This document shows positions 1 through 64,000 of a stretch of DNA of 64,000 nt, in pieces. Position numbers and translations under genes: made by a program. Origin of the DNA: Flectobacillus major DSM 103 (GTDB lineage: Bacteria > Bacteroidota > Bacteroidia > Cytophagales > Spirosomataceae); NCBI RefSeq assembly GCF_000427405.1, contig NZ_KE386491.1, forward strand, positions 355,001 to 419,000, given 5' to 3'. The notes beneath the pieces were generated by a model. It made no database searches and had not been told where the DNA came from. It worked only from the letters and a program-made list of their open reading frames with translations. Position 1 is the first letter of the stretch. Every line of letters begins with the position of its first letter.

Positions 1-415
<415 letters not shown>

Positions 416-536
416 TCAACTGTACTAACTATTTAGTTCTTACTTGTTCAACATCTTTCACGATATGCGAACCTCAAGATATTAGAGGGTTTATATGAGG
501 CTAGAGTCTGATATAATTAACAATACCCTCAACAGG

Positions 537-652
537 CATTATGGAGCCGATAGGACTGGTGTTCACCTCTTCCCATCTCGAACAGAGCAGTTAAGCCCAG
601 TACCGTTGATGATACTGCAATCACATGCGGGAAAGTAAATAAGCTCCAAATA
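537..652 (+). rRNA. rrf: 5S ribosomal RNA
   Basis: The 5S core is plain: TTCACCTCTTCCCAT, then CGAACAGAG and AGTTAAGCCC. The terminal helix is GGAGC (543-547) with GCTCC (643-647). The gene follows the 23S gene by about 120 nt on the same strand, as in a normal rRNA operon. The exact ends are estimated. Confidence 0.93.
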
Positions 653-664
653 TATAACAAAGTG

Positions 665-692
665 AAGGCTACCTGAAAGGGTAGCCTTTTTT
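665..692 (+). terminator. Terminator of the rRNA operon
   Basis: AAGGCTACC (665-673), loop TGAAA, GGGTAGCCTT (679-688), then a T run. It lies just after the 5S gene and is a classic Rho-independent terminator. Confidence 0.9.
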
Positions 693-761
693 GTTGTATG
701 ATGGAATAGGATTATTATCAATATCAAAGTGTACTTCGGTATGTAATATTTAGTACAAATC

Positions 762-1766
762 TTAGTAATATTTGCAGGCATTGCTGAGTCGCTTAGAAAT
801 AGTTCGGCGGAGTCTGATTGGTGATAATACTTCTACGCCATCACCAAAGCCTAAAATTTCTTTCTCTAGCTCAAAATTGATTTGTAATGCTAATTCAATG
901 GTGAGTCCTCTTTCATTTTCCTCGATAACTTTTTGTGAATGATGTAAAGGTTTCGTAATTACATAAGGGGCATGCAAAGGGGTAAACTTTAATACTATTT
1001 GTTGTGGACGAAGATTATTTACAGTAACTCCAATGGTATTTTTATAGTATTCTTCTTGAACAATGATATCATTTGGTAGGTAAGTAATGTCTTCAGAGAC
1101 GTGAACTTCTTGTATTCTGTCCAAAGCAAGGTGTAAAATTCCTTCTTGTTCCTTCCTTTTTCCTACTAGAAACCAACGGTTTTTAAATTCTTTTAACCAC
1201 CATCCGTGAAATACAAAAACTCCCTCTTGCCGTGCTTTGAATGATTTGTAAGTTATGATAAGTGCTTTTTTAGCTAAAATGGCATGATAAAGATAGTCTA
1301 AATAGGAAAGTCCCTTCAAATTCTCATTTTTTTCAAAATCAATAATAGAACTTCGTTTTTCTTGTGCACTGTAAACGTGTTCTTCTAGCTTATTGACTAC
1401 CTCGCTCAATTGATCAAAATGTGAAAAACCTTTGAATTGCTTTAATAATGATAACGCCTCATTCATTTGAATAAGGTCTGTTTGGGTAATTGGTGATTTT
1501 GTAATGCTAAAATTAGGGTCAGCATAGGTATAATATTTTTTATCAACAACGATTATCGGTGCTTCATATCCTAATTTGTCACTGCGCATGACTTGAATAT
1601 CTGCTTGAATGGTACGCAAGCTGATTCCTTTATCTATTCCTTCATACTCATAGAGTGCATCAGATACCTTTTCTATTAAATCATCTAAAGTCCATTTTCG
1701 CTGACGATTCTGTAAACAAGCATCGATTGTTTTGTAGCGAATGAGAGCATTTCTATTGGTTGGCAT
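762..1766 (-). CDS. WYL-domain transcriptional regulator next to Ro/RtcB
   Basis: A 334-residue protein when started at the ATG at 1766. A longer frame to 1862 would add a non-conserved, Tyr/Phe-rich leader and would start inside the palindrome at 1828-1854, so it was rejected. The N-terminal part reads as a helix-turn-helix region (TLDDLIEKVSDAL ... ISLRTIQADIQVMR). The middle and C-terminal part matches the WYL/YafY type, with the HGWWLKEFKNRWFLVGKRKE stretch. WYL proteins are transcription factors whose ligand, where known, can be nucleic acid. It is divergent from the Ro gene, 130 bp between start codons, so it probably controls the Ro-Y RNA-rtcB unit; that is inference. It takes the place held by RtcR in enterobacterial rtc loci. 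Confidence 0.85.
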   Translation of the reverse strand: MPTNRNALIRYKTIDACLQNRQRKWTLDDLIEKVSDALYEYEGIDKGISLRTIQADIQVMRSDKLGYEAPIIVVDKKYYTYADPNFSITKSPITQTDLIQMNEALSLLKQFKGFSHFDQLSEVVNKLEEHVYSAQEKRSSIIDFEKNENLKGLSYLDYLYHAILAKKALIITYKSFKARQEGVFVFHGWWLKEFKNRWFLVGKRKEQEGILHLALDRIQEVHVSEDITYLPNDIIVQEEYYKNTIGVTVNNLRPQQIVLKFTPLHAPYVITKPLHHSQKVIEENERGLTIELALQINFELEKEILGFGDGVEVLSPIRLRRTISKRLSNACKYY

Positions 1767-1827
1767 ATTTAAAGCACACTTTTTATAAGTTTTTGAAATA
1801 TTTTTTACAAAAAAGTAAAAATAAATA

Positions 1828-1854
1828 CATCTACGCAAAAAGACTGCGTAGATG
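1828..1854. promoter_or_regulatory. Perfect inverted repeat, probable operator between the WYL and Ro genes
   Basis: CATCTACGCA (1828-1837), a 7-nt spacer, TGCGTAGATG (1845-1854): a perfect 10-bp inverted repeat in the 130-bp divergent intergenic region. It has no T run, so it is unlikely to be a terminator. A weak -7-like box (CAAATTTG, 1860-1867) follows for the Ro gene, so the repeat would cover or adjoin its -33 region. The best candidate binder is the WYL protein (inference). Confidence 0.6.
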
Positions 1855-1895
1855 CACTGCAAATTTGTATTAGAAATTTAAAACAACCTAATGTC

Positions 1896-3416
1896 ATGAA
1901 ATTCAATTTCTTAAAGAAGACCAATACTATTCTCAAAAATTATGAAGGAGCACCTTCTTATAAGTTGAGTCCAGAAATGGAATTATATAGTGCTACGGTG
2001 ACAAGCCTGCTTCATGACAGTTTCTATGAAAAAGCAGAAGAAAGATTAATACGCCTACAGCAATTGATTGAAAAAGTGTCACCAGAATATTGTGCTAAAC
2101 TGGCAGTGTATGCTCGCCGTTCTATGAATTTGCGTTCTGTGCCAATTGTGCTTTCGGTAGAGTTAGCCAAAAAAGCGGATGCAGGAGCTTGGGTTGGAAA
2201 AGCTATTGAGCAAATAGTTTTGCGACCAGATGAGATCACTGAGACTCTGGCTTATTATCAGCAAACCAACAAAAGGACAGGAACAAAGCGACTCAATCGA
2301 CTTTCAAAACAGATTCAAAAAGGTTTGGCAAAAGCATTTAATCGTTTTGATGAATACCAGTTTGCCAAGTATAATCAAAATACGGAGGTAAAATTAAGAG
2401 ATGCCTTGTTTTTGGTACATCCGAAACCTAAGGACTTAGCTCAACAAGTCGTTTTTGATAAAATTACTCAAAATACCTTGTCTACGCCATATACTTGGGA
2501 GACAGAACTTTCTGCACTTGGACAGCTTCATTTTGGAAGTGAAAAGGCAAAAAATAAAGCCTTCAGAGCTAAATGGGAAGAGCTGATTCTGAGCAAGAAA
2601 GTAGGGTATATGGCCTTGCTGAGAAATCTTAGAAATATGCTGGAATGTAATATCTCAGATGAATGTTTGGATATGGTTTTATCTTATTTATCTGAAGAAA
2701 ATGCCGTCAGAACTGCCAAACAGCTACCTTTTCGATATTGGTCTGCCTATCGAGAATTGAGTAATATAACCGATGGTAGAGTGACTAGGGTTATTGATGC
2801 TTTAGAAAAAGCGATGCTATTAAGCGCTCAAAACATCAAGGGTTTTGATAACGATACCAAAGTTGTTTTGGCTTGTGATGTGTCAGGCTCGATGCAACAA
2901 AGATTATCTGCAAAAAGTAGTCTGATGTATTATGATATAGGTTTGCTATTGGCGATGCTCTTGCAAAGCCGTTGTAAAAATGTAGTTACGGGGATGTTTG
3001 GAGATGCTTGGAAAGTGATACAAATGCCTAGTAAAAGTATTTTATCGAATGTAGCAGCATTTCATCGACGTGAAGGAGAGGTGGGATATTCAACAAATGC
3101 ACATTTGGTGATTGAAGATTTGTTAAAGCGTGAATATCAAGCTGATAAAGTGATGATTTTTACGGATACGCAGTTATGGAATAGCCAAAATAGAGATGCG
3201 AACAGCATTAAAACGGCTTGGCAAAACTATAAAAGGAAATTTCCGAAAGCAACATTATATCTTTTTGATTTAGCTGGTTATGGTCAAAGTCCCATGAGAG
3301 TAGAATCAGGAGATGTGTATTTGTTGGCGGGCTGGTCAGATAAAATTTTTGAAGTACTCGATGCCCTAGAAAATGGACAAGGTATTGTAGATTTTATTCA
3401 AGGAATAGATTTGTAA
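1896..3416 (+). CDS. rsr: Ro60-like TROVE-domain RNA-binding protein
   Basis: A 506-residue bacterial Ro protein, close to the usual length. Residues about 20-310 form the helical TROVE ring, with the family signature GYMALLRNLRNML near 237-249. Residues about 322-495 form a von Willebrand A-like domain with the metal-site motif DVSGSM (328-333) and FTDTQ near 422. Ro proteins bind Y RNAs on the outer ring surface and misfolded RNA in the central hole; in Deinococcus, Ro with its Y RNA steers structured RNA to PNPase. Three Y-RNA-like RNAs and rtcB follow on the same strand, probably as one transcript. The ATG at 1896 is the first start before the conserved N-terminus. Confidence 0.95.
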   Translation: MKFNFLKKTNTILKNYEGAPSYKLSPEMELYSATVTSLLHDSFYEKAEERLIRLQQLIEKVSPEYCAKLAVYARRSMNLRSVPIVLSVELAKKADAGAWVGKAIEQIVLRPDEITETLAYYQQTNKRTGTKRLNRLSKQIQKGLAKAFNRFDEYQFAKYNQNTEVKLRDALFLVHPKPKDLAQQVVFDKITQNTLSTPYTWETELSALGQLHFGSEKAKNKAFRAKWEELILSKKVGYMALLRNLRNMLECNISDECLDMVLSYLSEENAVRTAKQLPFRYWSAYRELSNITDGRVTRVIDALEKAMLLSAQNIKGFDNDTKVVLACDVSGSMQQRLSAKSSLMYYDIGLLLAMLLQSRCKNVVTGMFGDAWKVIQMPSKSILSNVAAFHRREGEVGYSTNAHLVIEDLLKREYQADKVMIFTDTQLWNSQNRDANSIKTAWQNYKRKFPKATLYLFDLAGYGQSPMRVESGDVYLLAGWSDKIFEVLDALENGQGIVDFIQGIDL

Positions 3417-3466
3417 AGTACCTATGTGTTAAGTTCTAAGCATAAGGCTATCATATTGAAGATTTT

Positions 3467-3600
3467 GTAAAATGCCGTAAGGTTAAGATACTTCGCAGCC
3501 AATATAGGGGAGGAATGGCGTGATTGAGTAATACAATGAGGTCATCTGGTTCGACTCCAGCAATGCAATGCCCCGTTCTCGACCTGCCTATTGCTTTTAC
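3467..3600 (+). ncRNA. Y-RNA-like RNA 1 with a tRNA-like module in normal order
   Basis: Outer stem GTAAAA (3467-3472) with TTTTAC (3595-3600). Then TGCCGTA opposite GCCTATTGC, and an inner stem AGGTTAAGA (3480-3488) with TCTCGACCT (3577-3585; one mismatch, one G-T), followed by TACTTCG (3489-3495). The head holds a tRNA mimic: GGGG (3507-3510) with CCCC (3571-3574), a D-like arm ATTG-AGTAATA-CAAT (3523-3537), only 8 nt, then a T arm CTGG-TTCGACT-CCAG (3546-3560). There is no anticodon arm. Order and architecture are seen in the sequence; the Y-RNA name follows from the Ro gene directly upstream and the shared stem of three copies. Confidence 0.75.
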
Positions 3601-3689
3601 AAAAAAACCAGAGTGCCGTAAAAGAGCGATACTTCGAATGTAATCGACTCCTTTTATCATCGCTCTTTGCTCATTGCCTCTGGTTTTTT
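3601..3689 (+). ncRNA. Y-RNA-like RNA 2, minimal form
   Basis: Outer stem AAAAAACCAGAG (3602-3613) with CTCTGGTTTTTT (3678-3689), 12 bp. Then TGCCGTA (3614-3620) opposite GCTCATTGC (3669-3677), and a perfect 9-bp inner stem AAAGAGCGA (3621-3629) with TCGCTCTTT (3660-3668), followed by TACTTCG (3630-3636). The head loop is only about 30 nt and has no tRNA fold, but TCGACTCC (3644-3651) repeats the T-loop strand of copy 1 (3551-3558), as if a tRNA-like module had been lost. The closing T run could also end transcription. Confidence 0.75.
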
Positions 3690-3693
3690 AAGA

Positions 3694-3824
3694 TTTTAAA
3701 GAGTGTCGTAAAAAAGCGTTACTTCGGCTGATTGGGTCGTAGGTTCGATTCCTACCTGTCTTGTACAGTAGCTCAGCGGTAGAGCAAATTATTAATGTCG
3801 CTTTTTGCATGTTACCTCTTTATT
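3694..3824 (+). ncRNA. yrlA: Y-RNA-like RNA 3 with a circularly permuted tRNA-like module
   Basis: Outer stem AAAGAG (3698-3703) with CTCTTT (3816-3821). Then TGTCGTA opposite GCATGTTAC, and inner stem AAAAAGCG (3711-3718) with CGCTTTTT (3799-3806), then TACTTCG (3720-3726). The head reads T arm GTAGG-TTCGATT-CCTAC (3739-3755), a capped mini acceptor hairpin CTGT-CTTGT-ACAG (3756-3768), TA, and a canonical D arm GCTC-AGCGGTA-GAGC (3771-3785). That is a tRNA in permuted order, as described for bacterial YrlA RNAs. It lies 53 nt before rtcB. Confidence 0.8.
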
Positions 3825-3876
3825 TCCCTTTAAATAGTTCTACATCTTTTAAAACAATTATACAAATTCTAAAAAA

Positions 3877-5406
3877 ATGGAAACAGTAATCATTACCCAA
3901 GAAGACTTACAACAATTGGGTGTACATCATGAAGAAGCCTACCCAAAATTCTTGAGGGTAGCCAATGGTTTGTTAAATAATGGGGTTTATCCCAAGTCTC
4001 ATATATTGTTATTGTTTGCTCAAATGATAGATTCGCCAAAGAAGTTTAGTTTTTCCAAAAACAAATTGACCAATTTGGCGCTCTATACCAAACATTTGAA
4101 AGAGATAGGTCAAGAGCTTGTTTTATCAGAATATGGACAATCCTTGTTGGAGGCAGAAAAAAACAAACCTAAATATGAATTACCTAAAACGGGTCGTCAG
4201 TCAGAAAACTATTTTGACTTAAGAGAAGAAACATTATCCTACCGAATTTACGGAGGAAATTACATAGAGCAAGGCGCCTTGGACCAAATGCAAACAGCGA
4301 TGAAATTGCCTATTTCGGTAGCTGGAGCACTGATGCCCGACGCCCATCAAGGATATGGATTACCTATTGGCGGGGTTTTGGCAACGACAGCAAATACCGT
4401 GATTCCGTATGCTGTAGGCGTGGATATAGCCTGCCGTATGTGTATGAGCGTATTTGATTTACCTGTGTCGATGATTCAACGAGAAGATAAATTGTTGAAA
4501 AAAATGCTTGAAAACCATAGCTTCTTTGGGATGGGTTCAGAGTCGAAGCAGAAATATGATGATACACTTTTTGACCGCTCGGAATGGACTGCAACAAAGT
4601 TAATTCGAGACTTAAAAGATAAAGCTTATCGACAATTAGGAACCTCAGGAACGGGTAATCATTTTGTTGAATGGGGTGTTTTAGAGGTTTTAGAGCAAGA
4701 CGAATTAATGGATTTGCCCGTAGGAAAATACCTTACTTTGTTGTCACATTCGGGGTCAAGAGGATTTGGTGGTGCTATTGCCAATCACTATTCAAGAATA
4801 GCTATGGAAAAAACTAGGCTTCCTAAGGAGGCGAAACATTTGGCATGGCTAGATATGAATAGCGAAGAAGGGCAAGAATATTGGTTATCTATGAATTTAG
4901 CAGGAGACTATGCCTCAGCCAATCACCATGAGATTCATCATAAAATTGCTGCTGCCCTGAACCAAACGCCATTAAAGCGAATCGAGAATCACCATAATTT
5001 TGCGTGGGAAGAGCGTCTTGCTGATGGAACTCCAGTAATTGTGCATCGAAAAGGAGCCACGCCCGCTGGTAGCCAAGATTTAGGGATTATTCCTGCCTCG
5101 ATGACTCAGCCTGGCTATGTGATTCGAGGGAAAGGTACACCAGAGGGATTAAATTCTGCTTCGCATGGCGCAGGTCGTAAAATGTCTCGTACCAAAGCTT
5201 TAGGAACGATTACTAAAGATGATTTGAAAGAAGCTTTATCAAAAGCTCAGGTTCAATTGATTGGGGCCGATCTTGATGAAGCACCACAAGCCTACAAAAA
5301 TATTGCTAAAGTAATGGCTGCCCAAGAAGAGCTTGTTACCGTTTTAGCCCAATTTTCGCCTAAAATCGTACGTATGGCCGATGGTAAAGAAAAGGCTGAA
5401 GATTAG
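3877..5406 (+). CDS. rtcB: RNA-splicing ligase RtcB
   Basis: A 509-residue RtcB that joins 2',3'-cyclic phosphate (or 3'-phosphate) and 5'-OH RNA ends using GTP and Mn2+. The metal-site residues are present: Asp183 and Cys186 in GVDIACRM, His262 in GNHF, His291 in HSGSRG, and His372 or His373 in NHHNF. The His that takes GMP is His430 in SASHGAGR. It is longer than E. coli RtcB and starts with about 100 extra residues. It follows the Ro gene and the three Y-RNA-like elements on the same strand, so it is probably co-expressed for RNA repair. No RtcA cyclase or archease gene is seen nearby. Confidence 0.95.
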   Translation: METVIITQEDLQQLGVHHEEAYPKFLRVANGLLNNGVYPKSHILLLFAQMIDSPKKFSFSKNKLTNLALYTKHLKEIGQELVLSEYGQSLLEAEKNKPKYELPKTGRQSENYFDLREETLSYRIYGGNYIEQGALDQMQTAMKLPISVAGALMPDAHQGYGLPIGGVLATTANTVIPYAVGVDIACRMCMSVFDLPVSMIQREDKLLKKMLENHSFFGMGSESKQKYDDTLFDRSEWTATKLIRDLKDKAYRQLGTSGTGNHFVEWGVLEVLEQDELMDLPVGKYLTLLSHSGSRGFGGAIANHYSRIAMEKTRLPKEAKHLAWLDMNSEEGQEYWLSMNLAGDYASANHHEIHHKIAAALNQTPLKRIENHHNFAWEERLADGTPVIVHRKGATPAGSQDLGIIPASMTQPGYVIRGKGTPEGLNSASHGAGRKMSRTKALGTITKDDLKEALSKAQVQLIGADLDEAPQAYKNIAKVMAAQEELVTVLAQFSPKIVRMADGKEKAED

Positions 5407-5420
5407 ACATTTTATAAGAA

Positions 5421-5710
5421 ACATGAGTCGTCCCTAATTTGGTGAATTGTGATTGAGCGAATGAGTGATTATTGTTGAACATGATTTTCTCCAGTAGATT
5501 TGCATCTAAAGATGAGTTATTCAGACATTGAACATGAAAGCGAGTTATTACGCCTTTTTGATTAATAGTCAATAAAAGCCTACCATTTGTGTGCTTTTTT
5601 CCAAATAGAGTGTAACTCAAGTCGCACCCTATTTGGAAAAAAGCACGATGGTTTACCTCGTGAATCCCAACGAACACCAATAGGAGGTTAAAATTCGAGA
5701 TGACTCATGT
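5421..5710. mobile_element. MITE-like repeat, copy 1
   Basis: Bounded by imperfect terminal inverted repeats: ACATGAGTC (5421-5429) and GACTCATGT (5702-5710), similarity running on for about 19 bp. It shares its ends, TTTTTGATTAATAG and the core CACGATGGTTTACCTCGTG with the copy at 37396-37556. It holds an 18-bp perfect stem, 5591-5608 with 5629-5646 and a 20-nt loop, that copy 2 lacks. No transposase gene is present. It starts 15 bp after the rtcB stop. Confidence 0.65.
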
Positions 5711-5726
5711 TGCTTAGGCAAAATTC

Positions 5727-7913
5727 TTAACTACGAGTTTGCTTTATCCTATTATATTCCTTTTGTAAAGGCATTCGATTCAATCGTATACCTGTTAATT
5801 TGGCTGCAGCATTGGCAATGGCCGCACCAATTGGCCCAATAGGAGGCTCGCCTACGCCACGAGGAGTATCGCCCGTAGAAACAATTTCTATGATTATTTC
5901 TGGTGCATCTTTTAATTGAGCCATCTGATAAGAAAGGTACTGATTAGGCATCACCTTACTATTTTCTATTTGTATTTCCTCGTACATACTTGCACTAAGC
6001 CCCATCATGATAGCCCCTTCGCACTGAGCTTTTATACCATCTGGATTAATCACTAAACCTGCATCGAGGGCACAGTATACCTTTACTACTTTTATTTGCT
6101 CATTTTCAAGCTTTATTTCTACTACCTGAGCTACAGGAGTATTTACGTCTGTAGAACAGGCTATTCCCAAAGCATGGCCTTGGGGTAAGAGTGGATTTTT
6201 CCATTCCGCCATTTTTTCTACGGCTTTTAGTACCCCTTTGAGTCTTGTGCCTCGTTCATCGTCGGCAATATGGGCTATTCTAAAGGCTATTGGGTCGATA
6301 TGACTCTTGAAGGCTAGCTCATCGATAAAAGATTCTATGGCAAATGAATTAGCCAATAAACCTAAGCCTCGCCACCAACTTGTGGCAAAAGGTAATTGAC
6401 ATCGCCAAGAGACTGTTTGAAAATTAGGAATTCTTTCATACTGAAGCATACCACCACGCCATGCCCCAAAATCCGCGCCCAAGATAGGAGCTGCAAAGCT
6501 TGGCACAAGCGACGACCCAAATGCTACATCGCCACTAGATGTATTATGCTCTAAAGCTATAATTCTGCCATTTTGTAGCTTGGCTTTTAAAACATGATGG
6601 GTTGGTGGTCGTAAATAGCTATTTTGAAACTCTTCTTCTCGCTCAAACAATACCTGAACGGGTTGTTCAACAGCTCTGGAGAGTATCACTGCTTCGGCCG
6701 CATGCGGTGTATACAGCCTTCGGCCAAACCCTCCACCCAAAAAAGTAGGCTGTATGTCAATATCTTCTTCGGCAATCCCTGTAGCTTTGGCCACCTCGCT
6801 GCGGGTCAATAAAACAGACTGTGTACTCATTTTGAGCGTCACTTTACCATCCTGATACAATGCTGTAGCTCCATTGGGTTCCATCTGAGCATGAGCTCCC
6901 ATTGGAGAGTGATATTCGGCAGTATAAATATCGGTATCTTGCCAAAATGATTCTGTATCGCCCGAAGACTGAATAAGCGTTGGCGTTCCTTTTCCAACCT
7001 GAACTGTGGCTAGAATATCCTGCTGTTGTACGGGCTTTTCGGGTTGTGTCCATGTTACTTTCAGTTTTTGTTTGGCTTCCAAAGCTTGATACCGTGATAA
7101 GGCTACTATTCCGACAAAGTTTTTTTCTACGAATACTTTCTTTACGCCTGTTGATTGTTCTGCCAATGTGGTATCTATTGACACAATCGTTACGTCAAAT
7201 TGTGGTGGCCGTAAAACAGTAGCAAAAAGCATATTCGGAAAAGAAGCATCAATACCAAAAATAGGTTCAGCCTTTATTTTGGCTATTAAGTCGACTCTAG
7301 GCAAGGCTTTTCCGATAATTTTAAAATCTGTATTTTTCTTTAAAACAGGTTCTGTGTCGGGTATTATCCACGTTGGAGTCTGGGCAACAATTTCGCCGTA
7401 GGTTAGCTTTTTTGTTTGATAGCTCACAATACTATTTTGGGTTATCAAGCTGTCGGGCGATACATTCCATATCTTAGCAGCTTGTAATTTTATCATTTCC
7501 CGCATATTGGCTGCCAAGGTACGTAAAGCCATATACATACTCGAAACCGAGTCGCTACCACCTGTAGTATTAGGGTCGTTTGGGCCACGTTTTGTAGTAC
7601 TATGCACCACTTGTATGTGCTGAATGTCGGCATCAAGCTCTTCTGCTACAATTTGAGCCAAAGCCATAAAAATTCCTTGTCCCATTTCTACTTTGGGCGA
7701 ATAAATGGTGAGTTGATTATTGGCCAAAATTTCGAACCATAAAGTAGGTTCGTCGTTGGTGCTAAAAGTTCTTAATACGCCTTTATCGGCCTGTTCTGCA
7801 AACTTACGTCTTACAAAGCTTTTGCCAATGATACCAAGCCCCAAAGCTAATCCAATACCTATTCCTGATTTAACAAGAAAGTTTCGTCTCGAAAATGTCC
7901 ATTGAGTAGCCAT
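5727..7913 (-). CDS. iorB: Molybdopterin-binding subunit of an IorB-type aldehyde/isoquinoline oxidoreductase
   Basis: A 728-residue large subunit of the xanthine oxidase family, of the membrane- or periplasm-facing isoquinoline 1-oxidoreductase type. The N-terminus has a twin-arginine signal (SRRNFLVKSG) and a hydrophobic stretch, so it is probably exported folded by Tat. Cofactor motifs include TTGGSDSV near 115, GGGFGRRL near 395 and, near the C-terminus, GVGEPPIGPIGAA with the expected catalytic Glu. It lies 3 bp downstream of the 2Fe-2S subunit gene. The substrate is unknown; aldehydes or N-heterocycles are possible. No cytochrome c subunit is seen alongside. Confidence 0.88.
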   Translation of the reverse strand: MATQWTFSRRNFLVKSGIGIGLALGLGIIGKSFVRRKFAEQADKGVLRTFSTNDEPTLWFEILANNQLTIYSPKVEMGQGIFMALAQIVAEELDADIQHIQVVHSTTKRGPNDPNTTGGSDSVSSMYMALRTLAANMREMIKLQAAKIWNVSPDSLITQNSIVSYQTKKLTYGEIVAQTPTWIIPDTEPVLKKNTDFKIIGKALPRVDLIAKIKAEPIFGIDASFPNMLFATVLRPPQFDVTIVSIDTTLAEQSTGVKKVFVEKNFVGIVALSRYQALEAKQKLKVTWTQPEKPVQQQDILATVQVGKGTPTLIQSSGDTESFWQDTDIYTAEYHSPMGAHAQMEPNGATALYQDGKVTLKMSTQSVLLTRSEVAKATGIAEEDIDIQPTFLGGGFGRRLYTPHAAEAVILSRAVEQPVQVLFEREEEFQNSYLRPPTHHVLKAKLQNGRIIALEHNTSSGDVAFGSSLVPSFAAPILGADFGAWRGGMLQYERIPNFQTVSWRCQLPFATSWWRGLGLLANSFAIESFIDELAFKSHIDPIAFRIAHIADDERGTRLKGVLKAVEKMAEWKNPLLPQGHALGIACSTDVNTPVAQVVEIKLENEQIKVVKVYCALDAGLVINPDGIKAQCEGAIMMGLSASMYEEIQIENSKVMPNQYLSYQMAQLKDAPEIIIEIVSTGDTPRGVGEPPIGPIGAAIANAAAKLTGIRLNRMPLQKEYNRIKQTRS

Positions 7914-7916
7914 ATT

Positions 7917-8384
7917 TCAGTCTTTTTTATGAGCTATTTCTGCTGCTCTATGAATGGCCTTTCTTATTCTATAATATGTTCCACATCTACAAATATTAGT
8001 AATATATTCATCTATTTGTTGATTGGTTGGCTTAGGGTATTCCTGCAATAACTTTACGGTAGCCATCATAAATCCAGGTTGACAATAACCACATTGAGGT
8101 ACAATTTCTTCGAGCCATGCCTGTTGAACAGGATGAAGTTGCTCGGCCTCGCCAATACCTTCGATAGTTGTTATTTGCTTGTTTTGAACCAAATTGGCAG
8201 GATACGAGCATGAACGTACAGCTTCATTGTTGACAAGAACGGTACATGATCCACAAAGACCTTTCCCACAACCATATTTTGTACCTTTCAAATTCAGTAT
8301 ATCACGAATTATCCATAACAAAGGCATGCCTTCGGGAACTTCAATAGCTTGTTTTTTACGATTTAATTCAAACGTTAATTTCAT
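7917..8384 (-). CDS. iorA: 2Fe-2S subunit of the IorAB-type oxidoreductase
   Basis: A 155-residue protein with two iron-sulfur sites: the plant-ferredoxin type CGCGKGLCGSC...C near residues 38-58, and the helical C-terminal type CGYCQPGF ... CRCGTY near 98-136. It passes electrons from the molybdenum subunit encoded 3 bp downstream. Length and motif order are standard for IorA/CoxS-type subunits. A TACTTTTG box on the minus strand (8505-8512) could serve as its -7 element. Confidence 0.93.
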   Translation of the reverse strand: MKLTFELNRKKQAIEVPEGMPLLWIIRDILNLKGTKYGCGKGLCGSCTVLVNNEAVRSCSYPANLVQNKQITTIEGIGEAEQLHPVQQAWLEEIVPQCGYCQPGFMMATVKLLQEYPKPTNQQIDEYITNICRCGTYYRIRKAIHRAAEIAHKKD

Positions 8385-8617
8385 TAGATTAGCAGTTTGT
8401 AAGCTATAAATTCACTATTGTGATTTTGATAATAAATAGTAATGTTCTAATATAAGCAAAATATGTCACTTTATTGAGGAATAAATAGCAGGGGCTCAGG
8501 TAGGCAAAAGTAGTAATTTGTCTAAGCCCTACATTTGTTTAGATAAATATCTTGCACCAGAAACTAAAATCATAGAACTTCACGTTAAGAAAACAAACCA
8601 TTTAATCTTCCAAACAA

Positions 8618-9061
8618 ATGCTTAAATCAAAATTATTCGCACTGATATTGACGTTGTTGACTATCAACGCTTTTGCCAGTAAAAATCCCAACAAAAAAGA
8701 CGAAGGAACTACAGGTATTCAATTTTTTCATGGAACATTCAAGGAAGCTTTAGCCAAAGCTAAAAAAGAAAAGAAATTAGTATTGATGGATTGCTATACT
8801 ACTTGGTGTGGGCCATGTAAATATTTAAAAACCAAAGTGTTTACAGATAAAGCTTTAGGTGACTATATCAACCAAAAGTTTATTAGTATTGCTGTTGATT
8901 ATGAAAATGGTGAAGGCCCTGGGGTAGCTCAAATGTATCCAGTAGAAGGCTATCCAACTTTATATTTCTTGGATGGTGCTGGCAAAGTAAAGAAAACAAT
9001 TTTAGGTGTACCTCAAGGTGGAGCAAAAGAGATTTTACAAACAGCTCAGAAACTCAAATAA
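8618..9061 (+). CDS. Secreted thioredoxin-fold protein
   Basis: A 147-residue protein with an N-terminal signal peptide (about 1-20, ending near AFA) and a thioredoxin fold with the active site WCGPCK near 63-68. The motif YPVEGYPTLYF supplies the expected cis-proline region. It looks like a periplasmic thiol reductase or chaperone of the thioredoxin-like family common in Bacteroidota; the partner is unknown. It is transcribed alone, divergent from iorAB, and ends at a strong terminator. Confidence 0.88.
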   Translation: MLKSKLFALILTLLTINAFASKNPNKKDEGTTGIQFFHGTFKEALAKAKKEKKLVLMDCYTTWCGPCKYLKTKVFTDKALGDYINQKFISIAVDYENGEGPGVAQMYPVEGYPTLYFLDGAGKVKKTILGVPQGGAKEILQTAQKLK

Positions 9062-9065
9062 TACG

Positions 9066-9120
9066 TAATTAAGACAAAAAGCCCGTACATCTACGATGTA
9101 CGGGCTTTTTGTCTTAATTA
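9066..9120. terminator. Very long perfect bidirectional terminator
   Basis: 26 bp of perfect stem (9066-9091 with 9095-9120) and a 3-nt loop. It has A5 and T5 tracts and sits between the convergent thioredoxin and TerC genes. Confidence 0.92.
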
Positions 9121-9131
9121 TCAGTCAATAT

Positions 9132-9971
9132 TTAAGATGTTTGTTGTTCGTCGTCCAATAAACCTTCCTTTTTAGCCTGAGCTTTGTAGTCGTGAAGTTG
9201 TACAGGTTTTGCTTTATCGCTTTTCATATTCAAAAACTCAACCAACAACGAGAAGGCAATAGCGAAGTACAAATAGCCTTTTGGCACAGTTCCTATATGC
9301 GAATCGAAAATAGCAACCTCCGAGTTATGAGCACTTTCGGCAATCAACATAAAGCCAATCATAATCAAGAATGCCAAGCCCAACATTTGAATAGATGGGT
9401 GTTCGTTGACAAACTTACCCACTGGCCCTGAAAAGCCCATCATAATCAAAATAGAAAATATCACCGACATAATCATAACAGGCAAGTTATGCGTTAAACC
9501 AATTGCTGTCAAAATTGAGTCTATCGAGAATACAATATTGATTAACGCAATTTGCAAAACTACGGCTGTCAACTTATCGGCAGCACTTCCTTTAGGACGT
9601 TCTACGTGATCGTCTTGTGGGTCGCCTTCTAGCTTATGATGGATTTCGGAGGTAGCCTTATAAAGTAAGAACAGCCCCCCAATAAATAAAATCAAACTTT
9701 GACCCGAAATACCAGCTTTAAACCAGCCCCAGTCAATATGTACAAAAGGCTCTTGTAAAGAAATAATAAATGACAAGCCAAATAGTAATATTACACGAAA
9801 TAACATGGCTAGCAACAAACCAATATTACGAGCTTTGGCTTGGTCTTTCAATGCCAATTTGTTAGCGGCAATTGATATAAAGATAATGTTGTCAATTCCG
9901 AGTACAATTTCAAGGAATGTAAGGGTGATTAAACTAATAATAGCATCGGGGCTAAATAAGGCTTGTATCAT
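9132..9971 (-). CDS. TerC-family integral membrane protein
   Basis: A 279-residue polytopic protein. The signature LEIVLGIDNIIFISI near 19-33 and a second acidic helix segment (INIVFSIDSILTAIG) are the paired metal-binding helices of the TerC/Alx family, some of which export Mn2+. About seven membrane segments are visible. It is transcribed alone. A TAGATTTG box on the minus strand (10018-10025) is a possible -7 element. The cargo ion is not known from the sequence. Confidence 0.9.
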   Translation of the reverse strand: MIQALFSPDAIISLITLTFLEIVLGIDNIIFISIAANKLALKDQAKARNIGLLLAMLFRVILLFGLSFIISLQEPFVHIDWGWFKAGISGQSLILFIGGLFLLYKATSEIHHKLEGDPQDDHVERPKGSAADKLTAVVLQIALINIVFSIDSILTAIGLTHNLPVMIMSVIFSILIMMGFSGPVGKFVNEHPSIQMLGLAFLIMIGFMLIAESAHNSEVAIFDSHIGTVPKGYLYFAIAFSLLVEFLNMKSDKAKPVQLHDYKAQAKKEGLLDDEQQTS

Positions 9972-10323
9972 TTTTAGACTTTGGTTTAAGAAATATTAAA
10001 TGTCTTTAAGATTTCTACAAATCTATTGGGTTTTGGGAATAAAAAAAATGTTCTTTTCCATAGAAGGTAACTTTTGATTACAAACTCTAGGTATTAAATG
10101 TCAGTTGGTAAATACATTTTCTAAAAATATCTGAGAATCCTAAAATATTATTTAGGTATTTGTTATTAAAAAATAAGCTTTGAGTATAAAAAAGCCCTCT
10201 GTGTGTGTTAAATCAATAATTAATCCTAAAAAAAAAATTATTTTTTTTAGGATTTAACTTACTGATAACAAAATAATTAAAGACTATTTGATGTTTTTTG
10301 TTATTTTTTTTTGCTAGAAAAGC
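9972..10323. other. AT-rich intergenic region with a strong hairpin
   Basis: No gene is visible. AATCCTAAAAAAAA (10222-10235) can pair with TTTTTTTTAGGATT (10241-10254). An alternative pair is GTTAAATC (10207-10214) with GATTTAAC (10251-10258). It may be a terminator-like or protein-binding structure; nothing more can be supported. Confidence 0.4.
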
Positions 10324-10354
10324 TTGCAAGTTAAAATTAAAGGGTGTAATTTTG
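10324..10354 (+). promoter_or_regulatory. Promoter of the tRNA-Val pair
   Basis: TTG (10324-10326), 20 nt, then TAATTTTG (10347-10354), matching the Bacteroidota TTG-N20-TAnnTTTG pattern, about 38 nt upstream of the first tRNA. Confidence 0.75.
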
Positions 10355-10392
10355 CACCACGTTAAACGAAACGGAAATAACAAAAACAAATT

Positions 10393-10470
10393 GGTTTCAT
10401 AGCTCAGCTGGTTCAGAGCACCTGCCTTACAAGCAGGGGGTCCTAGGTTCGAATCCTAGTGGGACCACCA
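10393..10470 (+). tRNA. tRNA-Val (anticodon TAC), copy 1
   Basis: Acceptor GGTTTCA pairs with TGGGACC. The anticodon loop CTTACAA gives TAC, reading GTA. The T arm is CTAGG-TTCGAAT-CCTAG and CCA is encoded. 78 nt. Confidence 0.97.
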
Positions 10471-10486
10471 ATTTTATTGACACAAT

Positions 10487-10564
10487 GGTTTCATAGCTCA
10501 GCTGGTTCAGAGCACCTGCCTTACAAGCAGGGGGTCCTAGGTTCGAATCCTAGTGGGACCACCA
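10487..10564 (+). tRNA. tRNA-Val (anticodon TAC), copy 2
   Basis: Identical to copy 1, 16 nt downstream of it. Both share the promoter at 10324 and the hairpin after 10564. Confidence 0.97.
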
Positions 10565-10597
10565 AAAGCCCTCTTACGAAAGTTTGATGGCTTTTTT
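10564..10597 (+). terminator. Terminator of the tRNA-Val pair
   Basis: AAAAGCC (10564-10570) pairs with GGCTTTT (10589-10595), followed by further T residues. Confidence 0.7.
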
Positions 10598-11077
10598 GTT
10601 TTTGCATTTTTCCTAGTTGGCTTTTCTGCACAGCCAAGTATTTAACATAAAAAACTCATATTAATTTGGTGTTCTTTTGAATAATAGTACAAAACCAGTT
10701 TGATTTTTATGAGCCTGTTTAAGTGTATTTCAAGTTAGTATCATTGAATAAGTTAGAAATACCAGAAATACTTCTTGAACTCATGATTTTAAAAATAAAA
10801 GGAATCACTAAACTCTTTTAAAGCTTAGTATTTATAATAATTAATTGCCTATTAGTTGGCGAAATATAAAAACGCCTTAGAATGTCCCATTTGAAGGCCT
10901 TCGATACTTTCCTGTCAATGTACTTTTATGTCCTCTCAATCGCCTTAAAAGCTTTTAAACGAGCTATTTTGAGGGCTATTCCTTATTAAAGCCATATCTT
11001 TCCTCAATCCTCAATACCAGTATAATGGTTTTCTTCGTAATTTTGCTATATTCTTTTGTTTACCATATATCAATTCA
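10598..11077. other. Intergenic region without a visible gene
   Basis: About 480 bp of AT-rich DNA before the Nudix-type regulator. No open frame, tRNA or strong hairpin was found. It probably holds that gene's control region. Confidence 0.5.
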
Positions 11078-11827
11078 ATGAATAATAATCCTTACGAATT
11101 AAATCCCCAAGTACAAGACCAAGATTATATTCAACAATTATCAGTAGATTGTGTCATTTTTGGCTTTCACCAAAATCAACTCAAAGTATTAGTATCACGA
11201 TTTAAGAATACTGATTTGTGGGGACTTTTGGGAGGGTATGTTAGGCAACAAGAGAATATCGATGATGCCGCCAAACGGATTTTATATGATACTACACGAC
11301 TTGAAGGGATTTATTTAGAACAATATCATACTTTTGGAGAATACGACCGTACCAGTAATGAGCAACTTCAGCTTATTCTGCAAAAAAATCAAATATCCAT
11401 CGAAGATTCTCATTGGATGTTGCGTCGTTTTGTTTCTATTGGGTATTATGCTCTCGTTGATTTTTCGCAGGTACAGCCTAGTCCTGGGTTTTTGTGTGAT
11501 ATCTGCGAGTGGTATGACCTACAACAGCTTCCTACGTTGGTACTAGACCATGAAATAATGATTCGGAAAGCTTTGGCATGTCTGCAAGGTGGTTTAGATC
11601 AAAAACTTGTTGGTTTTAGCTTATTACCCGAAACATTTACGATGGCCGAACTCAAAATCCTTTATGAAACTATATTGGCGAAGAAAATCAGAATGAATAA
11701 TTTTCAGCGGAAAATATTAGATCTCAATATTCTTGAACGCATAGAAAAAAAATATACAGGTGCTGCCCATAAAGCTCCATATCTATATCGTATCGCTCAA
11801 AGAGATAAAATTATTGATAGTGTTTAG
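11078..11827 (+). CDS. NrtR-like regulator: Nudix fold plus winged helix
   Basis: A 249-residue protein. Residues about 15-150 form a Nudix domain; about 165-245 form a winged-helix DNA-binding domain (MAELKILYETIL ... MNNFQRKILDLNILE). The Nudix box begins GGYVRQQENIDDAAKR, but the catalytic REUxEExGU part is degraded (RILYDTTRL), so it probably binds a sugar or nucleotide ligand instead of hydrolysing one. Members of this group control NAD or sugar catabolism genes; the target is not evident from neighbours. It is a single gene. Confidence 0.85.
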   Translation: MNNNPYELNPQVQDQDYIQQLSVDCVIFGFHQNQLKVLVSRFKNTDLWGLLGGYVRQQENIDDAAKRILYDTTRLEGIYLEQYHTFGEYDRTSNEQLQLILQKNQISIEDSHWMLRRFVSIGYYALVDFSQVQPSPGFLCDICEWYDLQQLPTLVLDHEIMIRKALACLQGGLDQKLVGFSLLPETFTMAELKILYETILAKKIRMNNFQRKILDLNILERIEKKYTGAAHKAPYLYRIAQRDKIIDSV

Positions 11828-11861
11828 GGTAAAACAACTTGATAGAATTTGGATAGTCTAT

Positions 11862-12668
11862 TTATGGTTTCTCTAAAAAACGTTCAATGTTTATTTTTTT
11901 ACCATCCCAAACAGCATAATGATAACTCGTTTCTTCGTTGTCATAGCACCATTCCCCCAAATTAATATACCTACTTTGAGTACCTACCTCCAAGTCTAAC
12001 AAAAGGTGTCTATGCCCAAAAATATAAAAATCATGGTGTTTTTTAGCCTCTTCTGCTATTGCATGGTTGAGCAACCACTCGCTATTACCTTTAAATACCA
12101 ATTCTCGTTTGATTCTTTCAGGGTCTTTTCGGCTTCCCGACCACCAATGTGCCAAGGTAATACCAATGTGTGGGTGTAACCAACTAAAAGCCCATTGGCA
12201 TAGCTTATTTTCAAAGACTTTCTTCAGTACTTTATAGCCATTATCGCCAGGGCCCAATCCATCGCCGTGAGCAATATATAATTGCATGGGTAATGTTTTT
12301 TCGGGGTAATAAATAGCGTACTCTTGTGGGTCTCGGTATACCTTTATGCCCATTTCTTTGGTGAAATAGTCAAAAATCCAGATGTCGTGATTGCCTGTAA
12401 ATAAAATAATTTCGATGCCATTATCAGATAGTTCGGCTAGTTTGCCCTGAAGTCTAATAAAACCTTTAGGAATTACATTTTTGTATTCAAACCAAAAATC
12501 AAATATATCACCAACCAAAAAAATAACTTGTGCATCATTTTGGATGCTATCAAGCCAGCGAACCATTTTACGTTCTCTTATCAAACTTTCTTCATGAGAG
12601 GGGTATCCAAGGTGAAAATCGGAGGCAAAATATATTTTTTTATGGGGTTGGAGTTGAATCTGAATCAT
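11862..12668 (-). CDS. lpxH: UDP-2,3-diacylglucosamine pyrophosphatase-like phosphoesterase
   Basis: A 268-residue calcineurin-like phosphoesterase. Metal-binding motifs appear in order: SDFHLG near 16-21, GDIFDFWFEYK near 52-62, GNHDIW near 91-96, AHGDGLGPGD near 133-142 and FGHRH near 217-221. The extended motifs DFWFEYK and GDGLGPGDNGYK fit LpxH, which hydrolyses UDP-2,3-diacylglucosamine to lipid X in lipid A synthesis at the inner membrane. It is a lone gene downstream of ftsH and separated from it by a terminator. Confidence 0.85.
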   Translation of the reverse strand: MIQIQLQPHKKIYFASDFHLGYPSHEESLIRERKMVRWLDSIQNDAQVIFLVGDIFDFWFEYKNVIPKGFIRLQGKLAELSDNGIEIILFTGNHDIWIFDYFTKEMGIKVYRDPQEYAIYYPEKTLPMQLYIAHGDGLGPGDNGYKVLKKVFENKLCQWAFSWLHPHIGITLAHWWSGSRKDPERIKRELVFKGNSEWLLNHAIAEEAKKHHDFYIFGHRHLLLDLEVGTQSRYINLGEWCYDNEETSYHYAVWDGKKINIERFLEKP

Positions 12669-12767
12669 TCTATGAATTGTAAAACAGCGATGAAATGATA
12701 TGTTTATGAGTTTGGGTTAAAGCACGAAGATAAAAGAAAAGTAGCTAAATTATGACAAAGCACTTAC

Positions 12768-12807
12768 AAAAAAAGCCCTTCATCTTGTTAGATAAAGGGC
12801 TTTTTTT
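12768..12807 (-). terminator. Terminator of ftsH
   Basis: AAAAAAAGCCCTT (12768-12780) pairs with AAGGGCTTTTTTT (12795-12807). On the minus strand it follows the ftsH stop and ends in a T run. Confidence 0.88.
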
Positions 12808-12821
12808 GTACAGATAAGCTA

Positions 12822-14900
12822 CTATTTAGATGCTTCAGGTGTTTCGGTTTCTACCGATTCAGCTTGAGACTCTTCATTAGCTTTTTGTTCTTTTTCAAGT
12901 TCTAGTGCTTTTTCTTTTTCCTCTTCACCTTTGATAAACTCTTGGTAAGTAGTCAATTGAGCAAAAGGACGCTCACCTACCAATCTTTCTAAGTCACTTT
13001 GGAATAACACTTCTTTTTTCAAAAGCTCTTGAGCCAAGATTTCTAACTTATCACGTTTTTCTGTTAATAAATCTTTGGTACGTTGATAAGCATTTTGAAT
13101 AATTGCTCTTACTTCTTCATCAATCTCACGTGCTGTTGTTTCAGAATAAGGCTTATTAAAGTTATACTCCGAACCTTTTGAATCATAATAAGAGATATTA
13201 CCTAATTTTTCGTTCATACCATAGATTGTTACCATGCTATATGCCAATTTGGTAATTCTTTCTAAGTCGTTTTGAGCACCAGTCGAAATTTTACCAAAAA
13301 TAATGTCTTCAGCCGCACGACCACCCAAGGTAACACACATTTCGTCTATTAACTGTTCGGTACGGTACAAGAATTGTTCTTTCGGCAAATATTGAGCATA
13401 ACCCAAAGCCGCAATACCACGAGGAACAATGGTTACTTTTACCAACGGATTGGCGTGTTCTAAGAACCATCCTGCAATAGCGTGACCTGCTTCGTGATAA
13501 GCAACAATTTTCTTTTCTTCAGGCGAAATCAATTTATTTTTCTTTTCCAAACCACCGATTACTCTGTCCATCGCTTCTTGAAAATCTTTCATATCAACCG
13601 CAGTTTTTCCACGACGAGCTGCAATCAAAGCTGCTTCGTTACAAACGTTGGCAATTTCAGCTCCAGCAAATCCTGGCGTTTGAGCCGAAAGTTCTTTCGG
13701 GTCAACATCCGAAGACAACTTCAAAGGTTTTAAGTGTACTTTGAAAATTGCTTCACGGCCAACAATATCGGGCTTGTCTACCGAAATCTGACGGTCAAAA
13801 CGACCTGGACGTAGCAACGCTGAGTCTAGTACATCTGGGCGGTTGGTGGCAGCCATGATAATAATACCAGAGTCGGTAGCAAAACCATCCATTTCAACCA
13901 ACAACGAGTTCAAGGTATTTTCACGCTCATCGTTTGCCCCAGGCATAGCACCTCGGCCACGCGAGCGACCTACTGCATCAATCTCATCAATAAAGATAAT
14001 ACAAGGTGCTTTTTCTTTGGCTTGTTTAAACAAGTCACGAACACGAGCAGCACCTACACCAACAAACATTTCAACAAAGTCTGAGCCAGACAACGAGAAG
14101 AACGGTACACCCGCTTCGCCTGCAACAGCTTTGGCCAATAAGGTTTTACCTGTACCCGGAGGGCCTACTAATAATGCACCTTTTGGAATTTTACCTCCCA
14201 AATCAGTAAATTTCTTAGGATTCTTCAAAAACTCTACAATTTCTTGTATTTCCTCTTTGGCCTCGTCTAAGCCAGCAACATCGTTGAAGGTAATTTTCAC
14301 TTTTGCTTCGCCATCGAACAAAGTAGCACGAGAGCGGCCAATATTGAAAATTTGTCCTCCAGGACCACCAGCACCCCCCATTCTAAAGAACATGAAGTAA
14401 ATACCAACAAACATCAAAATTAACAATCCGGGTCCCATCAAGAAATCAAAAATCCCCGTTCGTTCGTCAGAGGTTGCATGAATTCTTTGTTCGCGAGGAA
14501 TATCCTTTTGTAAGTCATTCAGTTCTGTTTCAAAAGAGAAAGCCGAATTGATAGGAAGCTCAAAATGAGGGCCTGTACCTTGTGTCATTACCGAACCTTG
14601 TTGGTCATTGAGCTCGGCTTTATATTTGGGTAATGCTTCTTTTTTAAGCGTAATCTCTACAATATCTTTGTTTTTGATTATGGTTAATTTTGAAATTTCA
14701 TGATTCAAAACCATTTGTTCAAATTGCAGAGGCTCTATGCTTTTAAGCACACGAGTTTTACTGAGAAAGTAAATGCTAACCAAAGCAATAATTAAAGCAA
14801 CTACTAACCATCCTTGGAATCCACCGCTAGGTACGTTGGGGCGACGAGATTGTTTCGGGAAGTCCTGCTGTCTGTTATCTCCGCTATTATTTTCTGCCAT
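12822..14900 (-). CDS. ftsH: ATP-dependent zinc metalloprotease FtsH
   Basis: A 692-residue membrane protease that degrades unfolded membrane proteins and regulators. Two N-terminal membrane segments lie near 28-46 and 152-172, flanking a periplasmic domain. The AAA domain has GPPGTGKT near 243-250 and FIDEID near 302-307. The protease domain has the zinc motif HEAGH near 464-468. The C-terminal tail is rich in Glu and Lys. It lies downstream of rsfS on the same strand, a conserved pairing in Bacteroidota. Confidence 0.98.
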
Positions 14901-15129
14901 TGTTTTTAAAATTACACTTTAAATTCATAATGCTGGTTCTGGATTCTGATACTTTAGATGTAGCCTACCTTACTTTACTTTTAAAGTTATATAAACAGGT
15001 TTGGTTTCATCGAAAATCCAGAATTTTACCACTCTTAACTAAACAACATCTTGTAAACGTACTTTGTTTCTAAACAGATATATTCGTGAAAAGTGGTAAA
15101 TTGATTTTATAAGAGGTTTAAACTGGTGC

Positions 15130-15516
15130 CTAAGCGGCATCTTCGTCAATATAAGTAAAATCTGCATCGCCCCATAATTCTTCAAGTTTATAGAATTCTC
15201 TTCTATCTTTTTTGAATACGTGTACGATTACGTCATAATAATCCAATAAAATCCATTCACGATTGGTTTTACCTTCTACGCTTTTTGGATTGGTATGCGT
15301 TGCTTCCCATACTTCTTTATCTACCGAATCTGCAATGGCATCAATTTGTGTGTCGGATGTACCTGCACACACCACAAAAAAGTCGGCAAAGGCATTTTTT
15401 ACTCCTCTCAAATCCATCACTACAATGTCTAATGCTTTTCTTTCTTGCATTCCTTTTACTACTAAACGACTAAGTTCTTCTGAACTTATTTCTTTTTCTG
15501 CTTTAATCTCTACCAT
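15130..15516 (-). CDS. rsfS: Ribosomal silencing factor RsfS
   Basis: A 128-residue RsfS/Iojap protein. It binds ribosomal protein uL14 and blocks 30S-50S joining in starvation. Recognisable motifs include DIVVMDLRG near 31-39, FADFFVVCAGTSDTQ near 44-58 and EWILLDYYDVIVHVF near 87-101, matching the family. It is divergent from the biotin ligase gene and upstream of ftsH with a 229-bp gap. Confidence 0.96.
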   Translation of the reverse strand: MVEIKAEKEISSEELSRLVVKGMQERKALDIVVMDLRGVKNAFADFFVVCAGTSDTQIDAIADSVDKEVWEATHTNPKSVEGKTNREWILLDYYDVIVHVFKKDRREFYKLEELWGDADFTYIDEDAA

Positions 15517-15533
15517 GCTAAATTCTTTATATA

Positions 15534-15566
15534 TTGTTCTCTTGTGGACTGAGCCTAGTATATTTG
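15534..15566 (+). promoter_or_regulatory. Promoter of the biotin ligase gene
   Basis: TTG (15534-15536), 22 nt, then TATATTTG (15559-15566), the Bacteroidota pattern, 77 nt before the start. Confidence 0.6.
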
Positions 15567-15642
15567 TACAACTTTTTTGTTGATAACCGATACGCTAGTG
15601 CCGTATATCTTCTATTTAGAAACCTAAAATTACAAAATAACC

Positions 15643-16407
15643 TTGTACAAAATTCAACCCAATACTTTATTTACTGGCAAAATTATTAAATATCTGCCAA
15701 CTTGTCATTCTACTAACGACATTGCGGCTGAAATGATTCAATCTCAGGATGTTTTTGAGGGTACTATTGTGATTACCGACCATCAAACTGCTGGAAGAGG
15801 ACAAAGAGGCAATACTTGGGAAGCCTCCAGTGCACAGAATTTGACTTTATCGATTATCTTAAAACCATCTTTTCTAAAAGCTAGCGAGCAATTTAAACTC
15901 AATGTAGCGATTTCTTTAGGTGTTTACGATTTTTTGAGTGAGTTTATCGATGAAGGTTTAAAAATTAAATGGTCGAATGATATTTATCATGAAAATAAAA
16001 AATTAGGGGGTATCCTTATCGAAAATACTTTACAGGGGTATCAAATCGGCTATTCTGTTGTAGGTATTGGTCTTAATATCAATCAATTACAGTTTACTGT
16101 TCCTACGGCTTCTTCTCTAAGAAAAGTAACGGAATCGCCTATTCCTTATGATTTGGACGCGGTGCTGGGAAAGTTGCTTGAGCAAATTGAAAAATATTAT
16201 CTCCAAATTAAACAGGGCTATTACGAAACCCTCAAAATAAAATATTTGCACGTGCTGTTTCGCTACCAAGAATGGCACTATTTCAGAAAAGATGGTCAAT
16301 TATTTTCTGGCCAAATTATTGGTATCGATGAAACAGGCAGGCTCGCTATAGAATCGGAAGATATGGTACATTATTTTGGTTTTAAGGAAGTCGAATTTGT
16401 AATTTAA
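15643..16407 (+). CDS. birA: Biotin--[acetyl-CoA-carboxylase] ligase, catalytic domain only
   Basis: A 254-residue monofunctional biotin protein ligase, lacking the N-terminal DNA-binding domain of E. coli BirA. The biotin/ATP loop GRGQRGNTW lies near 47-55, the KWSNDI motif near 108-113 and GGILIE near 121-126, with the C-terminal SH3-like domain after about 200. It attaches biotin to carboxyl carrier protein. The start is a TTG at 15643, chosen because the conserved core begins at once (STND). An upstream promoter box supports the position. Confidence 0.92.
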   Translation: MYKIQPNTLFTGKIIKYLPTCHSTNDIAAEMIQSQDVFEGTIVITDHQTAGRGQRGNTWEASSAQNLTLSIILKPSFLKASEQFKLNVAISLGVYDFLSEFIDEGLKIKWSNDIYHENKKLGGILIENTLQGYQIGYSVVGIGLNINQLQFTVPTASSLRKVTESPIPYDLDAVLGKLLEQIEKYYLQIKQGYYETLKIKYLHVLFRYQEWHYFRKDGQLFSGQIIGIDETGRLAIESEDMVHYFGFKEVEFVI

Positions 16408-16412
16408 TAAAG

Positions 16413-16517
16413 TTATCTTCTTGGCGAAAATGAATCAAAACTCTGGAAAAATACATAACCAATAAGACAAGTCAAAAGACCTATCAGAATAATACGTACT
16501 ACTGCTTGACTTTTCAT
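16413..16517 (-). CDS. Small single-span membrane peptide, 34 residues
   Basis: Too short for usual gene lists. The ATG at 16517 opens a 34-residue frame ending in TAA at 16413, five bases after the birA stop and convergent with it. The peptide has a basic N-terminus (MKSQAVVR), one hydrophobic span of about 17 residues (IILIGLLTCLIGYVFF) and a short polar tail ending SPRR. That is the layout of bacterial small membrane proteins. No function is known; it could be chance, since no clear promoter was seen. Confidence 0.45.
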   Translation of the reverse strand: MKSQAVVRIILIGLLTCLIGYVFFQSFDSFSPRR

Positions 16518-16909
16518 TGGTTATGCTGGGGTTAAGTTGATGACCTGATATTTGTAATATTCTTTGAATTCTATGGTTCGATTGTTGAGAATGAGTAATT
16601 ACATATTGTTTTTTTTTTTGTTTAATAATTGGAAGTTAATGAATATTTTTTGATTTAACTAATAGATAATCAGTATGGTTTTGGGTTTGTTGTAAGTGGG
16701 GTAAATGAATACTGGAGTAGTTCTTATTAGATAAATATGGTGCTTAAGCCGATTGCTAGTTGTGCTATCTTCTTTTTGTTTTTATCCAATATCTCTTAGC
16801 TTATTCAAATGGTCTAGTAATCAGTAAATTATTCAAATAAATATAATTAAAATCTATTTTTATATTTATCTTGTTTGAAAAAAACTACTGACTCGATACT
16901 ATTTTTGCT
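16518..16909. other. Intergenic region without a visible gene
   Basis: About 390 bp of AT-rich DNA upstream of the acyl-CoA ligase gene and the 34-residue frame. No further coding or structural signal was seen. Confidence 0.5.
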
Positions 16910-18571
16910 ATGTCCAGACCATTCGGAACTCTTGTTGAGAACTTTTACTATTGGGAAGCCCAAACCCCTAATAATGTTTTTCTTAAACAACCTCAAGGTT
17001 CTACCTTTCGAGATTTTACTTTTGCCGAATCAGGAAAGCAGGCTCGCAAAATAGCCAGTGCTATTTTGGCCATGAATTTACCGCCCAATAGCCATATTGG
17101 TATTGTATCTAAAAACTGTGCCCATTGGATTCTTGCCGATTTGGCAATTGCTATGGCTGGGCATATTTCAGTACCATTTTACCCAACCCTAACAGCCGAA
17201 CAACTTCATCAAGTATTGGTTCATGCCAATTGTAAGGTTCTATTTGTCGGAAAACTCGATACTTGGGATGCCATGAAAGAGGGTGTGCCTGCTGGAATAA
17301 AGTGTATAGCCTTTCCAACGTATTATGAGGGTTCACCTGCTATATTCGAGAACTGGGATGCTCTGTTAGATAAGTTTCAGACATTATCTATCAACGTTTC
17401 ACCCAAATACGATGCCATTTGTACCGTTGTCTATACCTCTGGTACTACAGGTGTACCCAAAGGTGTTATGCTTACTCATGGAGCATTTGTTGAAGCACTT
17501 AATCATACCAAAGAGGTAGGTTTATTAGAGATGTCGAATACCCGTTTTTTTTCGTACTTGCCGCTATGTCATATTGCCGAGCGGAATATCGTAGAAGCAG
17601 CAGGTATTGCTACAGGAGGTACGATTTATTTTGCTGAAAATATAGATTCTTTTCAAAAAAATCTTGAAGCGGCACAGCCTACACATTTTCTGGCTGTTCC
17701 ACGTATCTGGACAAAATTTCAGTTGGGGATTCTCTCAAAAATACCACAAAAGAGACTCACCCTTTTGCTGAAACTACCCCTACTCAATACCTTGATTAAG
17801 CGAAAAATTAAGCAAGGATTGGGACTAGCAAAAGCAAAAATTATTTTGACAGGAGCAGCTCCAATGCCTACAAGTCTTTTACAATGGTTTCAGCAGCTCG
17901 ACATTACGATTCAGGAGGCTTATGGTATGACCGAAAATATGGGGCTAACTTCTTTGATGCCACTCAACGCTGTTAAGTCGGGTACTGTAGGCAAACCTCA
18001 TAAAGGTGTGCATATACGCATTAACCCCAATACCCAAGAAATCCAAATGCAATCGCCTTGGAATACACTTGGTTACTATAAAGAACCTGTTCTTACCGAA
18101 GAACTATTCCATGAAGGCTGGCTTTGTACAGGCGATATGGGTACTATTGATGAAGATGGATACCTGAAAATTATTGGTCGAGTAAAGGATATGTTCAAAT
18201 CATCAAAAGGCGAGTATATTGTACCTACACCTATCGAAAGCCTATTGGCTGTAAATCCTATTATTGAGCAAGTGTGTGTGGTTGGCTCGGGCTTGCCACA
18301 GCCGATTGCCCTTGTTGTTTTGTCAGAATTTGGACATAATATCTCCAGAGAAGTACTTATTGATACCTTTTCTACTATACTAGAGCGGATAAACCCTCAT
18401 TTTAACAACTATGAGCATTTGCAAAAAATGGTTATTGTAAAACAAAATTGGAGTGTTGAAAATGGAATACTAACCCCTACGCTAAAAGTAAAGCGGAATG
18501 TAATTGAAGCTGCTTATAAAGACCGAATCTTTAGATGGTACAATATCTCGGAAAAAGTGGTTTTTGAATAA
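16910..18571 (+). CDS. Long-chain acyl-CoA ligase-type AMP-forming enzyme
   Basis: A 553-residue member of the ANL adenylating superfamily. Motifs: the P-loop YTSGTTGVPKGVMLTHG near 174-190, YGMTEN near 341-346, and GDMGTIDEDGYLKIIGRVKDMFK near 405-427, in which RVKDMFK marks the domain hinge. The eukaryote-like form KSSKGEYIVPTPIE is typical of long-chain fatty acid:CoA ligases. It activates a carboxylic acid, probably a fatty acid, with ATP and CoA. It is a single gene, convergent with an MFS gene. Confidence 0.88.
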   Translation: MSRPFGTLVENFYYWEAQTPNNVFLKQPQGSTFRDFTFAESGKQARKIASAILAMNLPPNSHIGIVSKNCAHWILADLAIAMAGHISVPFYPTLTAEQLHQVLVHANCKVLFVGKLDTWDAMKEGVPAGIKCIAFPTYYEGSPAIFENWDALLDKFQTLSINVSPKYDAICTVVYTSGTTGVPKGVMLTHGAFVEALNHTKEVGLLEMSNTRFFSYLPLCHIAERNIVEAAGIATGGTIYFAENIDSFQKNLEAAQPTHFLAVPRIWTKFQLGILSKIPQKRLTLLLKLPLLNTLIKRKIKQGLGLAKAKIILTGAAPMPTSLLQWFQQLDITIQEAYGMTENMGLTSLMPLNAVKSGTVGKPHKGVHIRINPNTQEIQMQSPWNTLGYYKEPVLTEELFHEGWLCTGDMGTIDEDGYLKIIGRVKDMFKSSKGEYIVPTPIESLLAVNPIIEQVCVVGSGLPQPIALVVLSEFGHNISREVLIDTFSTILERINPHFNNYEHLQKMVIVKQNWSVENGILTPTLKVKRNVIEAAYKDRIFRWYNISEKVVFE

Positions 18572-18590
18572 ATATTACTAAGCTATTGGA

Positions 18591-18638
18591 AAAGGTATTT
18601 TTGAAATGAAAATATCATTCTATTTCAAAAATACCTTT
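18591..18638. terminator. Bidirectional terminator
   Basis: 17-bp perfect stem (18591-18607 with 18622-18638), 14-nt loop, between the convergent acyl-CoA ligase and MFS genes. Confidence 0.8.
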
Positions 18639-18737
18639 CGTTATATTTAATAAGAATACACTGTAAGTATGAGCTTTGGCTTTAACAGTATCAGAGTAGT
18701 CAATTAATTATTTAATCTCAAAACTCAGCACTTTTGT

Positions 18738-20078
18738 TTAATGCCCACCGCCAAAACTAACAGGTTTGTCGGCATCTCCTTCAGTTTTTACAATTTTGAC
18801 AAATGTTACAGCAATAGCGGCAAAAAACATACAAATACCACCCATTCTTAGTACATTGGCAGGATTACCCCCCAACAGACTATCGTATGTCAACCAGGTG
18901 AATATAATCTGAATCATCATCGGAATCACGATAAACATATTGAAAATACCCATATAAACCCCCGTGCGTTCTGGCGGAATACTCCCCGCAAGCATCTCAT
19001 AAGGCATCGACATAATACTAGCCCATGCAATACCAAAACCAACCATCGGAGCATATAAAAATTCTCGATTATGAATCTGTGGAATTGTCAACATAGCAAT
19101 ACCCGCTAGAATCAAACATACAAAGTGTACCCACTTGGCCCCAAATTTTTTGGCAAACCAAACCAATATAAATGCTGAAGAAAAAGTGACAATATTATAA
19201 AAACCATTGATTTGACTTGTAATTAAGTCGGCCTGACGAAATTCGCTTGAAAGAGGGTCTTTTGTTCCAAAAATAGATTGAGAGATGGTTTTAGTAACAT
19301 ATTGCCAATAACAAAACATAGCAAACCACTGGAAAAGCTTCATAACAGCTAGTTGACGCATCGTTTGAGGCATTTCTTTGAAGGCATCTATAATTTCTAG
19401 TAAATTAGCCCATGCACCTCCCTTACTGGCTTTGATTTTATCAATTTCTTCCTGCGATAGTGGATATTCGGGGGTTGTCATAACGGAATATCCAATGGTG
19501 GCAATAGAGGCTACTGCACCGACCAAAAATGCTGCTACCGTTCGGTACGGAATACCAGAGGGCATTTGTCCCGAAATACCTGTCCACTCAAAAATCGTGG
19601 GAGTAAAGTTGGCTAAAGTAATGCCTAGTCCACAAAAAAAACTTTGCATCAAAAAACCCAAAGATAGCTGAGGAGCTGGAAGCTTATCAGAAATAAAGGC
19701 TCGATAAGGTTCCATAGCAATATTATTACCAGCATCCAGAATCCATAACAAGCCTGCGGCCATCCATAAGGCACTACTAAAAGGCATAAACAACAAACAT
19801 AAACTACACAGAAGTGCCCCAACCAAGAAATAGGGTTTTCTTCTGCCAAAACGCCCATACGTTTTGTCGCTCATAGCCCCAATAATTGGCTGAATAATCA
19901 AACCAGTAATAGGCCCCGCAAGCCAAAGTAAGGGTAAAGAAGACTCTTCGGCACCAAGATAAGAGTAAATAGGACTCATATTAGTTTGTTGTAATCCAAA
20001 ACTATATTGAATCCCAAAAAATCCGAAATTCATATTCCAGATTTGCCAGAAAGATAAACGAGGTTTTATAAATGTCAT
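18738..20078 (-). CDS. MFS sugar transporter of the GPH/SLC45-like type
   Basis: A 446-residue protein with about twelve membrane segments. The N-terminal motif LWLAGPITGLIIQPIIGAMS followed by DKTYGRFGRRKPYF (loop 2-3) is typical of the glycoside-pentoside-hexuronide and sucrose/maltose-type MFS carriers. It probably imports a disaccharide with a cation. No glycosidase or regulator lies beside it, so the substrate stays open. Confidence 0.85.
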   Translation of the reverse strand: MTFIKPRLSFWQIWNMNFGFFGIQYSFGLQQTNMSPIYSYLGAEESSLPLLWLAGPITGLIIQPIIGAMSDKTYGRFGRRKPYFLVGALLCSLCLLFMPFSSALWMAAGLLWILDAGNNIAMEPYRAFISDKLPAPQLSLGFLMQSFFCGLGITLANFTPTIFEWTGISGQMPSGIPYRTVAAFLVGAVASIATIGYSVMTTPEYPLSQEEIDKIKASKGGAWANLLEIIDAFKEMPQTMRQLAVMKLFQWFAMFCYWQYVTKTISQSIFGTKDPLSSEFRQADLITSQINGFYNIVTFSSAFILVWFAKKFGAKWVHFVCLILAGIAMLTIPQIHNREFLYAPMVGFGIAWASIMSMPYEMLAGSIPPERTGVYMGIFNMFIVIPMMIQIIFTWLTYDSLLGGNPANVLRMGGICMFFAAIAVTFVKIVKTEGDADKPVSFGGGH

Positions 20079-20252
20079 AAAAATGGTTAATTAAAAAATG
20101 GTAAAACCATAGCATCTTGAATTATGCCTTAGTTTTACAACAATATTAATCAATAAATTAGCTTTTATAAAGATTTTCTTAGACTTTTCATTCAAAAAAA
20201 ACTCCTCTTTTTCCCCTTTAATATGATAGCATTATATATTCTATAAATTCCA

Positions 20253-21689
20253 GTGAAAAATCTGGGGCAATTGCTTAGCTATGCACATATTTGTTTATTT
20301 TTGAAAATGCTACTTCTTAGTTTATTCTGTTCATTATGGGGCTTCTGCCCAAAAACTCTTCCAATCGACTCGTTTGTGGTGGTTCAGGAAATTGTGTTGG
20401 AAGGCAATAAAAAAACCAAAGACTATATTATTACTCGGGAATTAGATTTTGCCGTTGGTGATACGCTTTATCTTCATCAGCTCGATAAACGCTTGGAGTT
20501 TAATCGACGTAAAATCATGAATACCAGTTTATTTCATTATGCCTCATTGACAAGCGAGGTAGATACTAGCCCCAAAGTTACCATTCGTATTAAACTAGAA
20601 GAGCAATGGTATATTTTAGGGTATCCAGATATTCAGATTGCAGATAGAAATTATAATGAATGGTGGAGTAGGGGCCGCCGATTAGATAGGCTGATTTTTG
20701 GAGCACATATTATTCATAGTAACTTTAGAGGTCGTGCCGAAAAACTGTTGATGAACTTAGAAGTTGGGTTTGCTCAAAAAATAGAGCTTTTTTATAGAAT
20801 TCCTTATATCGATAAAGCCCAAAAAACAGGTATAGGATTTGGAGTGTCTTTTTCTACCAACAAAAATGTAGCATTTTCAACCTTACGAGATACGCTTGCC
20901 TTTATCAAATCGGACGATGTTTTACGCAGGAGATTTTATGCTGTCGCTTCCCTAAAAAAGCGTTATCATTTTTATGATAATCATACTGTCGAGCTACGTT
21001 ACAATAACAACTGGATTGCCGATACTATTAGAATACGAAATGAAAATTATTTTTTGAAAAATAAAAATACTCAACACTACTTCCAGCTTAGCTATTATTT
21101 CAACTATGATTTTAGAGACAATGTCGTGTACCCGCTCAGGGGGTATCGTTATGAGCTATATATCAACAAACTCGGTATTTTGCCCAGCGACGACCTTAAT
21201 CAGCTAGATATTGTTGCCGATTATTATCGTTTTTGGCCTATTAATAAACGCTTTTTTCTTAGCTTTAATGCTGAGGGCAAAATATCGTTTCCACAAAAAC
21301 AGCCTTTTTTCAATACGCGTGGTTTGGGTTATGGTGTTGATTTAGTGAGGGGCTATGAACTATTTGCCATAGATGGGCAAAAATATATATATGGAAAAAA
21401 TAACCTTCGTTATTTACTTTTCGATAAAAAATTTCACTTCAAATTTATTCGGTCAAAGCAGTTTAATACAGTTCCTGTACAGCTTTACCCCAATATATTC
21501 TTCGATGCGGGTTATGTTGCCAACCAATATGCTGCTGTCAATCAAAGTAGATTTGCCAATACACTTTTGTATGGTTATGGTATAGGAATAGATTTGGTTT
21601 CGTACTATAATATGGTAGTGAAGTTACATTATGCCATAAATCGTCAAAATAATTCAGGATTTATTTTCAATATTACCCGTGAGTTTTGA
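20253..21689 (+). CDS. Outer-membrane surface-antigen barrel protein with one POTRA-like domain
   Basis: A 478-residue protein. After an N-terminal hydrophobic segment (LLSLFCSLWGFC, about 22-33), one POTRA-like domain runs from about 40 to 120 (IVLEGNKKTKDYIITRELDF ...). The rest, rich in Tyr, Asn and alternating beta strands, resembles the BamA/Omp85 surface-antigen barrel and ends in an aromatic residue (ITREF). BamA has five POTRA domains, so this is a shorter relative, perhaps a lipid or protein translocator. The start is a GTG at 20253. Confidence 0.82.
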   Translation: MKNLGQLLSYAHICLFLKMLLLSLFCSLWGFCPKTLPIDSFVVVQEIVLEGNKKTKDYIITRELDFAVGDTLYLHQLDKRLEFNRRKIMNTSLFHYASLTSEVDTSPKVTIRIKLEEQWYILGYPDIQIADRNYNEWWSRGRRLDRLIFGAHIIHSNFRGRAEKLLMNLEVGFAQKIELFYRIPYIDKAQKTGIGFGVSFSTNKNVAFSTLRDTLAFIKSDDVLRRRFYAVASLKKRYHFYDNHTVELRYNNNWIADTIRIRNENYFLKNKNTQHYFQLSYYFNYDFRDNVVYPLRGYRYELYINKLGILPSDDLNQLDIVADYYRFWPINKRFFLSFNAEGKISFPQKQPFFNTRGLGYGVDLVRGYELFAIDGQKYIYGKNNLRYLLFDKKFHFKFIRSKQFNTVPVQLYPNIFFDAGYVANQYAAVNQSRFANTLLYGYGIGIDLVSYYNMVVKLHYAINRQNNSGFIFNITREF

Positions 21690-21804
21690 ATGAAACCCAT
21701 ATAAAAGACAAAAGGAGACGTTAAAAACATCTCCCTGTGCAAATTAATAGTTCTACACCTATTATCTTAAATATTTTTATAAGGTATTGTATTTTAAAAA
21801 CATA

Positions 21805-21826
21805 GGGCGACAAGGGTCGCCCTTGT
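21805..21826. terminator. Terminator between convergent genes
   Basis: GGGCGAC (21805-21811), loop AAGG, GTCGCCC (21816-21822), then TTGTTT; between the barrel gene and the LytTR gene. Confidence 0.8.
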
Positions 21827-21867
21827 TTCCTAAATACCTAACCACTAATTTCTTTGTTTAAAATTAC

Positions 21868-22335
21868 TTATTGTCCTAAGTACTGGCGTTTCTTTTCTAA
21901 AAACTCCTTTTTCTTACGACGAGACACCGAAATCTTCGCTCCATCCTTCAATTGTACGTACATATCTTCCTTAACATCAAAGTGAACTAAATAATTCAAA
22001 TTAATTGCAAAAGACTTATGTACCCTCACAAACATTTCGGCATCTAATTTACTCAAAAAATCTTTCATTGTACGCGAAACTAGCAAGTTTTTTCCATTAC
22101 TGAAGTAAAACTTTGTATAATTGCTAGTAGCTTCGAGGTAAGTGATGTCTTTCCAAGCAACAGAAATGTTTTTTTTGCAACAAACAGGCAATGAGATGTA
22201 ACCCTCTTTTGGGGTTTTTCGGGCATAAACGTCCGGCTTCGGCAAGCGAAGTGGCTCTAGAGAAAATACATTGTAGTCACCGTTAAGCGGAGTAACGGTA
22301 ATAGCAGATAAATTAGAAAGTCTTGATGTTACCAT
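21868..22335 (-). CDS. LytTR-type DNA-binding regulator without a receiver domain
   Basis: A 155-residue protein. Residues about 52-150 form a LytTR domain (ISVAWKDITYLEATSNYTKFYF ... RVHKSFAINLNYL ... ISVSRRKKKEFLEK). The first 50 residues are not a response-regulator receiver and are not recognised. Stand-alone LytTR proteins are common in Bacteroidota, but how they are signalled is often unknown. A 20-bp perfect palindrome lies 94-113 bp upstream of the start. Neighbours give no clear target. Confidence 0.88.
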   Translation of the reverse strand: MVTSRLSNLSAITVTPLNGDYNVFSLEPLRLPKPDVYARKTPKEGYISLPVCCKKNISVAWKDITYLEATSNYTKFYFSNGKNLLVSRTMKDFLSKLDAEMFVRVHKSFAINLNYLVHFDVKEDMYVQLKDGAKISVSRRKKKEFLEKKRQYLGQ

Positions 22336-22428
22336 GATAGTTTTTTAAAGTTTCGTTCGGATATAAATTTTATACTAATGCATGGTTAGGTTGCTGATAC
22401 AAATTTGAGGCTTTTTTTTGACCCTGTC

Positions 22429-22448
22429 AATCACATCATGATGTGATT
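22429..22448. promoter_or_regulatory. 20-bp perfect palindrome upstream of the LytTR gene
   Basis: AATCACATCA followed directly by TGATGTGATT, a perfect palindrome. Its core CACATCATGATGTG differs only in the central CATG/GATC from the palindrome at 23402-23415. Probable binding site of a shared dimeric regulator. Confidence 0.55.
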
Positions 22449-22606
22449 TATATGACCAAAAGTCCTATTTTCATGCTTAATTTCTTTATTCTCGACCCGA
22501 AAGGTCAACTATTTATCATGTTTTAATGATGTGGCGACTATCAAAAAAGGGAATCTAAATACTATTTTTTGTAAAAAGAACTCTAGTACCTAATAACTAT
22601 AATTTA

Positions 22607-23257
22607 TTACACAATATTTTCATGAATAGCCTTGGCAACAGCTTCGGTTTGGGAATGCACATGTAGCTTATCATAAATCTTTTTGATATGCGAACGTACA
22701 GTATCCATGGTAATGCCACATTTATCGGCGATCATTTTGTAACTATTACCTTTTACAAGCAAATTCAAAATTTCGGTTTCTCGTTCTGTTAGTTTATACG
22801 ACACATTTTCGGCTACCCTAGGTTGTTGTTGGGGCAACATCTGTAATACTTTTCGGGCAATACTCGATGTCATGGGTGCTCCGCCGTGATGGGCATCATA
22901 AATGGCCTCCAGTAATTTGGTTGGAGGAGTTCTTTTTAGCAAATATCCTACCGCACCAGAGCAAATAGCGTCAAAAATATGTTCATTGTCGTCAAAAACA
23001 GTAAACATTAGTACATTTACATTTGGTGCCATTTTTTTTATAGCCCTTAATCCTTTCAAGCCATTGGCTACAGGCATATCAATATCCATTAGCACAACAT
23101 CGGGTTTAAATTCCCTCATTTGGGCTTCTACATTTTCACAATTGATGAAAGCTCCCGCCAACTCAAATCCTACCGACCCTTTCAGTAAGACAGAAAGGCT
23201 TTCTCTTAAATCAGGATTGTCTTCATAAACTACTATTTTAATGGGAGAAGAAGTCAT
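22607..23257 (-). CDS. NarL/FixJ-type response regulator
   Basis: A 216-residue two-domain protein. The receiver occupies about 5-125 with the phospho-acceptor Asp in DVVLMDIDMPV (about 54-64) and the conserved Lys in YLLKRTPPTK. The LuxR-type helix-turn-helix is at about 150-212 (LTERETEILNLLVKGNSYKMIADKCGI is its core). No histidine kinase gene lies beside it, so the partner kinase is elsewhere. A palindrome lies about 145-158 bp upstream of the start. Confidence 0.94.
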   Translation of the reverse strand: MTSSPIKIVVYEDNPDLRESLSVLLKGSVGFELAGAFINCENVEAQMREFKPDVVLMDIDMPVANGLKGLRAIKKMAPNVNVLMFTVFDDNEHIFDAICSGAVGYLLKRTPPTKLLEAIYDAHHGGAPMTSSIARKVLQMLPQQQPRVAENVSYKLTERETEILNLLVKGNSYKMIADKCGITMDTVRSHIKKIYDKLHVHSQTEAVAKAIHENIV

Positions 23258-23401
23258 AATTTTTATTGGTTCTTTTTTAGAATATAAATATTAAGTAGAA
23301 AGAGAAATTTATTCTTAATGAATAAAACTAATGACAAGCGTGATAAATATACAAAAACAAATAATACAGAGTTGCTAAACCTTCAAAAAAAAAAGAAATA
23401 C

Positions 23402-23415
23402 CACATGATCATGTG
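23402..23415. promoter_or_regulatory. 14-bp perfect palindrome between the response regulator and lipoprotein genes
   Basis: CACATGATCATGTG. It differs from the core at 22432-22445 only in the inner four bases. It lies in the 346-bp divergent region, which otherwise holds a TACTTTTG -7-like box (23513-23520) for the lipoprotein gene. Confidence 0.5.
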
Positions 23416-23603
23416 ATGCTTTGCTATTGTTAATTGATGATGCAACTTCGTAATAGAGAAGTAATTATTGGTCATTCCTAGAAATCGTGATAGGTGACTC
23501 AGAAAGTTTTTGTACTTTTGTCATATATTTCAAAATCTTTTATTACGACCCAAAGGTTTTGGTTTAATAACGATAGTTACTGTTTCCAAATATTTCAATA
23601 TCA

Positions 23604-24185
23604 GTGAAAAAAAAACGATTTTACTTTTCTCTTTTCGTTATCCTTGGCATTATGATATCCTGCCAAGACCCTAAGCGAGAATCCGATACACAAGTCAACA
23701 ACTTAACCGATACACCCCAGCAGGGTGGGCTTTCGCTAAAAAACTACACCCCTATATTCCAATCTATTCTTAAAAACGAAGATGGTATGGCTAGAGGTGT
23801 TACTATTGGCGATAAGTTTGATGCTATTCAGGAAACCACACTACCCTCAGAAACTCAACCTGACAACGGAAGAAGTTATACTGAGTATTTTGATAATACA
23901 GACCTTAACTTTGCTGATATTTTATATACAAAAGATGGCGATAATAAAGTCAGCGAAATATCGATTGATGTATATATCGAAAAACAAGTAACAGTAGATA
24001 GCCTTATTTCAGAATTTAAGTCATATTTTGAAAAAAAATATGGAAAAGGTGTGGAGCAAGAAAAAGCTACAACATGGGATTTGTCGGAAGGAAAAAATAC
24101 CTTAATTCTGCAAAATGTAAGTACTCAAAAAGACCCAGGATTTAAAATAGTCTTTTCTATAAAACCAGAACGTAACCCTCAATAG
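23604..24185 (+). CDS. Putative lipoprotein of unknown function
   Basis: A 193-residue protein with a lipoprotein signal: KKKR, a hydrophobic stretch and the lipobox-like IMISC (Cys at 20). Behind it lie a low-complexity linker and a soluble domain (about 40-190) with GDKFDAIQETTLPSE and mixed alpha/beta features. The family is not recognised. The start is a GTG at 23604. It probably sits on the inner or outer membrane, facing the periplasm. It is divergent from the response regulator and shares its palindrome-bearing control region. Confidence 0.65.
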   Translation: MKKKRFYFSLFVILGIMISCQDPKRESDTQVNNLTDTPQQGGLSLKNYTPIFQSILKNEDGMARGVTIGDKFDAIQETTLPSETQPDNGRSYTEYFDNTDLNFADILYTKDGDNKVSEISIDVYIEKQVTVDSLISEFKSYFEKKYGKGVEQEKATTWDLSEGKNTLILQNVSTQKDPGFKIVFSIKPERNPQ

Positions 24186-24225
24186 GCAATTGTTGTGAAT
24201 TGAAAGACTATCAATTAGATATATA

Positions 24226-24259
24226 AAAAAATCCCATGATTTTTTTCATGGGATTTTTT
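24226..24259. terminator. Bidirectional terminator
   Basis: AAAAAATCCCATGA pairs with TCATGGGATTTTTT; between the convergent lipoprotein gene and ilvE. Confidence 0.9.
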
Positions 24260-24265
24260 ATTGAA

Positions 24266-25330
24266 TTATACTTTATAAACCCAGCCTCTTTCGTCGGCTT
24301 TCACGCCTAAACGAATTGAGTTGATTTCATCATAAACTCTTTTCGAGAAAGCGTCAGCAGGGCGTTCTGGTAAGTCGTAATCTTGCCCTTCAAAGCCTAT
24401 AGTGGCAATTGGTGCAATAACTGCGGCAGTACCTGCTCCGAAAGCTTCTTGTACTTTACCCGATTGGATACCCTCTACCAATTCTTTTACTGATAATTGG
24501 CGTTCTTCTACCTGCATACCCCAGTCACGAGCAATTTGTAATACCGATTTGCGAGTAATACCGTCCAAAATCGTGTCGCCAGTTGGTGCTGTTACCAATA
24601 CGTTATCAATCACAAACATAAGGTTCATAGTACCAGCTTCTTCTACAAATTGGTGTGTAGCAGCATCTGTCCAGATGATTTGGTCATAACCTGCCTGAAT
24701 AGCCAATTGAGTTGGATACAACGAACCGCCATAGTTGCCTGCATTCTTCGAGAAGCCTACGCCACCATGAGCAGCACGAATATACTGTGTTTCAACTTTT
24801 ACACGCAAAGGCTTACTATAATAAGCTCCTACAGGGCAGTTGAAAATGATAAATTTATAGCTTTTTGATGGTGTTACACCTACATACTCGTCGGTTGAGA
24901 ACATAAATGGACGAATATACATCGAACATCCTGGTTTGGCAGGAATCCAAGCAGCATCCAATTTCAGTAAAGCCGACAAGCCTTCCAAAAATACATCTTC
25001 AGGAATTTCTGGCATACACATACGTACAGCCGATTTGTTCAAACGAGCCCAGTTGTCGAGTGGTCTAAACACCATAATTTCACCATCCTCATTTTTGTAG
25101 GCTTTCATTCCCTCAAAAATTGCTTGTCCATAATGTAACGACATCATGGCTGGAGTATATGAAATAGGGCCATAAGGTACAATCTGTGGTGTTTGCCAAG
25201 CACCGTCTTTATAATCTACCACAAGCATGTGGTCAGCAAAAGAGCGTCCAAAAACAAGGTTGTCAAAGTCAACCGTCTCAATTCTCGATTTCTCTATCGG
25301 ATGAATTTCGATTTGCACTGTATCTGTCAT
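24266..25330 (-). CDS. ilvE: Branched-chain amino acid aminotransferase
   Basis: A 354-residue fold-type IV PLP enzyme. It moves amino groups between glutamate and the 2-oxo acids of Leu, Ile and Val. The PLP lysine region is GGVGFSKNAGNYGGSLY near 190-206, and EEAGTMNLMFV near 230-240 follows. Family motifs at the start include FGRSFADHM, and length is normal for the mitochondrial-like BCAT group. The next gene upstream on the same strand is the cobalamin adenosyltransferase, 35 bp away. Confidence 0.95.
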   Translation of the reverse strand: MTDTVQIEIHPIEKSRIETVDFDNLVFGRSFADHMLVVDYKDGAWQTPQIVPYGPISYTPAMMSLHYGQAIFEGMKAYKNEDGEIMVFRPLDNWARLNKSAVRMCMPEIPEDVFLEGLSALLKLDAAWIPAKPGCSMYIRPFMFSTDEYVGVTPSKSYKFIIFNCPVGAYYSKPLRVKVETQYIRAAHGGVGFSKNAGNYGGSLYPTQLAIQAGYDQIIWTDAATHQFVEEAGTMNLMFVIDNVLVTAPTGDTILDGITRKSVLQIARDWGMQVEERQLSVKELVEGIQSGKVQEAFGAGTAAVIAPIATIGFEGQDYDLPERPADAFSKRVYDEINSIRLGVKADERGWVYKV

Positions 25331-25365
25331 AGTAATATTGCGTTATGCTTTATACAAAATTGATG

Positions 25366-25914
25366 TTAAACTCTTGCTTTCCAAGCTACCTCTTCCACGC
25401 CCAATTCTTTTGCCATATAACGGCAAAGTATAAATAAATAATCAGATAATCGATTCAAATACCTAATAACTAAGTAATCGGTATCGCTTTCTTCAGATAA
25501 ACGTACTACCATTCGTTCGGCTCGGCGGCAAACAGTACGAGCAATATGCCCAAACGAAACCGACTGATGCCCGCCCGGAAGAATGAAGAAACGCATGGCT
25601 TCTAGTTTTTCGTTCATGGTATCCATCGCTTTTTCGAGTAGCTCTATATCGCTATCGTGCAAATCAGGGATTTTTTTCTTGGTTTGTTCTGGTTCTGAAG
25701 CCAAAATAGACCCTATCGTAAATAATCGGTCTTGAATTTCTTTAAGAAGTTCTTTTTTGTTTTGATTTACAACTTGATCTCCCAACAAACCAATATATGA
25801 GTTAAGCTCGTCGATAGTTCCATAGGCTTCTATTCTCAGTTCTGATTTCAAAATACGTGTACCTCCTACCAGCGATGTACTTCCTTTATCTCCTGTTTTT
25901 GTATAAATCTTCAT
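25366..25914 (-). CDS. PduO-type ATP:cob(I)alamin adenosyltransferase
   Basis: A 182-residue protein that makes adenosylcobalamin from cob(I)alamin and ATP. The start motif KIYTKTGDKGSTSLVGG (2-18) binds ATP. YGTIDELNSYIG near 31-42 and CRRAERMVVRL near 129-139 are standard for the PduO/MMAB family. It may be co-transcribed with ilvE just downstream, though the functions are not linked in an obvious way. Confidence 0.95.
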   Translation of the reverse strand: MKIYTKTGDKGSTSLVGGTRILKSELRIEAYGTIDELNSYIGLLGDQVVNQNKKELLKEIQDRLFTIGSILASEPEQTKKKIPDLHDSDIELLEKAMDTMNEKLEAMRFFILPGGHQSVSFGHIARTVCRRAERMVVRLSEESDTDYLVIRYLNRLSDYLFILCRYMAKELGVEEVAWKARV

Positions 25915-26260
25915 CTGATAATAAGCTATTTATGAATCGTATTAGCACCCTCCATTAAGTATTCGTAATATGTTTTTTGTGTTGCAGATAGGCTCGCCAA
26001 TAGTATATTTACTTGATATTGCAAAGCTATATTTTTTTTGAGGATTTTTGCTTATAAAAATCTAAAAAATAATTGTTATAACAACAAATTTTTATTCTGC
26101 TTGCTATTTAATCTTGCCAATGAGACAAAATCCCCTTTTATTACTGCGAAAAAATACTTTTTCTTAGACAAAACCTCAGTAGCTTGGCACATCCCTAATT
26201 TTTATATCCGAATTAGTTCTTCTCAAAATTAGAAATCCTGACCTTTCTGAAGTAATTTTG

Positions 26261-26354
26261 CGGTCTGAAAAGGAGGATTAGTCAATGGTCTGGTGTCATT
26301 GGTTCAAAAAACATAAAACTGACTAACCTACCCACAACCAAGGAAGCAAGACCG
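26261..26354 (+). ncRNA. Candidate structured 5' leader upstream of the DUF1648-like gene and queA
   Basis: CGGTCT (26261-26266) pairs with AGACCG (26349-26354). Inside, TTAGT (26278-26282) pairs with ACTAA (26322-26326), and CAATG (26283-26287) with CATTG (26297-26301). A TAATTTTG box (26253-26260) directly precedes it, which would put the transcript start inside the leader. The preQ1 riboswitch pattern was looked for because of queA and not found. Confidence 0.35.
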
Positions 26355-26362
26355 ATGTAACA

Positions 26363-26869
26363 ATGAGTATAGAATTATTTTTTTCGAGAACATGGCGATA
26401 TGCCTCATTATTGGCTTTTGCTGTTATTTTATTGTTTACTTATCGTGGTTTACCAGATTTTACGGCCGTACATTTTGGCGAAACTGGTCGAGGAGATGGA
26501 TTTTTACCTAAAGACCAAATTTTTTATTTATTTCTGGGTATTAGCTTAGTTGTAAATATTTTACCGATTGCTTTGGCCAAAAATATTGAAAAAATTCCTG
26601 ATGTATCTTTTTCGTGGATTCCCAACAAAAAATGGTTGAACTACCGCAATCAACTCAATGCAGCCATTATGAACTGGCTTAATTTGCTTCCTGGGGCTAT
26701 TAATACATTCTTGATTTTGGTACTAAGAGCCATTTTGACATTGAACGACGAGCGTAGCTTTAGTACTGATTATTCTTATTTGCCAGTTGTTGGGCTTGCA
26801 CTTCTGATTGGTTGGCTATTTTATTTACCTATCAAAATTTTATATACCAACCCCGTTTCAGCAGATTAG
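26363..26869 (+). CDS. DUF1648-like small membrane protein
   Basis: A 168-residue protein with about four membrane segments (near 13-29, 51-69, 104-125 and 138-156). The motif LPDFTAVHFGETGRGDGF between the first two segments resembles DUF1648, a domain seen in SdpI-type and other membrane proteins, where it often reads LPxxVxxHFxxxGxxDG. Function is unknown. The stop lies 6 bp before the queA start, so the two are probably one operon. Confidence 0.72.
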   Translation: MSIELFFSRTWRYASLLAFAVILLFTYRGLPDFTAVHFGETGRGDGFLPKDQIFYLFLGISLVVNILPIALAKNIEKIPDVSFSWIPNKKWLNYRNQLNAAIMNWLNLLPGAINTFLILVLRAILTLNDERSFSTDYSYLPVVGLALLIGWLFYLPIKILYTNPVSAD

Positions 26870-26875
26870 CATACA

Positions 26876-28114
26876 ATGGATTACACATCAATCAATCAAA
26901 TCAAACTTGCAGATTTTACTTACGATTTGCCCGATGAGCGAATTGCTAAGTTTCCCCTTAGCCAAAGGGATCAATCTAAGTTACAGGTTTATCAAAAGGG
27001 GAAAATTACACATACGCAGTTTTATCATATTGCCGATTTTTTGCCAGAAAATAGCTTTTTGGTTTTCAACAATACCAAGGTGATTCCCGCAAGAATTCAT
27101 TTTCAAAAAGCCACAGGAGCTACTATTCAGATATTTTTGTTACACCCTGTTGCTCCAACGCCAGTGATTAATTTGGCTATGGAAGTAAGCACACAGTGTG
27201 TTTGGGAATGTATGATTGGGAATAGAAAACGCTGGAAAAAAGGCGATATTTTGACCCAAACCATACAAGTAAACCAACAAGCTGTAGCCGTATCAGCTAG
27301 CTTAGTAGATAACGAGCATGAAAATCATGTGCAATTATCGTGGCAGGCTATCAATACTAACGACGAAATACGGTTTGTAGATTTAATACAAGCTTTGGGC
27401 GAAATACCACTACCGCCGTACCTTAATAGAGATACACAAGCGTCTGATTATGAGACTTATCAGACTATTTATAGCCAGAAGAAAGGGGCTGTGGCTGCTC
27501 CTACAGCGGGGTTACATTTTACCGAAAGTGTGTTGGCTACATTGGCCGCTAAAGGTATTCAGCAGGAGTTTTTGACACTGCATGTGGGTGCAGGAACTTT
27601 TCAGCCTATCAAGGTCGAAAATATTGTAGAACACCGTATGCACAACGAACAGATTGTTTTTTCGAGAAAAAATATCGAAAATCTGTTACAAAATATCGGT
27701 CATGTTATTCCTGTGGGTACAACTTCTATGCGAGCCCTCGAAAGCTTATATTGGTATGGTGTAAAATTGATTCAAGCAAAAGAAGATATTCCATTTTTTA
27801 TTGAAAAGTTATTTCCTTACCAACACGATTCTATGGAGTTGCCTACGCTTGAGGCTTCTTTACTGAGTATTTTGGACAATATGAACCAGAAAAATCTTGA
27901 GGAAATTACGGGCGAAACTGAAATTTTTATTTTCCCAAGTTATCAATTAAGAGTTTGTAAGGGTATTATCACTAATTATCACCAGCCCGAAAGTACGCTT
28001 ATTTTATTGATTGCCGCTCTGATTGGTGAAGATTGGAGAAAGGTGTACCAAGAAGCCATGAACAATGACTATCGTTTTTTGAGTTACGGCGATTCATCGT
28101 TGTTATTGCCATAA
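26876..28114 (+). CDS. queA: S-adenosylmethionine:tRNA ribosyltransferase-isomerase
   Basis: A 412-residue QueA, which transfers and rearranges the ribosyl group of SAM onto preQ1-modified tRNA to give epoxyqueuosine. Motifs: the N-terminal FTYDLPDERIAKFPL, NNTKVIPAR near 64-72, and, in the middle, KKGAVAAPTAGLHFTE near 201-216, then LTLHVGAGTFQPI near 229-241. NYHQPESTLILLIAALIG near 366-383 completes the signature. It is longer than the E. coli enzyme (about 356) owing to inserts. Confidence 0.97.
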   Translation: MDYTSINQIKLADFTYDLPDERIAKFPLSQRDQSKLQVYQKGKITHTQFYHIADFLPENSFLVFNNTKVIPARIHFQKATGATIQIFLLHPVAPTPVINLAMEVSTQCVWECMIGNRKRWKKGDILTQTIQVNQQAVAVSASLVDNEHENHVQLSWQAINTNDEIRFVDLIQALGEIPLPPYLNRDTQASDYETYQTIYSQKKGAVAAPTAGLHFTESVLATLAAKGIQQEFLTLHVGAGTFQPIKVENIVEHRMHNEQIVFSRKNIENLLQNIGHVIPVGTTSMRALESLYWYGVKLIQAKEDIPFFIEKLFPYQHDSMELPTLEASLLSILDNMNQKNLEEITGETEIFIFPSYQLRVCKGIITNYHQPESTLILLIAALIGEDWRKVYQEAMNNDYRFLSYGDSSLLLP

Positions 28115-28116
28115 AG

Positions 28117-28150
28117 AAATAGAGATTGCTCAAAATGGCAATCTCTATTT
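28117..28150. terminator. Bidirectional terminator
   Basis: 13-bp perfect stem, AAATAGAGATTGC with GCAATCTCTATTT, 8-nt loop; between queA and the convergent DUF1624-like gene. Confidence 0.82.
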
Positions 28151-28175
28151 ACATTATTAACCTTTTCTATAAAGC

Positions 28176-29363
28176 TTATACATAACTCAGCCACCAATAG
28201 GCCGAATGATTTCGCTTATACGCCCCGTACCATTGACATAAGGGATATAATCCTACCACTACCACAATCCATATCAAATATACTGCCCACAAGCCAAAAC
28301 CGTATCCTTGTAAATGAGGTGACATGTATACCCATGTGTTTAGTACCATAGCATCTGCCCCAAAGCCTGTCATGGATGCTGCTATGGCTGCCAGTATATG
28401 AATCACATAAACATGTAGAATATAATAAAACATCGAAACTCGCCCATATACCAGTACTTTGTTCCATATTGTATGTGTTACCTTTTCTAAATAAGCCAGT
28501 GCCAAGAAGGCTGGCCCTAGCGTTAGTAATAGGTACAACAAAGAAGGTGGATACTTGCTGACATTGACAAATGAAAGAGCTGTCATAATAACCGAGCCTT
28601 GTGTTTCCCATAAACGTGTATCGCCATAAAGATTGGTAGCTCGTATGATAACAAACAAAATAATAGTTCCCAAGCCAATTTTCTTTAGGAGGGTTTGTCG
28701 TTGCTGAGCTTGGTATTGCTTGGTGTACAACTTTCCTAATACATATCCTAATGCCATTACGCCTACCCAAGGAATAATGGGATAACCTATGAAAATAATA
28801 TGTTTAGGAATCCAGTCAAATATCCGTTGCTGATGCAATACCGCCCATACAAATGCTAAAAAGCTATTATCATTGATTGTGATAGTATCCAATAAATTAT
28901 GCCCAAAAATCATCAATAAGGCAATGGCAAGTATCCATTTTATAGGCCAATATACCATTCTCGATAATACAATCATACTAAGCCCAATTGCTCCAATTAC
29001 CTGAAAGGAAATAATTCCAAATCGGATATTAAAAAACCAGCCAATATTCAAAACTGTAAGCTCCAATACAATTAGTCCAATTCCACGTTTTAACAAATAA
29101 GTGGCTAAGGCTTCTATTCCTTTTTTTTGGCCAACCTGATAGGCCGAAGTACCTGCTAAAAGAATAAAAATTGGAGCACAATAATGCGTGATTATCCTTG
29201 TAAGAAATAAAGTAGGATAAGTTTTGGCTAAATCTGTTGGGTCAAACAGATACGCATCTGCATGAAAAAAATCACGCACATGGTCGAGCGTCATAATAAT
29301 AATCACCAAACCTCTTAGTAGGTCGATAGATTCTATTCTTTTGGTTTGTGGTAAACTTTCCAT
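28176..29363 (-). CDS. DUF1624-type membrane acyltransferase
   Basis: A 395-residue polytopic protein when started at the ATG at 29363; a further 16 residues are possible upstream. The opening RIESIDLLRGLVIIIMTLDHVRDFF is the signature of DUF1624 / heparan-alpha-glucosaminide acetyltransferase-like proteins, where the DH pair is catalytic. About ten membrane segments follow. It probably moves acetyl groups across the inner membrane onto a sugar or other acceptor. No partner gene is adjacent; it is divergent from an Lrp-type regulator. Confidence 0.85.
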   Translation of the reverse strand: MESLPQTKRIESIDLLRGLVIIIMTLDHVRDFFHADAYLFDPTDLAKTYPTLFLTRIITHYCAPIFILLAGTSAYQVGQKKGIEALATYLLKRGIGLIVLELTVLNIGWFFNIRFGIISFQVIGAIGLSMIVLSRMVYWPIKWILAIALLMIFGHNLLDTITINDNSFLAFVWAVLHQQRIFDWIPKHIIFIGYPIIPWVGVMALGYVLGKLYTKQYQAQQRQTLLKKIGLGTIILFVIIRATNLYGDTRLWETQGSVIMTALSFVNVSKYPPSLLYLLLTLGPAFLALAYLEKVTHTIWNKVLVYGRVSMFYYILHVYVIHILAAIAASMTGFGADAMVLNTWVYMSPHLQGYGFGLWAVYLIWIVVVVGLYPLCQWYGAYKRNHSAYWWLSYV

Positions 29364-29497
29364 AGGATTTTGCCAGAAATATGAATGCTTTATTGTATTT
29401 TTATCAAACAAAAATACAATAGCTTATTTCAAAATATACCTTAATAAAAATGGAATAATTGCTATTTTGCCTTTGATTTAATGTTTATTGGTACAAA

Positions 29498-29953
29498 ATG
29501 CCTTTGATTATGGAATTAGATAAATTGTATTGGGATATTTTGGTATTGTTGCAAGAAAATGCCCGCTTATCCTTTGCCGAAATAGGCCGACAAGTGGGCT
29601 TATCGTCGCCTGCGGTAGCCGAGAGGGTTCAAAAACTAGAAGAAGCTGGTATTATCAAAAGATTTAGTATCGACCTCGACTGTGAAAAATTAGGATATTC
29701 TCTCAAGGCGAGTATCTTGTTCAAGGCTCATTCGGGTAAAATACAGGCATTTTTGAATTATATCAAGCAAATGCCTGAAATATACCAGTGCGACAGAATT
29801 ACAGGAGAATACTGTTTAGTGATGAAATTGGTAGTAAAGCGACCTAACGACCTAGAAAATATTATTAATCAATTTTCAGAATTTGGAGATTCTACCACTT
29901 CTGTAATACTTTCAAGTCCAATTGATTCGAAAGTAATGCACCCATATCCATAA
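29498..29953 (+). CDS. Lrp/AsnC-family transcriptional regulator
   Basis: A 151-residue protein with a DNA-binding helix-turn-helix at about 5-55 (LSFAEIGRQVGLSSPAVAERV) and a ligand-binding RAM domain at about 70-145 (CDRITGEYCLVMKLVVK). Such proteins sense amino acids. Alternative start Met5 at 29510 is equally likely. It is divergent from the DUF1624 protein gene, a possible target (inference). Confidence 0.93.
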   Translation: MPLIMELDKLYWDILVLLQENARLSFAEIGRQVGLSSPAVAERVQKLEEAGIIKRFSIDLDCEKLGYSLKASILFKAHSGKIQAFLNYIKQMPEIYQCDRITGEYCLVMKLVVKRPNDLENIINQFSEFGDSTTSVILSSPIDSKVMHPYP

Positions 29954-30038
29954 GCTGGAGAGCTTATAATCAGGAAGATAGCTCCTTTGTAAGTATTTGA
30001 TTTTGTTATATTGTATTTGGGGCATTTTTACCTATAAG

Positions 30039-31313
30039 CTAATACTGGTATTGATCGCCCCAATCTTGTTGTAATTTCTGTCTTATTTTTTCTTCGGCCA
30101 AGTTAGGCTGAGGTTCAAAGAGTTTTTTGTTTTTTACAGCATCGGGCAAAAACTGCTGTTTAACAAAATTACCTTCGTAATCATGCGAATATTTGTAGTT
30201 TTTACCATAATCCAACGACTTCATCAATTTGGTTGGAGCATTTCGCAAGTGTAAAGGCACTGGCAAATTACCTGTTTCACGTACCAATGCTTGAGCTTCG
30301 CCAATAGCCAAATAAGCAGAGTTACTTTTGGCAGAGGTAGCCAAATAGATTACCGTTTGCGAAAGAATAATTCGGGCTTCGGGCAAACCTACCGCCCTTA
30401 TCGACTGAAAGCAGGTATTGGCCATTAATAAGGCATTAGGATTAGCCAAGCCAATATCTTCGGCTGCTAGTATAATGAGTCGTCGCCCTATAAATTCAAT
30501 ATCTTCGCCTCCTTCTATCATTCGAGCTAACCAATATACCGCAGCATTTGGGTCTGAGCCGCGAATAGATTTTATAAAAGCCGAAATAATATCGTAGTGC
30601 TGCTCGCCATCTTTGTCGTACAAGGCTATATTTTGCTGTAGTTTTTCGACTACCATTTCATTGGTAATCGACAAGGTTTCTCCCTCTTGCTGAAAGTTGG
30701 TTACTAGCTCTAAGATATTGTATAATTTACGACCATCGCCTCCCGAAAACTGTAGAATAGCCTCATATTCTTCAAGTATAATATTCCTATTTTTTAAGAA
30801 TAAATCTTTGTCCAAAGCCTGATTCAACATCAATACTAAGTCATCTTTCTCCAAAGGTTTTAATACATAAACCTGACAGCGAGAAAGTAAGGCCGATATT
30901 ACTTCAAAAGAAGGATTTTCGGTAGTTGCACCAATTAGTGTAACAATCCCTTGTTCGACAGCACCAAGCAAGGAATCTTGTTGAGATTTAGAAAAACGAT
31001 GAATTTCATCAATAAACAAAATAGGAGAGGGCGTATCAAAAAACTTTTGTTTTTTAGCCGATTCAATCGTTTCACGAATATCTTTTACACCAGCACTAAT
31101 TGCCGAAAGTGTATGAAAAGGGCGTTTGAGGGTTTGGGCAATAATACTGGCCAAGGTAGTTTTGCCAACTCCTGGAGGTCCCCATAGAATAAAGGAAGGA
31201 ATTCGCCCTGATTCAACAGCCCTGCGTAAGACGGCTTTTTCACCAACCAAATGTTGTTGTCCAACATAATCATCGAGCGTCTTTGGACGCATACGTTCTG
31301 CTAAGGGTTGCAT
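30039..31313 (-). CDS. rarA: Replication-associated recombination protein A (AAA+ ATPase)
   Basis: A 424-residue RarA/MgsA. It belongs to the clamp-loader clade and acts at stalled forks. Motifs: PLAERMRPKTLDDYVGQ at the N-terminus, Walker A GPPGVGKTT near 45-53, Walker B LFIDEIHRF near 98-106, GATTENPSF near 128-136. The C-terminal part holds the tetramerisation region and the family motif PVPLHLRNAPTKLMKSLDYG. The gene is downstream of dnaN on the same strand but separated by a terminator. Confidence 0.97.
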   Translation of the reverse strand: MQPLAERMRPKTLDDYVGQQHLVGEKAVLRRAVESGRIPSFILWGPPGVGKTTLASIIAQTLKRPFHTLSAISAGVKDIRETIESAKKQKFFDTPSPILFIDEIHRFSKSQQDSLLGAVEQGIVTLIGATTENPSFEVISALLSRCQVYVLKPLEKDDLVLMLNQALDKDLFLKNRNIILEEYEAILQFSGGDGRKLYNILELVTNFQQEGETLSITNEMVVEKLQQNIALYDKDGEQHYDIISAFIKSIRGSDPNAAVYWLARMIEGGEDIEFIGRRLIILAAEDIGLANPNALLMANTCFQSIRAVGLPEARIILSQTVIYLATSAKSNSAYLAIGEAQALVRETGNLPVPLHLRNAPTKLMKSLDYGKNYKYSHDYEGNFVKQQFLPDAVKNKKLFEPQPNLAEEKIRQKLQQDWGDQYQY

Positions 31314-31352
31314 CTGTGTTTGTTTAGGTTTTCGCAGAAATAAAACACGTAA

Positions 31353-31393
31353 AAACCCCGAAAATTGTCTGTTTTGACATTTTTTCGGGGTTT
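31353..31393 (-). terminator. Terminator of dnaN
   Basis: AAACCCCGAAAA (31353-31364) pairs with TTTTCGGGGTTT (31382-31393), followed on the minus strand by further T residues. Confidence 0.85.
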
Positions 31394-31426
31394 AATTTTG
31401 TATAAAACTATTGATAATACTGTAAA

Positions 31427-32551
31427 CTAAGCATAGCTATTAAGCATTACTGGCATTACAAGCATCAAAATATCTTCGTTATCTTTGGTTTCGGCAGGAA
31501 TAATCAAACCAGCACGGTTGGGTGCCGACATTTCAAGGGCAATCATATTTGAACTCAAATTGTTCAGCATTTCGATAAGGAACTTCGCATTGAAGCCTAT
31601 TTCCATAGCATCGCCATCATAGTCGCATAGTAATCGCTCGTTGGCTTCGTTTGAGTAATCCAAGTCTTCTGCCGATATTACCAAATCATTTGGTAATAAT
31701 TTCAAACGGATTTGATGAGTAGTTTTGTTAGAATAAATAGAAATACGTTTCAACGAACCTAACAACTCCTGACGATTGATTGTCAATACATTTGGATTGT
31801 TTTGTGGAATAGCATTTTCATAGTCAGGAAAACGCTCATCAATCAAACGGCAAATCATTTTGATATTATTGAAGCTAAAAAAAGCATTCGATGCACTGAA
31901 GTCGGCTGTAACAGCGGTATTATCAGAAGGCAAAGATGATTTTAATAAATTCAACGCTTTGCGAGGTATAATCATGGTTGACTCCTGCTCCGATTGAATA
32001 TCGCTTCTTCTATAACGGATTAATCTATGGCCGTCGGTTGCTACAAAGTTGGTATATTGGCCTGAAAGCTGTACATACACCCCTGTCATAGCAGGGCGAA
32101 GGTCGTCGTTAGAAACTGCAAAAATAGTATTGGCAATAGCAGCACCTAATACATCTGCTGGAATTTCGACAGAAAGACTTTTAGACACCTGTGGAACACG
32201 AGGGAAATCTATCGCATTTTCACCAGAAAGCTTGTATCGTCCATTTTCAGTGATGATTTCTGTACCAAAGGTATCTGTATCAACCTTGAAAGTAATAGGT
32301 TGGTCGGGCAATCCTCGTAGGGTATCTAACAACAAACGAGCAGGAACTGCAATAGACCCCGTGTCTGTTGATTCAACTTCTAAAGTGGTAATCATGACTG
32401 TTTGCAAGTCCGATGCCGTCACTGTTAGTTGAGATTGTTCTAATTGGAATAAAAAGTTCTCTAAAATTGGCACAATAGGGTTGTTGGTAATAACGCCATT
32501 GACCGTAGAGAGCTGTTTTAAAAGGACTGATGAAGATACAACGAATTTCAT
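31427..32551 (-). CDS. dnaN: DNA polymerase III sliding clamp (beta subunit)
   Basis: A 374-residue beta clamp with the usual three-domain length. The N-terminus MKFVVSSSVLLKQLSTVNGVI and the mid-region FAVSNDDLRPAMTGVYVQL, ATDGHRLIRY (near 172-181) are diagnostic, and it ends MLVMPVMLNSYA, close to the common MPMR(L/I) tail. It tethers the polymerase to DNA. It lies downstream of gldG, not near dnaA. Confidence 0.98.
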   Translation of the reverse strand: MKFVVSSSVLLKQLSTVNGVITNNPIVPILENFLFQLEQSQLTVTASDLQTVMITTLEVESTDTGSIAVPARLLLDTLRGLPDQPITFKVDTDTFGTEIITENGRYKLSGENAIDFPRVPQVSKSLSVEIPADVLGAAIANTIFAVSNDDLRPAMTGVYVQLSGQYTNFVATDGHRLIRYRRSDIQSEQESTMIIPRKALNLLKSSLPSDNTAVTADFSASNAFFSFNNIKMICRLIDERFPDYENAIPQNNPNVLTINRQELLGSLKRISIYSNKTTHQIRLKLLPNDLVISAEDLDYSNEANERLLCDYDGDAMEIGFNAKFLIEMLNNLSSNMIALEMSAPNRAGLIIPAETKDNEDILMLVMPVMLNSYA

Positions 32552-32717
32552 TAGTGCTGGAATATTTTTGGTTTGGGAATCCTTTTGACATTAAGCGTTA
32601 GATGTATCGAGCCGAAAAGGTACTCTTTCAGGTAACGCATAATATTTGGCAACTGCCTAAAAGTGAAGTTTATTTTACTTGTGCAAAAGTACAAATAAGC
32701 CTTGAATTATACTCTAT

Positions 32718-34379
32718 TTAAGCAAACTTTCTCTTTCGGAGGTAATTTCGTAAGATTCCCAACGCTACCACAACAACAAGCGGGAGTACCAAATTGATCG
32801 TTTGCCAATATTCTCTTTCATTCTGTAAAGCCGACTTGTCTAAAGGGCGTAAAGTTACTTCTTTATTACGGGCTGAAATAACGCCATTATCGTCGAGCAA
32901 ATAATCAAGAGCATTGAGTACAAAGTCTTTGTTGGCAAAGGTATTGCCCGAATAGCGGTCAAAGCCCAGCGGAAGAGGTGTATTGTTTTTTCTATCAAAA
33001 TCATTTACAGCAATATCGCCATCGGCACAAACGATAATTTTTGTGGCTTGGCCATTGCTTTTGAATGTAGAGGCTTTGGGGTCGTTGGGTAAAATTCTAT
33101 TTTTGAATAATGACTCAAATTTTCCTTCTAGTAATACACTTACCATTTGTACTCCCGCTTTGTATTGCTCTGCACGTAGCTCTTTGCTCGCAACATTATA
33201 ACTCATTACGGCAGGGGCATTGAGCAATTGGGTGTACTGAGAAGTAAGCAAAAGGGGTGTTTTGATAATACCATTAGCCTTTACGGTATCTAACGAGCCT
33301 GTATATTTGGTATAAATTGCGTCGAGATTTTTTACAATAGGCGATTTCCCAAAATTATTGATCAATGGAAAATACTGCCAAGGAACAAGCTGTATATTGG
33401 ACTTATCACCAAAGTTGCCAATGTCCATTGGTATAGCGGCACACATTTGGGCATCTTTGATAAGGTTATGGTTGAAGCGTACCCCATATTTAAACAGCAA
33501 GTCGTCGAGGTTGAGATTGAGTGGCGTACAAACATTTCCTTCACGAGCAGCCGAATCTACCTTTACGGCATCCATAAAGAATAGAGCTTTGCCTCCATTC
33601 ATAATAAACTGGTCTATCTTGTATTTATCATCTTCACTAAAAGCTATATCTGGCTTTAGGACAAACACAGCGTCGAGGCCATCGAGGGTAGGAGAGTTAC
33701 GTAAATCTACAGGATATAGCTCATAGAATTTTTTTAAAGAACCAATCAAATCGAGTTGATTAACAGCTGGAAGTGTGGTATAGTTAATAAAAAAGCCTAT
33801 TTTCTTTTTTTCTTGCTGGGTCAATACTTTGATAGCCGATGCTAACTGGTACTCTACCCCTTCATAAGATTGGTTGAGGATTTCTTGTGGCGATGCCATT
33901 TTGTTGCCTTTAAGCAATAGCGTAGCTACTTCTCGGTCTTTGTAAGTAATAATAGCCCCTGGCAATACCAACGACTGTACTTTGTTGCCATCCTCATTAT
34001 TGAAAACATTGGTAGGTGGAATTCCCTTTTTAGCAATTTCTATGATTTTCTGGTTGCGTACCTTTTCATCTTTTATTTCGCTGTTTAGGTCAATAAAAGT
34101 ATACCTAATATTGTTGCCTCCATAAATTTTAAATTCATCTAATGTTTCCTTTACCGCATTTTCTAACCGTTTGAATCCTGCAGGAATATTTTTGCCAGTA
34201 AGATACACTTTGACCGTAACTTCATCGTCGAGATTTTCGAGGAGTGATTGGGTAGCAGGAGCAATAGTATATCGGCCTTCTTGAGTGAGGTCGATTCTAA
34301 AAAAATAATAATTAGCGGCATAGTTGATACCGATAATCACCAAAATAACGAGAATAAACGGAATAATTTTGTTCTTCAT
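32718..34379 (-). CDS. gldG: Gliding-motility ABC transporter auxiliary protein GldG
   Basis: A 553-residue protein with one membrane segment at each end (about 5-23 and 530-546) and a large periplasmic ABC-transporter-auxiliary domain between. The opening YFFRIDLTQEGRYTIAPAT and QSYEGVEYQLASAI near 165-178 are typical of GldG, part of the GldA-GldF-GldG complex needed for gliding in Flavobacterium. gldF would be expected just upstream but is not in this window; instead a PpiD-like gene lies there, behind a terminator. Confidence 0.92.
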   Translation of the reverse strand: MKNKIIPFILVILVIIGINYAANYYFFRIDLTQEGRYTIAPATQSLLENLDDEVTVKVYLTGKNIPAGFKRLENAVKETLDEFKIYGGNNIRYTFIDLNSEIKDEKVRNQKIIEIAKKGIPPTNVFNNEDGNKVQSLVLPGAIITYKDREVATLLLKGNKMASPQEILNQSYEGVEYQLASAIKVLTQQEKKKIGFFINYTTLPAVNQLDLIGSLKKFYELYPVDLRNSPTLDGLDAVFVLKPDIAFSEDDKYKIDQFIMNGGKALFFMDAVKVDSAAREGNVCTPLNLNLDDLLFKYGVRFNHNLIKDAQMCAAIPMDIGNFGDKSNIQLVPWQYFPLINNFGKSPIVKNLDAIYTKYTGSLDTVKANGIIKTPLLLTSQYTQLLNAPAVMSYNVASKELRAEQYKAGVQMVSVLLEGKFESLFKNRILPNDPKASTFKSNGQATKIIVCADGDIAVNDFDRKNNTPLPLGFDRYSGNTFANKDFVLNALDYLLDDNGVISARNKEVTLRPLDKSALQNEREYWQTINLVLPLVVVVALGILRNYLRKRKFA

Positions 34380-34434
34380 ACTTTCCTAAACGATGGCAAG
34401 GCTTTTTTTCTTGCAAAGCTACTAATAAAACAAG

Positions 34435-34460
34435 AAAAGCACCCCTTTCGAGGTGCTTTT
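34435..34460 (-). terminator. Terminator of the PpiD-like gene
   Basis: AAAAGCACC (34435-34443) pairs with GGTGCTTTT (34452-34460), 8-nt loop, so gldG has its own promoter. Confidence 0.82.
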
Positions 34461-34484
34461 CAGATACATTAAAGCAATAAAATC

Positions 34485-36599
34485 TTAATAGAATTTAGCT
34501 CTGTTGTCAACAACTTTCGCATTTTCCTTGATTGCTTCGTTGATATAGAATGAAGCTCTTTGAGAAGCCATCATTCTTGCAGTGTTTTTGTACATTGTCA
34601 CATCTGCAATAGCAGGAGCAGGAGTAGCTTTTACTGTTTCCATAATAAATACTCCTTGTTCGCCTTTGAATGGTTTCGACTTTGTACCAACTTTCAAGCC
34701 AAAAGCTTTACCTAAAGCAGCAGGGTCGGCACCAGCACTAGCCAAAACACCTTGAGCCAATGTAATATCGTTGGCACTTTCTACCAATGCACCAGCACCA
34801 TATTTCTGAGCGATTTGTTCTAAGCTACCCGAAATACCATCTAATTTTTTGATAATCTGTTCGGCTTTCAATTCTGCTCTTACACGTGCTGTAAGTTCGT
34901 CACGATAGTCATTTACTTTTACTTCATCTTTTGATGTCTTGCCAGTTAAAACAGCTACAATGTATTGGTTTTCATTTTGGAATACATCCGAAACTTCACC
35001 TACTTTAGTATCATCGTTGAATGCCCAACGAACAATTTCACGAGCATTTGTCATGTTGTTTACGTTAGTAGCTCCTTCTTGAATGCGGTCAGCACGCAAT
35101 AACAATACTGATTTATCTTTTTTACTAGCCGCTTCAAATTCCTGAATAGTAGTGTTGTCAGCTGCAAAGTTGTCGGCCTTACGCAACACTTCATCCATAG
35201 TAGCTTGGCTTGGAGCAATTGTACGGTTTACAGCAGCCAATTTATAACGTGTATTAGATTTTGCATCTGTTACTTTGATTACGTGAAAACCAAAGTCAGT
35301 TTCAACAATACCAGGAAGAACCCCTGTTCCGTTAAAGCCAAATACGGCTTTTTCGAAAGGTTTTACCATTGAGCCATTGTTTTTGAAGAAACCTAAATCA
35401 CCGCCTTGTTGAGCTGTTCCGTCCATACCATTGATACGAGCCAATGCTTCAAAATTAGCACCACCTTTGATCTGAGCCAAAACACCCTCTGCACGCTTAC
35501 GAGCAGCTACTTTGGCTGAGTCGCTTTGGTTTTCTGGACGAATCAAGATATGGCTAGCACGTACTGTGTATAATGAATCTTTTTGGATTCCACCGTATTT
35601 GTAGATAGAGTAAACGTTACCATCTTTGAAAGGGCCATAAATACCACCAGCATTCATTGTTGATAACTGCCCTTTTACTGCCTCTGGAATTTCAGCAAGC
35701 GTCATGTAATAAGGTGTTTTTACATCTGAATTCATCATTGCAAACGCCGAGTCATTTTTAGCAATAGCCAATTCTTTAGCCAAACGCTTGATGTCGTTGT
35801 AGAATGATGCTGTATCTTGTTTTGAAGGAATAACAGGGAATGTAACGTACTGTAACGAACGAGTATTTTCGCCTTTGAACAAATCCTTGTGTTTAGCCAA
35901 ATAGTCTTCCAATTGGCTGTCTGTTACCTTGATAGTCGAGTCGGCAATTGAATAGAATGGAACATACAAGTAGTGTACATCAACCTTAGCTGTTTGAGCA
36001 TTGTATTCTTTTTGAGCCTCGATATTAGTTGTATAAGTCGACATTCTCAACAAGCTTTCATATTTAGCTCTCAAACGGTCTTGGCTCAACGATTTCTCGA
36101 AGTTAGCCCATGCTTGTTGCTGAGCAGCAGGCATTGTTTTTAAGTTTTTCAAAAACTGAATAACAAAGTTTTTCTCAAACTGACCTGTTTGTGGGTTAGT
36201 GAATTGCTGACGTACAGAAGGGTGGATATTATCGCCTTGCACCATGTCAACTAATTCGTCTGGAGATACCGATAAGCCTAGGGCTTCATATTCTTTGCCA
36301 TAAGCTAAGTCCAAGATATATTGGTTCCAAACTTGTTCACGCATCATCGACAACTCTTGTTCGCTAGGGCCACGACCTGTCTGTGCTGAATAAGCTTGCG
36401 AAGCTTCTTCTACTTTTTTCTGGAAATCCTGATATTTTATAGATTCTCCTGCGATTTCTCCAACTTCGTCGCTACTCCCACCGAAGAAGCGAGAACGACC
36501 TTGGAAAATGTCGCTTCCTAATAGGAATAGAATTAAACTTACGGCAATGGCTGCCGCCGCAATTCCCGATTTTTCTCTGATTTTGGTAATTAATGCCAT
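34485..36599 (-). CDS. ppiD: PpiD/SurA-like periplasmic foldase
   Basis: A 704-residue membrane-anchored peptidyl-prolyl isomerase. A membrane anchor lies near 12-30; a SurA-N-like chaperone region follows up to about 230. A parvulin domain runs at about 345-440 (RASHILIRPENQSDSAK ... GGDLGFF ... TDFGFHVIKVTD), followed by a second, degenerate helper region. It assists outer-membrane and periplasmic protein folding. The length is normal for Bacteroidota. The gene ends at its own terminator before gldG. Confidence 0.93.
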   Translation of the reverse strand: MALITKIREKSGIAAAAIAVSLILFLLGSDIFQGRSRFFGGSSDEVGEIAGESIKYQDFQKKVEEASQAYSAQTGRGPSEQELSMMREQVWNQYILDLAYGKEYEALGLSVSPDELVDMVQGDNIHPSVRQQFTNPQTGQFEKNFVIQFLKNLKTMPAAQQQAWANFEKSLSQDRLRAKYESLLRMSTYTTNIEAQKEYNAQTAKVDVHYLYVPFYSIADSTIKVTDSQLEDYLAKHKDLFKGENTRSLQYVTFPVIPSKQDTASFYNDIKRLAKELAIAKNDSAFAMMNSDVKTPYYMTLAEIPEAVKGQLSTMNAGGIYGPFKDGNVYSIYKYGGIQKDSLYTVRASHILIRPENQSDSAKVAARKRAEGVLAQIKGGANFEALARINGMDGTAQQGGDLGFFKNNGSMVKPFEKAVFGFNGTGVLPGIVETDFGFHVIKVTDAKSNTRYKLAAVNRTIAPSQATMDEVLRKADNFAADNTTIQEFEAASKKDKSVLLLRADRIQEGATNVNNMTNAREIVRWAFNDDTKVGEVSDVFQNENQYIVAVLTGKTSKDEVKVNDYRDELTARVRAELKAEQIIKKLDGISGSLEQIAQKYGAGALVESANDITLAQGVLASAGADPAALGKAFGLKVGTKSKPFKGEQGVFIMETVKATPAPAIADVTMYKNTARMMASQRASFYINEAIKENAKVVDNRAKFY

Positions 36600-37154
36600 A
36601 TTTAGTACTTTAAACGTTATGCGTTAATGGGTTGTTAAACGTTGCTCGTTAGGGCTCAATAATAGAGAACTTTGCCGATGAAACCCCAAACGAGATAGAT
36701 ATTCTGCACAAAAGAAACGCAAAATAATGATAATACTTTGTAATATCAAAATAGCTTCTTATCATCTTGTTGTTTAGAAGCTATGAAATGGTATTTTAAT
36801 GCTTTATTTTTTGTTAATTTTGTTATTTACTTTTGAAGTACAAAAAGTTATATAAAATATATAATTGACTGATATTCAGGTTTTTGTTATTGTGGAGGTC
36901 GTGTTTGATAAGGTTTCAGGCGAATAAACCGATTTTTGTCAGAATTATGAATCTTATAGCTGAAAAATTAATATATAGCTGTTACTTCCTATCTGTTTTT
37001 CAGTCTTTTATAATAACCTAAGTGTATTCCTGTGATTTATCTGTATTTACAGAAGTTTATTAGAACTTATTTATAGAATGTTTAAAGTGGTAGAAAGGAT
37101 CTTGAATCTGCTTTGATGGTGGTTGCTTGATGTTTTATGCTGCGAAGGGTACTA
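36600..37154. other. Intergenic region without a visible gene
   Basis: About 550 bp of AT-rich DNA between the divergent PpiD-like gene and the small FecR-like frame. It holds their control regions; no RNA gene or strong hairpin was found. Confidence 0.5.
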
Positions 37155-37388
37155 ATGCTAAAAATTAAATATACCTTATTGGTAAGGCACTTTGATGGTA
37201 AGACTTCAAGTGATGAGGACATCGAGATAAATCGATGGCTAGATGAGAATATTACCAATTTTTTGACTTATAAACGTTTGAAAGGGGTTTGGAAGAAAGC
37301 CATTTCGCCAGTATCAGCTCAAGAAATAAAGGAAGAACAACTTGCTTGGAAAGGTATTATTCAAAAAATATTGAAAGAAGATACTTGA
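37155..37388 (+). CDS. Short FecR-type anti-sigma N-terminal fragment
   Basis: A 77-residue protein if started at the ATG at 37155, which has GAAGGG 8 nt upstream; a start at 37137 adds six residues. The layout LLVRHFDGKTSSDEDIEINRWL followed by Y-L--VWKKA resembles the N-terminal cytoplasmic domain of FecR-family anti-sigma factors. The membrane segment and periplasmic FecR domain are absent, and no sigma factor gene lies beside it. It stops 7 bp before the MITE-like copy 2, so it may be a remnant of a longer gene. Confidence 0.5.
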   Translation: MLKIKYTLLVRHFDGKTSSDEDIEINRWLDENITNFLTYKRLKGVWKKAISPVSAQEIKEEQLAWKGIIQKILKEDT

Positions 37389-37395
37389 TATATAA

Positions 37396-37556
37396 ACATG
37401 AGTCATTCCGAATATTGAGAACAAACAAGGCGGTCGAAAAACTAATTTCGACCGCCTTGTTTGATTAATAGCACGATGATCTACCTCGTGAATCCCCATA
37501 AATACAAACAAGAGGTCTTTATTTTAAATTATTCCAAAATTCAGGATGACTCTTGT
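37396..37556. mobile_element. MITE-like repeat, copy 2
   Basis: 161 bp, bounded by ACATGAGTC (37396-37404) and GACTCTTGT (37548-37556), with similarity to copy 1 (5421-5710) in the ends and in the core CACGATGATCTACCTCGTG. It carries a long GC-rich hairpin, CAAGGCGGTCGAAA with TTTCGACCGCCTTG around a 6-nt loop, that can end transcription of argD. No transposase is present. Confidence 0.65.
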
Positions 37557-37563
37557 TTTGTTT

Positions 37564-38688
37564 TTAGGCTTTTATTACTTTTTGTAAAGCCTCAAAAAAT
37601 CTATCACATTCAGTTTGTGCGAGGGCTAGGCTTGGCAACAAACGTAGTGTGTTTTTGCCTGCATATCCACAGAATATATGATGCTCAAAAAGAAGTGCGT
37701 CTCTGATTGCATCAACGGGCTGTTCAAATTCAATACCAATCATCAAACCTCGTCCTCTGAGTTCTTTGATACCGTTTATAGATTGAAGGTTGGTCATTAA
37801 GTAATCACCTATAGTAGCTGCATTTTCAATCAAGTTTTCGTTTTTCATGACATCCAAAACTGCCACAGCGGCTGCACAAGCCAAATGATTGCCGCCAAAA
37901 GTAGTACCCAACATCCCAAATTTGGCTTGAAATTTAGGAGAAATCAGTACTCCACCTATTGGGAAGCCATTACCCATACCCTTGGCTGTAGTAATGAGGT
38001 CGGGGTGAATATTGGCAAATTGGTGTGAAAAGAACTTGCCCGAACGCCCATATCCACATTGAACAGAGTCGAGGATAAGTAATGCTCCTGTTTTGTCACA
38101 AATTTCACGGGCAGCTTTCAAAAATGCTTCAGATGCTACTTGAATACCCCCAACGCCTTGAATACCTTCTACGATAACAGCACAAGTTTCGTCATTGACA
38201 TTGTTTTGAAGTGCCTCAACATCGTTGAAGGGTAAAAATGTAACATGGTCTGAATAGTTTACTGGTGCTACAATTGCTTTGTTGTCGGTAACAGCTACCG
38301 CACCAGCGGTTCTGCCATGAAAAGCTTTTGTGAAAGCAACTACTTTTTTTCGTCCGTTATAGAACGATGCTGTTTTCAAGGCATTTTCGTTGGCTTCCGC
38401 TCCTGAATTACACAAGAAGAGAGCATAGTCTTCATACCCCGATAGTTTGCCTAGCTTATCGGCTAATTCCTCTTGGATAGGAATTTTCACAGAATTAGAA
38501 TAGAAGCCAATATTGTTGAGCTGATGTGTTAGTTTTTCTACATAATATGGATGCGAATGACCGATAGAAATTACGGCATGGCCACCATATAAATCAAGGT
38601 ATTCAACCCCGTTTTTATCCCATAAATAGCTTCCTTTAGCTTTTACGGGTTCAATATCGTATAATGGGTAAACATTAAATAGATTCAT
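37564..38688 (-). CDS. argD: Acetylornithine aminotransferase-type PLP enzyme
   Basis: A 374-residue fold-type I class III aminotransferase when started at the ATG at 38688; a longer frame overlaps the upstream gene and was not used. GSYLWDKNGVEYLDLYGGHAV opens the fold, and LCNSGAEANENALK near 92-105 and the PLP lysine in TTAKGMGNGFPIGGVL near 229-244 are clear. In this arginine cluster it most likely makes N-acetyl- or N-succinyl-ornithine. The rest of the expected set (argB, argF, argE, argH) does not follow. Confidence 0.9.
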   Translation of the reverse strand: MNLFNVYPLYDIEPVKAKGSYLWDKNGVEYLDLYGGHAVISIGHSHPYYVEKLTHQLNNIGFYSNSVKIPIQEELADKLGKLSGYEDYALFLCNSGAEANENALKTASFYNGRKKVVAFTKAFHGRTAGAVAVTDNKAIVAPVNYSDHVTFLPFNDVEALQNNVNDETCAVIVEGIQGVGGIQVASEAFLKAAREICDKTGALLILDSVQCGYGRSGKFFSHQFANIHPDLITTAKGMGNGFPIGGVLISPKFQAKFGMLGTTFGGNHLACAAAVAVLDVMKNENLIENAATIGDYLMTNLQSINGIKELRGRGLMIGIEFEQPVDAIRDALLFEHHIFCGYAGKNTLRLLPSLALAQTECDRFFEALQKVIKA

Positions 38689-38728
38689 GATTGAATTATG
38701 GCTATTTCCCCGAAGGGATAACGTTCTT

Positions 38729-39580
38729 TTATTTATTTTTTTTGCCACCACCAATAGTGACTCCTAGTACGAAATAGTCTTCAAGATACCAGATACTTTG
38801 TTGAGCATAATCGCCGTCACGGCCTGTTGTGCGAATATCGTTTAGGCGTGCAAAGCCTCCTTTTATATCGTTACGAAGGAAAATTCGCCTCGAAATATCA
38901 AATTGAAGTCCTGCTTTTAGGGCCATACCATAGCCTGCTACATTCCAATAATTATTTTTTCCAACAGTGAAAAGGCGTACATCACTTCGGGGAACAATTG
39001 CCCCGATACTAGCACCCACCAGCCAATCAAGCCCCTGAACATCATTTTTGGCTTTCCAAATCCTATCGAAACGTTCGATGTCGACACTCGCAAAGTTAAA
39101 GCCATCTGTATGTTCAAATGTCAAAAAATCACTTGAGTTTACCTGAATAGGCTTACGGTCAAAAGTACCTACATACGCTGGGTTTACTTGAATAGCAGGG
39201 TTTGAAACTTGTGCCGAAATTGTTCCAGAAATGGTACTTTGCTGGTCGTTTACCATCACGTATTTCATGTGGTCCCAACCGATTGAAATAGCCCAGTGGT
39301 CGTTGAAGAAATAACCACCCCTAAAGTTAAATTGAGGAATCGAAAACAACGCAGGGTCGTAATATTCTTTTCCAAATGGGGTAGGTGCATCTTTGGCTAC
39401 AACATCATGAAGGGTAAAGTCATAGCCTTGGCCAACAAATCGAATATCCGACTTGGCGTAAGTTGAGCGGTTGTATCCCCAATAAATAAATCCTTGTCCC
39501 TTGCGACTGTAAGGTTTTTTGGCTTGTGAAAATCCTAGGCTAGGCAATAAAATTCCTAATAGGATGATTAACTTTTTCAT
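38729..39580 (-). CDS. Secreted outer-membrane beta-barrel-like protein inside the arginine cluster
   Basis: A 283-residue protein with a signal peptide (KKLIILLGILLPSLGFSQA, 2-20) and many short beta-prone, aromatic-rich segments (FIYWGYNRSTYAK near 31-43, NFRGGYFFNDHWAISIGWDHMKY near 89-111). This resembles outer-membrane beta-barrel proteins of Bacteroidota. It lies between argC and argD on the same strand, with 40- to 50-bp gaps, so it should be co-transcribed. A role in arginine synthesis is not obvious. Confidence 0.72.
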   Translation of the reverse strand: MKKLIILLGILLPSLGFSQAKKPYSRKGQGFIYWGYNRSTYAKSDIRFVGQGYDFTLHDVVAKDAPTPFGKEYYDPALFSIPQFNFRGGYFFNDHWAISIGWDHMKYVMVNDQQSTISGTISAQVSNPAIQVNPAYVGTFDRKPIQVNSSDFLTFEHTDGFNFASVDIERFDRIWKAKNDVQGLDWLVGASIGAIVPRSDVRLFTVGKNNYWNVAGYGMALKAGLQFDISRRIFLRNDIKGGFARLNDIRTTGRDGDYAQQSIWYLEDYFVLGVTIGGGKKNK

Positions 39581-39629
39581 TATATTATGTTGTTGAGAGT
39601 AAATTAGGTTTGTAAGCTATGAAGGCTTC

Positions 39630-40589
39630 CTAGAAACCAACACTTTTTAGGTTTAATCCAGTTCGTTCTGGTAACCCAAAAATAAGATTCATATTTTGCA
39701 CGGCTTGTCCCGATGCTCCTTTGGTAAGGTTGTCAATAATACTTGTTATCAACAAATTACCATTGTGCACTTCTAAATGAAGTAACGCTTTGTTGGTATT
39801 TACCACCTGCTTTACATCAATAGCCGAGTGGCTTACGGTAGTAAATGGATGGCCAGCATAGTAATTTTGATAAAGGGTTTTGGCTTCTTCTAATGTTCCA
39901 TCAAATCGGGTATATACATTGGCCATAATACCACGAGTAAAATTGCCACGGTAAGGAATAAAATTGATGGCTTGGTCAAACCCATTTTGGAGTTCATTGA
40001 CTGTCATCCCGATTTCGGTAAGATGTTGGTGCGTAAAAGCCTTATAAATAGAGATATTATTGTTTCTCCATGAAAAATGACTTGTTGCTGAAAGTGATTG
40101 TCCTGCACCCGTAGAACCCGTCACCGCCGAAATATGAATAGCATCTTGAACTAAGCCAGCGGCAGCTAAAGGCAAAAGAGCTAGTTCGATAGAGGTTGCA
40201 AAACACCCAGGGTTGGCAATATGATGAGCTGTTTTGATTTTGTCACGTTGTAGTTCTGCCAAACCATATACAAAGCCTTCCGACTGGTCACGATAATCTG
40301 TACTAAGGTCGATAATTTTTAGTGCTTTAAAAGCAGGGTTGGCTTCTAAAAATTTTTTCGACTCGCCATGGCCTGAACATAAAAACACAACATCGATATT
40401 GGTATGTAAATCGTCAGAAAAAGTTAACTCTGTATCGCCTAGCAAATCGGTATGCGTTGCATAAACAGGTTTTCCGACCTGTGATTTTGAGTTGACATAG
40501 GTTATCTCAACATTGGGGTGGTTAATCAAAATTCGTAGTAGTTCGCCTCCTGTATAGCCTGCTCCACCAATAATACCTACTTTAATCAT
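39630..40589 (-). CDS. argC: N-acetyl-gamma-glutamyl-phosphate reductase
   Basis: A 319-residue ArgC from the ATG at 40589; the longer frame adds 17 unconserved residues. The NADP-binding start IKVGIIGGAGYTGGELLRIL and the catalytic NPGCFATS near 126-133 are plain. HHxLTEI-like HQHLTEIGM near 189-197 completes the site. It reduces the acyl-glutamyl phosphate to the semialdehyde in arginine synthesis. Downstream of argG with an 85-bp gap. Confidence 0.96.
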   Translation of the reverse strand: MIKVGIIGGAGYTGGELLRILINHPNVEITYVNSKSQVGKPVYATHTDLLGDTELTFSDDLHTNIDVVFLCSGHGESKKFLEANPAFKALKIIDLSTDYRDQSEGFVYGLAELQRDKIKTAHHIANPGCFATSIELALLPLAAAGLVQDAIHISAVTGSTGAGQSLSATSHFSWRNNNISIYKAFTHQHLTEIGMTVNELQNGFDQAINFIPYRGNFTRGIMANVYTRFDGTLEEAKTLYQNYYAGHPFTTVSHSAIDVKQVVNTNKALLHLEVHNGNLLITSIIDNLTKGASGQAVQNMNLIFGLPERTGLNLKSVGF

Positions 40590-40673
40590 GGTTATAAAAA
40601 TTAAATGCTGCGATAATTTTCCTTGCATAGCTAACGCCAAACAGAGGATTTACCGCAGCATATTTATCTATTA

Positions 40674-41870
40674 TTAATTAGCTAAATCTGTAACTTTTCT
40701 GTGAATCATTGTTTGGTTAGAAACGATTTTTGAGAAACCTCGTACGTCGTCGCCACTCCAAGCGTTGTTCATTTCGCCATAAGAGCCAAATACAGAAGAC
40801 ATCAAATCGTATTTAGATTCAATACCTACAACAAAGTAGCGATATGGGGCTAAGTGGATTTCAACAATACCCGAAACATTGTCTTGAGTATCAGCCAAGA
40901 AGGTTTCAAAGTTACGCATTACGGGCTCTAGAAATTGGCCTTCATGCAACATTGTACCGTACATTTCAGCAATGTTTTGTTTCCAGTAAAGCTGTTGTTT
41001 GGTCAAGGTATGTTTTTCTAACAAATGGTGAGCCTTGATTATCAACAAAGGAGCGGCAGCTTCAAATCCAACACGCCCTTTAATACCAATAATTGTATCA
41101 CCTACGTGAATATCCCTACCAACTCCATAAGGAGCAGCAATATCTGTCAATTTTCTGATAGCTGCTACAGGAGAAAGCGTTTCGCCATTGATGCCTACTA
41201 ATTGACCTTTTTCAAAATGCAACTTCACACTTTCTTCGCCAGTTTTGGTTACTTGCGTTGGCCAAGCTTCTTCTGGCAAATAGCCATTAGAGGTAAGAGT
41301 TTCTTTTCCACCAACCGAAGTCCCCCAAAGTCCTTTGTTGATAGAATAAGCAGCTTTGTGCCATTCTCTCACAACGCCTTTACCTTTCAAATAGTCAATT
41401 TCAGCCTCACGAGAAAGTTTTAGGTCACGGATAGGCGTGATAATTTCAACATCGGGCGTAAGAATTCTGAAAACTACATCAAATCGTACTTGGTCGTTAC
41501 CTGCTCCTGTACTACCGTGTGCAATGGCCTTTGCTCCGATTTTGTTGGCATATTCAGCTACAGCAGTTGCTTGGAATACCCGTTCTGCCGAAACCGACAA
41601 AGGGTAAGTGTTGTTTTTGAGCACATTACCATAAACCATGTAACGGATACAATCGTTGTAATACTTCTCAACAACGTCTAAAGCTACGTGCGAGGCAACA
41701 CCCAAACCATAAGCTTTTTGTTCAATGTCTTTTAATTCTTCTTCTGAAAAACCGCCTGTGTCAACCAAGGCCGAATGCACTTCAAAACCACGGTCTTCAG
41801 ATAAATACTTGACACAGAAAGAGGTATCTAGTCCTCCAGAAAATGCTAATAATACTTTAGGTTTACTCAT
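40674..41870 (-). CDS. argG: Argininosuccinate synthase
   Basis: A 398-residue protein joining citrulline and aspartate with ATP. The PP-loop SKPKVLLAFSGGLDTS opens it. Later motifs include AHGSTGAGNDQVRFD near 116-130 and the YSINKGLWG stretch near 177-185. A start three codons upstream (41879) is also possible. It is the first clearly biosynthetic gene of the arginine run, downstream of a GNAT gene. Confidence 0.97.
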   Translation of the reverse strand: MSKPKVLLAFSGGLDTSFCVKYLSEDRGFEVHSALVDTGGFSEEELKDIEQKAYGLGVASHVALDVVEKYYNDCIRYMVYGNVLKNNTYPLSVSAERVFQATAVAEYANKIGAKAIAHGSTGAGNDQVRFDVVFRILTPDVEIITPIRDLKLSREAEIDYLKGKGVVREWHKAAYSINKGLWGTSVGGKETLTSNGYLPEEAWPTQVTKTGEESVKLHFEKGQLVGINGETLSPVAAIRKLTDIAAPYGVGRDIHVGDTIIGIKGRVGFEAAAPLLIIKAHHLLEKHTLTKQQLYWKQNIAEMYGTMLHEGQFLEPVMRNFETFLADTQDNVSGIVEIHLAPYRYFVVGIESKYDLMSSVFGSYGEMNNAWSGDDVRGFSKIVSNQTMIHRKVTDLAN

Positions 41871-41965
41871 TGGTTTCATTTGTATGAATCGGCTTACGGT
41901 ACGGTTCGTCGCAAAAACGATTCAAAACATTTATATTATCAAATAACACTTCAATTAATGCTTGA

Positions 41966-42676
41966 TTATACTGCTTCTCTTTTGAGTTTGCGGTCTTTTA
42001 GTCTTTCTCCCATTTTCAAAAACATCTTTTCTTTGATAGACTTCAGGCGTTCAAGTACCTTAACGTCTTTCAAGAAATTCCATTTCTCATGTTCTGTTTC
42101 TTGGATGGTAGCCACAGACGCTTCTTCCTGAGCTTTTTTGCCCCACTCAGGGTCAAAAATCATGCCTGTACACAAGCAGTGCTTACGGCCAGTACGGCTC
42201 AAAACGTCGTAGTTGACACACGACTGACAGCCTTTCCAGAAAGCATCATCTACAGGAAGTTCGCTGAAAGTGGTAGGCTCGTACCCAAGTTCAGAGTTAA
42301 TTTTCATGACAGCCAACGAGGTAGTAATACCAATGATTTTGGCGTCAGGATATTTGCTTCTCGACAGCTCAAAGGCCTTGGCTTTTACGGCTTTGGCTAC
42401 GCCAAATTTTCTCCATTCGGGTTTTACAATCAAACCAGAGTTGGCCACGAATTTGCCGTGTTCCCACGTTTCGATATAACAAAAACCTACAAATTGCCCT
42501 TCGGTATCGATAGCAATAATAGCTTTTCCTTCGTTGATTTTATCACGTAAGTACTGAGGTGAACGCTTAGCGATACCTGTACCACGAGCTTTGGCGGATT
42601 CTTCCATTTCGAGGCATATAGCCTCTGCCAGATGTAAATGTTCAGCGGATGCGACCTGAACTGAGTATTGATTCAT
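41966..42676 (-). CDS. GNAT acetyltransferase with a cysteine cluster, first gene of the arginine run
   Basis: A 236-residue protein. The GNAT fold covers about 5-160: GFCYIETW (beta strand), then NSGLIVKPEWRKFGVAKAVK (acetyl-CoA site). After it comes a Cys cluster, CQSC ... C-LC at about 170-190, which could bind a metal, then a Lys/Glu-rich tail. Its place before argG suggests that it makes N-acetylglutamate or a related acyl-glutamate, the first step of the pathway (inference from context). Confidence 0.8.
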   Translation of the reverse strand: MNQYSVQVASAEHLHLAEAICLEMEESAKARGTGIAKRSPQYLRDKINEGKAIIAIDTEGQFVGFCYIETWEHGKFVANSGLIVKPEWRKFGVAKAVKAKAFELSRSKYPDAKIIGITTSLAVMKINSELGYEPTTFSELPVDDAFWKGCQSCVNYDVLSRTGRKHCLCTGMIFDPEWGKKAQEEASVATIQETEHEKWNFLKDVKVLERLKSIKEKMFLKMGERLKDRKLKREAV

Positions 42677-43272
42677 TGAATGATAGCGATAGCGTTAACC
42701 TGCTACGGTTCAAGGAGTTGGTTCGAAAAATAATAAGATAAATAAGGATAACCAGACGGCTTACCACATAGGTAGGCAAAAGAAGATATAGGGGTCAAAC
42801 CCTAAAAAAGAATGGTCGCCTGCGTAAAGACGCAGCGGGTTCAATAATGATATGTAAAAAAATATTTTTCACTGGAATGATATGCTTGTTTTGCTTTGTG
42901 AAATTCTCAAGTTTGCTAACAAACTCGATTATTTTTTTATAAATACTTGACGACCTTTTGTATATTGTTGACTCGTAAAATTTAAAATCGTGCAAAGTTT
43001 ACCAAAACTAAATGTAAGATGCAAGAGTTTTTTTGAATAGTTTGTAGTTTTACTCATAACACGATGCCTTGAAGCGTATAAATCACTACTTTTTTGTATT
43101 TATTTGATGATATATGTAAGGATTTGTTTAATTGAATGACATAAAAAGTTTGCCCCTTTTTAGTTTGGATTATTAGCAATTATTAAGTAAAATTGATAGA
43201 TTATAAGTTTGCTCCTGTTGGTGCTACAAGCTGCCTAATAGGATTTTTATGAAAATATAATACCGATATTAT
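42677..43272. other. Divergent intergenic region
   Basis: About 600 bp between the arginine run and aat. A small hairpin CTGCG-TAAAGA-CGCAG lies near 42823-42838 in the probable leader of the GNAT gene. No arginine riboswitch or leader peptide could be recognised. A TAGTTTTG box on the minus strand (43003-43010) is a possible -7 element with no good partner. Confidence 0.4.
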
Positions 43273-43899
43273 ATGAATGAATTGACGGCAAATGACCTTA
43301 TGTATGGTTATATGAATGGAATTTTTCCTATGGCTGATACAGACGGAACATTGTATTGGTATTCGCCCGACCCTCGTGCTATTATACCAATAGATACTTA
43401 TAAACCTCCTAAATCCCTCAAACCCATTCTTAATAAGCATCTGTTCGATATAAAAATCAATGCCGATTTTAATGCTGTGATGAGGCACTGTGCTTCGCCT
43501 AGAAATGGTGAACCCGAAACCTGGATTTCGGAAGAAATCATACAGGCTTATTGTGAGCTACACAATAAAGGAATGGCCTATTCGGTAGAGGCTTATCGCA
43601 ACGACCTACTTGTAGGAGGGTTGTATGGTGTAGCTATTGGTGGGGTGTTTTTTGGTGAGTCGATGTTTTATCTTGAACCCAATTCGTCTAAAGTGGCTTT
43701 TCATTATTTGATGGAAAATCTCAAGAAACAAGGTTATATACTATTAGATACTCAATTTATCAACGACAATGTTAGGCGATACGGTGCTATCGAAATACCT
43801 CGTGCCGAGTATATCAAATTGCTTAAAAAGGGATTAGATATGTCATGCTCTTTTATTGATACGCCTTTTTCGGAATTGTTTTACCAAAAAATAGAATAA
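43273..43899 (+). CDS. aat: Leucyl/phenylalanyl-tRNA--protein transferase
   Basis: A 208-residue Aat, which adds Leu or Phe to N-terminal Arg or Lys of proteins marked for ClpSP (N-end rule). The family signature YGYMNGIFPMAD near 14-25 and WYSPDPRAIIP near 32-42 is complete, and VGGLYGVAIGGVFFGESMF near 115-133 forms the catalytic core. Start and length fit the family. Confidence 0.96.
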   Translation: MNELTANDLMYGYMNGIFPMADTDGTLYWYSPDPRAIIPIDTYKPPKSLKPILNKHLFDIKINADFNAVMRHCASPRNGEPETWISEEIIQAYCELHNKGMAYSVEAYRNDLLVGGLYGVAIGGVFFGESMFYLEPNSSKVAFHYLMENLKKQGYILLDTQFINDNVRRYGAIEIPRAEYIKLLKKGLDMSCSFIDTPFSELFYQKIE

Positions 43900-44024
43900 A
43901 TCCTAAGTTTTGGAGCAAATGAAGTTTGAGCAAAATCTACAGCCTATTTCTTTTATCCCTGACTTTCCTGTAAGCTTCTCGGCAGTTTTTGGCAATGTCT
44001 ATATTTTTTCATGAGGTGATTGTC

Positions 44025-44032
44025 TATCTTTG
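44025..44032 (+). promoter_or_regulatory. Probable -7 element of proB
   Basis: TATCTTTG fits TAnnTTTG. No clear TTG was found 20 nt upstream. It supports a proB start downstream at 44158. Confidence 0.4.
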
Positions 44033-44157
44033 CAATAGATTATTCTGAATCTATGACGCTATTACTTTTTGTTTACTGTAATGCTGTCAAGTGGGCTATA
44101 CAAGCCGTTTTTCTTGTAATAATCGTATCAATTCATGAGAAGATTAATACCAATGTA

Positions 44158-45192
44158 ATGTCAAAACCAATATTAGTTATCAAATTCGGAACGGCTTCTA
44201 TTACGCATAAAAATGGGGAGTTGAATGAAGCTATTTTACAAGAAATTGCAAGACAGGTAGCTGTGCTACACGAAAATTATCATATCGTATTGGTGTCTTC
44301 GGGGGCAGTAGGAGCAGGCAAAAGCTTTATCAAAGAATACAAAGGCACAATTACTGAGCGAAAGGCTGCTGCTGCCATCGGTAATCCTTTGCTTTTGGCC
44401 AAATACACTCGCTATTTTGCTGAATATGATATTGCGATTGCCCAAAGTTTGTGCGAACGCCAGCATTTTGCCAATCGTAACCAATTTTTACAACTCAAAG
44501 AAACATACCAAGAACTCTGGGACAATGGCATTATTCCTATTGCTAATGAAAATGACGTGGTAAGTAATTTGGAACTGAAATTTTCTGATAATGACGAATT
44601 GGCTACTTTGATAGCTACAGGTTTTGGGGCTTCGGCTTTGCTATTGTGTACTTCTGTAGGAGGGCTTTTAGACGATAACAAACAGATTATCCCTTTTATT
44701 GAACAAATAGACGAGCGAATTTTGGGTTTTGTCGATACCGATAAATCGGCACTGGGCTTGGGTGGAATGGTTTCTAAACTTAACTACACTCGTTTGGCTA
44801 CTCGTATGGGTATCAAAGTTGTGATTTTTGGAATGTCGCCTGAAAATGGTATTATTGAGGCAGTAGCTGAAAAAATAGGAACAGTGTTTGCTCCACAAGA
44901 GGTAAGTTTGTCGGCTCGACAAAAATGGTTGGGCAGTGGGAGTGTTATTGCTGGCAAAGTAACTGTAGACGACGGTGCTGTTAATGCTTTGAACAAAAGA
45001 AAAAGTCTTTTAGCGGTAGGAATCCAAACGGTGTCTGGTGAATTTGAGCGTGGTGAAGTTTTTGAAATTCTCGACGAAGAGCGAAGTGTGATTGGAATAG
45101 CTCGTGCTAGAGAGTCATCGGTGGTGATTGCTCAGAATTTGAAAACCCAAAATTTTGAAGTAGCCAATGCCGACGATATTGTGCTTTTATAA
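44158..45192 (+). CDS. proB: Glutamate 5-kinase
   Basis: A 344-residue amino-acid kinase starting proline synthesis. The start at 44158 was chosen because conserved sequence begins there (KPILVIKFGTASIT); an in-frame extension to 44020 would run across a probable promoter. SSGAVGAGK near 44-52 and the kinase motif SDNDELATLIA near 142-152 are present, and a C-terminal PUA domain is seen after about 265. proA is not adjacent. Confidence 0.95.
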   Translation: MSKPILVIKFGTASITHKNGELNEAILQEIARQVAVLHENYHIVLVSSGAVGAGKSFIKEYKGTITERKAAAAIGNPLLLAKYTRYFAEYDIAIAQSLCERQHFANRNQFLQLKETYQELWDNGIIPIANENDVVSNLELKFSDNDELATLIATGFGASALLLCTSVGGLLDDNKQIIPFIEQIDERILGFVDTDKSALGLGGMVSKLNYTRLATRMGIKVVIFGMSPENGIIEAVAEKIGTVFAPQEVSLSARQKWLGSGSVIAGKVTVDDGAVNALNKRKSLLAVGIQTVSGEFERGEVFEILDEERSVIGIARARESSVVIAQNLKTQNFEVANADDIVLL

Positions 45193-45197
45193 TATGG

Positions 45198-45231
45198 AAT
45201 AGGTCGCAAGTAGTAATTCTTGCGACCTATT
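45198..45231. terminator. Bidirectional terminator
   Basis: 13-bp perfect stem AATAGGTCGCAAG with CTTGCGACCTATT, 8-nt loop; between proB and the convergent sugar operon. Confidence 0.85.
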
Positions 45232-45242
45232 TTATGCCATTG

Positions 45243-46757
45243 CTAGCGGTTAGTTTTCATTAGGTATTCCTCAAAAATAGAATGCTTTTTCAAAGTATAT
45301 TGCTCGCTGGCATTGGGTTCGTACTGAGTATCCAAAAAGTCCATAATATTAGTACTATTTGGCATAAACGGCGACTCGATTGTGGTGGTGGGTTGGCTTG
45401 GTAAAATACCCTGATAAATTCTGTACACCGAAGGAATTGAGCAATAGAGAAAGAAACTCAGCCACAGTATATATTTTTTACTTTTATTATTTTCTCCTCG
45501 GAGCTTGTCGAGCTGTGTAACAATTGCTACCCCAAGAGCAAAACTAGCAGGAATAGCCCCTCTAAACAACAAATCATTACAAATGCCCATTCGGTACAAA
45601 GCCAACAGGGCTATAGATACCAACGAAATAATAAGAAATGGATTTTGGGCTTTCAATTGGGGTTTGAGTAAACCATACCAAATCAGGAGATTACTCATAA
45701 TAAATATCAAATAGCCTCGTAGCCAATAAGGGCTGCTATTCCAAATAAATTGATTTACATTCGTTGTATTGTTGATGGTATTGTTGGCTGTAAGGTACAA
45801 GGCCACAGGAATAAAAGGAATACCAATGAGTACATATTTCCAGAAATCCTGAAAAAGTTTAACTTGTTGGCGAGTGGCCCACAGCTTGGCTAACATGATA
45901 GGCACTAGGCCAATACTAATCAAAGGACTCCATAAAACGGTACTCATGAAAATCAAAGCATCAGCTTTGTAGCTTTTCTGCTCTGACGGTTGCATCAAAA
46001 ATAATGTGGTAATTCCTGCTGGAATCAGATGTTGAGGAACCCACTGAAAAGACGTAATCATCGGCGACCAGAAGTTGATATTAAAGCCGTTGAGATGCAC
46101 ATTAACATATTTGATACACGTTTCAAAAAAAGGAATATCCAACAAATCTATAGGCAATAGCACCATATTGGCATTATTGAATAATAAAAAAAGAACAACT
46201 ATGAGCAGAGAGTTTTTGAGGCTTAAAAGCCAAAGAAGAATTAAAAAAACGCCTATCCACGACCAAATAAGAATCAGGTATTTACAATAAGCTAATCCCA
46301 TTACTTTGCCTAATACCGCTGTGGTAAGGTAATAGCCCCAATAATAACAACAATAAGCCTTTACGTTTTCGTAGTAAACAGGCCATTTGTGAGTCACTAA
46401 ATCGTAAATTTTAAAGTTATTCGCTCCCCAGTCAATTACTTGAGACCTGTATTCGCCTATACCAAAGCAAAGACATAACCCTAAGGCTATGAGGGCAAGT
46501 ATTATAAGAGTTTTTGGATTAACCTTGGCAGATTGCTGTGTTGGAATAGCTATCTGTATTTCTTCACGAATAGATTCCCCCCAAAATACATATAGTAAAA
46601 TAATACCAAAAAATAACCCAAGAGTAGGCTTGAGCCACGTTGCCAAAAAAATAAAGTTGGGAATAAGCAAATAGGTCAAAGAGGCAATTCGGAGGGCTGT
46701 AGTATGGCTCTGAATTGCTAACATCAACTGTTTTTTGATATGTATGGTTAACGTCAT
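45243..46757 (-). CDS. Polytopic membrane protein of a surface-sugar operon
   Basis: A 504-residue protein with about ten or eleven hydrophobic segments across its length and no recognised motif. The layout resembles membrane glycosyltransferases or polymerases of the C type. It is the last gene of the fdtA-like operon, 40 bp after the methyltransferase, which suggests a role in glycan assembly or flipping (inference). It could also be a lipid-linked sugar acceptor enzyme. Confidence 0.72.
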   Translation of the reverse strand: MTLTIHIKKQLMLAIQSHTTALRIASLTYLLIPNFIFLATWLKPTLGLFFGIILLYVFWGESIREEIQIAIPTQQSAKVNPKTLIILALIALGLCLCFGIGEYRSQVIDWGANNFKIYDLVTHKWPVYYENVKAYCCYYWGYYLTTAVLGKVMGLAYCKYLILIWSWIGVFLILLWLLSLKNSLLIVVLFLLFNNANMVLLPIDLLDIPFFETCIKYVNVHLNGFNINFWSPMITSFQWVPQHLIPAGITTLFLMQPSEQKSYKADALIFMSTVLWSPLISIGLVPIMLAKLWATRQQVKLFQDFWKYVLIGIPFIPVALYLTANNTINNTTNVNQFIWNSSPYWLRGYLIFIMSNLLIWYGLLKPQLKAQNPFLIISLVSIALLALYRMGICNDLLFRGAIPASFALGVAIVTQLDKLRGENNKSKKYILWLSFFLYCSIPSVYRIYQGILPSQPTTTIESPFMPNSTNIMDFLDTQYEPNASEQYTLKKHSIFEEYLMKTNR

Positions 46758-46797
46758 GTTTTAATAAGGGCTTCAACGAACTAACCCAATCTATGCT

Positions 46798-47565
46798 TTA
46801 GGTGGTTTTGGAGAGAGTAAGAAATAACGAGCTGCCAAAAAAACCTTTTTTGAGCAGTTGCTCCTCTAATTTGACAAGTTGATAAAAAAAGTTATTGAGC
46901 CAATTGGCTGGCAAACTTACATCCGACACAATTTTTGTGGGGTCTATCAAGCCTAGTTTGAGTTGAATTTGCTGAGAAAAACGTACTGCCAAAATCAACG
47001 GTGACAACAACACACTCCAATATGAAGCCGACCGAATGGCTAAGCTTTGGGGTAAATATTGACTAAAACTACTAACCGTAAAGCGGTGTTTGCCTCCTAC
47101 AGCAATATCGTGAGTACCATAAAAGGCATCGAACGCATTGTTGTTAGAAACAAAAACACCTTGAGGCTTCAAGAGTTTGCCTATTTCAATTAATGTTTGT
47201 CTAATTTGCTGTTTTTCAAGGCAATACAACACATCGTTGCATACTATTACATCAAACTGCTCGTCAGTGAATACGCTCGACACTTGGTCGGCACTTACTT
47301 TCTGAACGGATAATTGCCTTTTTTGACAAAAGAAAATAGATGAATCTGAGTAGTCTACACCTTGTATATGGGTGTATCCATTTTTTTGGAGGAACAATAG
47401 CAATCCACCTGTACCACAACCAATATCTAAAATTTTGATAGTTTTGTTTTGCCCGTGGTGGTGGTGAATAGCTCCAAGTACTTTTTCATGCAGGATTTTG
47501 TACCACCAAAGCCTTTCCTCGACTTCAAACATCATTTTATATTCTTCGTGACTACTATTGAGCAT
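46798..47565 (-). CDS. Class I SAM-dependent methyltransferase
   Basis: A 255-residue methyltransferase. SAM-binding motif I is ILDIGCGTGGLLLFL near 45-59; the acidic loop QGVDYS and FDVIVCNDVLYCLE near 104-117 follow. Its first 11 bp overlap the end of the GT2 gene, so the two are translationally coupled. In this setting it probably methylates a sugar or a glycolipid. Confidence 0.88.
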   Translation of the reverse strand: MLNSSHEEYKMMFEVEERLWWYKILHEKVLGAIHHHHGQNKTIKILDIGCGTGGLLLFLQKNGYTHIQGVDYSDSSIFFCQKRQLSVQKVSADQVSSVFTDEQFDVIVCNDVLYCLEKQQIRQTLIEIGKLLKPQGVFVSNNNAFDAFYGTHDIAVGGKHRFTVSSFSQYLPQSLAIRSASYWSVLLSPLILAVRFSQQIQLKLGLIDPTKIVSDVSLPANWLNNFFYQLVKLEEQLLKKGFFGSSLFLTLSKTT

Positions 47566-48460
47566 GATTCGTATGTTTTGATTTTATGACAAATTGAGGC
47601 AAATTACTTTGTGTTAAATAGCCTTTGGCTACATATTCTCCAATAATACCAAGTCCAATAATCTGTAATCCTCCTAGAGAAGCAATGAGTAAGAAGATAG
47701 GCGAAAGACAAAATATGCCTAATAAGGTAAATATACCGCCTAAAAAGCTCAGAAACGAAAGTATAATACCCAGCAAAAGAATTACCCTAACTGGAAGCAA
47801 TGAATACCCAAAAAGGATAGACATAAACAGGGCTATGAGTTTTTTTGGGGTATAGCTCGACGTACCTTCGGCACGGTGGAGGTGTGTTACCAATACTTTC
47901 CCAACGTTTTTGGTGACCCTAAAAATAAGAGCATCAATGTATGGATAAGGCCCTTGATAATGACAAATTTCGTGAACAACCTCTTTTCTGATGAGTTTGA
48001 AACTCGATAAGTACAAATCTGCAGGTTTGTCGAATAGTTGAGTTGTCATTTTATTGACAATCCAGCTACCGAAATTTCTGAAAAAATGGTGTTTTTTGTC
48101 TTCGTAAAAACTATAAACTACATCAAGGTTTTCGGTTTGAGCTTTATCAAGTAATTTCAAAATTTCGCTTGGAGGATTTTGAAAATCATCGTCGATAATA
48201 ACAGAATACAAACCCTTGGTATGATTCAAACCACATATTACGGCATTGAATTCACCAAAGTTACGTCTTAGCGATATAAAGGTAATATTAGAGTATTGTA
48301 AGGCCAATTGGTTACAAACCTCTTCCGAATTGTCGGGGCTTCCATCATTCACCAAAACGATTTCAAAAGAAATATGAGAAAGCGTTTCGGTTAAATGAGC
48401 TACCAGTGTTGCAATCGTTTTGGCACCTTTATACACGGGAATAACAACCGATAATAACAT
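47555..48460 (-). CDS. GT2-family glycosyltransferase with C-terminal membrane segments
   Basis: A 301-residue protein. The GT-A domain at about 1-220 has the nucleotide-sugar motif VVIPVYKGAKTI near 5-16, LVNDGSPDNS near 36-45 and the DXD-like VIIDDDFQNPP near 88-98. Two membrane segments lie near 225-285. It is of the polyprenyl-phosphate mannosyltransferase/GtrB type and probably loads a lipid carrier. It overlaps its neighbours by 1 and 11 bp. Confidence 0.9.
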   Translation of the reverse strand: MLLSVVIPVYKGAKTIATLVAHLTETLSHISFEIVLVNDGSPDNSEEVCNQLALQYSNITFISLRRNFGEFNAVICGLNHTKGLYSVIIDDDFQNPPSEILKLLDKAQTENLDVVYSFYEDKKHHFFRNFGSWIVNKMTTQLFDKPADLYLSSFKLIRKEVVHEICHYQGPYPYIDALIFRVTKNVGKVLVTHLHRAEGTSSYTPKKLIALFMSILFGYSLLPVRVILLLGIILSFLSFLGGIFTLLGIFCLSPIFLLIASLGGLQIIGLGIIGEYVAKGYLTQSNLPQFVIKSKHTNHAQ

Positions 48461-49548
48461 TAAAATTGATTGATTACGTCAATAATATATTCTATTTCTT
48501 GTACTGATAATGCCGTATTTAGGGGCAAACTTAACACTTCCTGATGAATCTGCTCGGTAATAGGCAAATGAAGGGTATTCCAATGTTCAAATGCTTTTTG
48601 TTGGTGCGGAGCCACAGGGTAATGAATGTCTGTGCCAACACCTTTTTCGGCTAAGTAGGCTTTTAGTTGGTCACGTTGAGCACAACGAACCACAAATAAA
48701 TGCCAAGCATCATCCTCGATGGTTTGGTGTGGAGGCAACACTATGGCCGAATGCTTAATATTTGATAAATACAATTTGGCCAAATATCTTCTGTAGGCGT
48801 TCTCTTCGTCTAACTTTTCAAGTTTGAGATTGAGAAACGCCGCCTGGATTTCGTCGAGTCTACTATTAATTCCTTGTTGGTCAAAGATATACTTTTGACT
48901 AGACCCGTAGTTTCTTAATCCTCTAATTTTAGCAGCAATTTCGTCGTTGTTGGTAGTAATAGCACCGCCATCGCCCAAAGCCCCTAGGTTTTTGGAAGGA
49001 TAGAAGCTAAAACCAGCGGCATCCGACAAACTACCCGCTTTTTTATTTAGATAGCTTGCTCCATGAGCCTGAGCGGCATCCTCAAATATTTTCAGGCCAT
49101 GTTTGTCGGCAATAGCCCTAATAGGCTGTATGTCGCAACATTTTCCGTATAGATGAGTTAATAAAATAGCCTTAGTATTGGGCGTAATATGTTGCTCTAT
49201 TGCTTTGGGATTGATAAGGTATGTATCTAAAAGCGGTTCAACAAGTACTGGACGAAGGCCTACATTGGTAATAGCCAAAATGGTGGCAATGTAGGTATTG
49301 GCAGGAACTAATATTTCAGCGTGTGGAGGAAAATTATATGCTTTTAAAATCAGGATAAGGGCATCGAGTCCATTTGCTACACCAATACAGTGCTTGACAC
49401 CACAATAGGCTGCAAATTTTTTTTCAAATAATATAACATCCTCACCTAGTACATACCAACCTGATTCAATTTTTTGGGAAAATACTTCGACAAACTGTTT
49501 TTGATAAATGCTATTGGTGGCCTTGAGGTCCAAAAAAGGTATTTTCAT
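48460..49548 (-). CDS. fdtB: Sugar aminotransferase (DegT/DnrJ type), probable FdtB or QdtB
   Basis: A 362-residue PLP enzyme. It begins [10 protein letters not shown]. The PLP lysine is in [17 protein letters not shown] near 181-197, and the [11 protein letters not shown] loop near 211-221 is typical. With an FdtA-like isomerase just upstream (4-bp overlap), it probably makes dTDP-3-amino-3,6-dideoxy-hexose (Fuc3N or Qui3N). Which sugar is made cannot be read from the sequence. Confidence 0.88.
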
Positions 49549-49925
49549 ACAGAAGTAGATTGTTCATAAGGTTCATAGATATAGTCATCTTTGTCATAAA
49601 ATTCGTTAGCCAAAACTAGTAAAATTGAATCACTTGAGAATTGATCCATGATATGCCAATCTTCAGGAGCTAAAACCAAACATTTCTGAGGAGAATCCAA
49701 TAGGAAATTTTCCTGTTTTTGTCCGTTATCACTTAGTACTCTACAGCTACCTGATATACATACTAGAGCTTGCCAAGTTTTTTTATGCCGATGTCCACCT
49801 CTTATCGCATTTTCTTTTCCTTGAATATAGAAAACTCTTTTTATGGTTCCTGGTAGAACTTTTTCAAATACAGTTAAATCCCCTGCATCTGAGCTAAATG
49901 TATCTAATTGTAGCAATTGACTCAT
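49545..49925 (-). CDS. fdtA: dTDP-4-oxo-6-deoxyglucose 3,4-ketoisomerase (FdtA/QdtA cupin)
   Basis: A 126-residue WxcM-like cupin. [11 protein letters not shown] near 43-53 holds the conserved His pair of the active site, and [15 protein letters not shown] near 88-102 is typical. It converts dTDP-4-oxo-6-deoxyglucose to the 3-oxo isomer. The aminotransferase gene overlaps its 3' end by 4 bp. First gene of the operon. Confidence 0.92.
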
Positions 49926-50247
49926 AAGTTATTGAGATAAATTTCAAATGGGCTATTATTATAAAATAAAATATTTGTATGTTGGTTATTTTCTGACAGG
50001 GGGTATTCTACCTAATTTAAACGTAATATAATATTTATGGGATTTTTTTTTACAATACCAAGTATATTGGCAAGAATTGTAAAAACGATGATTTTCAAGG
50101 AAAGAATTATGGAAATAATATGTAACCTAGATTCAAAAATAAAGGAATATTACAAAGAAAACAATTGCTTTTGGGGACTATTTATTAAGTGGATGCCCTA
50201 AATAGATAAAATACAACTGTATGTTTGAGTGGCAAAGTGATAAGTAC

Positions 50248-50279
50248 TTTGTGAAAAACTTATAAATGTTGTACTTTTG
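50248..50279 (+). promoter_or_regulatory. Promoter pointing away from fdtA with no gene ahead
   Basis: TTTG (50248-50251), 20 nt, TACTTTTG (50272-50279), an excellent match to the Bacteroidota pattern, pointing right toward the 3' end of secA. Confidence 0.6.
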
Positions 50280-50283
50280 TGAA

Positions 50284-50392
50284 GTAGCTAAAAATAGAAA
50301 TCCGATTACGTTGAAGCCAACCAAAGGCGGATATGACTTTAATATAAAAATGGTTAATTCACAAAAAAACGCCCGTTTTACGGGCGTTTTTT
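50284..50392 (+). ncRNA. Candidate small RNA ending at the secA terminator
   Basis: About 105 nt between the promoter at 50248-50279 and the terminator at 50364-50392. No open frame is visible. Local pairing is possible, for example ATCCG with CGGAT (50300-50334 region) and GTTG-AAGC-CAAC inside it. The rest of the 470-bp gap (49926-50247) has no visible gene. Confidence 0.45.
50364..50392. terminator. Bidirectional terminator of secA and the candidate sRNA
   Basis: AAAAAACGCCCGT (50364-50376), loop TTT, ACGGGCGTTTTTT (50380-50392). It has an A6 and a T6 tract, so it can serve both strands. Confidence 0.92.
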
Positions 50393-50398
50393 GTTTTA

Positions 50399-53300
50399 TT
50401 ATGCAATAACCACTGCAATTCCTTTTTCAACGTCTTGCTCTACGGTTTTGTATTTGACATTTTCTTTAATGCTTCCGTCTTTGTATTGTACCGTAACTCT
50501 TTGGTTGCGGTCGGCTATTTTGATTGCCTGACGTGGAGCTACTTTTTCAACGTTTTGACCAGCACTTGGGTCGATATAGTCGTTTTCGCCACCTAAGCCC
50601 CCTGCCAAACCGCCAACCAGTGAAGAAATAGCTTCTTCTTTCTGTAATTGTAATTTAGGTTGTGGAGCTGCTTTTACTTGTGGGGCAGGTTGCTCGGCTT
50701 GTTGAGCTTCGGGCATATCTGCTTTCATCAAGAAACTAACAGTATCGGTATTGATTCTGCTTAGGAAACGTTCAAATAATTTAACAGCTTCAAATTTGTA
50801 AATCAATAGTGGGTCTTTTTGTTCAAAAACAGCATTTTGTACTGATTGCTTCAAATCGTCCATGTCACGGAGGTGTTCTTTCCATTCTTGGTCGATAAGG
50901 CTAAGAGCAATGAATTTCTCCATTTCAGCAATTACCTTTTTGCCTTTTGTTTCAATTGTTTCTCTGGCATCGGCAAACAAGCCCGTTACTAAAGTACCAT
51001 TGGTAATAGGTACTTGAATACCTGAATAGCCTTGCGAAATGGCTTCTTGTGCAAATAAAACTACTTTTTCGGCAAGTTGTTTATTCTTTTCGTGGTAATG
51101 CTTCTCGGCAACATCGTACAAGCGAGTTGTGCGTTGTTGTGTATTAAGCTTGGTGAATTCTTCACGTTGGAAAGGTGGCTCGATACCCAAAATATCAATA
51201 CAACGCAGTTCTACCTCTTCAAAAGAAATATTGTTCTGGATAATTTCCGAGCAAACATCATACATATTGTTGGCAATATCCAATGCTAACCGCTCGCCAA
51301 ACAAAGCATTTTGGCGACGTTTGTAAATGGCATTACGTTGGTAGTTCATAACGTCGTCATATTCCAACAAACGCTTTCTGATACCAAAGTTATTTTCTTC
51401 TACTTTTTTCTGAGCTCTTTCTACCGACGACGTAATCATAGAGTGTTGGATTACTTCTCCTTCTTCCATACCCATACGGTCCATTACTTTGGCAATACGG
51501 TCAGAACCAAATTTACGCATAAGGTCGTCGTCGAGCGACAAGAAGAATTGAGATGAACCAACATCCCCCTGACGACCTGCACGACCACGCAACTGGCGGT
51601 CGACACGGCGAGATTCGTGACGCTCTGTACCTACAATGGCCAAACCACCCGCTTTTTTAGCTTCTGGCGATAGCTTAATATCTGTACCACGACCGGCCAT
51701 GTTGGTAGCAATGGTTACTTTGCCCGATTGACCTGCTTCTGCAACGATTTCGGCTTCACGAGCGTGCTGCTTGGCGTTCAATACATTGTGGCTAATTTTG
51801 CGAATAGCCAACATTCTACTCAATAACTCAGAGTTTTCGACCGAAGTTGTACCTACAAGTACTGGACGACCAGCATCTACAAGCTCCTGAATTTCTTGAG
51901 CTACAGCATTATATTTCTCACGAACTGTTTTGTAAACTTTATCTTCGTGGTCGAGGCGAGAGATTTTTCTATTGGTTGGTATCGTTACTACGTCCAATTT
52001 ATAGATTGTCCAGAATTCGCCTGCTTCAGTTTCGGCTGTACCCGTCATACCGCAAAGCTTGTGGTACATACGGAAATAGTTTTGAAGCGTAATTGTAGCG
52101 TAAGTCTGAGTAGCATCTTCGATATTTACGTTTTCTTTGGCCTCGATAGCTTGGTGTAATCCGTCCGAATATCTACGGCCATCCATAATACGGCCAGTTT
52201 GTTCATCTACGATTTTCACTTTGCCTTCGTCGATAATATATTCGGTATCTTTCTCAAACAAAGTGTAAGCCTTCAACAATTGACTTACTGTATGAATACG
52301 CTGTGTTTTAGCAGAATAATCACGAATTAGAGCTTCTTTTTTTACTAGACGCTCATGTTCATTGATTGTTTCGTCTTTTTCAATAGCATTCAAATCTACA
52401 GAAAGGTCTGGAATTACGAAGAAGTTGGCATCATCAATCATCCGAGCCATAAAATCAAGTCCTTTTTCGGTCATTTCAACTTGATTATTTTTTTCTTCAA
52501 TCGTAAACATCAACGGAGCATCAGCCTCAGGCATCAATTTTTGGTTTTCAGCCAAATAGATACCCTCTGTTTCTTGCATGATTTGTTTTGTACCTGTTTC
52601 GCCCAAAAACTTAATTAATGGACGGCTTTTGGGAAGCCCTCTGTAAGCACGGAATAAAGCCAAACCACCCTCTTTTTTCTTGCCAGCGGCAATAAGTTTT
52701 TTGGCTTCTACCAATTGGTCTTGTACAATTCTTTTTTGTTGCTCAACCAAACGGGCTACCAAAGGATTAAAGATTTCAAAGTCTTGTTCGTCACCACGAG
52801 CCATTGGGCCACTGATGATTAATGGCGTACGGGCATCATCAATTAACACGGAGTCAACCTCATCGACCATAGCGAAGTGGTGCTTACGTTGAACTTGTTC
52901 TTCGGGGCTACGAGCCATGTTGTCACGGAGGTAGTCAAAGCCAAATTCGTTGTTAGTACCATAAGTAATGTCGGCCAAATACGCTTGTCGTCTTTCGTCG
53001 GTATTAGGTTCGTGCTTGTCGATACAGTCAACGGTCAATCCATGAAATTCAAATAAAGGAGCGTTCCATTCCGAGTCACGTTTGGCAAGGTAGTCGTTGA
53101 CCGTAACCAAATGAACACCTTTGCCTGCCAAAGCATTCAAGAAAGAAGGCAGGGTCGAAACCAACGTTTTACCTTCCCCCGTTGCCATTTCGGCAATTTT
53201 ACCTTGGTGTAAAACAATACCCCCAATCAACTGTACATCGTAGTGAATCATGTTCCACTCGATTTCGTTGCCAGCGGCCGTCCATTTGTTATGCCAGATA

Positions 53301-53770
53301 GCGGTATCGCCTACAATTTCAACGTTTTTCTTTTTCGCAGCAATAAATTTGTCGTGAACAGTGGCCGTAACCTCTAGTTTTTTGTTTTCGGTGTACCTTC
53401 GGGCAGTTTCTTTTACAATAGCAAAAGCTTGTGGAAGGATGTCCATCAAAACAACCTCTAATTCTTTATTACGTTCTAATTCTAGTTTGTCAACTTCATT
53501 GAAGATACCTTCTTTGGCATCTACAGACATTTCGGGGTTGGCTTCTATTTCCATTTTAAGGTCAGAAATATCTGCATCAAACTTGGCCAAACGTTCTTGA
53601 ATAAGGGCTTTTAAATCAGCCGTTTTTTGACGTAATTGATCGTCTGTTAAGCTTGAAAGCTTGGCATATTCTACCTTAACATTTTCTACGATAGGTAATA
53701 GTTCCTTAATATCACGTTCTGACTTTGTGCCAAAAAACTTGGTGACTGCTTTGGTTAAGTAATTTATCAT
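50399..53770 (-). CDS. secA: Preprotein translocase ATPase SecA
   Basis: A 1123-residue SecA, the motor for Sec export. Walker A MATGEGKT near 196-203, DEVDSVLIDDARTPLIISGP near 302-321, then the second nucleotide-binding half with TNMAGRGTDIKL. The length exceeds E. coli SecA (901), with inserts typical of Bacteroidota. The C-terminal SEC-C zinc motif (CxCxS...CH) is missing; instead the tail is a Gln/Pro/Ala linker and a short basic end. Confidence 0.98.
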   Translation of the reverse strand: MINYLTKAVTKFFGTKSERDIKELLPIVENVKVEYAKLSSLTDDQLRQKTADLKALIQERLAKFDADISDLKMEIEANPEMSVDAKEGIFNEVDKLELERNKELEVVLMDILPQAFAIVKETARRYTENKKLEVTATVHDKFIAAKKKNVEIVGDTAIWHNKWTAAGNEIEWNMIHYDVQLIGGIVLHQGKIAEMATGEGKTLVSTLPSFLNALAGKGVHLVTVNDYLAKRDSEWNAPLFEFHGLTVDCIDKHEPNTDERRQAYLADITYGTNNEFGFDYLRDNMARSPEEQVQRKHHFAMVDEVDSVLIDDARTPLIISGPMARGDEQDFEIFNPLVARLVEQQKRIVQDQLVEAKKLIAAGKKKEGGLALFRAYRGLPKSRPLIKFLGETGTKQIMQETEGIYLAENQKLMPEADAPLMFTIEEKNNQVEMTEKGLDFMARMIDDANFFVIPDLSVDLNAIEKDETINEHERLVKKEALIRDYSAKTQRIHTVSQLLKAYTLFEKDTEYIIDEGKVKIVDEQTGRIMDGRRYSDGLHQAIEAKENVNIEDATQTYATITLQNYFRMYHKLCGMTGTAETEAGEFWTIYKLDVVTIPTNRKISRLDHEDKVYKTVREKYNAVAQEIQELVDAGRPVLVGTTSVENSELLSRMLAIRKISHNVLNAKQHAREAEIVAEAGQSGKVTIATNMAGRGTDIKLSPEAKKAGGLAIVGTERHESRRVDRQLRGRAGRQGDVGSSQFFLSLDDDLMRKFGSDRIAKVMDRMGMEEGEVIQHSMITSSVERAQKKVEENNFGIRKRLLEYDDVMNYQRNAIYKRRQNALFGERLALDIANNMYDVCSEIIQNNISFEEVELRCIDILGIEPPFQREEFTKLNTQQRTTRLYDVAEKHYHEKNKQLAEKVVLFAQEAISQGYSGIQVPITNGTLVTGLFADARETIETKGKKVIAEMEKFIALSLIDQEWKEHLRDMDDLKQSVQNAVFEQKDPLLIYKFEAVKLFERFLSRINTDTVSFLMKADMPEAQQAEQPAPQVKAAPQPKLQLQKEEAISSLVGGLAGGLGGENDYIDPSAGQNVEKVAPRQAIKIADRNQRVTVQYKDGSIKENVKYKTVEQDVEKGIAVVIA

Positions 53771-53931
53771 TTTGCTCTTTGTCGTTAATCTTTAGAGATT
53801 TGATTAATAAATAGGGTTCTTTTTTGATAAGAATAGCATTTAAACTCCCTATTCTACTACGTACAGAAAATTAAATACTTACAAATTTAGTTCATTAGAA
53901 CCTTTTAAAAACAATTTCGTTATAATTAATA

Positions 53932-53963
53932 TTGTAGCCAAAACAGAATTGGTCGTATCTTTG
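53932..53963 (+). promoter_or_regulatory. Promoter of the 162-residue membrane protein gene
   Basis: TTG (53932-53934), 21 nt, TATCTTTG (53956-53963), about 44 nt before the start codon at 54007. Confidence 0.7.
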
Positions 53964-54006
53964 AAGATTCCCAAAACACTTTTTTTTACATAAGTAACTG
54001 AATATC

Positions 54007-54495
54007 ATGGAACAAACACCCCCTCGTCGCCGTCCTCCTCGTCAAAAGCTAAAAATGCCCCTTTTTGGAAATTTGGGCGGTGGAGCAAGTAATTCTTCGT
54101 CAAGACCCGAGAAAAGCCCTTTGAGTGGTAAAATTACACCTATCGCTTTTTTAATTGCATTGGTGGCTTATGGGGTTGACTATGTGATGGATAAAAAAAA
54201 TACGCACCGTACTATTACGGGAGCTAGTGATGTAAAAGAGATGGTTTGGAACGGAAAAGTGACCAAGAAATGGGCCAACGTTATTTCGTCCGACAATATT
54301 CATTATTACATTGAAATGACAAAGATGATTAATGATACTACTTACGAGAAAAATACCGTAGATTTAGTAGGTGAAAAAACCGATTTTTGGGATAAAATAG
54401 GCCCCAATAATACCTTGGTCAAGAAAGAGGGAGATTTGAACGTAACTGTAAAAAGATTCTTTAAAAAAGATACTGTCCTAACTCTCAAATATTAA
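54007..54495 (+). CDS. Hypothetical membrane-anchored protein
   Basis: A 162-residue protein. A basic, Pro/Arg-rich N-terminus (PRRRPPRQK) leads to one membrane span near 44-59 (ITPIAFLIALVAYGVDYV), then a polar domain with beta-prone segments. The family is not recognised. It has its own promoter and terminator and is divergent from secA. Confidence 0.7.
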   Translation: MEQTPPRRRPPRQKLKMPLFGNLGGGASNSSSRPEKSPLSGKITPIAFLIALVAYGVDYVMDKKNTHRTITGASDVKEMVWNGKVTKKWANVISSDNIHYYIEMTKMINDTTYEKNTVDLVGEKTDFWDKIGPNNTLVKKEGDLNVTVKRFFKKDTVLTLKY

Positions 54496-54501
54496 TCTAA
54501 A

Positions 54502-54529
54502 CCCCACAAATAGTAGAATATTTGTGGGG
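54502..54529 (+). terminator. Terminator-like hairpin
   Basis: CCCCACAAATA (54502-54512), loop GTAGAA, TATTTGTGGGG (54519-54529), just past the stop at 54495. No T run follows. Confidence 0.65.
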
Positions 54530-54661
54530 AAGTATAGGTCTGATTATCAGTTGATAATACAGTAGGTAGTATAAATCTAGTGAATTTCTTGATTTTCTAG
54601 AGTCTAGTGGCATAAAATTTGTGTAGGTAATTACAAGACCTGAATAAAATATTATAACGCC

Positions 54662-55522
54662 ATGAAAAAAATTATACTACAAAGTATATTGATATTGTTT
54701 GTCTCATTATCCGCTTCTTTTTCTCAGTCTTCAAAAAAAAACATAGTCAATGGATTTAAGTTGCAAGGTACTGATGTTGATGTTTATGTTCTTTGTAACC
54801 TTACCAATATAAGTTTATCTAATGTTGCTAACTTGTTAGCATCAAATTTGTTTGCGTCAATGTATTTGGTTGAATCGGTGTCTGAAACGCCCAACTGGGT
54901 TATAAAAGATACTCCTCTGGCCGAGGTATCTTTGCCTGATGATTTGGAGCTTGAGGAAAACCAAATTAAGCAATTACAAGGACAAAAAGCCCAACAAAAG
55001 CCTCTGCTTGTGATGACTCCTTCCCCCAAAACGGTTGTTGTGGCAGCTCCCCAAGCTGAACCTACAGTGGCTACTACAGGAGGAATTTATGATTATGTGG
55101 TTAAGGAAGCCGCAGCAGAAGTAACGCTTACAGAGGAAGAAAAAAAGCAATATTATGCTGGTGGAATAAGGGTTTTATCGCTTTTAGAAGAAGCAGCTCT
55201 TAGTGATTCGATATTTACTAAACCCGACCAAAGAGCTGTTTTTCATGGTGGAAGCGATGCTTTTAAAAAATATTTAGAAAAAAACGTAAAGGCCTCTAGG
55301 AAAGCTCAACTCAAAGAAAAACAGGAACAAGTAATAGTACAGTTTGTTGTCAAGAAAAACGGAAAACCTGAAGCTTTTAAGTTGATGAAAATGGCCGATT
55401 ACCAGAGTAGTGAAGAGGTACTTAATGCCTTGCAGGATATGCCCAATTGGCTACCAGCTCAATACAAAGGAACAGAGGTTAGCTCGGTGGTAGAGGTAAC
55501 CGTTCCTGTTATAAAGCGATAG
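54662..55522 (+). CDS. Exported TonB C-terminal-domain protein
   Basis: A 286-residue protein. A signal peptide (about 1-21, ending SFSQS) replaces the membrane anchor normally seen in TonB. A linker rich in Gln, Pro, Val and Ala follows (about 95-140). The C-terminal part, about 195-285, matches the Bacteroidota TonB-C layout (FHGGSDAFKKYLEKNV ... VIVQFVVKKNGKPEAFKLMK ... MPNWLPAQYKG). A free periplasmic TonB-C protein may act as an adaptor. Function is unproven. Confidence 0.78.
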   Translation: MKKIILQSILILFVSLSASFSQSSKKNIVNGFKLQGTDVDVYVLCNLTNISLSNVANLLASNLFASMYLVESVSETPNWVIKDTPLAEVSLPDDLELEENQIKQLQGQKAQQKPLLVMTPSPKTVVVAAPQAEPTVATTGGIYDYVVKEAAAEVTLTEEEKKQYYAGGIRVLSLLEEAALSDSIFTKPDQRAVFHGGSDAFKKYLEKNVKASRKAQLKEKQEQVIVQFVVKKNGKPEAFKLMKMADYQSSEEVLNALQDMPNWLPAQYKGTEVSSVVEVTVPVIKR

Positions 55523-55537
55523 CAAAATAATTTATAT

Positions 55538-55577
55538 AAAATCCTTTCTGATAGATAAGTTTCAGAAAGGATTTTTT
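55538..55577. terminator. Bidirectional terminator
   Basis: AAAATCCTTTCTGA (55538-55551) pairs with TCAGAAAGGATTTT (55562-55575), with further T residues; between convergent genes. Confidence 0.88.
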
Positions 55578-55589
55578 GTAGAAACTTAT

Positions 55590-56222
55590 CTAGTCAAAAT
55601 AAACGGGTTTGCTGGGGTTTTTGTAATAGTCAAACATCATTTCTATTTGATTTTTTACAATCCTATCTTCAGACAGCAGAGGGAGGTTTTCGAGTGTAAA
55701 AAATGCAACTTCTGATGTTTCTTGTGTATGTGCGGCCAATGTTCCGCCAACGATTTCACAAAGGATAAACAGCTTATACACATACCATGCTTGAGGAGGG
55801 TGCGGATGATTTTTCTTATCAAATACACCCAAAAGTTTTTGAGCTTTTACTTTTAGCCCAGTTTCTTCCCAAGCTTCTTTTTCGGCTACTTCCGAGGGCG
55901 AATAACCTACATCGCCCCAACCTCCAGGAAGTGACCATTTGCCATCGACATTTTCTTTTACCAACAGGATTTCTCCATTGTCATTGAAAATTACCGAACG
56001 AACATCTACTTTGGGCGTTTGGTATCCGTCACGTTCGCTAGCAAATAAACGTGTGATTTTTTCGATAGGCTCGTCGCTGAGGTTTTGTAGAATTTTGATA
56101 CTCAAATCCGATAATTCCTGATAGCGTTCAAGGTCGAAGGGTTTATCTTGTGCGTAAAATATGCCTGCCTGAGCAATAGATTGTATTCTTTGAGCAATGG
56201 CGAGCCAATCGGTATTTTTCAT
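55590..56222 (-). CDS. Nudix hydrolase with an N-terminal helical domain
   Basis: A 210-residue protein from the ATG at 56222 (a TTG three codons upstream is possible). Residues about 1-60 form the helical N-terminal extension found in ADP-ribose-pyrophosphatase-like Nudix enzymes. The Nudix box is GGWGDVGYSPSEVAEKEAWEETGL near 98-121, with the metal-binding EEAW-type Glu cluster intact (KEAWEETG). It probably cleaves a nucleoside-diphosphate compound. Confidence 0.88.
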   Translation of the reverse strand: MKNTDWLAIAQRIQSIAQAGIFYAQDKPFDLERYQELSDLSIKILQNLSDEPIEKITRLFASERDGYQTPKVDVRSVIFNDNGEILLVKENVDGKWSLPGGWGDVGYSPSEVAEKEAWEETGLKVKAQKLLGVFDKKNHPHPPQAWYVYKLFILCEIVGGTLAAHTQETSEVAFFTLENLPLLSEDRIVKNQIEMMFDYYKNPSKPVYFD

Positions 56223-56249
56223 TGAAAGCAAATTTAGAAGAGTGTGTTG

Positions 56250-57035
56250 TTAGATTAGTCGGTATATTTTAAGAAAATTAATCAATTCAAGGGTGTCGGC
56301 TAAGCCTAGCTTTCGTAACATGTTTTGGCGATGTTTATTCACAGTATTGACACTGATAAACAAATCTTGGGCAATATGCTCGCTGAGCCGGCCTTGCCCT
56401 AAAAGTTTGGCAATTTCGAGTTCTCTTTTGGTTAGTAAAGGCAATTTTTGACAAGTACTGAGATTATTATCAATTTCTAATAAAATATCAGTATTTCCTC
56501 CAGAAAGAAGTAGGTGTTGCTTTCCGTCTTTCTTGAAATGGGTAATATCCGAGATATAAGCTAACGTATAGATAGCCTGTTTTTCTTCATTGACTTTCAA
56601 AATAAGGTTTTCTTGGCATATCCTTGTGGTAGCCCCATTTTTCCGTTCAATTCTATAATCATAAATAGCCCGAAACGACCTTAACTGTTGGTTCTCTAGG
56701 GAGAGTAAATAACTGTTGATTTTTTTTGAAATCTCGATAAGTCCTAATTTATCTTGAGGTAAAAATTGATTGACGAAGCCTTCCATTCCAACTTTGTATA
56801 GATAGTCGGCAGACCAGCCACATACTTTGTCAACATCGCCTAGAATTAGGGCGTATTGTAAGGTAGTGGTGTCTATGACAGCCATTGCAATACCCTGCAT
56901 CAATAAAGTATCATGTAAAAGTGGGTTATCTTTTGTCAACGTCTCAAGCATCTTTTTGTCACTGCTCAAATCTTCCGATTTCCATATCTGTTTGAAAACC
57001 TTGAAGTCGAAAGTATTCGTAAAGACGTTACTCAT
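56250..57035 (-). CDS. LuxR-type regulator with a PAS-like sensor region
   Basis: A 261-residue protein. Residues about 40-175 resemble a PAS domain (MAVIDTTTLQYALILGDVDKVCGW ... then YDYRIERKNGATTRICQ is its second half). The LuxR helix-turn-helix is at about 198-255 (LTKRELEIAKLLGQGRLSEHIAQDLFIS). There is no receiver domain, so the PAS region probably senses the signal directly. The ligand is unknown. Confidence 0.88.
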   Translation of the reverse strand: MSNVFTNTFDFKVFKQIWKSEDLSSDKKMLETLTKDNPLLHDTLLMQGIAMAVIDTTTLQYALILGDVDKVCGWSADYLYKVGMEGFVNQFLPQDKLGLIEISKKINSYLLSLENQQLRSFRAIYDYRIERKNGATTRICQENLILKVNEEKQAIYTLAYISDITHFKKDGKQHLLLSGGNTDILLEIDNNLSTCQKLPLLTKRELEIAKLLGQGRLSEHIAQDLFISVNTVNKHRQNMLRKLGLADTLELINFLKIYRLI

Positions 57036-57099
57036 AACAATAATCTTAGTGAATGATAACTAATCGAAAAAGCAATAATCTATTTAATCCTCTTGTAAC

Positions 57100-57139
57100 A
57101 AATACAAGGCTATTGTTTTGTCATGATAGCCTTGTATTT
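57100..57139 (-). terminator. Terminator of the M1 peptidase gene
   Basis: AAATACAAGGCTA (57100-57112) pairs with TAGCCTTGTATTT (57127-57139); it lies after the M1 stop on the minus strand. Confidence 0.75.
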
Positions 57140-57159
57140 ATGATGAGTGTAATACAATA

Positions 57160-59118
57160 TTAATTTGGTTTTGGAGCTTTATAATTTAAAGGTCTCCATG
57201 TATTATTTTTTGAATTAAAATCGGGTAAAACATGGTCTGGGTCGATAGTAACAGACTTTAGTGGTAAGGTTGTTGAGCTTTTGAAAGTCCATGTACCACC
57301 TCTTTGCCAAATTTCTACAGGAAGAGTAACTCTTTCCTTTGTTCCACCAACCATTTCTAGGTCTATTGTAGCTGGTAGGGCCATTTTTTCAAGGTTTTCG
57401 ATAGTAATAATAGCACCATTCTTAGGGTCTTGTTCTATGTACTGAACATCCTTTACGGCTTGGTCAAGCTTCCATGTTTCATAAAACCAACTTCGCCAAA
57501 ACCAAGAAAGGTCTTCGCCAGCAGCATCTTCGATTGTTTTGAAAAAGTCATAAGGAGTTGGGTGCTTAAAAGCCCAGCGTTTGATATATTCACGGAACGC
57601 ATAATCAAATCGCTCTTCACCCAAAATTTGCTCACGCAATAATTTTAGTCCAATCGCAGGTTTGTAATAAGCCTCATATCCTAATCCACTAGCCTGAATA
57701 ACATCTGGAATATTCATTATAGGCTCGGCGGTATCACGGAATAACTGTTTGGCCAATTGGTGCATATCAATTTTATTACTTTTGTATTCGCCATTGTTAA
57801 AATTATCGGTCGAATAGAAGTTGATAAAAGTATTAAAACCTTCGTCCATCCAAGCAAATTTTCTTTCATTAGAACCTACAATCATAGGAAACCAGTTATG
57901 ACCAAACTCATGGTCAGTTACACCCCAAAGGCTTTCGGTACGGCTAGTACTGCCACAAAAAACTATGCCAGGATATTCCATACCACTAATAGAACCCGCT
58001 ACGTTGGTGGCTACTGGATAGGTATACTCATAGAGCCATTTTGAGTAATACTCTAAACAACCTTTAACATATTCGGTCGAGCGTCCCCAACCTTTTTCTC
58101 CACCAGCCTCGGCAGGATAGGCCGACATAGCTAAGGATTTTTTGCCACTTGGTAAATTAATTTTGGCCGCATCTATAACAAATGCTTTTGACGAAGCAAA
58201 GGCCACATCACGAGCCATATTACAACGGAATCTCCATGTGATTTTGCCTTCTGTTTTTGGGCGAGAATTACCTTCTGTGATTTCATCTTTACTTCTGATG
58301 ATGACAGTTTTGTCGCTATTAGAAGCTTGAGCCAAGCGTTTTGACTGCTCGGCTGTCCAGCATTCGTTAGGGTTGATAAGCTCGCCAGAGCCCACAACAA
58401 TATGCGAAGCTGGCACTGTAACGGCATACTCAAAGTTGCCGTATTCTAAATAAAACTCGCCTGCTCCTAAATATGGCAACACATTCCAGCCTTCAATATC
58501 GTCGTAAACGGCCATACGAGGATACCACTGGGCAATCTCGTAAATTGTACCTTGTTGAGCTTCGTGCATACCAACACGATCTGATCCATATTTAGGTATT
58601 TTGAAAGCATAGGCTATCTTAATTTTGGCAATACCTGTTTTCTCGTTAACAGGTGTTGTCAGTTTGAGCTGCAAACGAGTATCTGTAACTAAATGCTCAA
58701 CGGTTTTGCCATCTACCGTTACCGATTTAATTTCATAACCGCCATTGAAACTGGTGTTACCAAATCGTCCGCCTGTAATGTTAGTAGTAGCGGCTCCTCG
58801 TGACTGTGTATTAAACTGGTTTTGGTCGAGTTGCAGCCATAGGAAATTAAGCTTGTCGGGCGAATTATTTTTGTAGGTAATTTCTACTTCGCCTTCTATG
58901 GTATTTTTTTCATCGTCGAGCGACACATTGATTTTGTAATCTGCTTGGTTTTGCCAATAGTTTGCCCCAGGCGAGCCAGTACCACTACGGGTTGGTGTTG
59001 TGAGTGAATAATTGAACAGAGGGTTGAATAGGTCGTACTGACTGTAATTAGATTTTTGTTGGGCCAATAGAGTATCCGACCCTAAGAGTAGGAGCGATGC
59101 GGCAAGTAATTTTTTCAT
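57160..59118 (-). CDS. Secreted M1-family metallopeptidase
   Basis: A 652-residue protein from the ATG at 59118; a longer frame adds 13 residues before the signal peptide and is unlikely. The signal peptide is about 1-20 ([17 protein letters not shown]). The M1 signature is complete: GMEYPGIVF (exopeptidase loop) and HEFGHNWFP ... WMDEGFN (zinc ligands and catalytic Glu) near 395-425. It is probably a periplasmic or exported aminopeptidase. It is a single gene. Confidence 0.93.
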
Positions 59119-59241
59119 TTTGAACGAGTTTATATTTTCAAAAAGTTTTAGTGCCAATAAGACACAAACTAGGTTTTATAGCATGCAAGATATTCAAATA
59201 TTATGAAAAAGCCTTATTTGAAAAGGCATAATGCTGGCGTG

Positions 59242-59270
59242 TTGGTATTGGTAGCGAAGTTTTATATTTG
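59242..59270 (+). promoter_or_regulatory. Promoter of the 113-residue acidic protein gene
   Basis: TTG (59242-59244), 18 nt, TATATTTG (59263-59270), 20 nt before the start codon at 59291. Confidence 0.65.
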
Positions 59271-59290
59271 TATTTTAAATAGCATAAATT

Positions 59291-59632
59291 ATGACGCAAG
59301 CATCAAGAAAAATAAGACCGCAAGAGCGAGAATTGATTGAATACCTTTTGAAACAAATAGGTTTTACAACCGACGATTATCCTATCAATGAGGATGTGGT
59401 AGAATATGAAGGAGGCAAAATGGGCAGTATCAGTATGGGCGAAGACCCCAATTTGTACGATGGCGACCTGATTCAGGTGGAGTATATCGATACCGATGAA
59501 ACACCTGTTGTTATTACCCTTACCAAAGATGTTAATAATAAACTATTGGATTTAGATTTTTGGAAGGTAGATTTTTCAAAACTATTGGTGTATCCTACTC
59601 CCGATAAAGTAGTAAGAAATGAAGCTGTGTAA
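59291..59632 (+). CDS. Small acidic protein, DUF6984-like
   Basis: A 113-residue acidic protein. The layout RKIRPQERELIEYLLKQ at the start, GGKMGSISMG near 46-55 and LLDLDFWKVDFSKLLVYP near 85-102 resembles DUF6984, a family of small proteins without a known role. The match is from memory of the family pattern and needs a profile search. It has its own promoter and is transcribed alone. Confidence 0.68.
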   Translation: MTQASRKIRPQERELIEYLLKQIGFTTDDYPINEDVVEYEGGKMGSISMGEDPNLYDGDLIQVEYIDTDETPVVITLTKDVNNKLLDLDFWKVDFSKLLVYPTPDKVVRNEAV

Positions 59633-59755
59633 TACCCATATCGAATTACAAAGGGGTTGTTTGAATACCAGTAAGTTGAGGAGATTTTAAAAGGAAACTA
59701 GAAAATCCTGATTTAGGGTAATTTTAAATAGCTTTTATATCAGTAAATATATTTC

Positions 59756-59809
59756 GGCTATGATTATATACAGCATTTTCGTTGTAAAACGTTGTATATA
59801 ATCATAGCC
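59756..59809. terminator. Long hairpin between convergent genes
   Basis: 17-bp perfect stem (59756-59772 with 59793-59809) around a 20-nt loop that can itself pair (TTTT with AAAA). No T run, so a Rho-independent terminator is only one possibility. Confidence 0.6.
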
Positions 59810-59821
59810 TTTGATTAGTAA

Positions 59822-62773
59822 TTATATTGCCAATGCCTCGAATAAAATCTCTACGGCATGTTGAGCTGTTCGGCCCGTACCGTCGTGAATCTGATGGCGA
59901 CAGCTTGTGCCTGAGGCTGCTATAATAACCTCTTCGGGCTGCTGACGAATCGTCGGGAATAATACCAATTCGCCTACCTGATTAGATAGCTCGAAATGCT
60001 CCTTTTCGTAGCCAAAAGAACCCGCCATGCCACAACAGCCACTCGGAATTAATTGTACCTCATAATTGGCAGGTAATGATAAGGCTTTTTTGGCTGGTAC
60101 TAAACTCGACAATGATTTTTGTTGGCAGTGTCCATGTAATTTTATCAAACGCTTTTCTTGAGTAAACACATTGCTAGCAATACGTTTGGCATCAATTTCT
60201 TTGGCCAAGAATTCCTCCACCATCAAAGTGTTTTTTGCCAATGATTTTGCCGACTCAACCAAGTTGTCATCCACTAAATCAGGATATTCGTCACGGAAAG
60301 TCAAAATAGCTGAAGGCTCAATGCCAACCAAAGGCGTTTGTTCGGTAATAATATCTTTTAGCATCGTTACGTTTTTGTTGGCCAAAGCCTTAGCGTCATC
60401 TAGCAACCCTTTTGATAACTGCGGACGACCCGACTCTACGTGTTTTGGTATAACTACTTCATAGCCTAATTTTTCTAATAACAATACAGCCTTTTTGCCA
60501 ATTTCTACATCATTGTAATTAGTAAACTCATCGGCAAATAGATATACTTTTTTGCTGAGACCTGTTGTTTTTGAACGCTTTTTATTCCAGTTTAAAAACG
60601 TTTCTTTTGCCAGTAAAGGCATAGTACGTTCGGGGTGAAAGCCAACAAGATTATTAGCGATTTTACGTAGGGCAGGCGTTTCAAACACCAAATTATAAGC
60701 CCAAGGTACATAAGAAGCTAGTTGAGAAAGTTTTGAGAAATTCCCGACCAACTTACTTCTAAGGGGTACACCATTTTCTTTGTAGTATTGGTGTAAAAAT
60801 TCCATTTTTAGTTTGGCAACATCTACGTTCGATGGGCAGTCTGATTTACAACCTTTACAGGCCAAGCACAAATCCATCACTTCTTTGATTTCTTCATGAT
60901 TAAAGCGGTTGGCTTTGTCTGAATTGGTCAAAAACTCACGTAAAATGTTGGCTCTTGCCCGAGTAGTTTCTTTCTCGTTGCGAGTAGCCATATAAGAAGG
61001 ACACATAGTACCACCCGATAAATGTGTTTTACGGCAATCGCCCGAACCGTTACATTGTTCGGCATGTTGCAGAATATCTTGGTCGTGAAAACGGAAAGTA
61101 GTTTTGAACTCAGGTGTAGTTTGTCCAGGCGTATAGCGTAGGAACGTATCCATAGGAGGTGTATCAACCACCTTATTGGGGTTAAATATATTCTGAGGGT
61201 CCCAAGCTTTTTTAAGCTCTTTCATCAATTGATAGTTGTGTTCGCCAACCATCTGTCTAATAAATTCGCCTCGCAAGCGGCCATCGCCATGCTCGCCCGA
61301 CAACGAACCTTTGTATTTTTTTACCAAAGTAGCAATTTCTTCAGCAATTAAGCGGAATTGTTTATTGCCTTCTACCGTTTTGAGGTTGATAATAGGGCGG
61401 AGGTGTAACTCGCCCGACCCTGCGTGAGCATAATGCACACAGTACATATTGTTGGCCGACAAAATTTCGTTGAATTCTCGAATAAATTCAGGTAAGTCAT
61501 TCACATCAACGGCTGTGTCTTCAATTACTGCCACAGCTTTTTCATCACCGGGGAGGTTGGATAACAAGCCTAGTCCTGCTTTTCTTAAGTCCCATACCTT
61601 TTTGGTATCGGCAGCACCATATACTACAGGAAAATGATAGCCCAAGCCAGCTGCACGCATTTCTGCTTCCATTGCTGCGGCAAGTTTTTCAATTTCCGAA
61701 ATCGCATTACTACGAAGCTCGACCACCAAAATAGCCCCAGGGTCGCCCTGTACAAAGAATCTGTTTTGGCGGTGTTCTGGATTGGCTTTGGTACATTCCA
61801 GAATATAGTGATCCATCAATTCAGATGCCGAAGGCTTATATTTCAACGCAATAAGATTAGCTTTCAACGATTCATCTACCGAGTTGAAATGGGCACAAAC
61901 CAACCCTATTTCTTTAGGAGGCATATCGTTGACATGCAGTTTGATTTCGGTAATAAAGCAAAGCGTACCTTCCGAGCCTGCAATCAACTCACACATATTG
62001 AAGGGCTTACCATTGGGTGTAAATGGCTCACAATTGAGCAACATATCCAAGGCATAACCTGTATTTCGTCGTTCGATAGTAGGTTTAGGAAACTCTTCCC
62101 TTATTTCATCCTGATTTTTAGGATTCGATAAAATATCATTTGTTTTTAAATAAATCTTGTCGAGAAGCGTAGCTGACCCGTTTTTTTGTTGGGCTGAGCT
62201 TACTATATGTTGAAAAGAAGCTAAGTCTGTAGCCTTAAAAACGGTTTCGGAGCCATCAGCCAAAATAGCTTTTATTTCTAAAAGGTGGTCGCGAGTAGAG
62301 CCATATACCACAGAGTTTGAGCCACATGAGTTATTGCCTACCATACCGCCAATCATAGCACGGTTGGCTGTTGAAGTTTCAGGCCCAAAGAAGAGGCCAT
62401 ATTTTTTCAGCTCCATATTAAGTACATCACGTACTACTCCTGGTTGTACACGTACCCAATGTTCGTCTTTATTTACTTCTAATATTTGAGTAAAGTTTTT
62501 TGAAACATCCACCACAATACCATTCCCAACTACTTGTCCTGCCAAGGATGTTCCAGCAGTACGAGGAATAATGGACGTACCATTTTCGGCGGCAAACGCT
62601 ATCAGTTTTTTGATATCATCAATTGATTTTGGAATGGCCACAGCAGTAGGCATTTCACGATAGGCCGACGCATCGGTAGCATACAAAGTACGCATTACAG
62701 TATCATAATGAAAATCACCTTCTAGTATTGAGGCAAGTTGTGCGAGGAGCTGTTTACTTACTTTTTGACTCAT
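59822..62773 (-). CDS. Fused FAD- and Fe-S-containing D-2-hydroxyacid dehydrogenase
   Basis: A 983-residue fusion of GlcD- and GlcF-like parts (YdiJ-type), from the ATG at 62773. The FAD-binding domain lies at about 45-290, with PRTAGTSLAGQVVG near 71-84 as its signature, then a FAD-oxidase C domain to about 530. The Fe-S part has CNGSGDCRK near 578, CLACKGCKSDCP near 640-651, and two CCG-type regions with HGHCQQKSL and PSGCCGMAGSFGYE near the end. It probably oxidises D-lactate, glycolate or 2-hydroxyglutarate and feeds the quinone pool. Confidence 0.92.
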   Translation of the reverse strand: MSQKVSKQLLAQLASILEGDFHYDTVMRTLYATDASAYREMPTAVAIPKSIDDIKKLIAFAAENGTSIIPRTAGTSLAGQVVGNGIVVDVSKNFTQILEVNKDEHWVRVQPGVVRDVLNMELKKYGLFFGPETSTANRAMIGGMVGNNSCGSNSVVYGSTRDHLLEIKAILADGSETVFKATDLASFQHIVSSAQQKNGSATLLDKIYLKTNDILSNPKNQDEIREEFPKPTIERRNTGYALDMLLNCEPFTPNGKPFNMCELIAGSEGTLCFITEIKLHVNDMPPKEIGLVCAHFNSVDESLKANLIALKYKPSASELMDHYILECTKANPEHRQNRFFVQGDPGAILVVELRSNAISEIEKLAAAMEAEMRAAGLGYHFPVVYGAADTKKVWDLRKAGLGLLSNLPGDEKAVAVIEDTAVDVNDLPEFIREFNEILSANNMYCVHYAHAGSGELHLRPIINLKTVEGNKQFRLIAEEIATLVKKYKGSLSGEHGDGRLRGEFIRQMVGEHNYQLMKELKKAWDPQNIFNPNKVVDTPPMDTFLRYTPGQTTPEFKTTFRFHDQDILQHAEQCNGSGDCRKTHLSGGTMCPSYMATRNEKETTRARANILREFLTNSDKANRFNHEEIKEVMDLCLACKGCKSDCPSNVDVAKLKMEFLHQYYKENGVPLRSKLVGNFSKLSQLASYVPWAYNLVFETPALRKIANNLVGFHPERTMPLLAKETFLNWNKKRSKTTGLSKKVYLFADEFTNYNDVEIGKKAVLLLEKLGYEVVIPKHVESGRPQLSKGLLDDAKALANKNVTMLKDIITEQTPLVGIEPSAILTFRDEYPDLVDDNLVESAKSLAKNTLMVEEFLAKEIDAKRIASNVFTQEKRLIKLHGHCQQKSLSSLVPAKKALSLPANYEVQLIPSGCCGMAGSFGYEKEHFELSNQVGELVLFPTIRQQPEEVIIAASGTSCRHQIHDGTGRTAQHAVEILFEALAI

Positions 62774-63970
62774 TTTGGATAAGGGATTAATGCACAAATA
62801 CCCAAGAAAGTATCTATGATTAAGACAAATTGGGACTAATTATGAAAGAGTTTTTGGTTACTGATGACAAATTATAGAAGAAGAAATTGGCGAAAATATG
62901 TTTTTGAGTTGATTATAACTTCAATCGCAAGGTCAAATTCTATAGGGTTAAGTATGTTTTGCCAAAGCCAACTAGTTGTATTTGACAAAGATATTTTAAG
63001 CCTTAATGGAGTACTTCATTCTATAATTTGGTGGTTCAAAGATACAAATTAAAGAGATAAGTATTTTTAGCAACAGACCGAATATTGTGTAAATGTTCAA
63101 TAAAAAAGAAAGAGTTTTTCTAAAATAGTGCAAGGGGGGGGATTTCAGGGGTGAAGCATCTTGTTGAAAAGGAAGATAAAGCAAAAGGAAGAGAGATTAT
63201 ACTCATTATAACTAATAAGTTATTATACAAATTATCACCAAAAGGCATAGTATAGCCATGACAGAATACTAATGAAGAATAGTGGTAATTAGGGGTTATT
63301 TCTACAGTAGTATGGATATAAACTTTGCATAAGATTGCAAAACATAAGTTTTAATATGGCAATATATTGCATATTGTAAAATTTTGATAAGACTCAAAGA
63401 AGCCCAAAGTAAAAGCTTGATTGTAAAACAAAAATGATAAAACAGGACAATATATTTGTGATTTTCAAATTGGACTTTTTTTAGAATCATGTCTCAAATT
63501 TTGTGTTTAAGGTAATTAGGGGTATTAATAAATGAATTTATGACTACTCATAGATGTATTTATTTAATCATTTTCTTTATAGGAAAAGTACAACAAGTAC
63601 TTATTGTTCACGAGAGTCTAAATTTAACATTTTTTAACAAAAACTACCCATACGCAAATTTTTACAAACTTTTGCAAAAGAGTACTACCCTGTGCTAAGT
63701 TGAGGAGGTATAGTTTTAGTGCAATTTTAGAGAAAAGTTGCAGGATGTTAGAATAAAATTTTTTCAAAAAAAAATTGAATTATAGAAACTTTCTCGCCTA
63801 TTTTGTCAAGTGGAATCATAGCAATTTTATACTTTTTGGCAAGAAAGTCCCAAACACTTACAACCGCTAATTCATAAAACGACGAGTGTTTAGTCTTTTT
63901 TACTCATATAAAAACTACGATTTCATTTCTCAAATTTCATTAACCATTTTTCCCAATCTTAATATTACCT
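62774..63970. other. 1.2-kb AT-rich region without a convincing gene
   Basis: Open frames here are short (about 62 residues) and low in complexity. There is a G8 tract near 63133-63140 and a small palindrome CTTTTGCAAAAG near 63669-63680. It is probably the control region of the gene starting at 63971; an undetected RNA gene or decayed gene cannot be ruled out. Confidence 0.4.
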
Positions 63971-64000
63971 ATGAAAAATCATTTTTACCGATGGTTTGGT
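63971..64000 (+). CDS. Start of a gene cut by the window edge
   Basis: ATG at 63971, then ten codons (MKNHFYRWFG) to the edge. A basic-aromatic start of this kind is common in exported proteins of Bacteroidota, such as SusC/TonB-dependent proteins, but too little is visible to name it. Confidence 0.45.
   Translation, partial: MKNHFYRWFG

Follow-up and report, generated by a model that had tools for sequence, protein, structure and literature searches.

We describe a locus of Flectobacillus major DSM 103 that, judged from its sequence, appears to be a variant form of the Ro/Y-RNA/RtcB locus known from RNA repair. In our reading, to which we assign a probability of roughly 0.73, the locus is inducible and serves RNA quality control and repair: a WYL-domain activator acting at a palindrome drives Ro, the Y RNAs and RtcB together. 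The locus spans positions 762-5406 of the 64,000-nucleotide stretch that was analysed (the window) and comprises a WYL gene, a divergent Ro (TROVE) gene, three tandem Y RNAs and rtcB. The first-pass annotation had proposed a WYL gene divergent from a Ro gene, followed by three noncoding elements and rtcB on the same strand, and this arrangement was confirmed by Pfam profiles, repeats and a covariance model. Ro, the three Y RNAs and rtcB are all located on the plus strand 3' of a single palindrome, with the WYL gene on the minus strand:

762-1766, minus strand: WYL-domain transcription regulator, 334 aa (Pfam WYL and WCX, alignment, AlphaFold2 model, Foldseek)
1828-1854, strand not assigned: candidate palindromic operator CATCTACGCA-N7-TGCGTAGATG, putative WYL site (core uniqueness, recurrence at Ro loci)
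1860-1867, plus strand: conserved TTTG box, here CAAATTTG (ends 17 nt after the operator core)
1896-3416, plus strand: Ro (Ro60/Rsr-like TROVE-vWA), 506 aa (Pfam TROVE and vWA_Ro60, PDB TROVE chains)
3464-3605, plus strand: Y RNA 1, class A, with Ro-type bulged stem, GGGGAGGAAU...CCCC insert (about 3507-3574), T-arm-like hairpin and pseudoknot (alignment A1, pair counts, pseudoknot test, covariance model R1)
3605-3688, plus strand: Y RNA 2, minimal, with Ro-type stem and no clear effector domain (inverted repeat, fold z, R1)
3695-3826, plus strand: Y RNA 3, YrlA-like permuted tRNA mimic (sub-threshold Rfam YrlA match, R1)
3877-5406, plus strand: RtcB RNA ligase, 509 aa (Pfam RtcB, PF01139, 280 bits; PDB RtcB alignment)

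The palindrome had no place in the first-pass annotation and was found between the WYL and Ro genes in the follow-up. Its core, TRCGCA-N7-TGCGYA at 1832-1850, has a single exact match in the 6.22-Mb genome, and the reversed-pattern control gave 0. The sample of relatives consisted of 118 distinct Ro loci, the window's own locus counted among them; 88 of these, window included, carry the palindrome in the 400 bp upstream of Ro, and 30 lack it there. TTTG ends 17 or 18 nt past the palindrome core in 79 of 80 loci. The known -7 consensus is TAnnTTTG. Among 79 TTTG-box promoters the TA of TAnnTTTG was present in just one, a -33 TTTG in none and a -33 TTG in two; with both the -33 TTTG and the -7 TA missing, the promoter looks weak and in need of help. 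Since the TA of the consensus is missing in 78 of 79 cases, calling the TTTG box a degenerate form of the -7 box is guesswork from its position. A search of the open-licence literature, carried out without the letters of the palindrome, returned no printed description of it.

The open reading frame of the regulator spans 762-1862 on the minus strand, and the conserved start is the ATG at 1766 (alignment A2). Both Pfam WYL and WCX scored above cut-off, and the N-terminus was highly conserved in an alignment of 27 sequences. An AlphaFold2 model (pLDDT 79, pTM 0.53) placed a helix-helix-helix-strand-strand unit at the N-terminus; the protein thus has the layout of the DriD/PafBC-type WYL factors, namely an N-terminal winged helix followed by WYL and WCX. 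DriD and PafBC were also the top structural matches in Foldseek (E 7.6e-14 to DriD), with TM-scores against DriD of only about 0.47; BrxR and CapW matched as well, more weakly. BrxR and CapW are repressors, whereas DriD and PafBC are activators. As in DriD, PafBC and SiwR, with which the protein has the winged helix, WYL and WCX layout in common, the operator candidate is found just 5' of the start region, but here the neighbours are RNA-repair genes and the palindrome is the one given above. According to a section of PMC10693628, SiwR and PafBC work at the -26 region.

Ro was matched by Pfam TROVE (89.8 bits) and vWA_Ro60 (29 bits), each over its cut-off, and residues 11-501 were aligned with the solved TROVE chains 9l5y/9kop (PDB, E 9e-28). 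Against the Rsr equivalog NCBIfam NF041674 it reached 32.1 bits at a cut-off of 900; it is therefore classed by its sequence as a divergent Ro outside the Rsr equivalog. The gene at 3877-5406 was the only rtcB found genome-wide. Compared with solved RtcB structures, its product retains the GxDxxC (GVDIAC), GNHF, SHSGSRG and HGAGR (SHGAGR) segments, which we take to be the catalytic Cys/His segments of the RtcB fold; furthermore, it carries an N-terminal extension of roughly 125 aa unmatched by these structures, the PDB alignment beginning at residue 135. Neither RtcA (PF01137) nor RtcR (PF06956) gave a match in the whole genome, the E. coli controls being positive. The earlier remark that RtcA is not seen in the window was thereby borne out and extended to the genome, and the proposal that a WYL protein stands in place of RtcR gained support.

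The three noncoding elements are marked by a 27-nt repeat at 3469, 3610 and 3700. All three lie beside Ro and have a long end-to-end stem with a conserved bulged site, as bacterial Y RNAs do, and the predicted Ro-type bulged stem is common to them; the bulged site is presumably the Ro-binding site. Covariance model R1 was trained on relatives of element 1 together with element 1, elements 2 and 3 being outside the training set. In the host's own genome it scored 134.9 bits for 3464-3605, 53.0 bits for 3605-3688 and 45.3 bits for 3695-3826. Of 1520 first-look candidates, 150 were scored, and among these nothing else matched at E ≤ 1; on the 64-kb window alone, elements 1 and 3 were listed and element 2 was not. 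Single-sequence folding against shuffles gave z-scores of +0.56, -5.43 and -1.05 for elements 1, 2 and 3, and element 2 has a perfect 12-bp inverted repeat (3602-3613/3678-3689). Because only element 2 folds better than its shuffles, the case for elements 1 and 3 is a comparative one.

Class A, defined by the T-arm, GGGGAGGA and the pseudoknot, is an RNA class supported by covariation in the aligned sequences, and had not been recognised in the first pass. In the helix carrying the bulged site (columns 2-14/152-162), pairing reached 91.7%, and changes on both sides were seen in 9 of the 11 pairs; three sequences of alignment A1 that are poor in the hairpin (L058, L066, L035) were retained in all counts. 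At the Rfam gathering threshold none of the three RNAs was detected. For class A, neither a significant match in Rfam 15 nor a description in the open-licence literature was found, and a permissive scan of element 1 returned only a chance-level match to a Deinococcus Y RNA (15 bits, E 9). Y RNA 3 matched Rfam YrlA (RF02553) with 40.6 bits (E 1.7e-7) and, as the gathering score of 69 was not reached, it is called YrlA-like on sequence grounds and not filed as YrlA; elements 1 and 2 had no YrlA match in the permissive scan. In Y RNA 3 the T-arm (3739-3755) precedes the D-arm (3768-3785), the same permuted order as in YrlA (structure 6CU1), and the closing stem is likewise present. In contrast to YrlA, Y RNA 1 has a T-arm, no D-arm and a pseudoknotted GGGGAGGAAU domain, and Y RNA 2 has neither T-arm nor D-arm. 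Across the 118 Ro loci, the strand of Ro carries 483 copies of the Y-RNA 5' motif and the opposite strand 4. Counts of Y-RNA classes are approximate, since delineation by regular expression sometimes fuses neighbouring elements (L083, L123) or takes chance sites far from the array (L091). Class A was probably undercounted: a class-A RNA at L074 missed by the regular expression reached 136.1 bits with R1, and the R1 hits L198-L205 were class A by eye, though missed by a later expression.

A WYL gene was adjacent to Ro in 47 of the 118 loci and RtcB was found within 5 kb 3' of Ro in 28; WYL, palindrome and RtcB were all beside Ro in 21. With PNPase, a known partner of Ro and Y RNA, encoded elsewhere in the genome, away from the Ro locus, and with RtcB or WYL away from Ro in many relatives, the earlier description of the module as self-contained was too strong. 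Among 291 genomes of the order, 39 contained both Ro and a WYL ortholog, 34 Ro only, 35 WYL only and 183 neither (Fisher p 1.8e-9, kinship not corrected for). Where no WYL gene adjoins Ro, an ortholog of 46-62% identity was present elsewhere in 17 of 19 searchable genomes, the 17 including all 14 with the palindrome near Ro; the remaining two had WYL matches of only 31-33% and no palindrome near Ro. Three genomes (L039, L046, L050) hold a close WYL ortholog and lack the palindrome near Ro. A close ortholog was missing from 34 of the 73 Ro genomes of the order, 26 of them in the single genus g23. Given these genomes and the 30 Ro loci lacking the palindrome, WYL control of Ro loci would be common, not universal.

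The WYL protein has a wider association with other repair genes, which the first-pass annotation missed. Around WYL orthologs, 40 stretches were scanned, 39 of them without Ro; in 26 of the 40 the palindrome falls between -40 and +320 bp relative to the WYL start. In genomes lacking Ro the WYL/palindrome pair often stands beside RtcB, SPFH, RlaP or Hen1-Pnkp genes; the host's own genome yielded no RlaP. In genome G287 the pair faces RtcB (L174), and Ro lies elsewhere with its own palindrome (L035). The SPFH-side RNA was considered as an ordinary tRNA and this was rejected, ARAGORN being negative in 10 of 11 loci, with a tRNA-Gln match in L172. We would give even odds to a broader view, in which a WYL-based RNA-damage regulon replaces RtcR in many Bacteroidota. 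One operator, TRCGCA-N7-TGCGYA placed 17-18 nt before the TTTG box, would switch interchangeable kits of RtcB or another ligase, often joined by a scaffold that has a tRNA-imitating RNA to itself. The scaffold would be Ro, with tandem Y RNAs among which is the new pseudoknotted T-arm class, or SPFH, with a long T-arm-bearing RNA. Class A would then represent a second, non-YrlA form of tRNA mimicry, the GGA after GGGGA perhaps taking the role of a D-loop by docking into the T-loop.

For the locus itself, we propose that the WYL protein, as an activator of the DriD/PafBC type, binds the palindrome, senses a ligand of nucleic-acid damage and then assists RNA polymerase at a weak promoter, the TTTG box lacking the usual TA and the -33 TTTG. 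On induction, Ro, Y RNAs and RtcB would be produced together, and Ro would load the Y RNAs via their stems. The tRNA-imitating parts, i.e. the permuted T- and D-arms of Y RNA 3 and the T-arm and pseudoknot of Y RNA 1, may tether a partner such as PNPase or, alternatively, compete with tRNA for enzymes; either way, structured or broken RNA would be steered to decay. A Ro/YrlA/PNPase complex is named RYPER in a part of PMC8394870. RtcB would join 2',3'-cyclic-phosphate or 3'-phosphate ends to 5'-OH ends, e.g. of tRNA halves, and do so without RtcA. The earlier idea that Ro sorts damaged RNA and RtcB reseals it is retained in this conditional form.

The WYL protein could also be a repressor in the style of BrxR and CapW, which blocks both divergent promoters from the palindrome until a ligand releases it, with all else as above. 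Autorepression would be easy, since the palindrome has the WYL start at a distance of 66 bp and the Ro TTTG box close on its 3' side, and CapW and BrxR are among the structural matches; however, the activators DriD and PafBC head these matches, and the promoter lacks both elements, as expected if it needs help. We consider repression rather unlikely. Doubtful too, with some real chance of being right, is that Ro, Y RNAs and PNPase form a degradation machine, RtcB being a co-regulated but mechanistically separate passenger. The small share of loci with RtcB shortly after Ro fits this, as do the two separate palindromes of G287, but time and again RtcB is found near this palindrome, at Ro loci as well as away from Ro, which suggests one signal for both.

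An improbable alternative is a decoy function in defence, the T- and D-arm mimics absorbing tRNA-cutting toxins or phage factors and RtcB mending the cuts. The tRNA mimicry of Y RNAs 1 and 3 would suit such a role, WYL regulators are frequent in defence loci according to a section of PMC10693628, and in a passage of PMC7790460 the authors raise a possible inhibition of anticodon nucleases by YrlA. Y RNA 2, however, has no clear tRNA-like part, PADLOC gave no match for Ro or RtcB, and its matches for the regulator (two WYL models and one Cas3c model) fit no single known system. The 23S-5S rRNA end at 1-651 precedes the locus, and the first-pass annotation had drawn a functional link, which was not supported. 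For this neighbour to matter, the locus would have to serve rRNA decay or maturation and be transcribed by read-through from the rRNA, which we regard as highly improbable. A title among the references of PMC7790460 does name a role of Ro in 23S maturation in Deinococcus, but the WYL gene, opposite in direction to the rRNA, sits between the rRNA and Ro, and rRNA was beside the locus in only 1 of 10 relatives scanned, itself a Flectobacillus (L073); two others (L074, L075) end near the WYL gene and so cannot inform on the adjacency. The adjacency is probably coincidental.

The preferred reading of a WYL-activated repair locus has its nearest counterpart in the RtcR-driven rsr-yrlBA-rtcBA locus of Salmonella. 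In both, a Ro ortholog, Y RNAs and RtcB share a strand, and the regulator is divergent and may be a sensor of nucleic-acid damage; here, the regulator is a WYL protein instead of the sigma-54/CARF protein RtcR, RtcA and RtcR were not found in the host genome, and three Y RNAs are present, one of which belongs to a class that has no significant match in Rfam. The Salmonella locus responds to tRNA fragments, as stated in a part of PMC7790460. Conserved palindrome and fixed spacing together offer a switch open to direct test. Burroughs and Aravind (2016) reportedly described RNA-repair systems built on Rot/TROVE or SPFH/Band-7 scaffolds together with tRNA-like RNAs. Their logic is said to combine ligase, scaffold, tRNA-like RNA and nucleotidyltransferase, with TROVE or SPFH linked to RtcB, and possibly a WYL link as well. 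What may set the present systems apart are the class-A Y RNAs and a palindrome, at constant spacing, that occurs in both the Ro and the SPFH version. The locus bears on what induces Ro/Y-RNA/RtcB loci in bacteria lacking RtcR, and on the roles of bacterial Y RNAs other than YrlA. The array holds defined Y-RNA classes in one locus, so that each effector domain can be removed separately, and the pseudoknotted T-arm class opens a new subject for structural studies and for a family entry in Rfam. Additionally, a generic scan was run on the sequence; its promoter part gave 6 matches where shuffles led one to expect 7.1, and its terminator part led to the palindrome.

The locus follows an rRNA operon and comprises these features (window coordinates):

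Window start: last part of the 23S rRNA, then 5S rRNA
762-1766, (-): WYL-domain gene (Pfam WYL and WCX over cut-off); start placed at the MPTNRN conserved in alignment A2 of 27 WYL proteins
1828-1854: palindrome with 10-bp arms, between the WYL and Ro genes
1896-3416, (+), divergent from the WYL gene: Ro gene (Pfam TROVE and vWA_Ro60 over cut-off)
3464-3605, 3605-3688 and 3695-3826, (+): Y RNA elements 1, 2 and 3, in the 460-nt gap between Ro and rtcB
3877-5406, (+): rtcB (Pfam RtcB over cut-off)

The arrangement described in the first-pass annotation, a WYL gene, a divergent Ro gene, three tandem RNAs and rtcB, was confirmed by Pfam, by a 27-nt 5' stretch common to all three RNA units (UG(C/U)CGUAA...UACUUCG) and by matches of R1, a covariance model built from element 1 and its relatives. 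Its placement just after an rRNA operon was also correct, as the 23S end and 5S rRNA lie at the window start; among 10 relatives scanned, only the Flectobacillus contig L073 has rRNA next to the locus. No NCBIfam model scored above its cut-off for the WYL, Ro or RtcB protein. The closest named relatives of Ro are found on two Flectobacillus contigs (L073, 96% identity; L074, 90%) and on one labelled Cellulophaga sp. (L075, 88%). Judged by its sequence, the locus is a variant form of a known RNA-repair locus, that of Ro, Y RNA and RtcB; its distinguishing features are the WYL regulator, with its conserved palindrome, and a putatively pseudoknotted Y-RNA class, none such having been found in Rfam.

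The N-terminal ~125 residues of RtcB (3877-4250, 5' part of rtcB) extend beyond the match to solved RtcB structures. After rtcB, on the opposite strand, lies a xanthine-dehydrogenase-like pair of molybdopterin- and 2Fe-2S-domain proteins (5727-8384, (-)), and two tRNA-Val (TAC) genes of equal score stand in tandem at 10393-10564, 16 nt apart.

Ro loci were collected from genomes of the order (40) and from the best 80 of 440 relatives in named genomes; these 120 and the window, minus 3 duplicates, gave 118 distinct loci, a sample which leans to close relatives and in which Chryseobacterium is numerous. The Y-RNA motif occurred 483 times on the Ro strand versus 4 times on the opposite strand. 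At least two units were located within 5 kb downstream of Ro in 102/118 loci (median 4, maximum 9); 10/118 had none within this distance, and 3/118 had none within 5 kb on either side of Ro in the stretch examined. Classes were counted by regular expressions: class A, the type of element 1 (GGGGAGGAAU...T-arm...CCCC), in 40/118 loci and T-arm plus D-arm or D-arm-only units in 89/118, with T-arm-only and minimal units also present. Element 2 is minimal, the middle unit of Arcicella L080 still keeping its T-arm, and element 3 is of the T+D type. Its T-arm is followed by the D-arm, the same order as in YrlA, which is described as a circularly permuted tRNA mimic (PDB 6CU1) in passages of PMC11472068 and PMC8394870. 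In L103 (3828-7512), a Tannerella-labelled contig, additional Ro-like pieces (62% and 54% identical) precede a full Ro gene, which looks like a tandem duplication.

The class-A structure was examined in an alignment (A1) of the window and 38 distinct inserts, 39 sequences in all. The proposed structure has 95.1% of cells paired as compared to 43-57% with partners slid by 1-3 columns, two-sided changes occur in 27/36 pairs, and none of 500 shuffles attained any of five measures, kinship being left in these covariation tests. The Ro-type and second stems, the T-arm and each of the two parts of the central hairpin contain two-sided changes; the GGGG/CCCC helix showed none within A1. Additionally, the bases after UACUUCG pair with a segment before GCCCC (e.g., CGUC/GACG, CGUUA/UAACG, CGCU/AGCG). 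This helix scored at least 2.5 in 37/39 sequences, the misses being L035 and L073; for 33 distinct segment pairs the mean was 3.21 versus 2.27 with swapped partners, and 0/2000 shuffles attained 3.21, with a score that allows variable register and a swap control that leaves kinship in. Class A would be a pseudoknot if GGGG pairs with CCCC, because the two helices would then cross. By eye, R1 matches outside the training set showed a two-sided change of the GGGG/CCCC helix (CGGG with CCCG, L199) or kept it through a G-U pair (L198, L204, L205). No Rfam family significantly matched any class-A element scanned.

With 150 of 1520 first-look candidates scored, R1 gave three matches at E ≤ 1 in the 6.22 Mb genome of F. 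major, all in the Ro-rtcB gap. At E ≤ 0.01 and with stricter filters (8 candidates scored per genome), 21/395 genomes of the phylum had matches, and in 17 of the 21 the best match had Ro within ~1.5 kb (exceptions L199, L208, L212, L214). Among the 14 best matches (L194-L207), L194-L198 and L200-L205 contain the GGGGAGGA core and L199, L206 and L207 variants of it; weaker matches are probably other Y RNAs. The class-A Y RNAs of L200-L205, from genomes of the same phylum listed outside the same class, have a shorter hairpin; their neighbours are Ro and a distant relative of RtcB (26-31% identity).

The core of the palindrome, TRCGCA-N7-TGCGYA, occurs once in the 6.22 Mb, its reversed-pattern control not at all. 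Since the bare core has background matches in other genomes of the order (at least one occurrence in 149/291; control mostly 0-1), its position matters: it lies ≤400 bp upstream of Ro in 88/118 loci. Where it is ≤160 bp from Ro, the last base of a TTTG lies 17 or 18 nt past it in 79/80 loci, the exception being L058. This box is at best a degenerate -7 box, because the TA of TAnnTTTG is present in only 1/79; with the box taken as part of -7, TTTG was found at -33 in 0/79 and TTG in 2/79. The comparison with -7/-33 promoters draws on a passage of PMC7366714 (species epithet johnsoniae). Several Flavobacterium-type loci (e.g., L112, L119, L142) carry further copies of the palindrome in front of the Y array, directly downstream of Ro, and in front of rtcB.

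The WYL gene is divergent from and adjacent to Ro in 47/118 loci, 41 of which have the palindrome; another 47/118 have the palindrome without an adjacent WYL gene. Among 19 genomes searched whose Ro loci lack an adjacent WYL gene, 17 encode a WYL ortholog elsewhere (46-62% identity), and all 14 with a palindrome near Ro belong to these 17. L039, L046 and L050 have the ortholog, yet no palindrome near Ro; L061 and L065 have WYL matches of only 31-33% identity and no palindrome. This distribution links the palindrome to the WYL gene. Of 291 genomes of the order, 39 have both Ro and a close WYL ortholog, 34 only Ro, 35 only WYL and 183 neither (Fisher p 1.8e-9, kinship uncorrected), five genomes with best WYL matches of 36-40% being counted as WYL-negative. 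Of the 34 genomes with only Ro, 26 belong to a single genus, g23 of family f12. Genomes of this genus (e.g., L053, L057, L062) have Ro, Y arrays and RtcB nearby, with no palindrome in the stretch examined and no close WYL ortholog; a different regulator may have taken over there.

A structure model of the WYL protein (pLDDT 79, pTM 0.53) matched DriD and PafBC most closely, ahead of CapW and BrxR. TM-scores to DriD were ~0.47 and whole-chain rmsd was large; therefore, the individual domains match better than the way in which they are arranged. DriD and PafBC, which the WYL protein resembles by its predicted model, are activators that bind ssDNA, and a passage of PMC10693628 places the action of SiwR and PafBC at the -26 region. 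The WYL protein may act at the palindrome as a DriD/PafBC-type activator; an activator of the DriD/PafBC/SiwR type would fit because the spacing from the palindrome to the poor -7 box downstream of it is fixed and there is no TTTG at -33.

The mechanism suggested earlier, in which Ro/Y RNA sorts damaged RNA and RtcB reseals it, is plausible. RtcB can close cyclic- or 3'-phosphate ends without RtcA; thus, a lack of RtcA would not stand in the way. PNPase is present in the F. major genome.

Furthermore, the WYL/palindrome pair occurs away from Ro. Among 40 WYL stretches, 20 of them sampled from the 35 Ro-less genomes with a WYL ortholog, 26/40 have the palindrome at -40 to +320 bp relative to the start of the WYL gene, including 18/20 Ro-less ones; 13/20 Ro-less stretches have an RtcB relative on the divergent side within ~5.1 kb (two only 27-34% identical). 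Pfam, run on ten chosen genes near WYL orthologs, identified SPFH/Band_7 (L154, L155, L160), RlaP (L162), Hen1_L and Pnkp ligase (L165) and RtcB (L167) in Ro-less genomes, and RtcB (L184), RlaP (L190) and, in a single case, an unrelated sigma-54 response regulator (L192) in genomes with Ro elsewhere. ARAGORN, run on eleven such loci, gave no tRNA in ten and a tRNA-Gln match in L172. In all eight of the eleven whose sequence was inspected (L154, L155, L156, L158, L160, L161, L164, L172), a long non-coding stretch 0-600 nt beside the WYL start, running from the palindrome to the following gene (SPFH by Pfam in L154, L155 and L160), carries the T-arm motif GGTTCRANTCC, which suggests that these stretches may make a tRNA-like RNA of the same regulon. 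Burroughs and Aravind (2016) reportedly already described RNA-repair systems in which SPFH/Band-7 goes with a tRNA-like RNA, and TROVE with Y RNAs. In passages of a jumbo-phage paper citing that work (PMC7824862), WYL domains are linked with cyclic nucleotides, and TROVE with a tRNA-like partner. In the Ro-less L165 and L166, the WYL ortholog and palindrome stand beside a Hen1-Pnkp RNA-repair pair (L165 by Pfam, L166 by like protein size); hence, the regulator's associations are not limited to RtcB.
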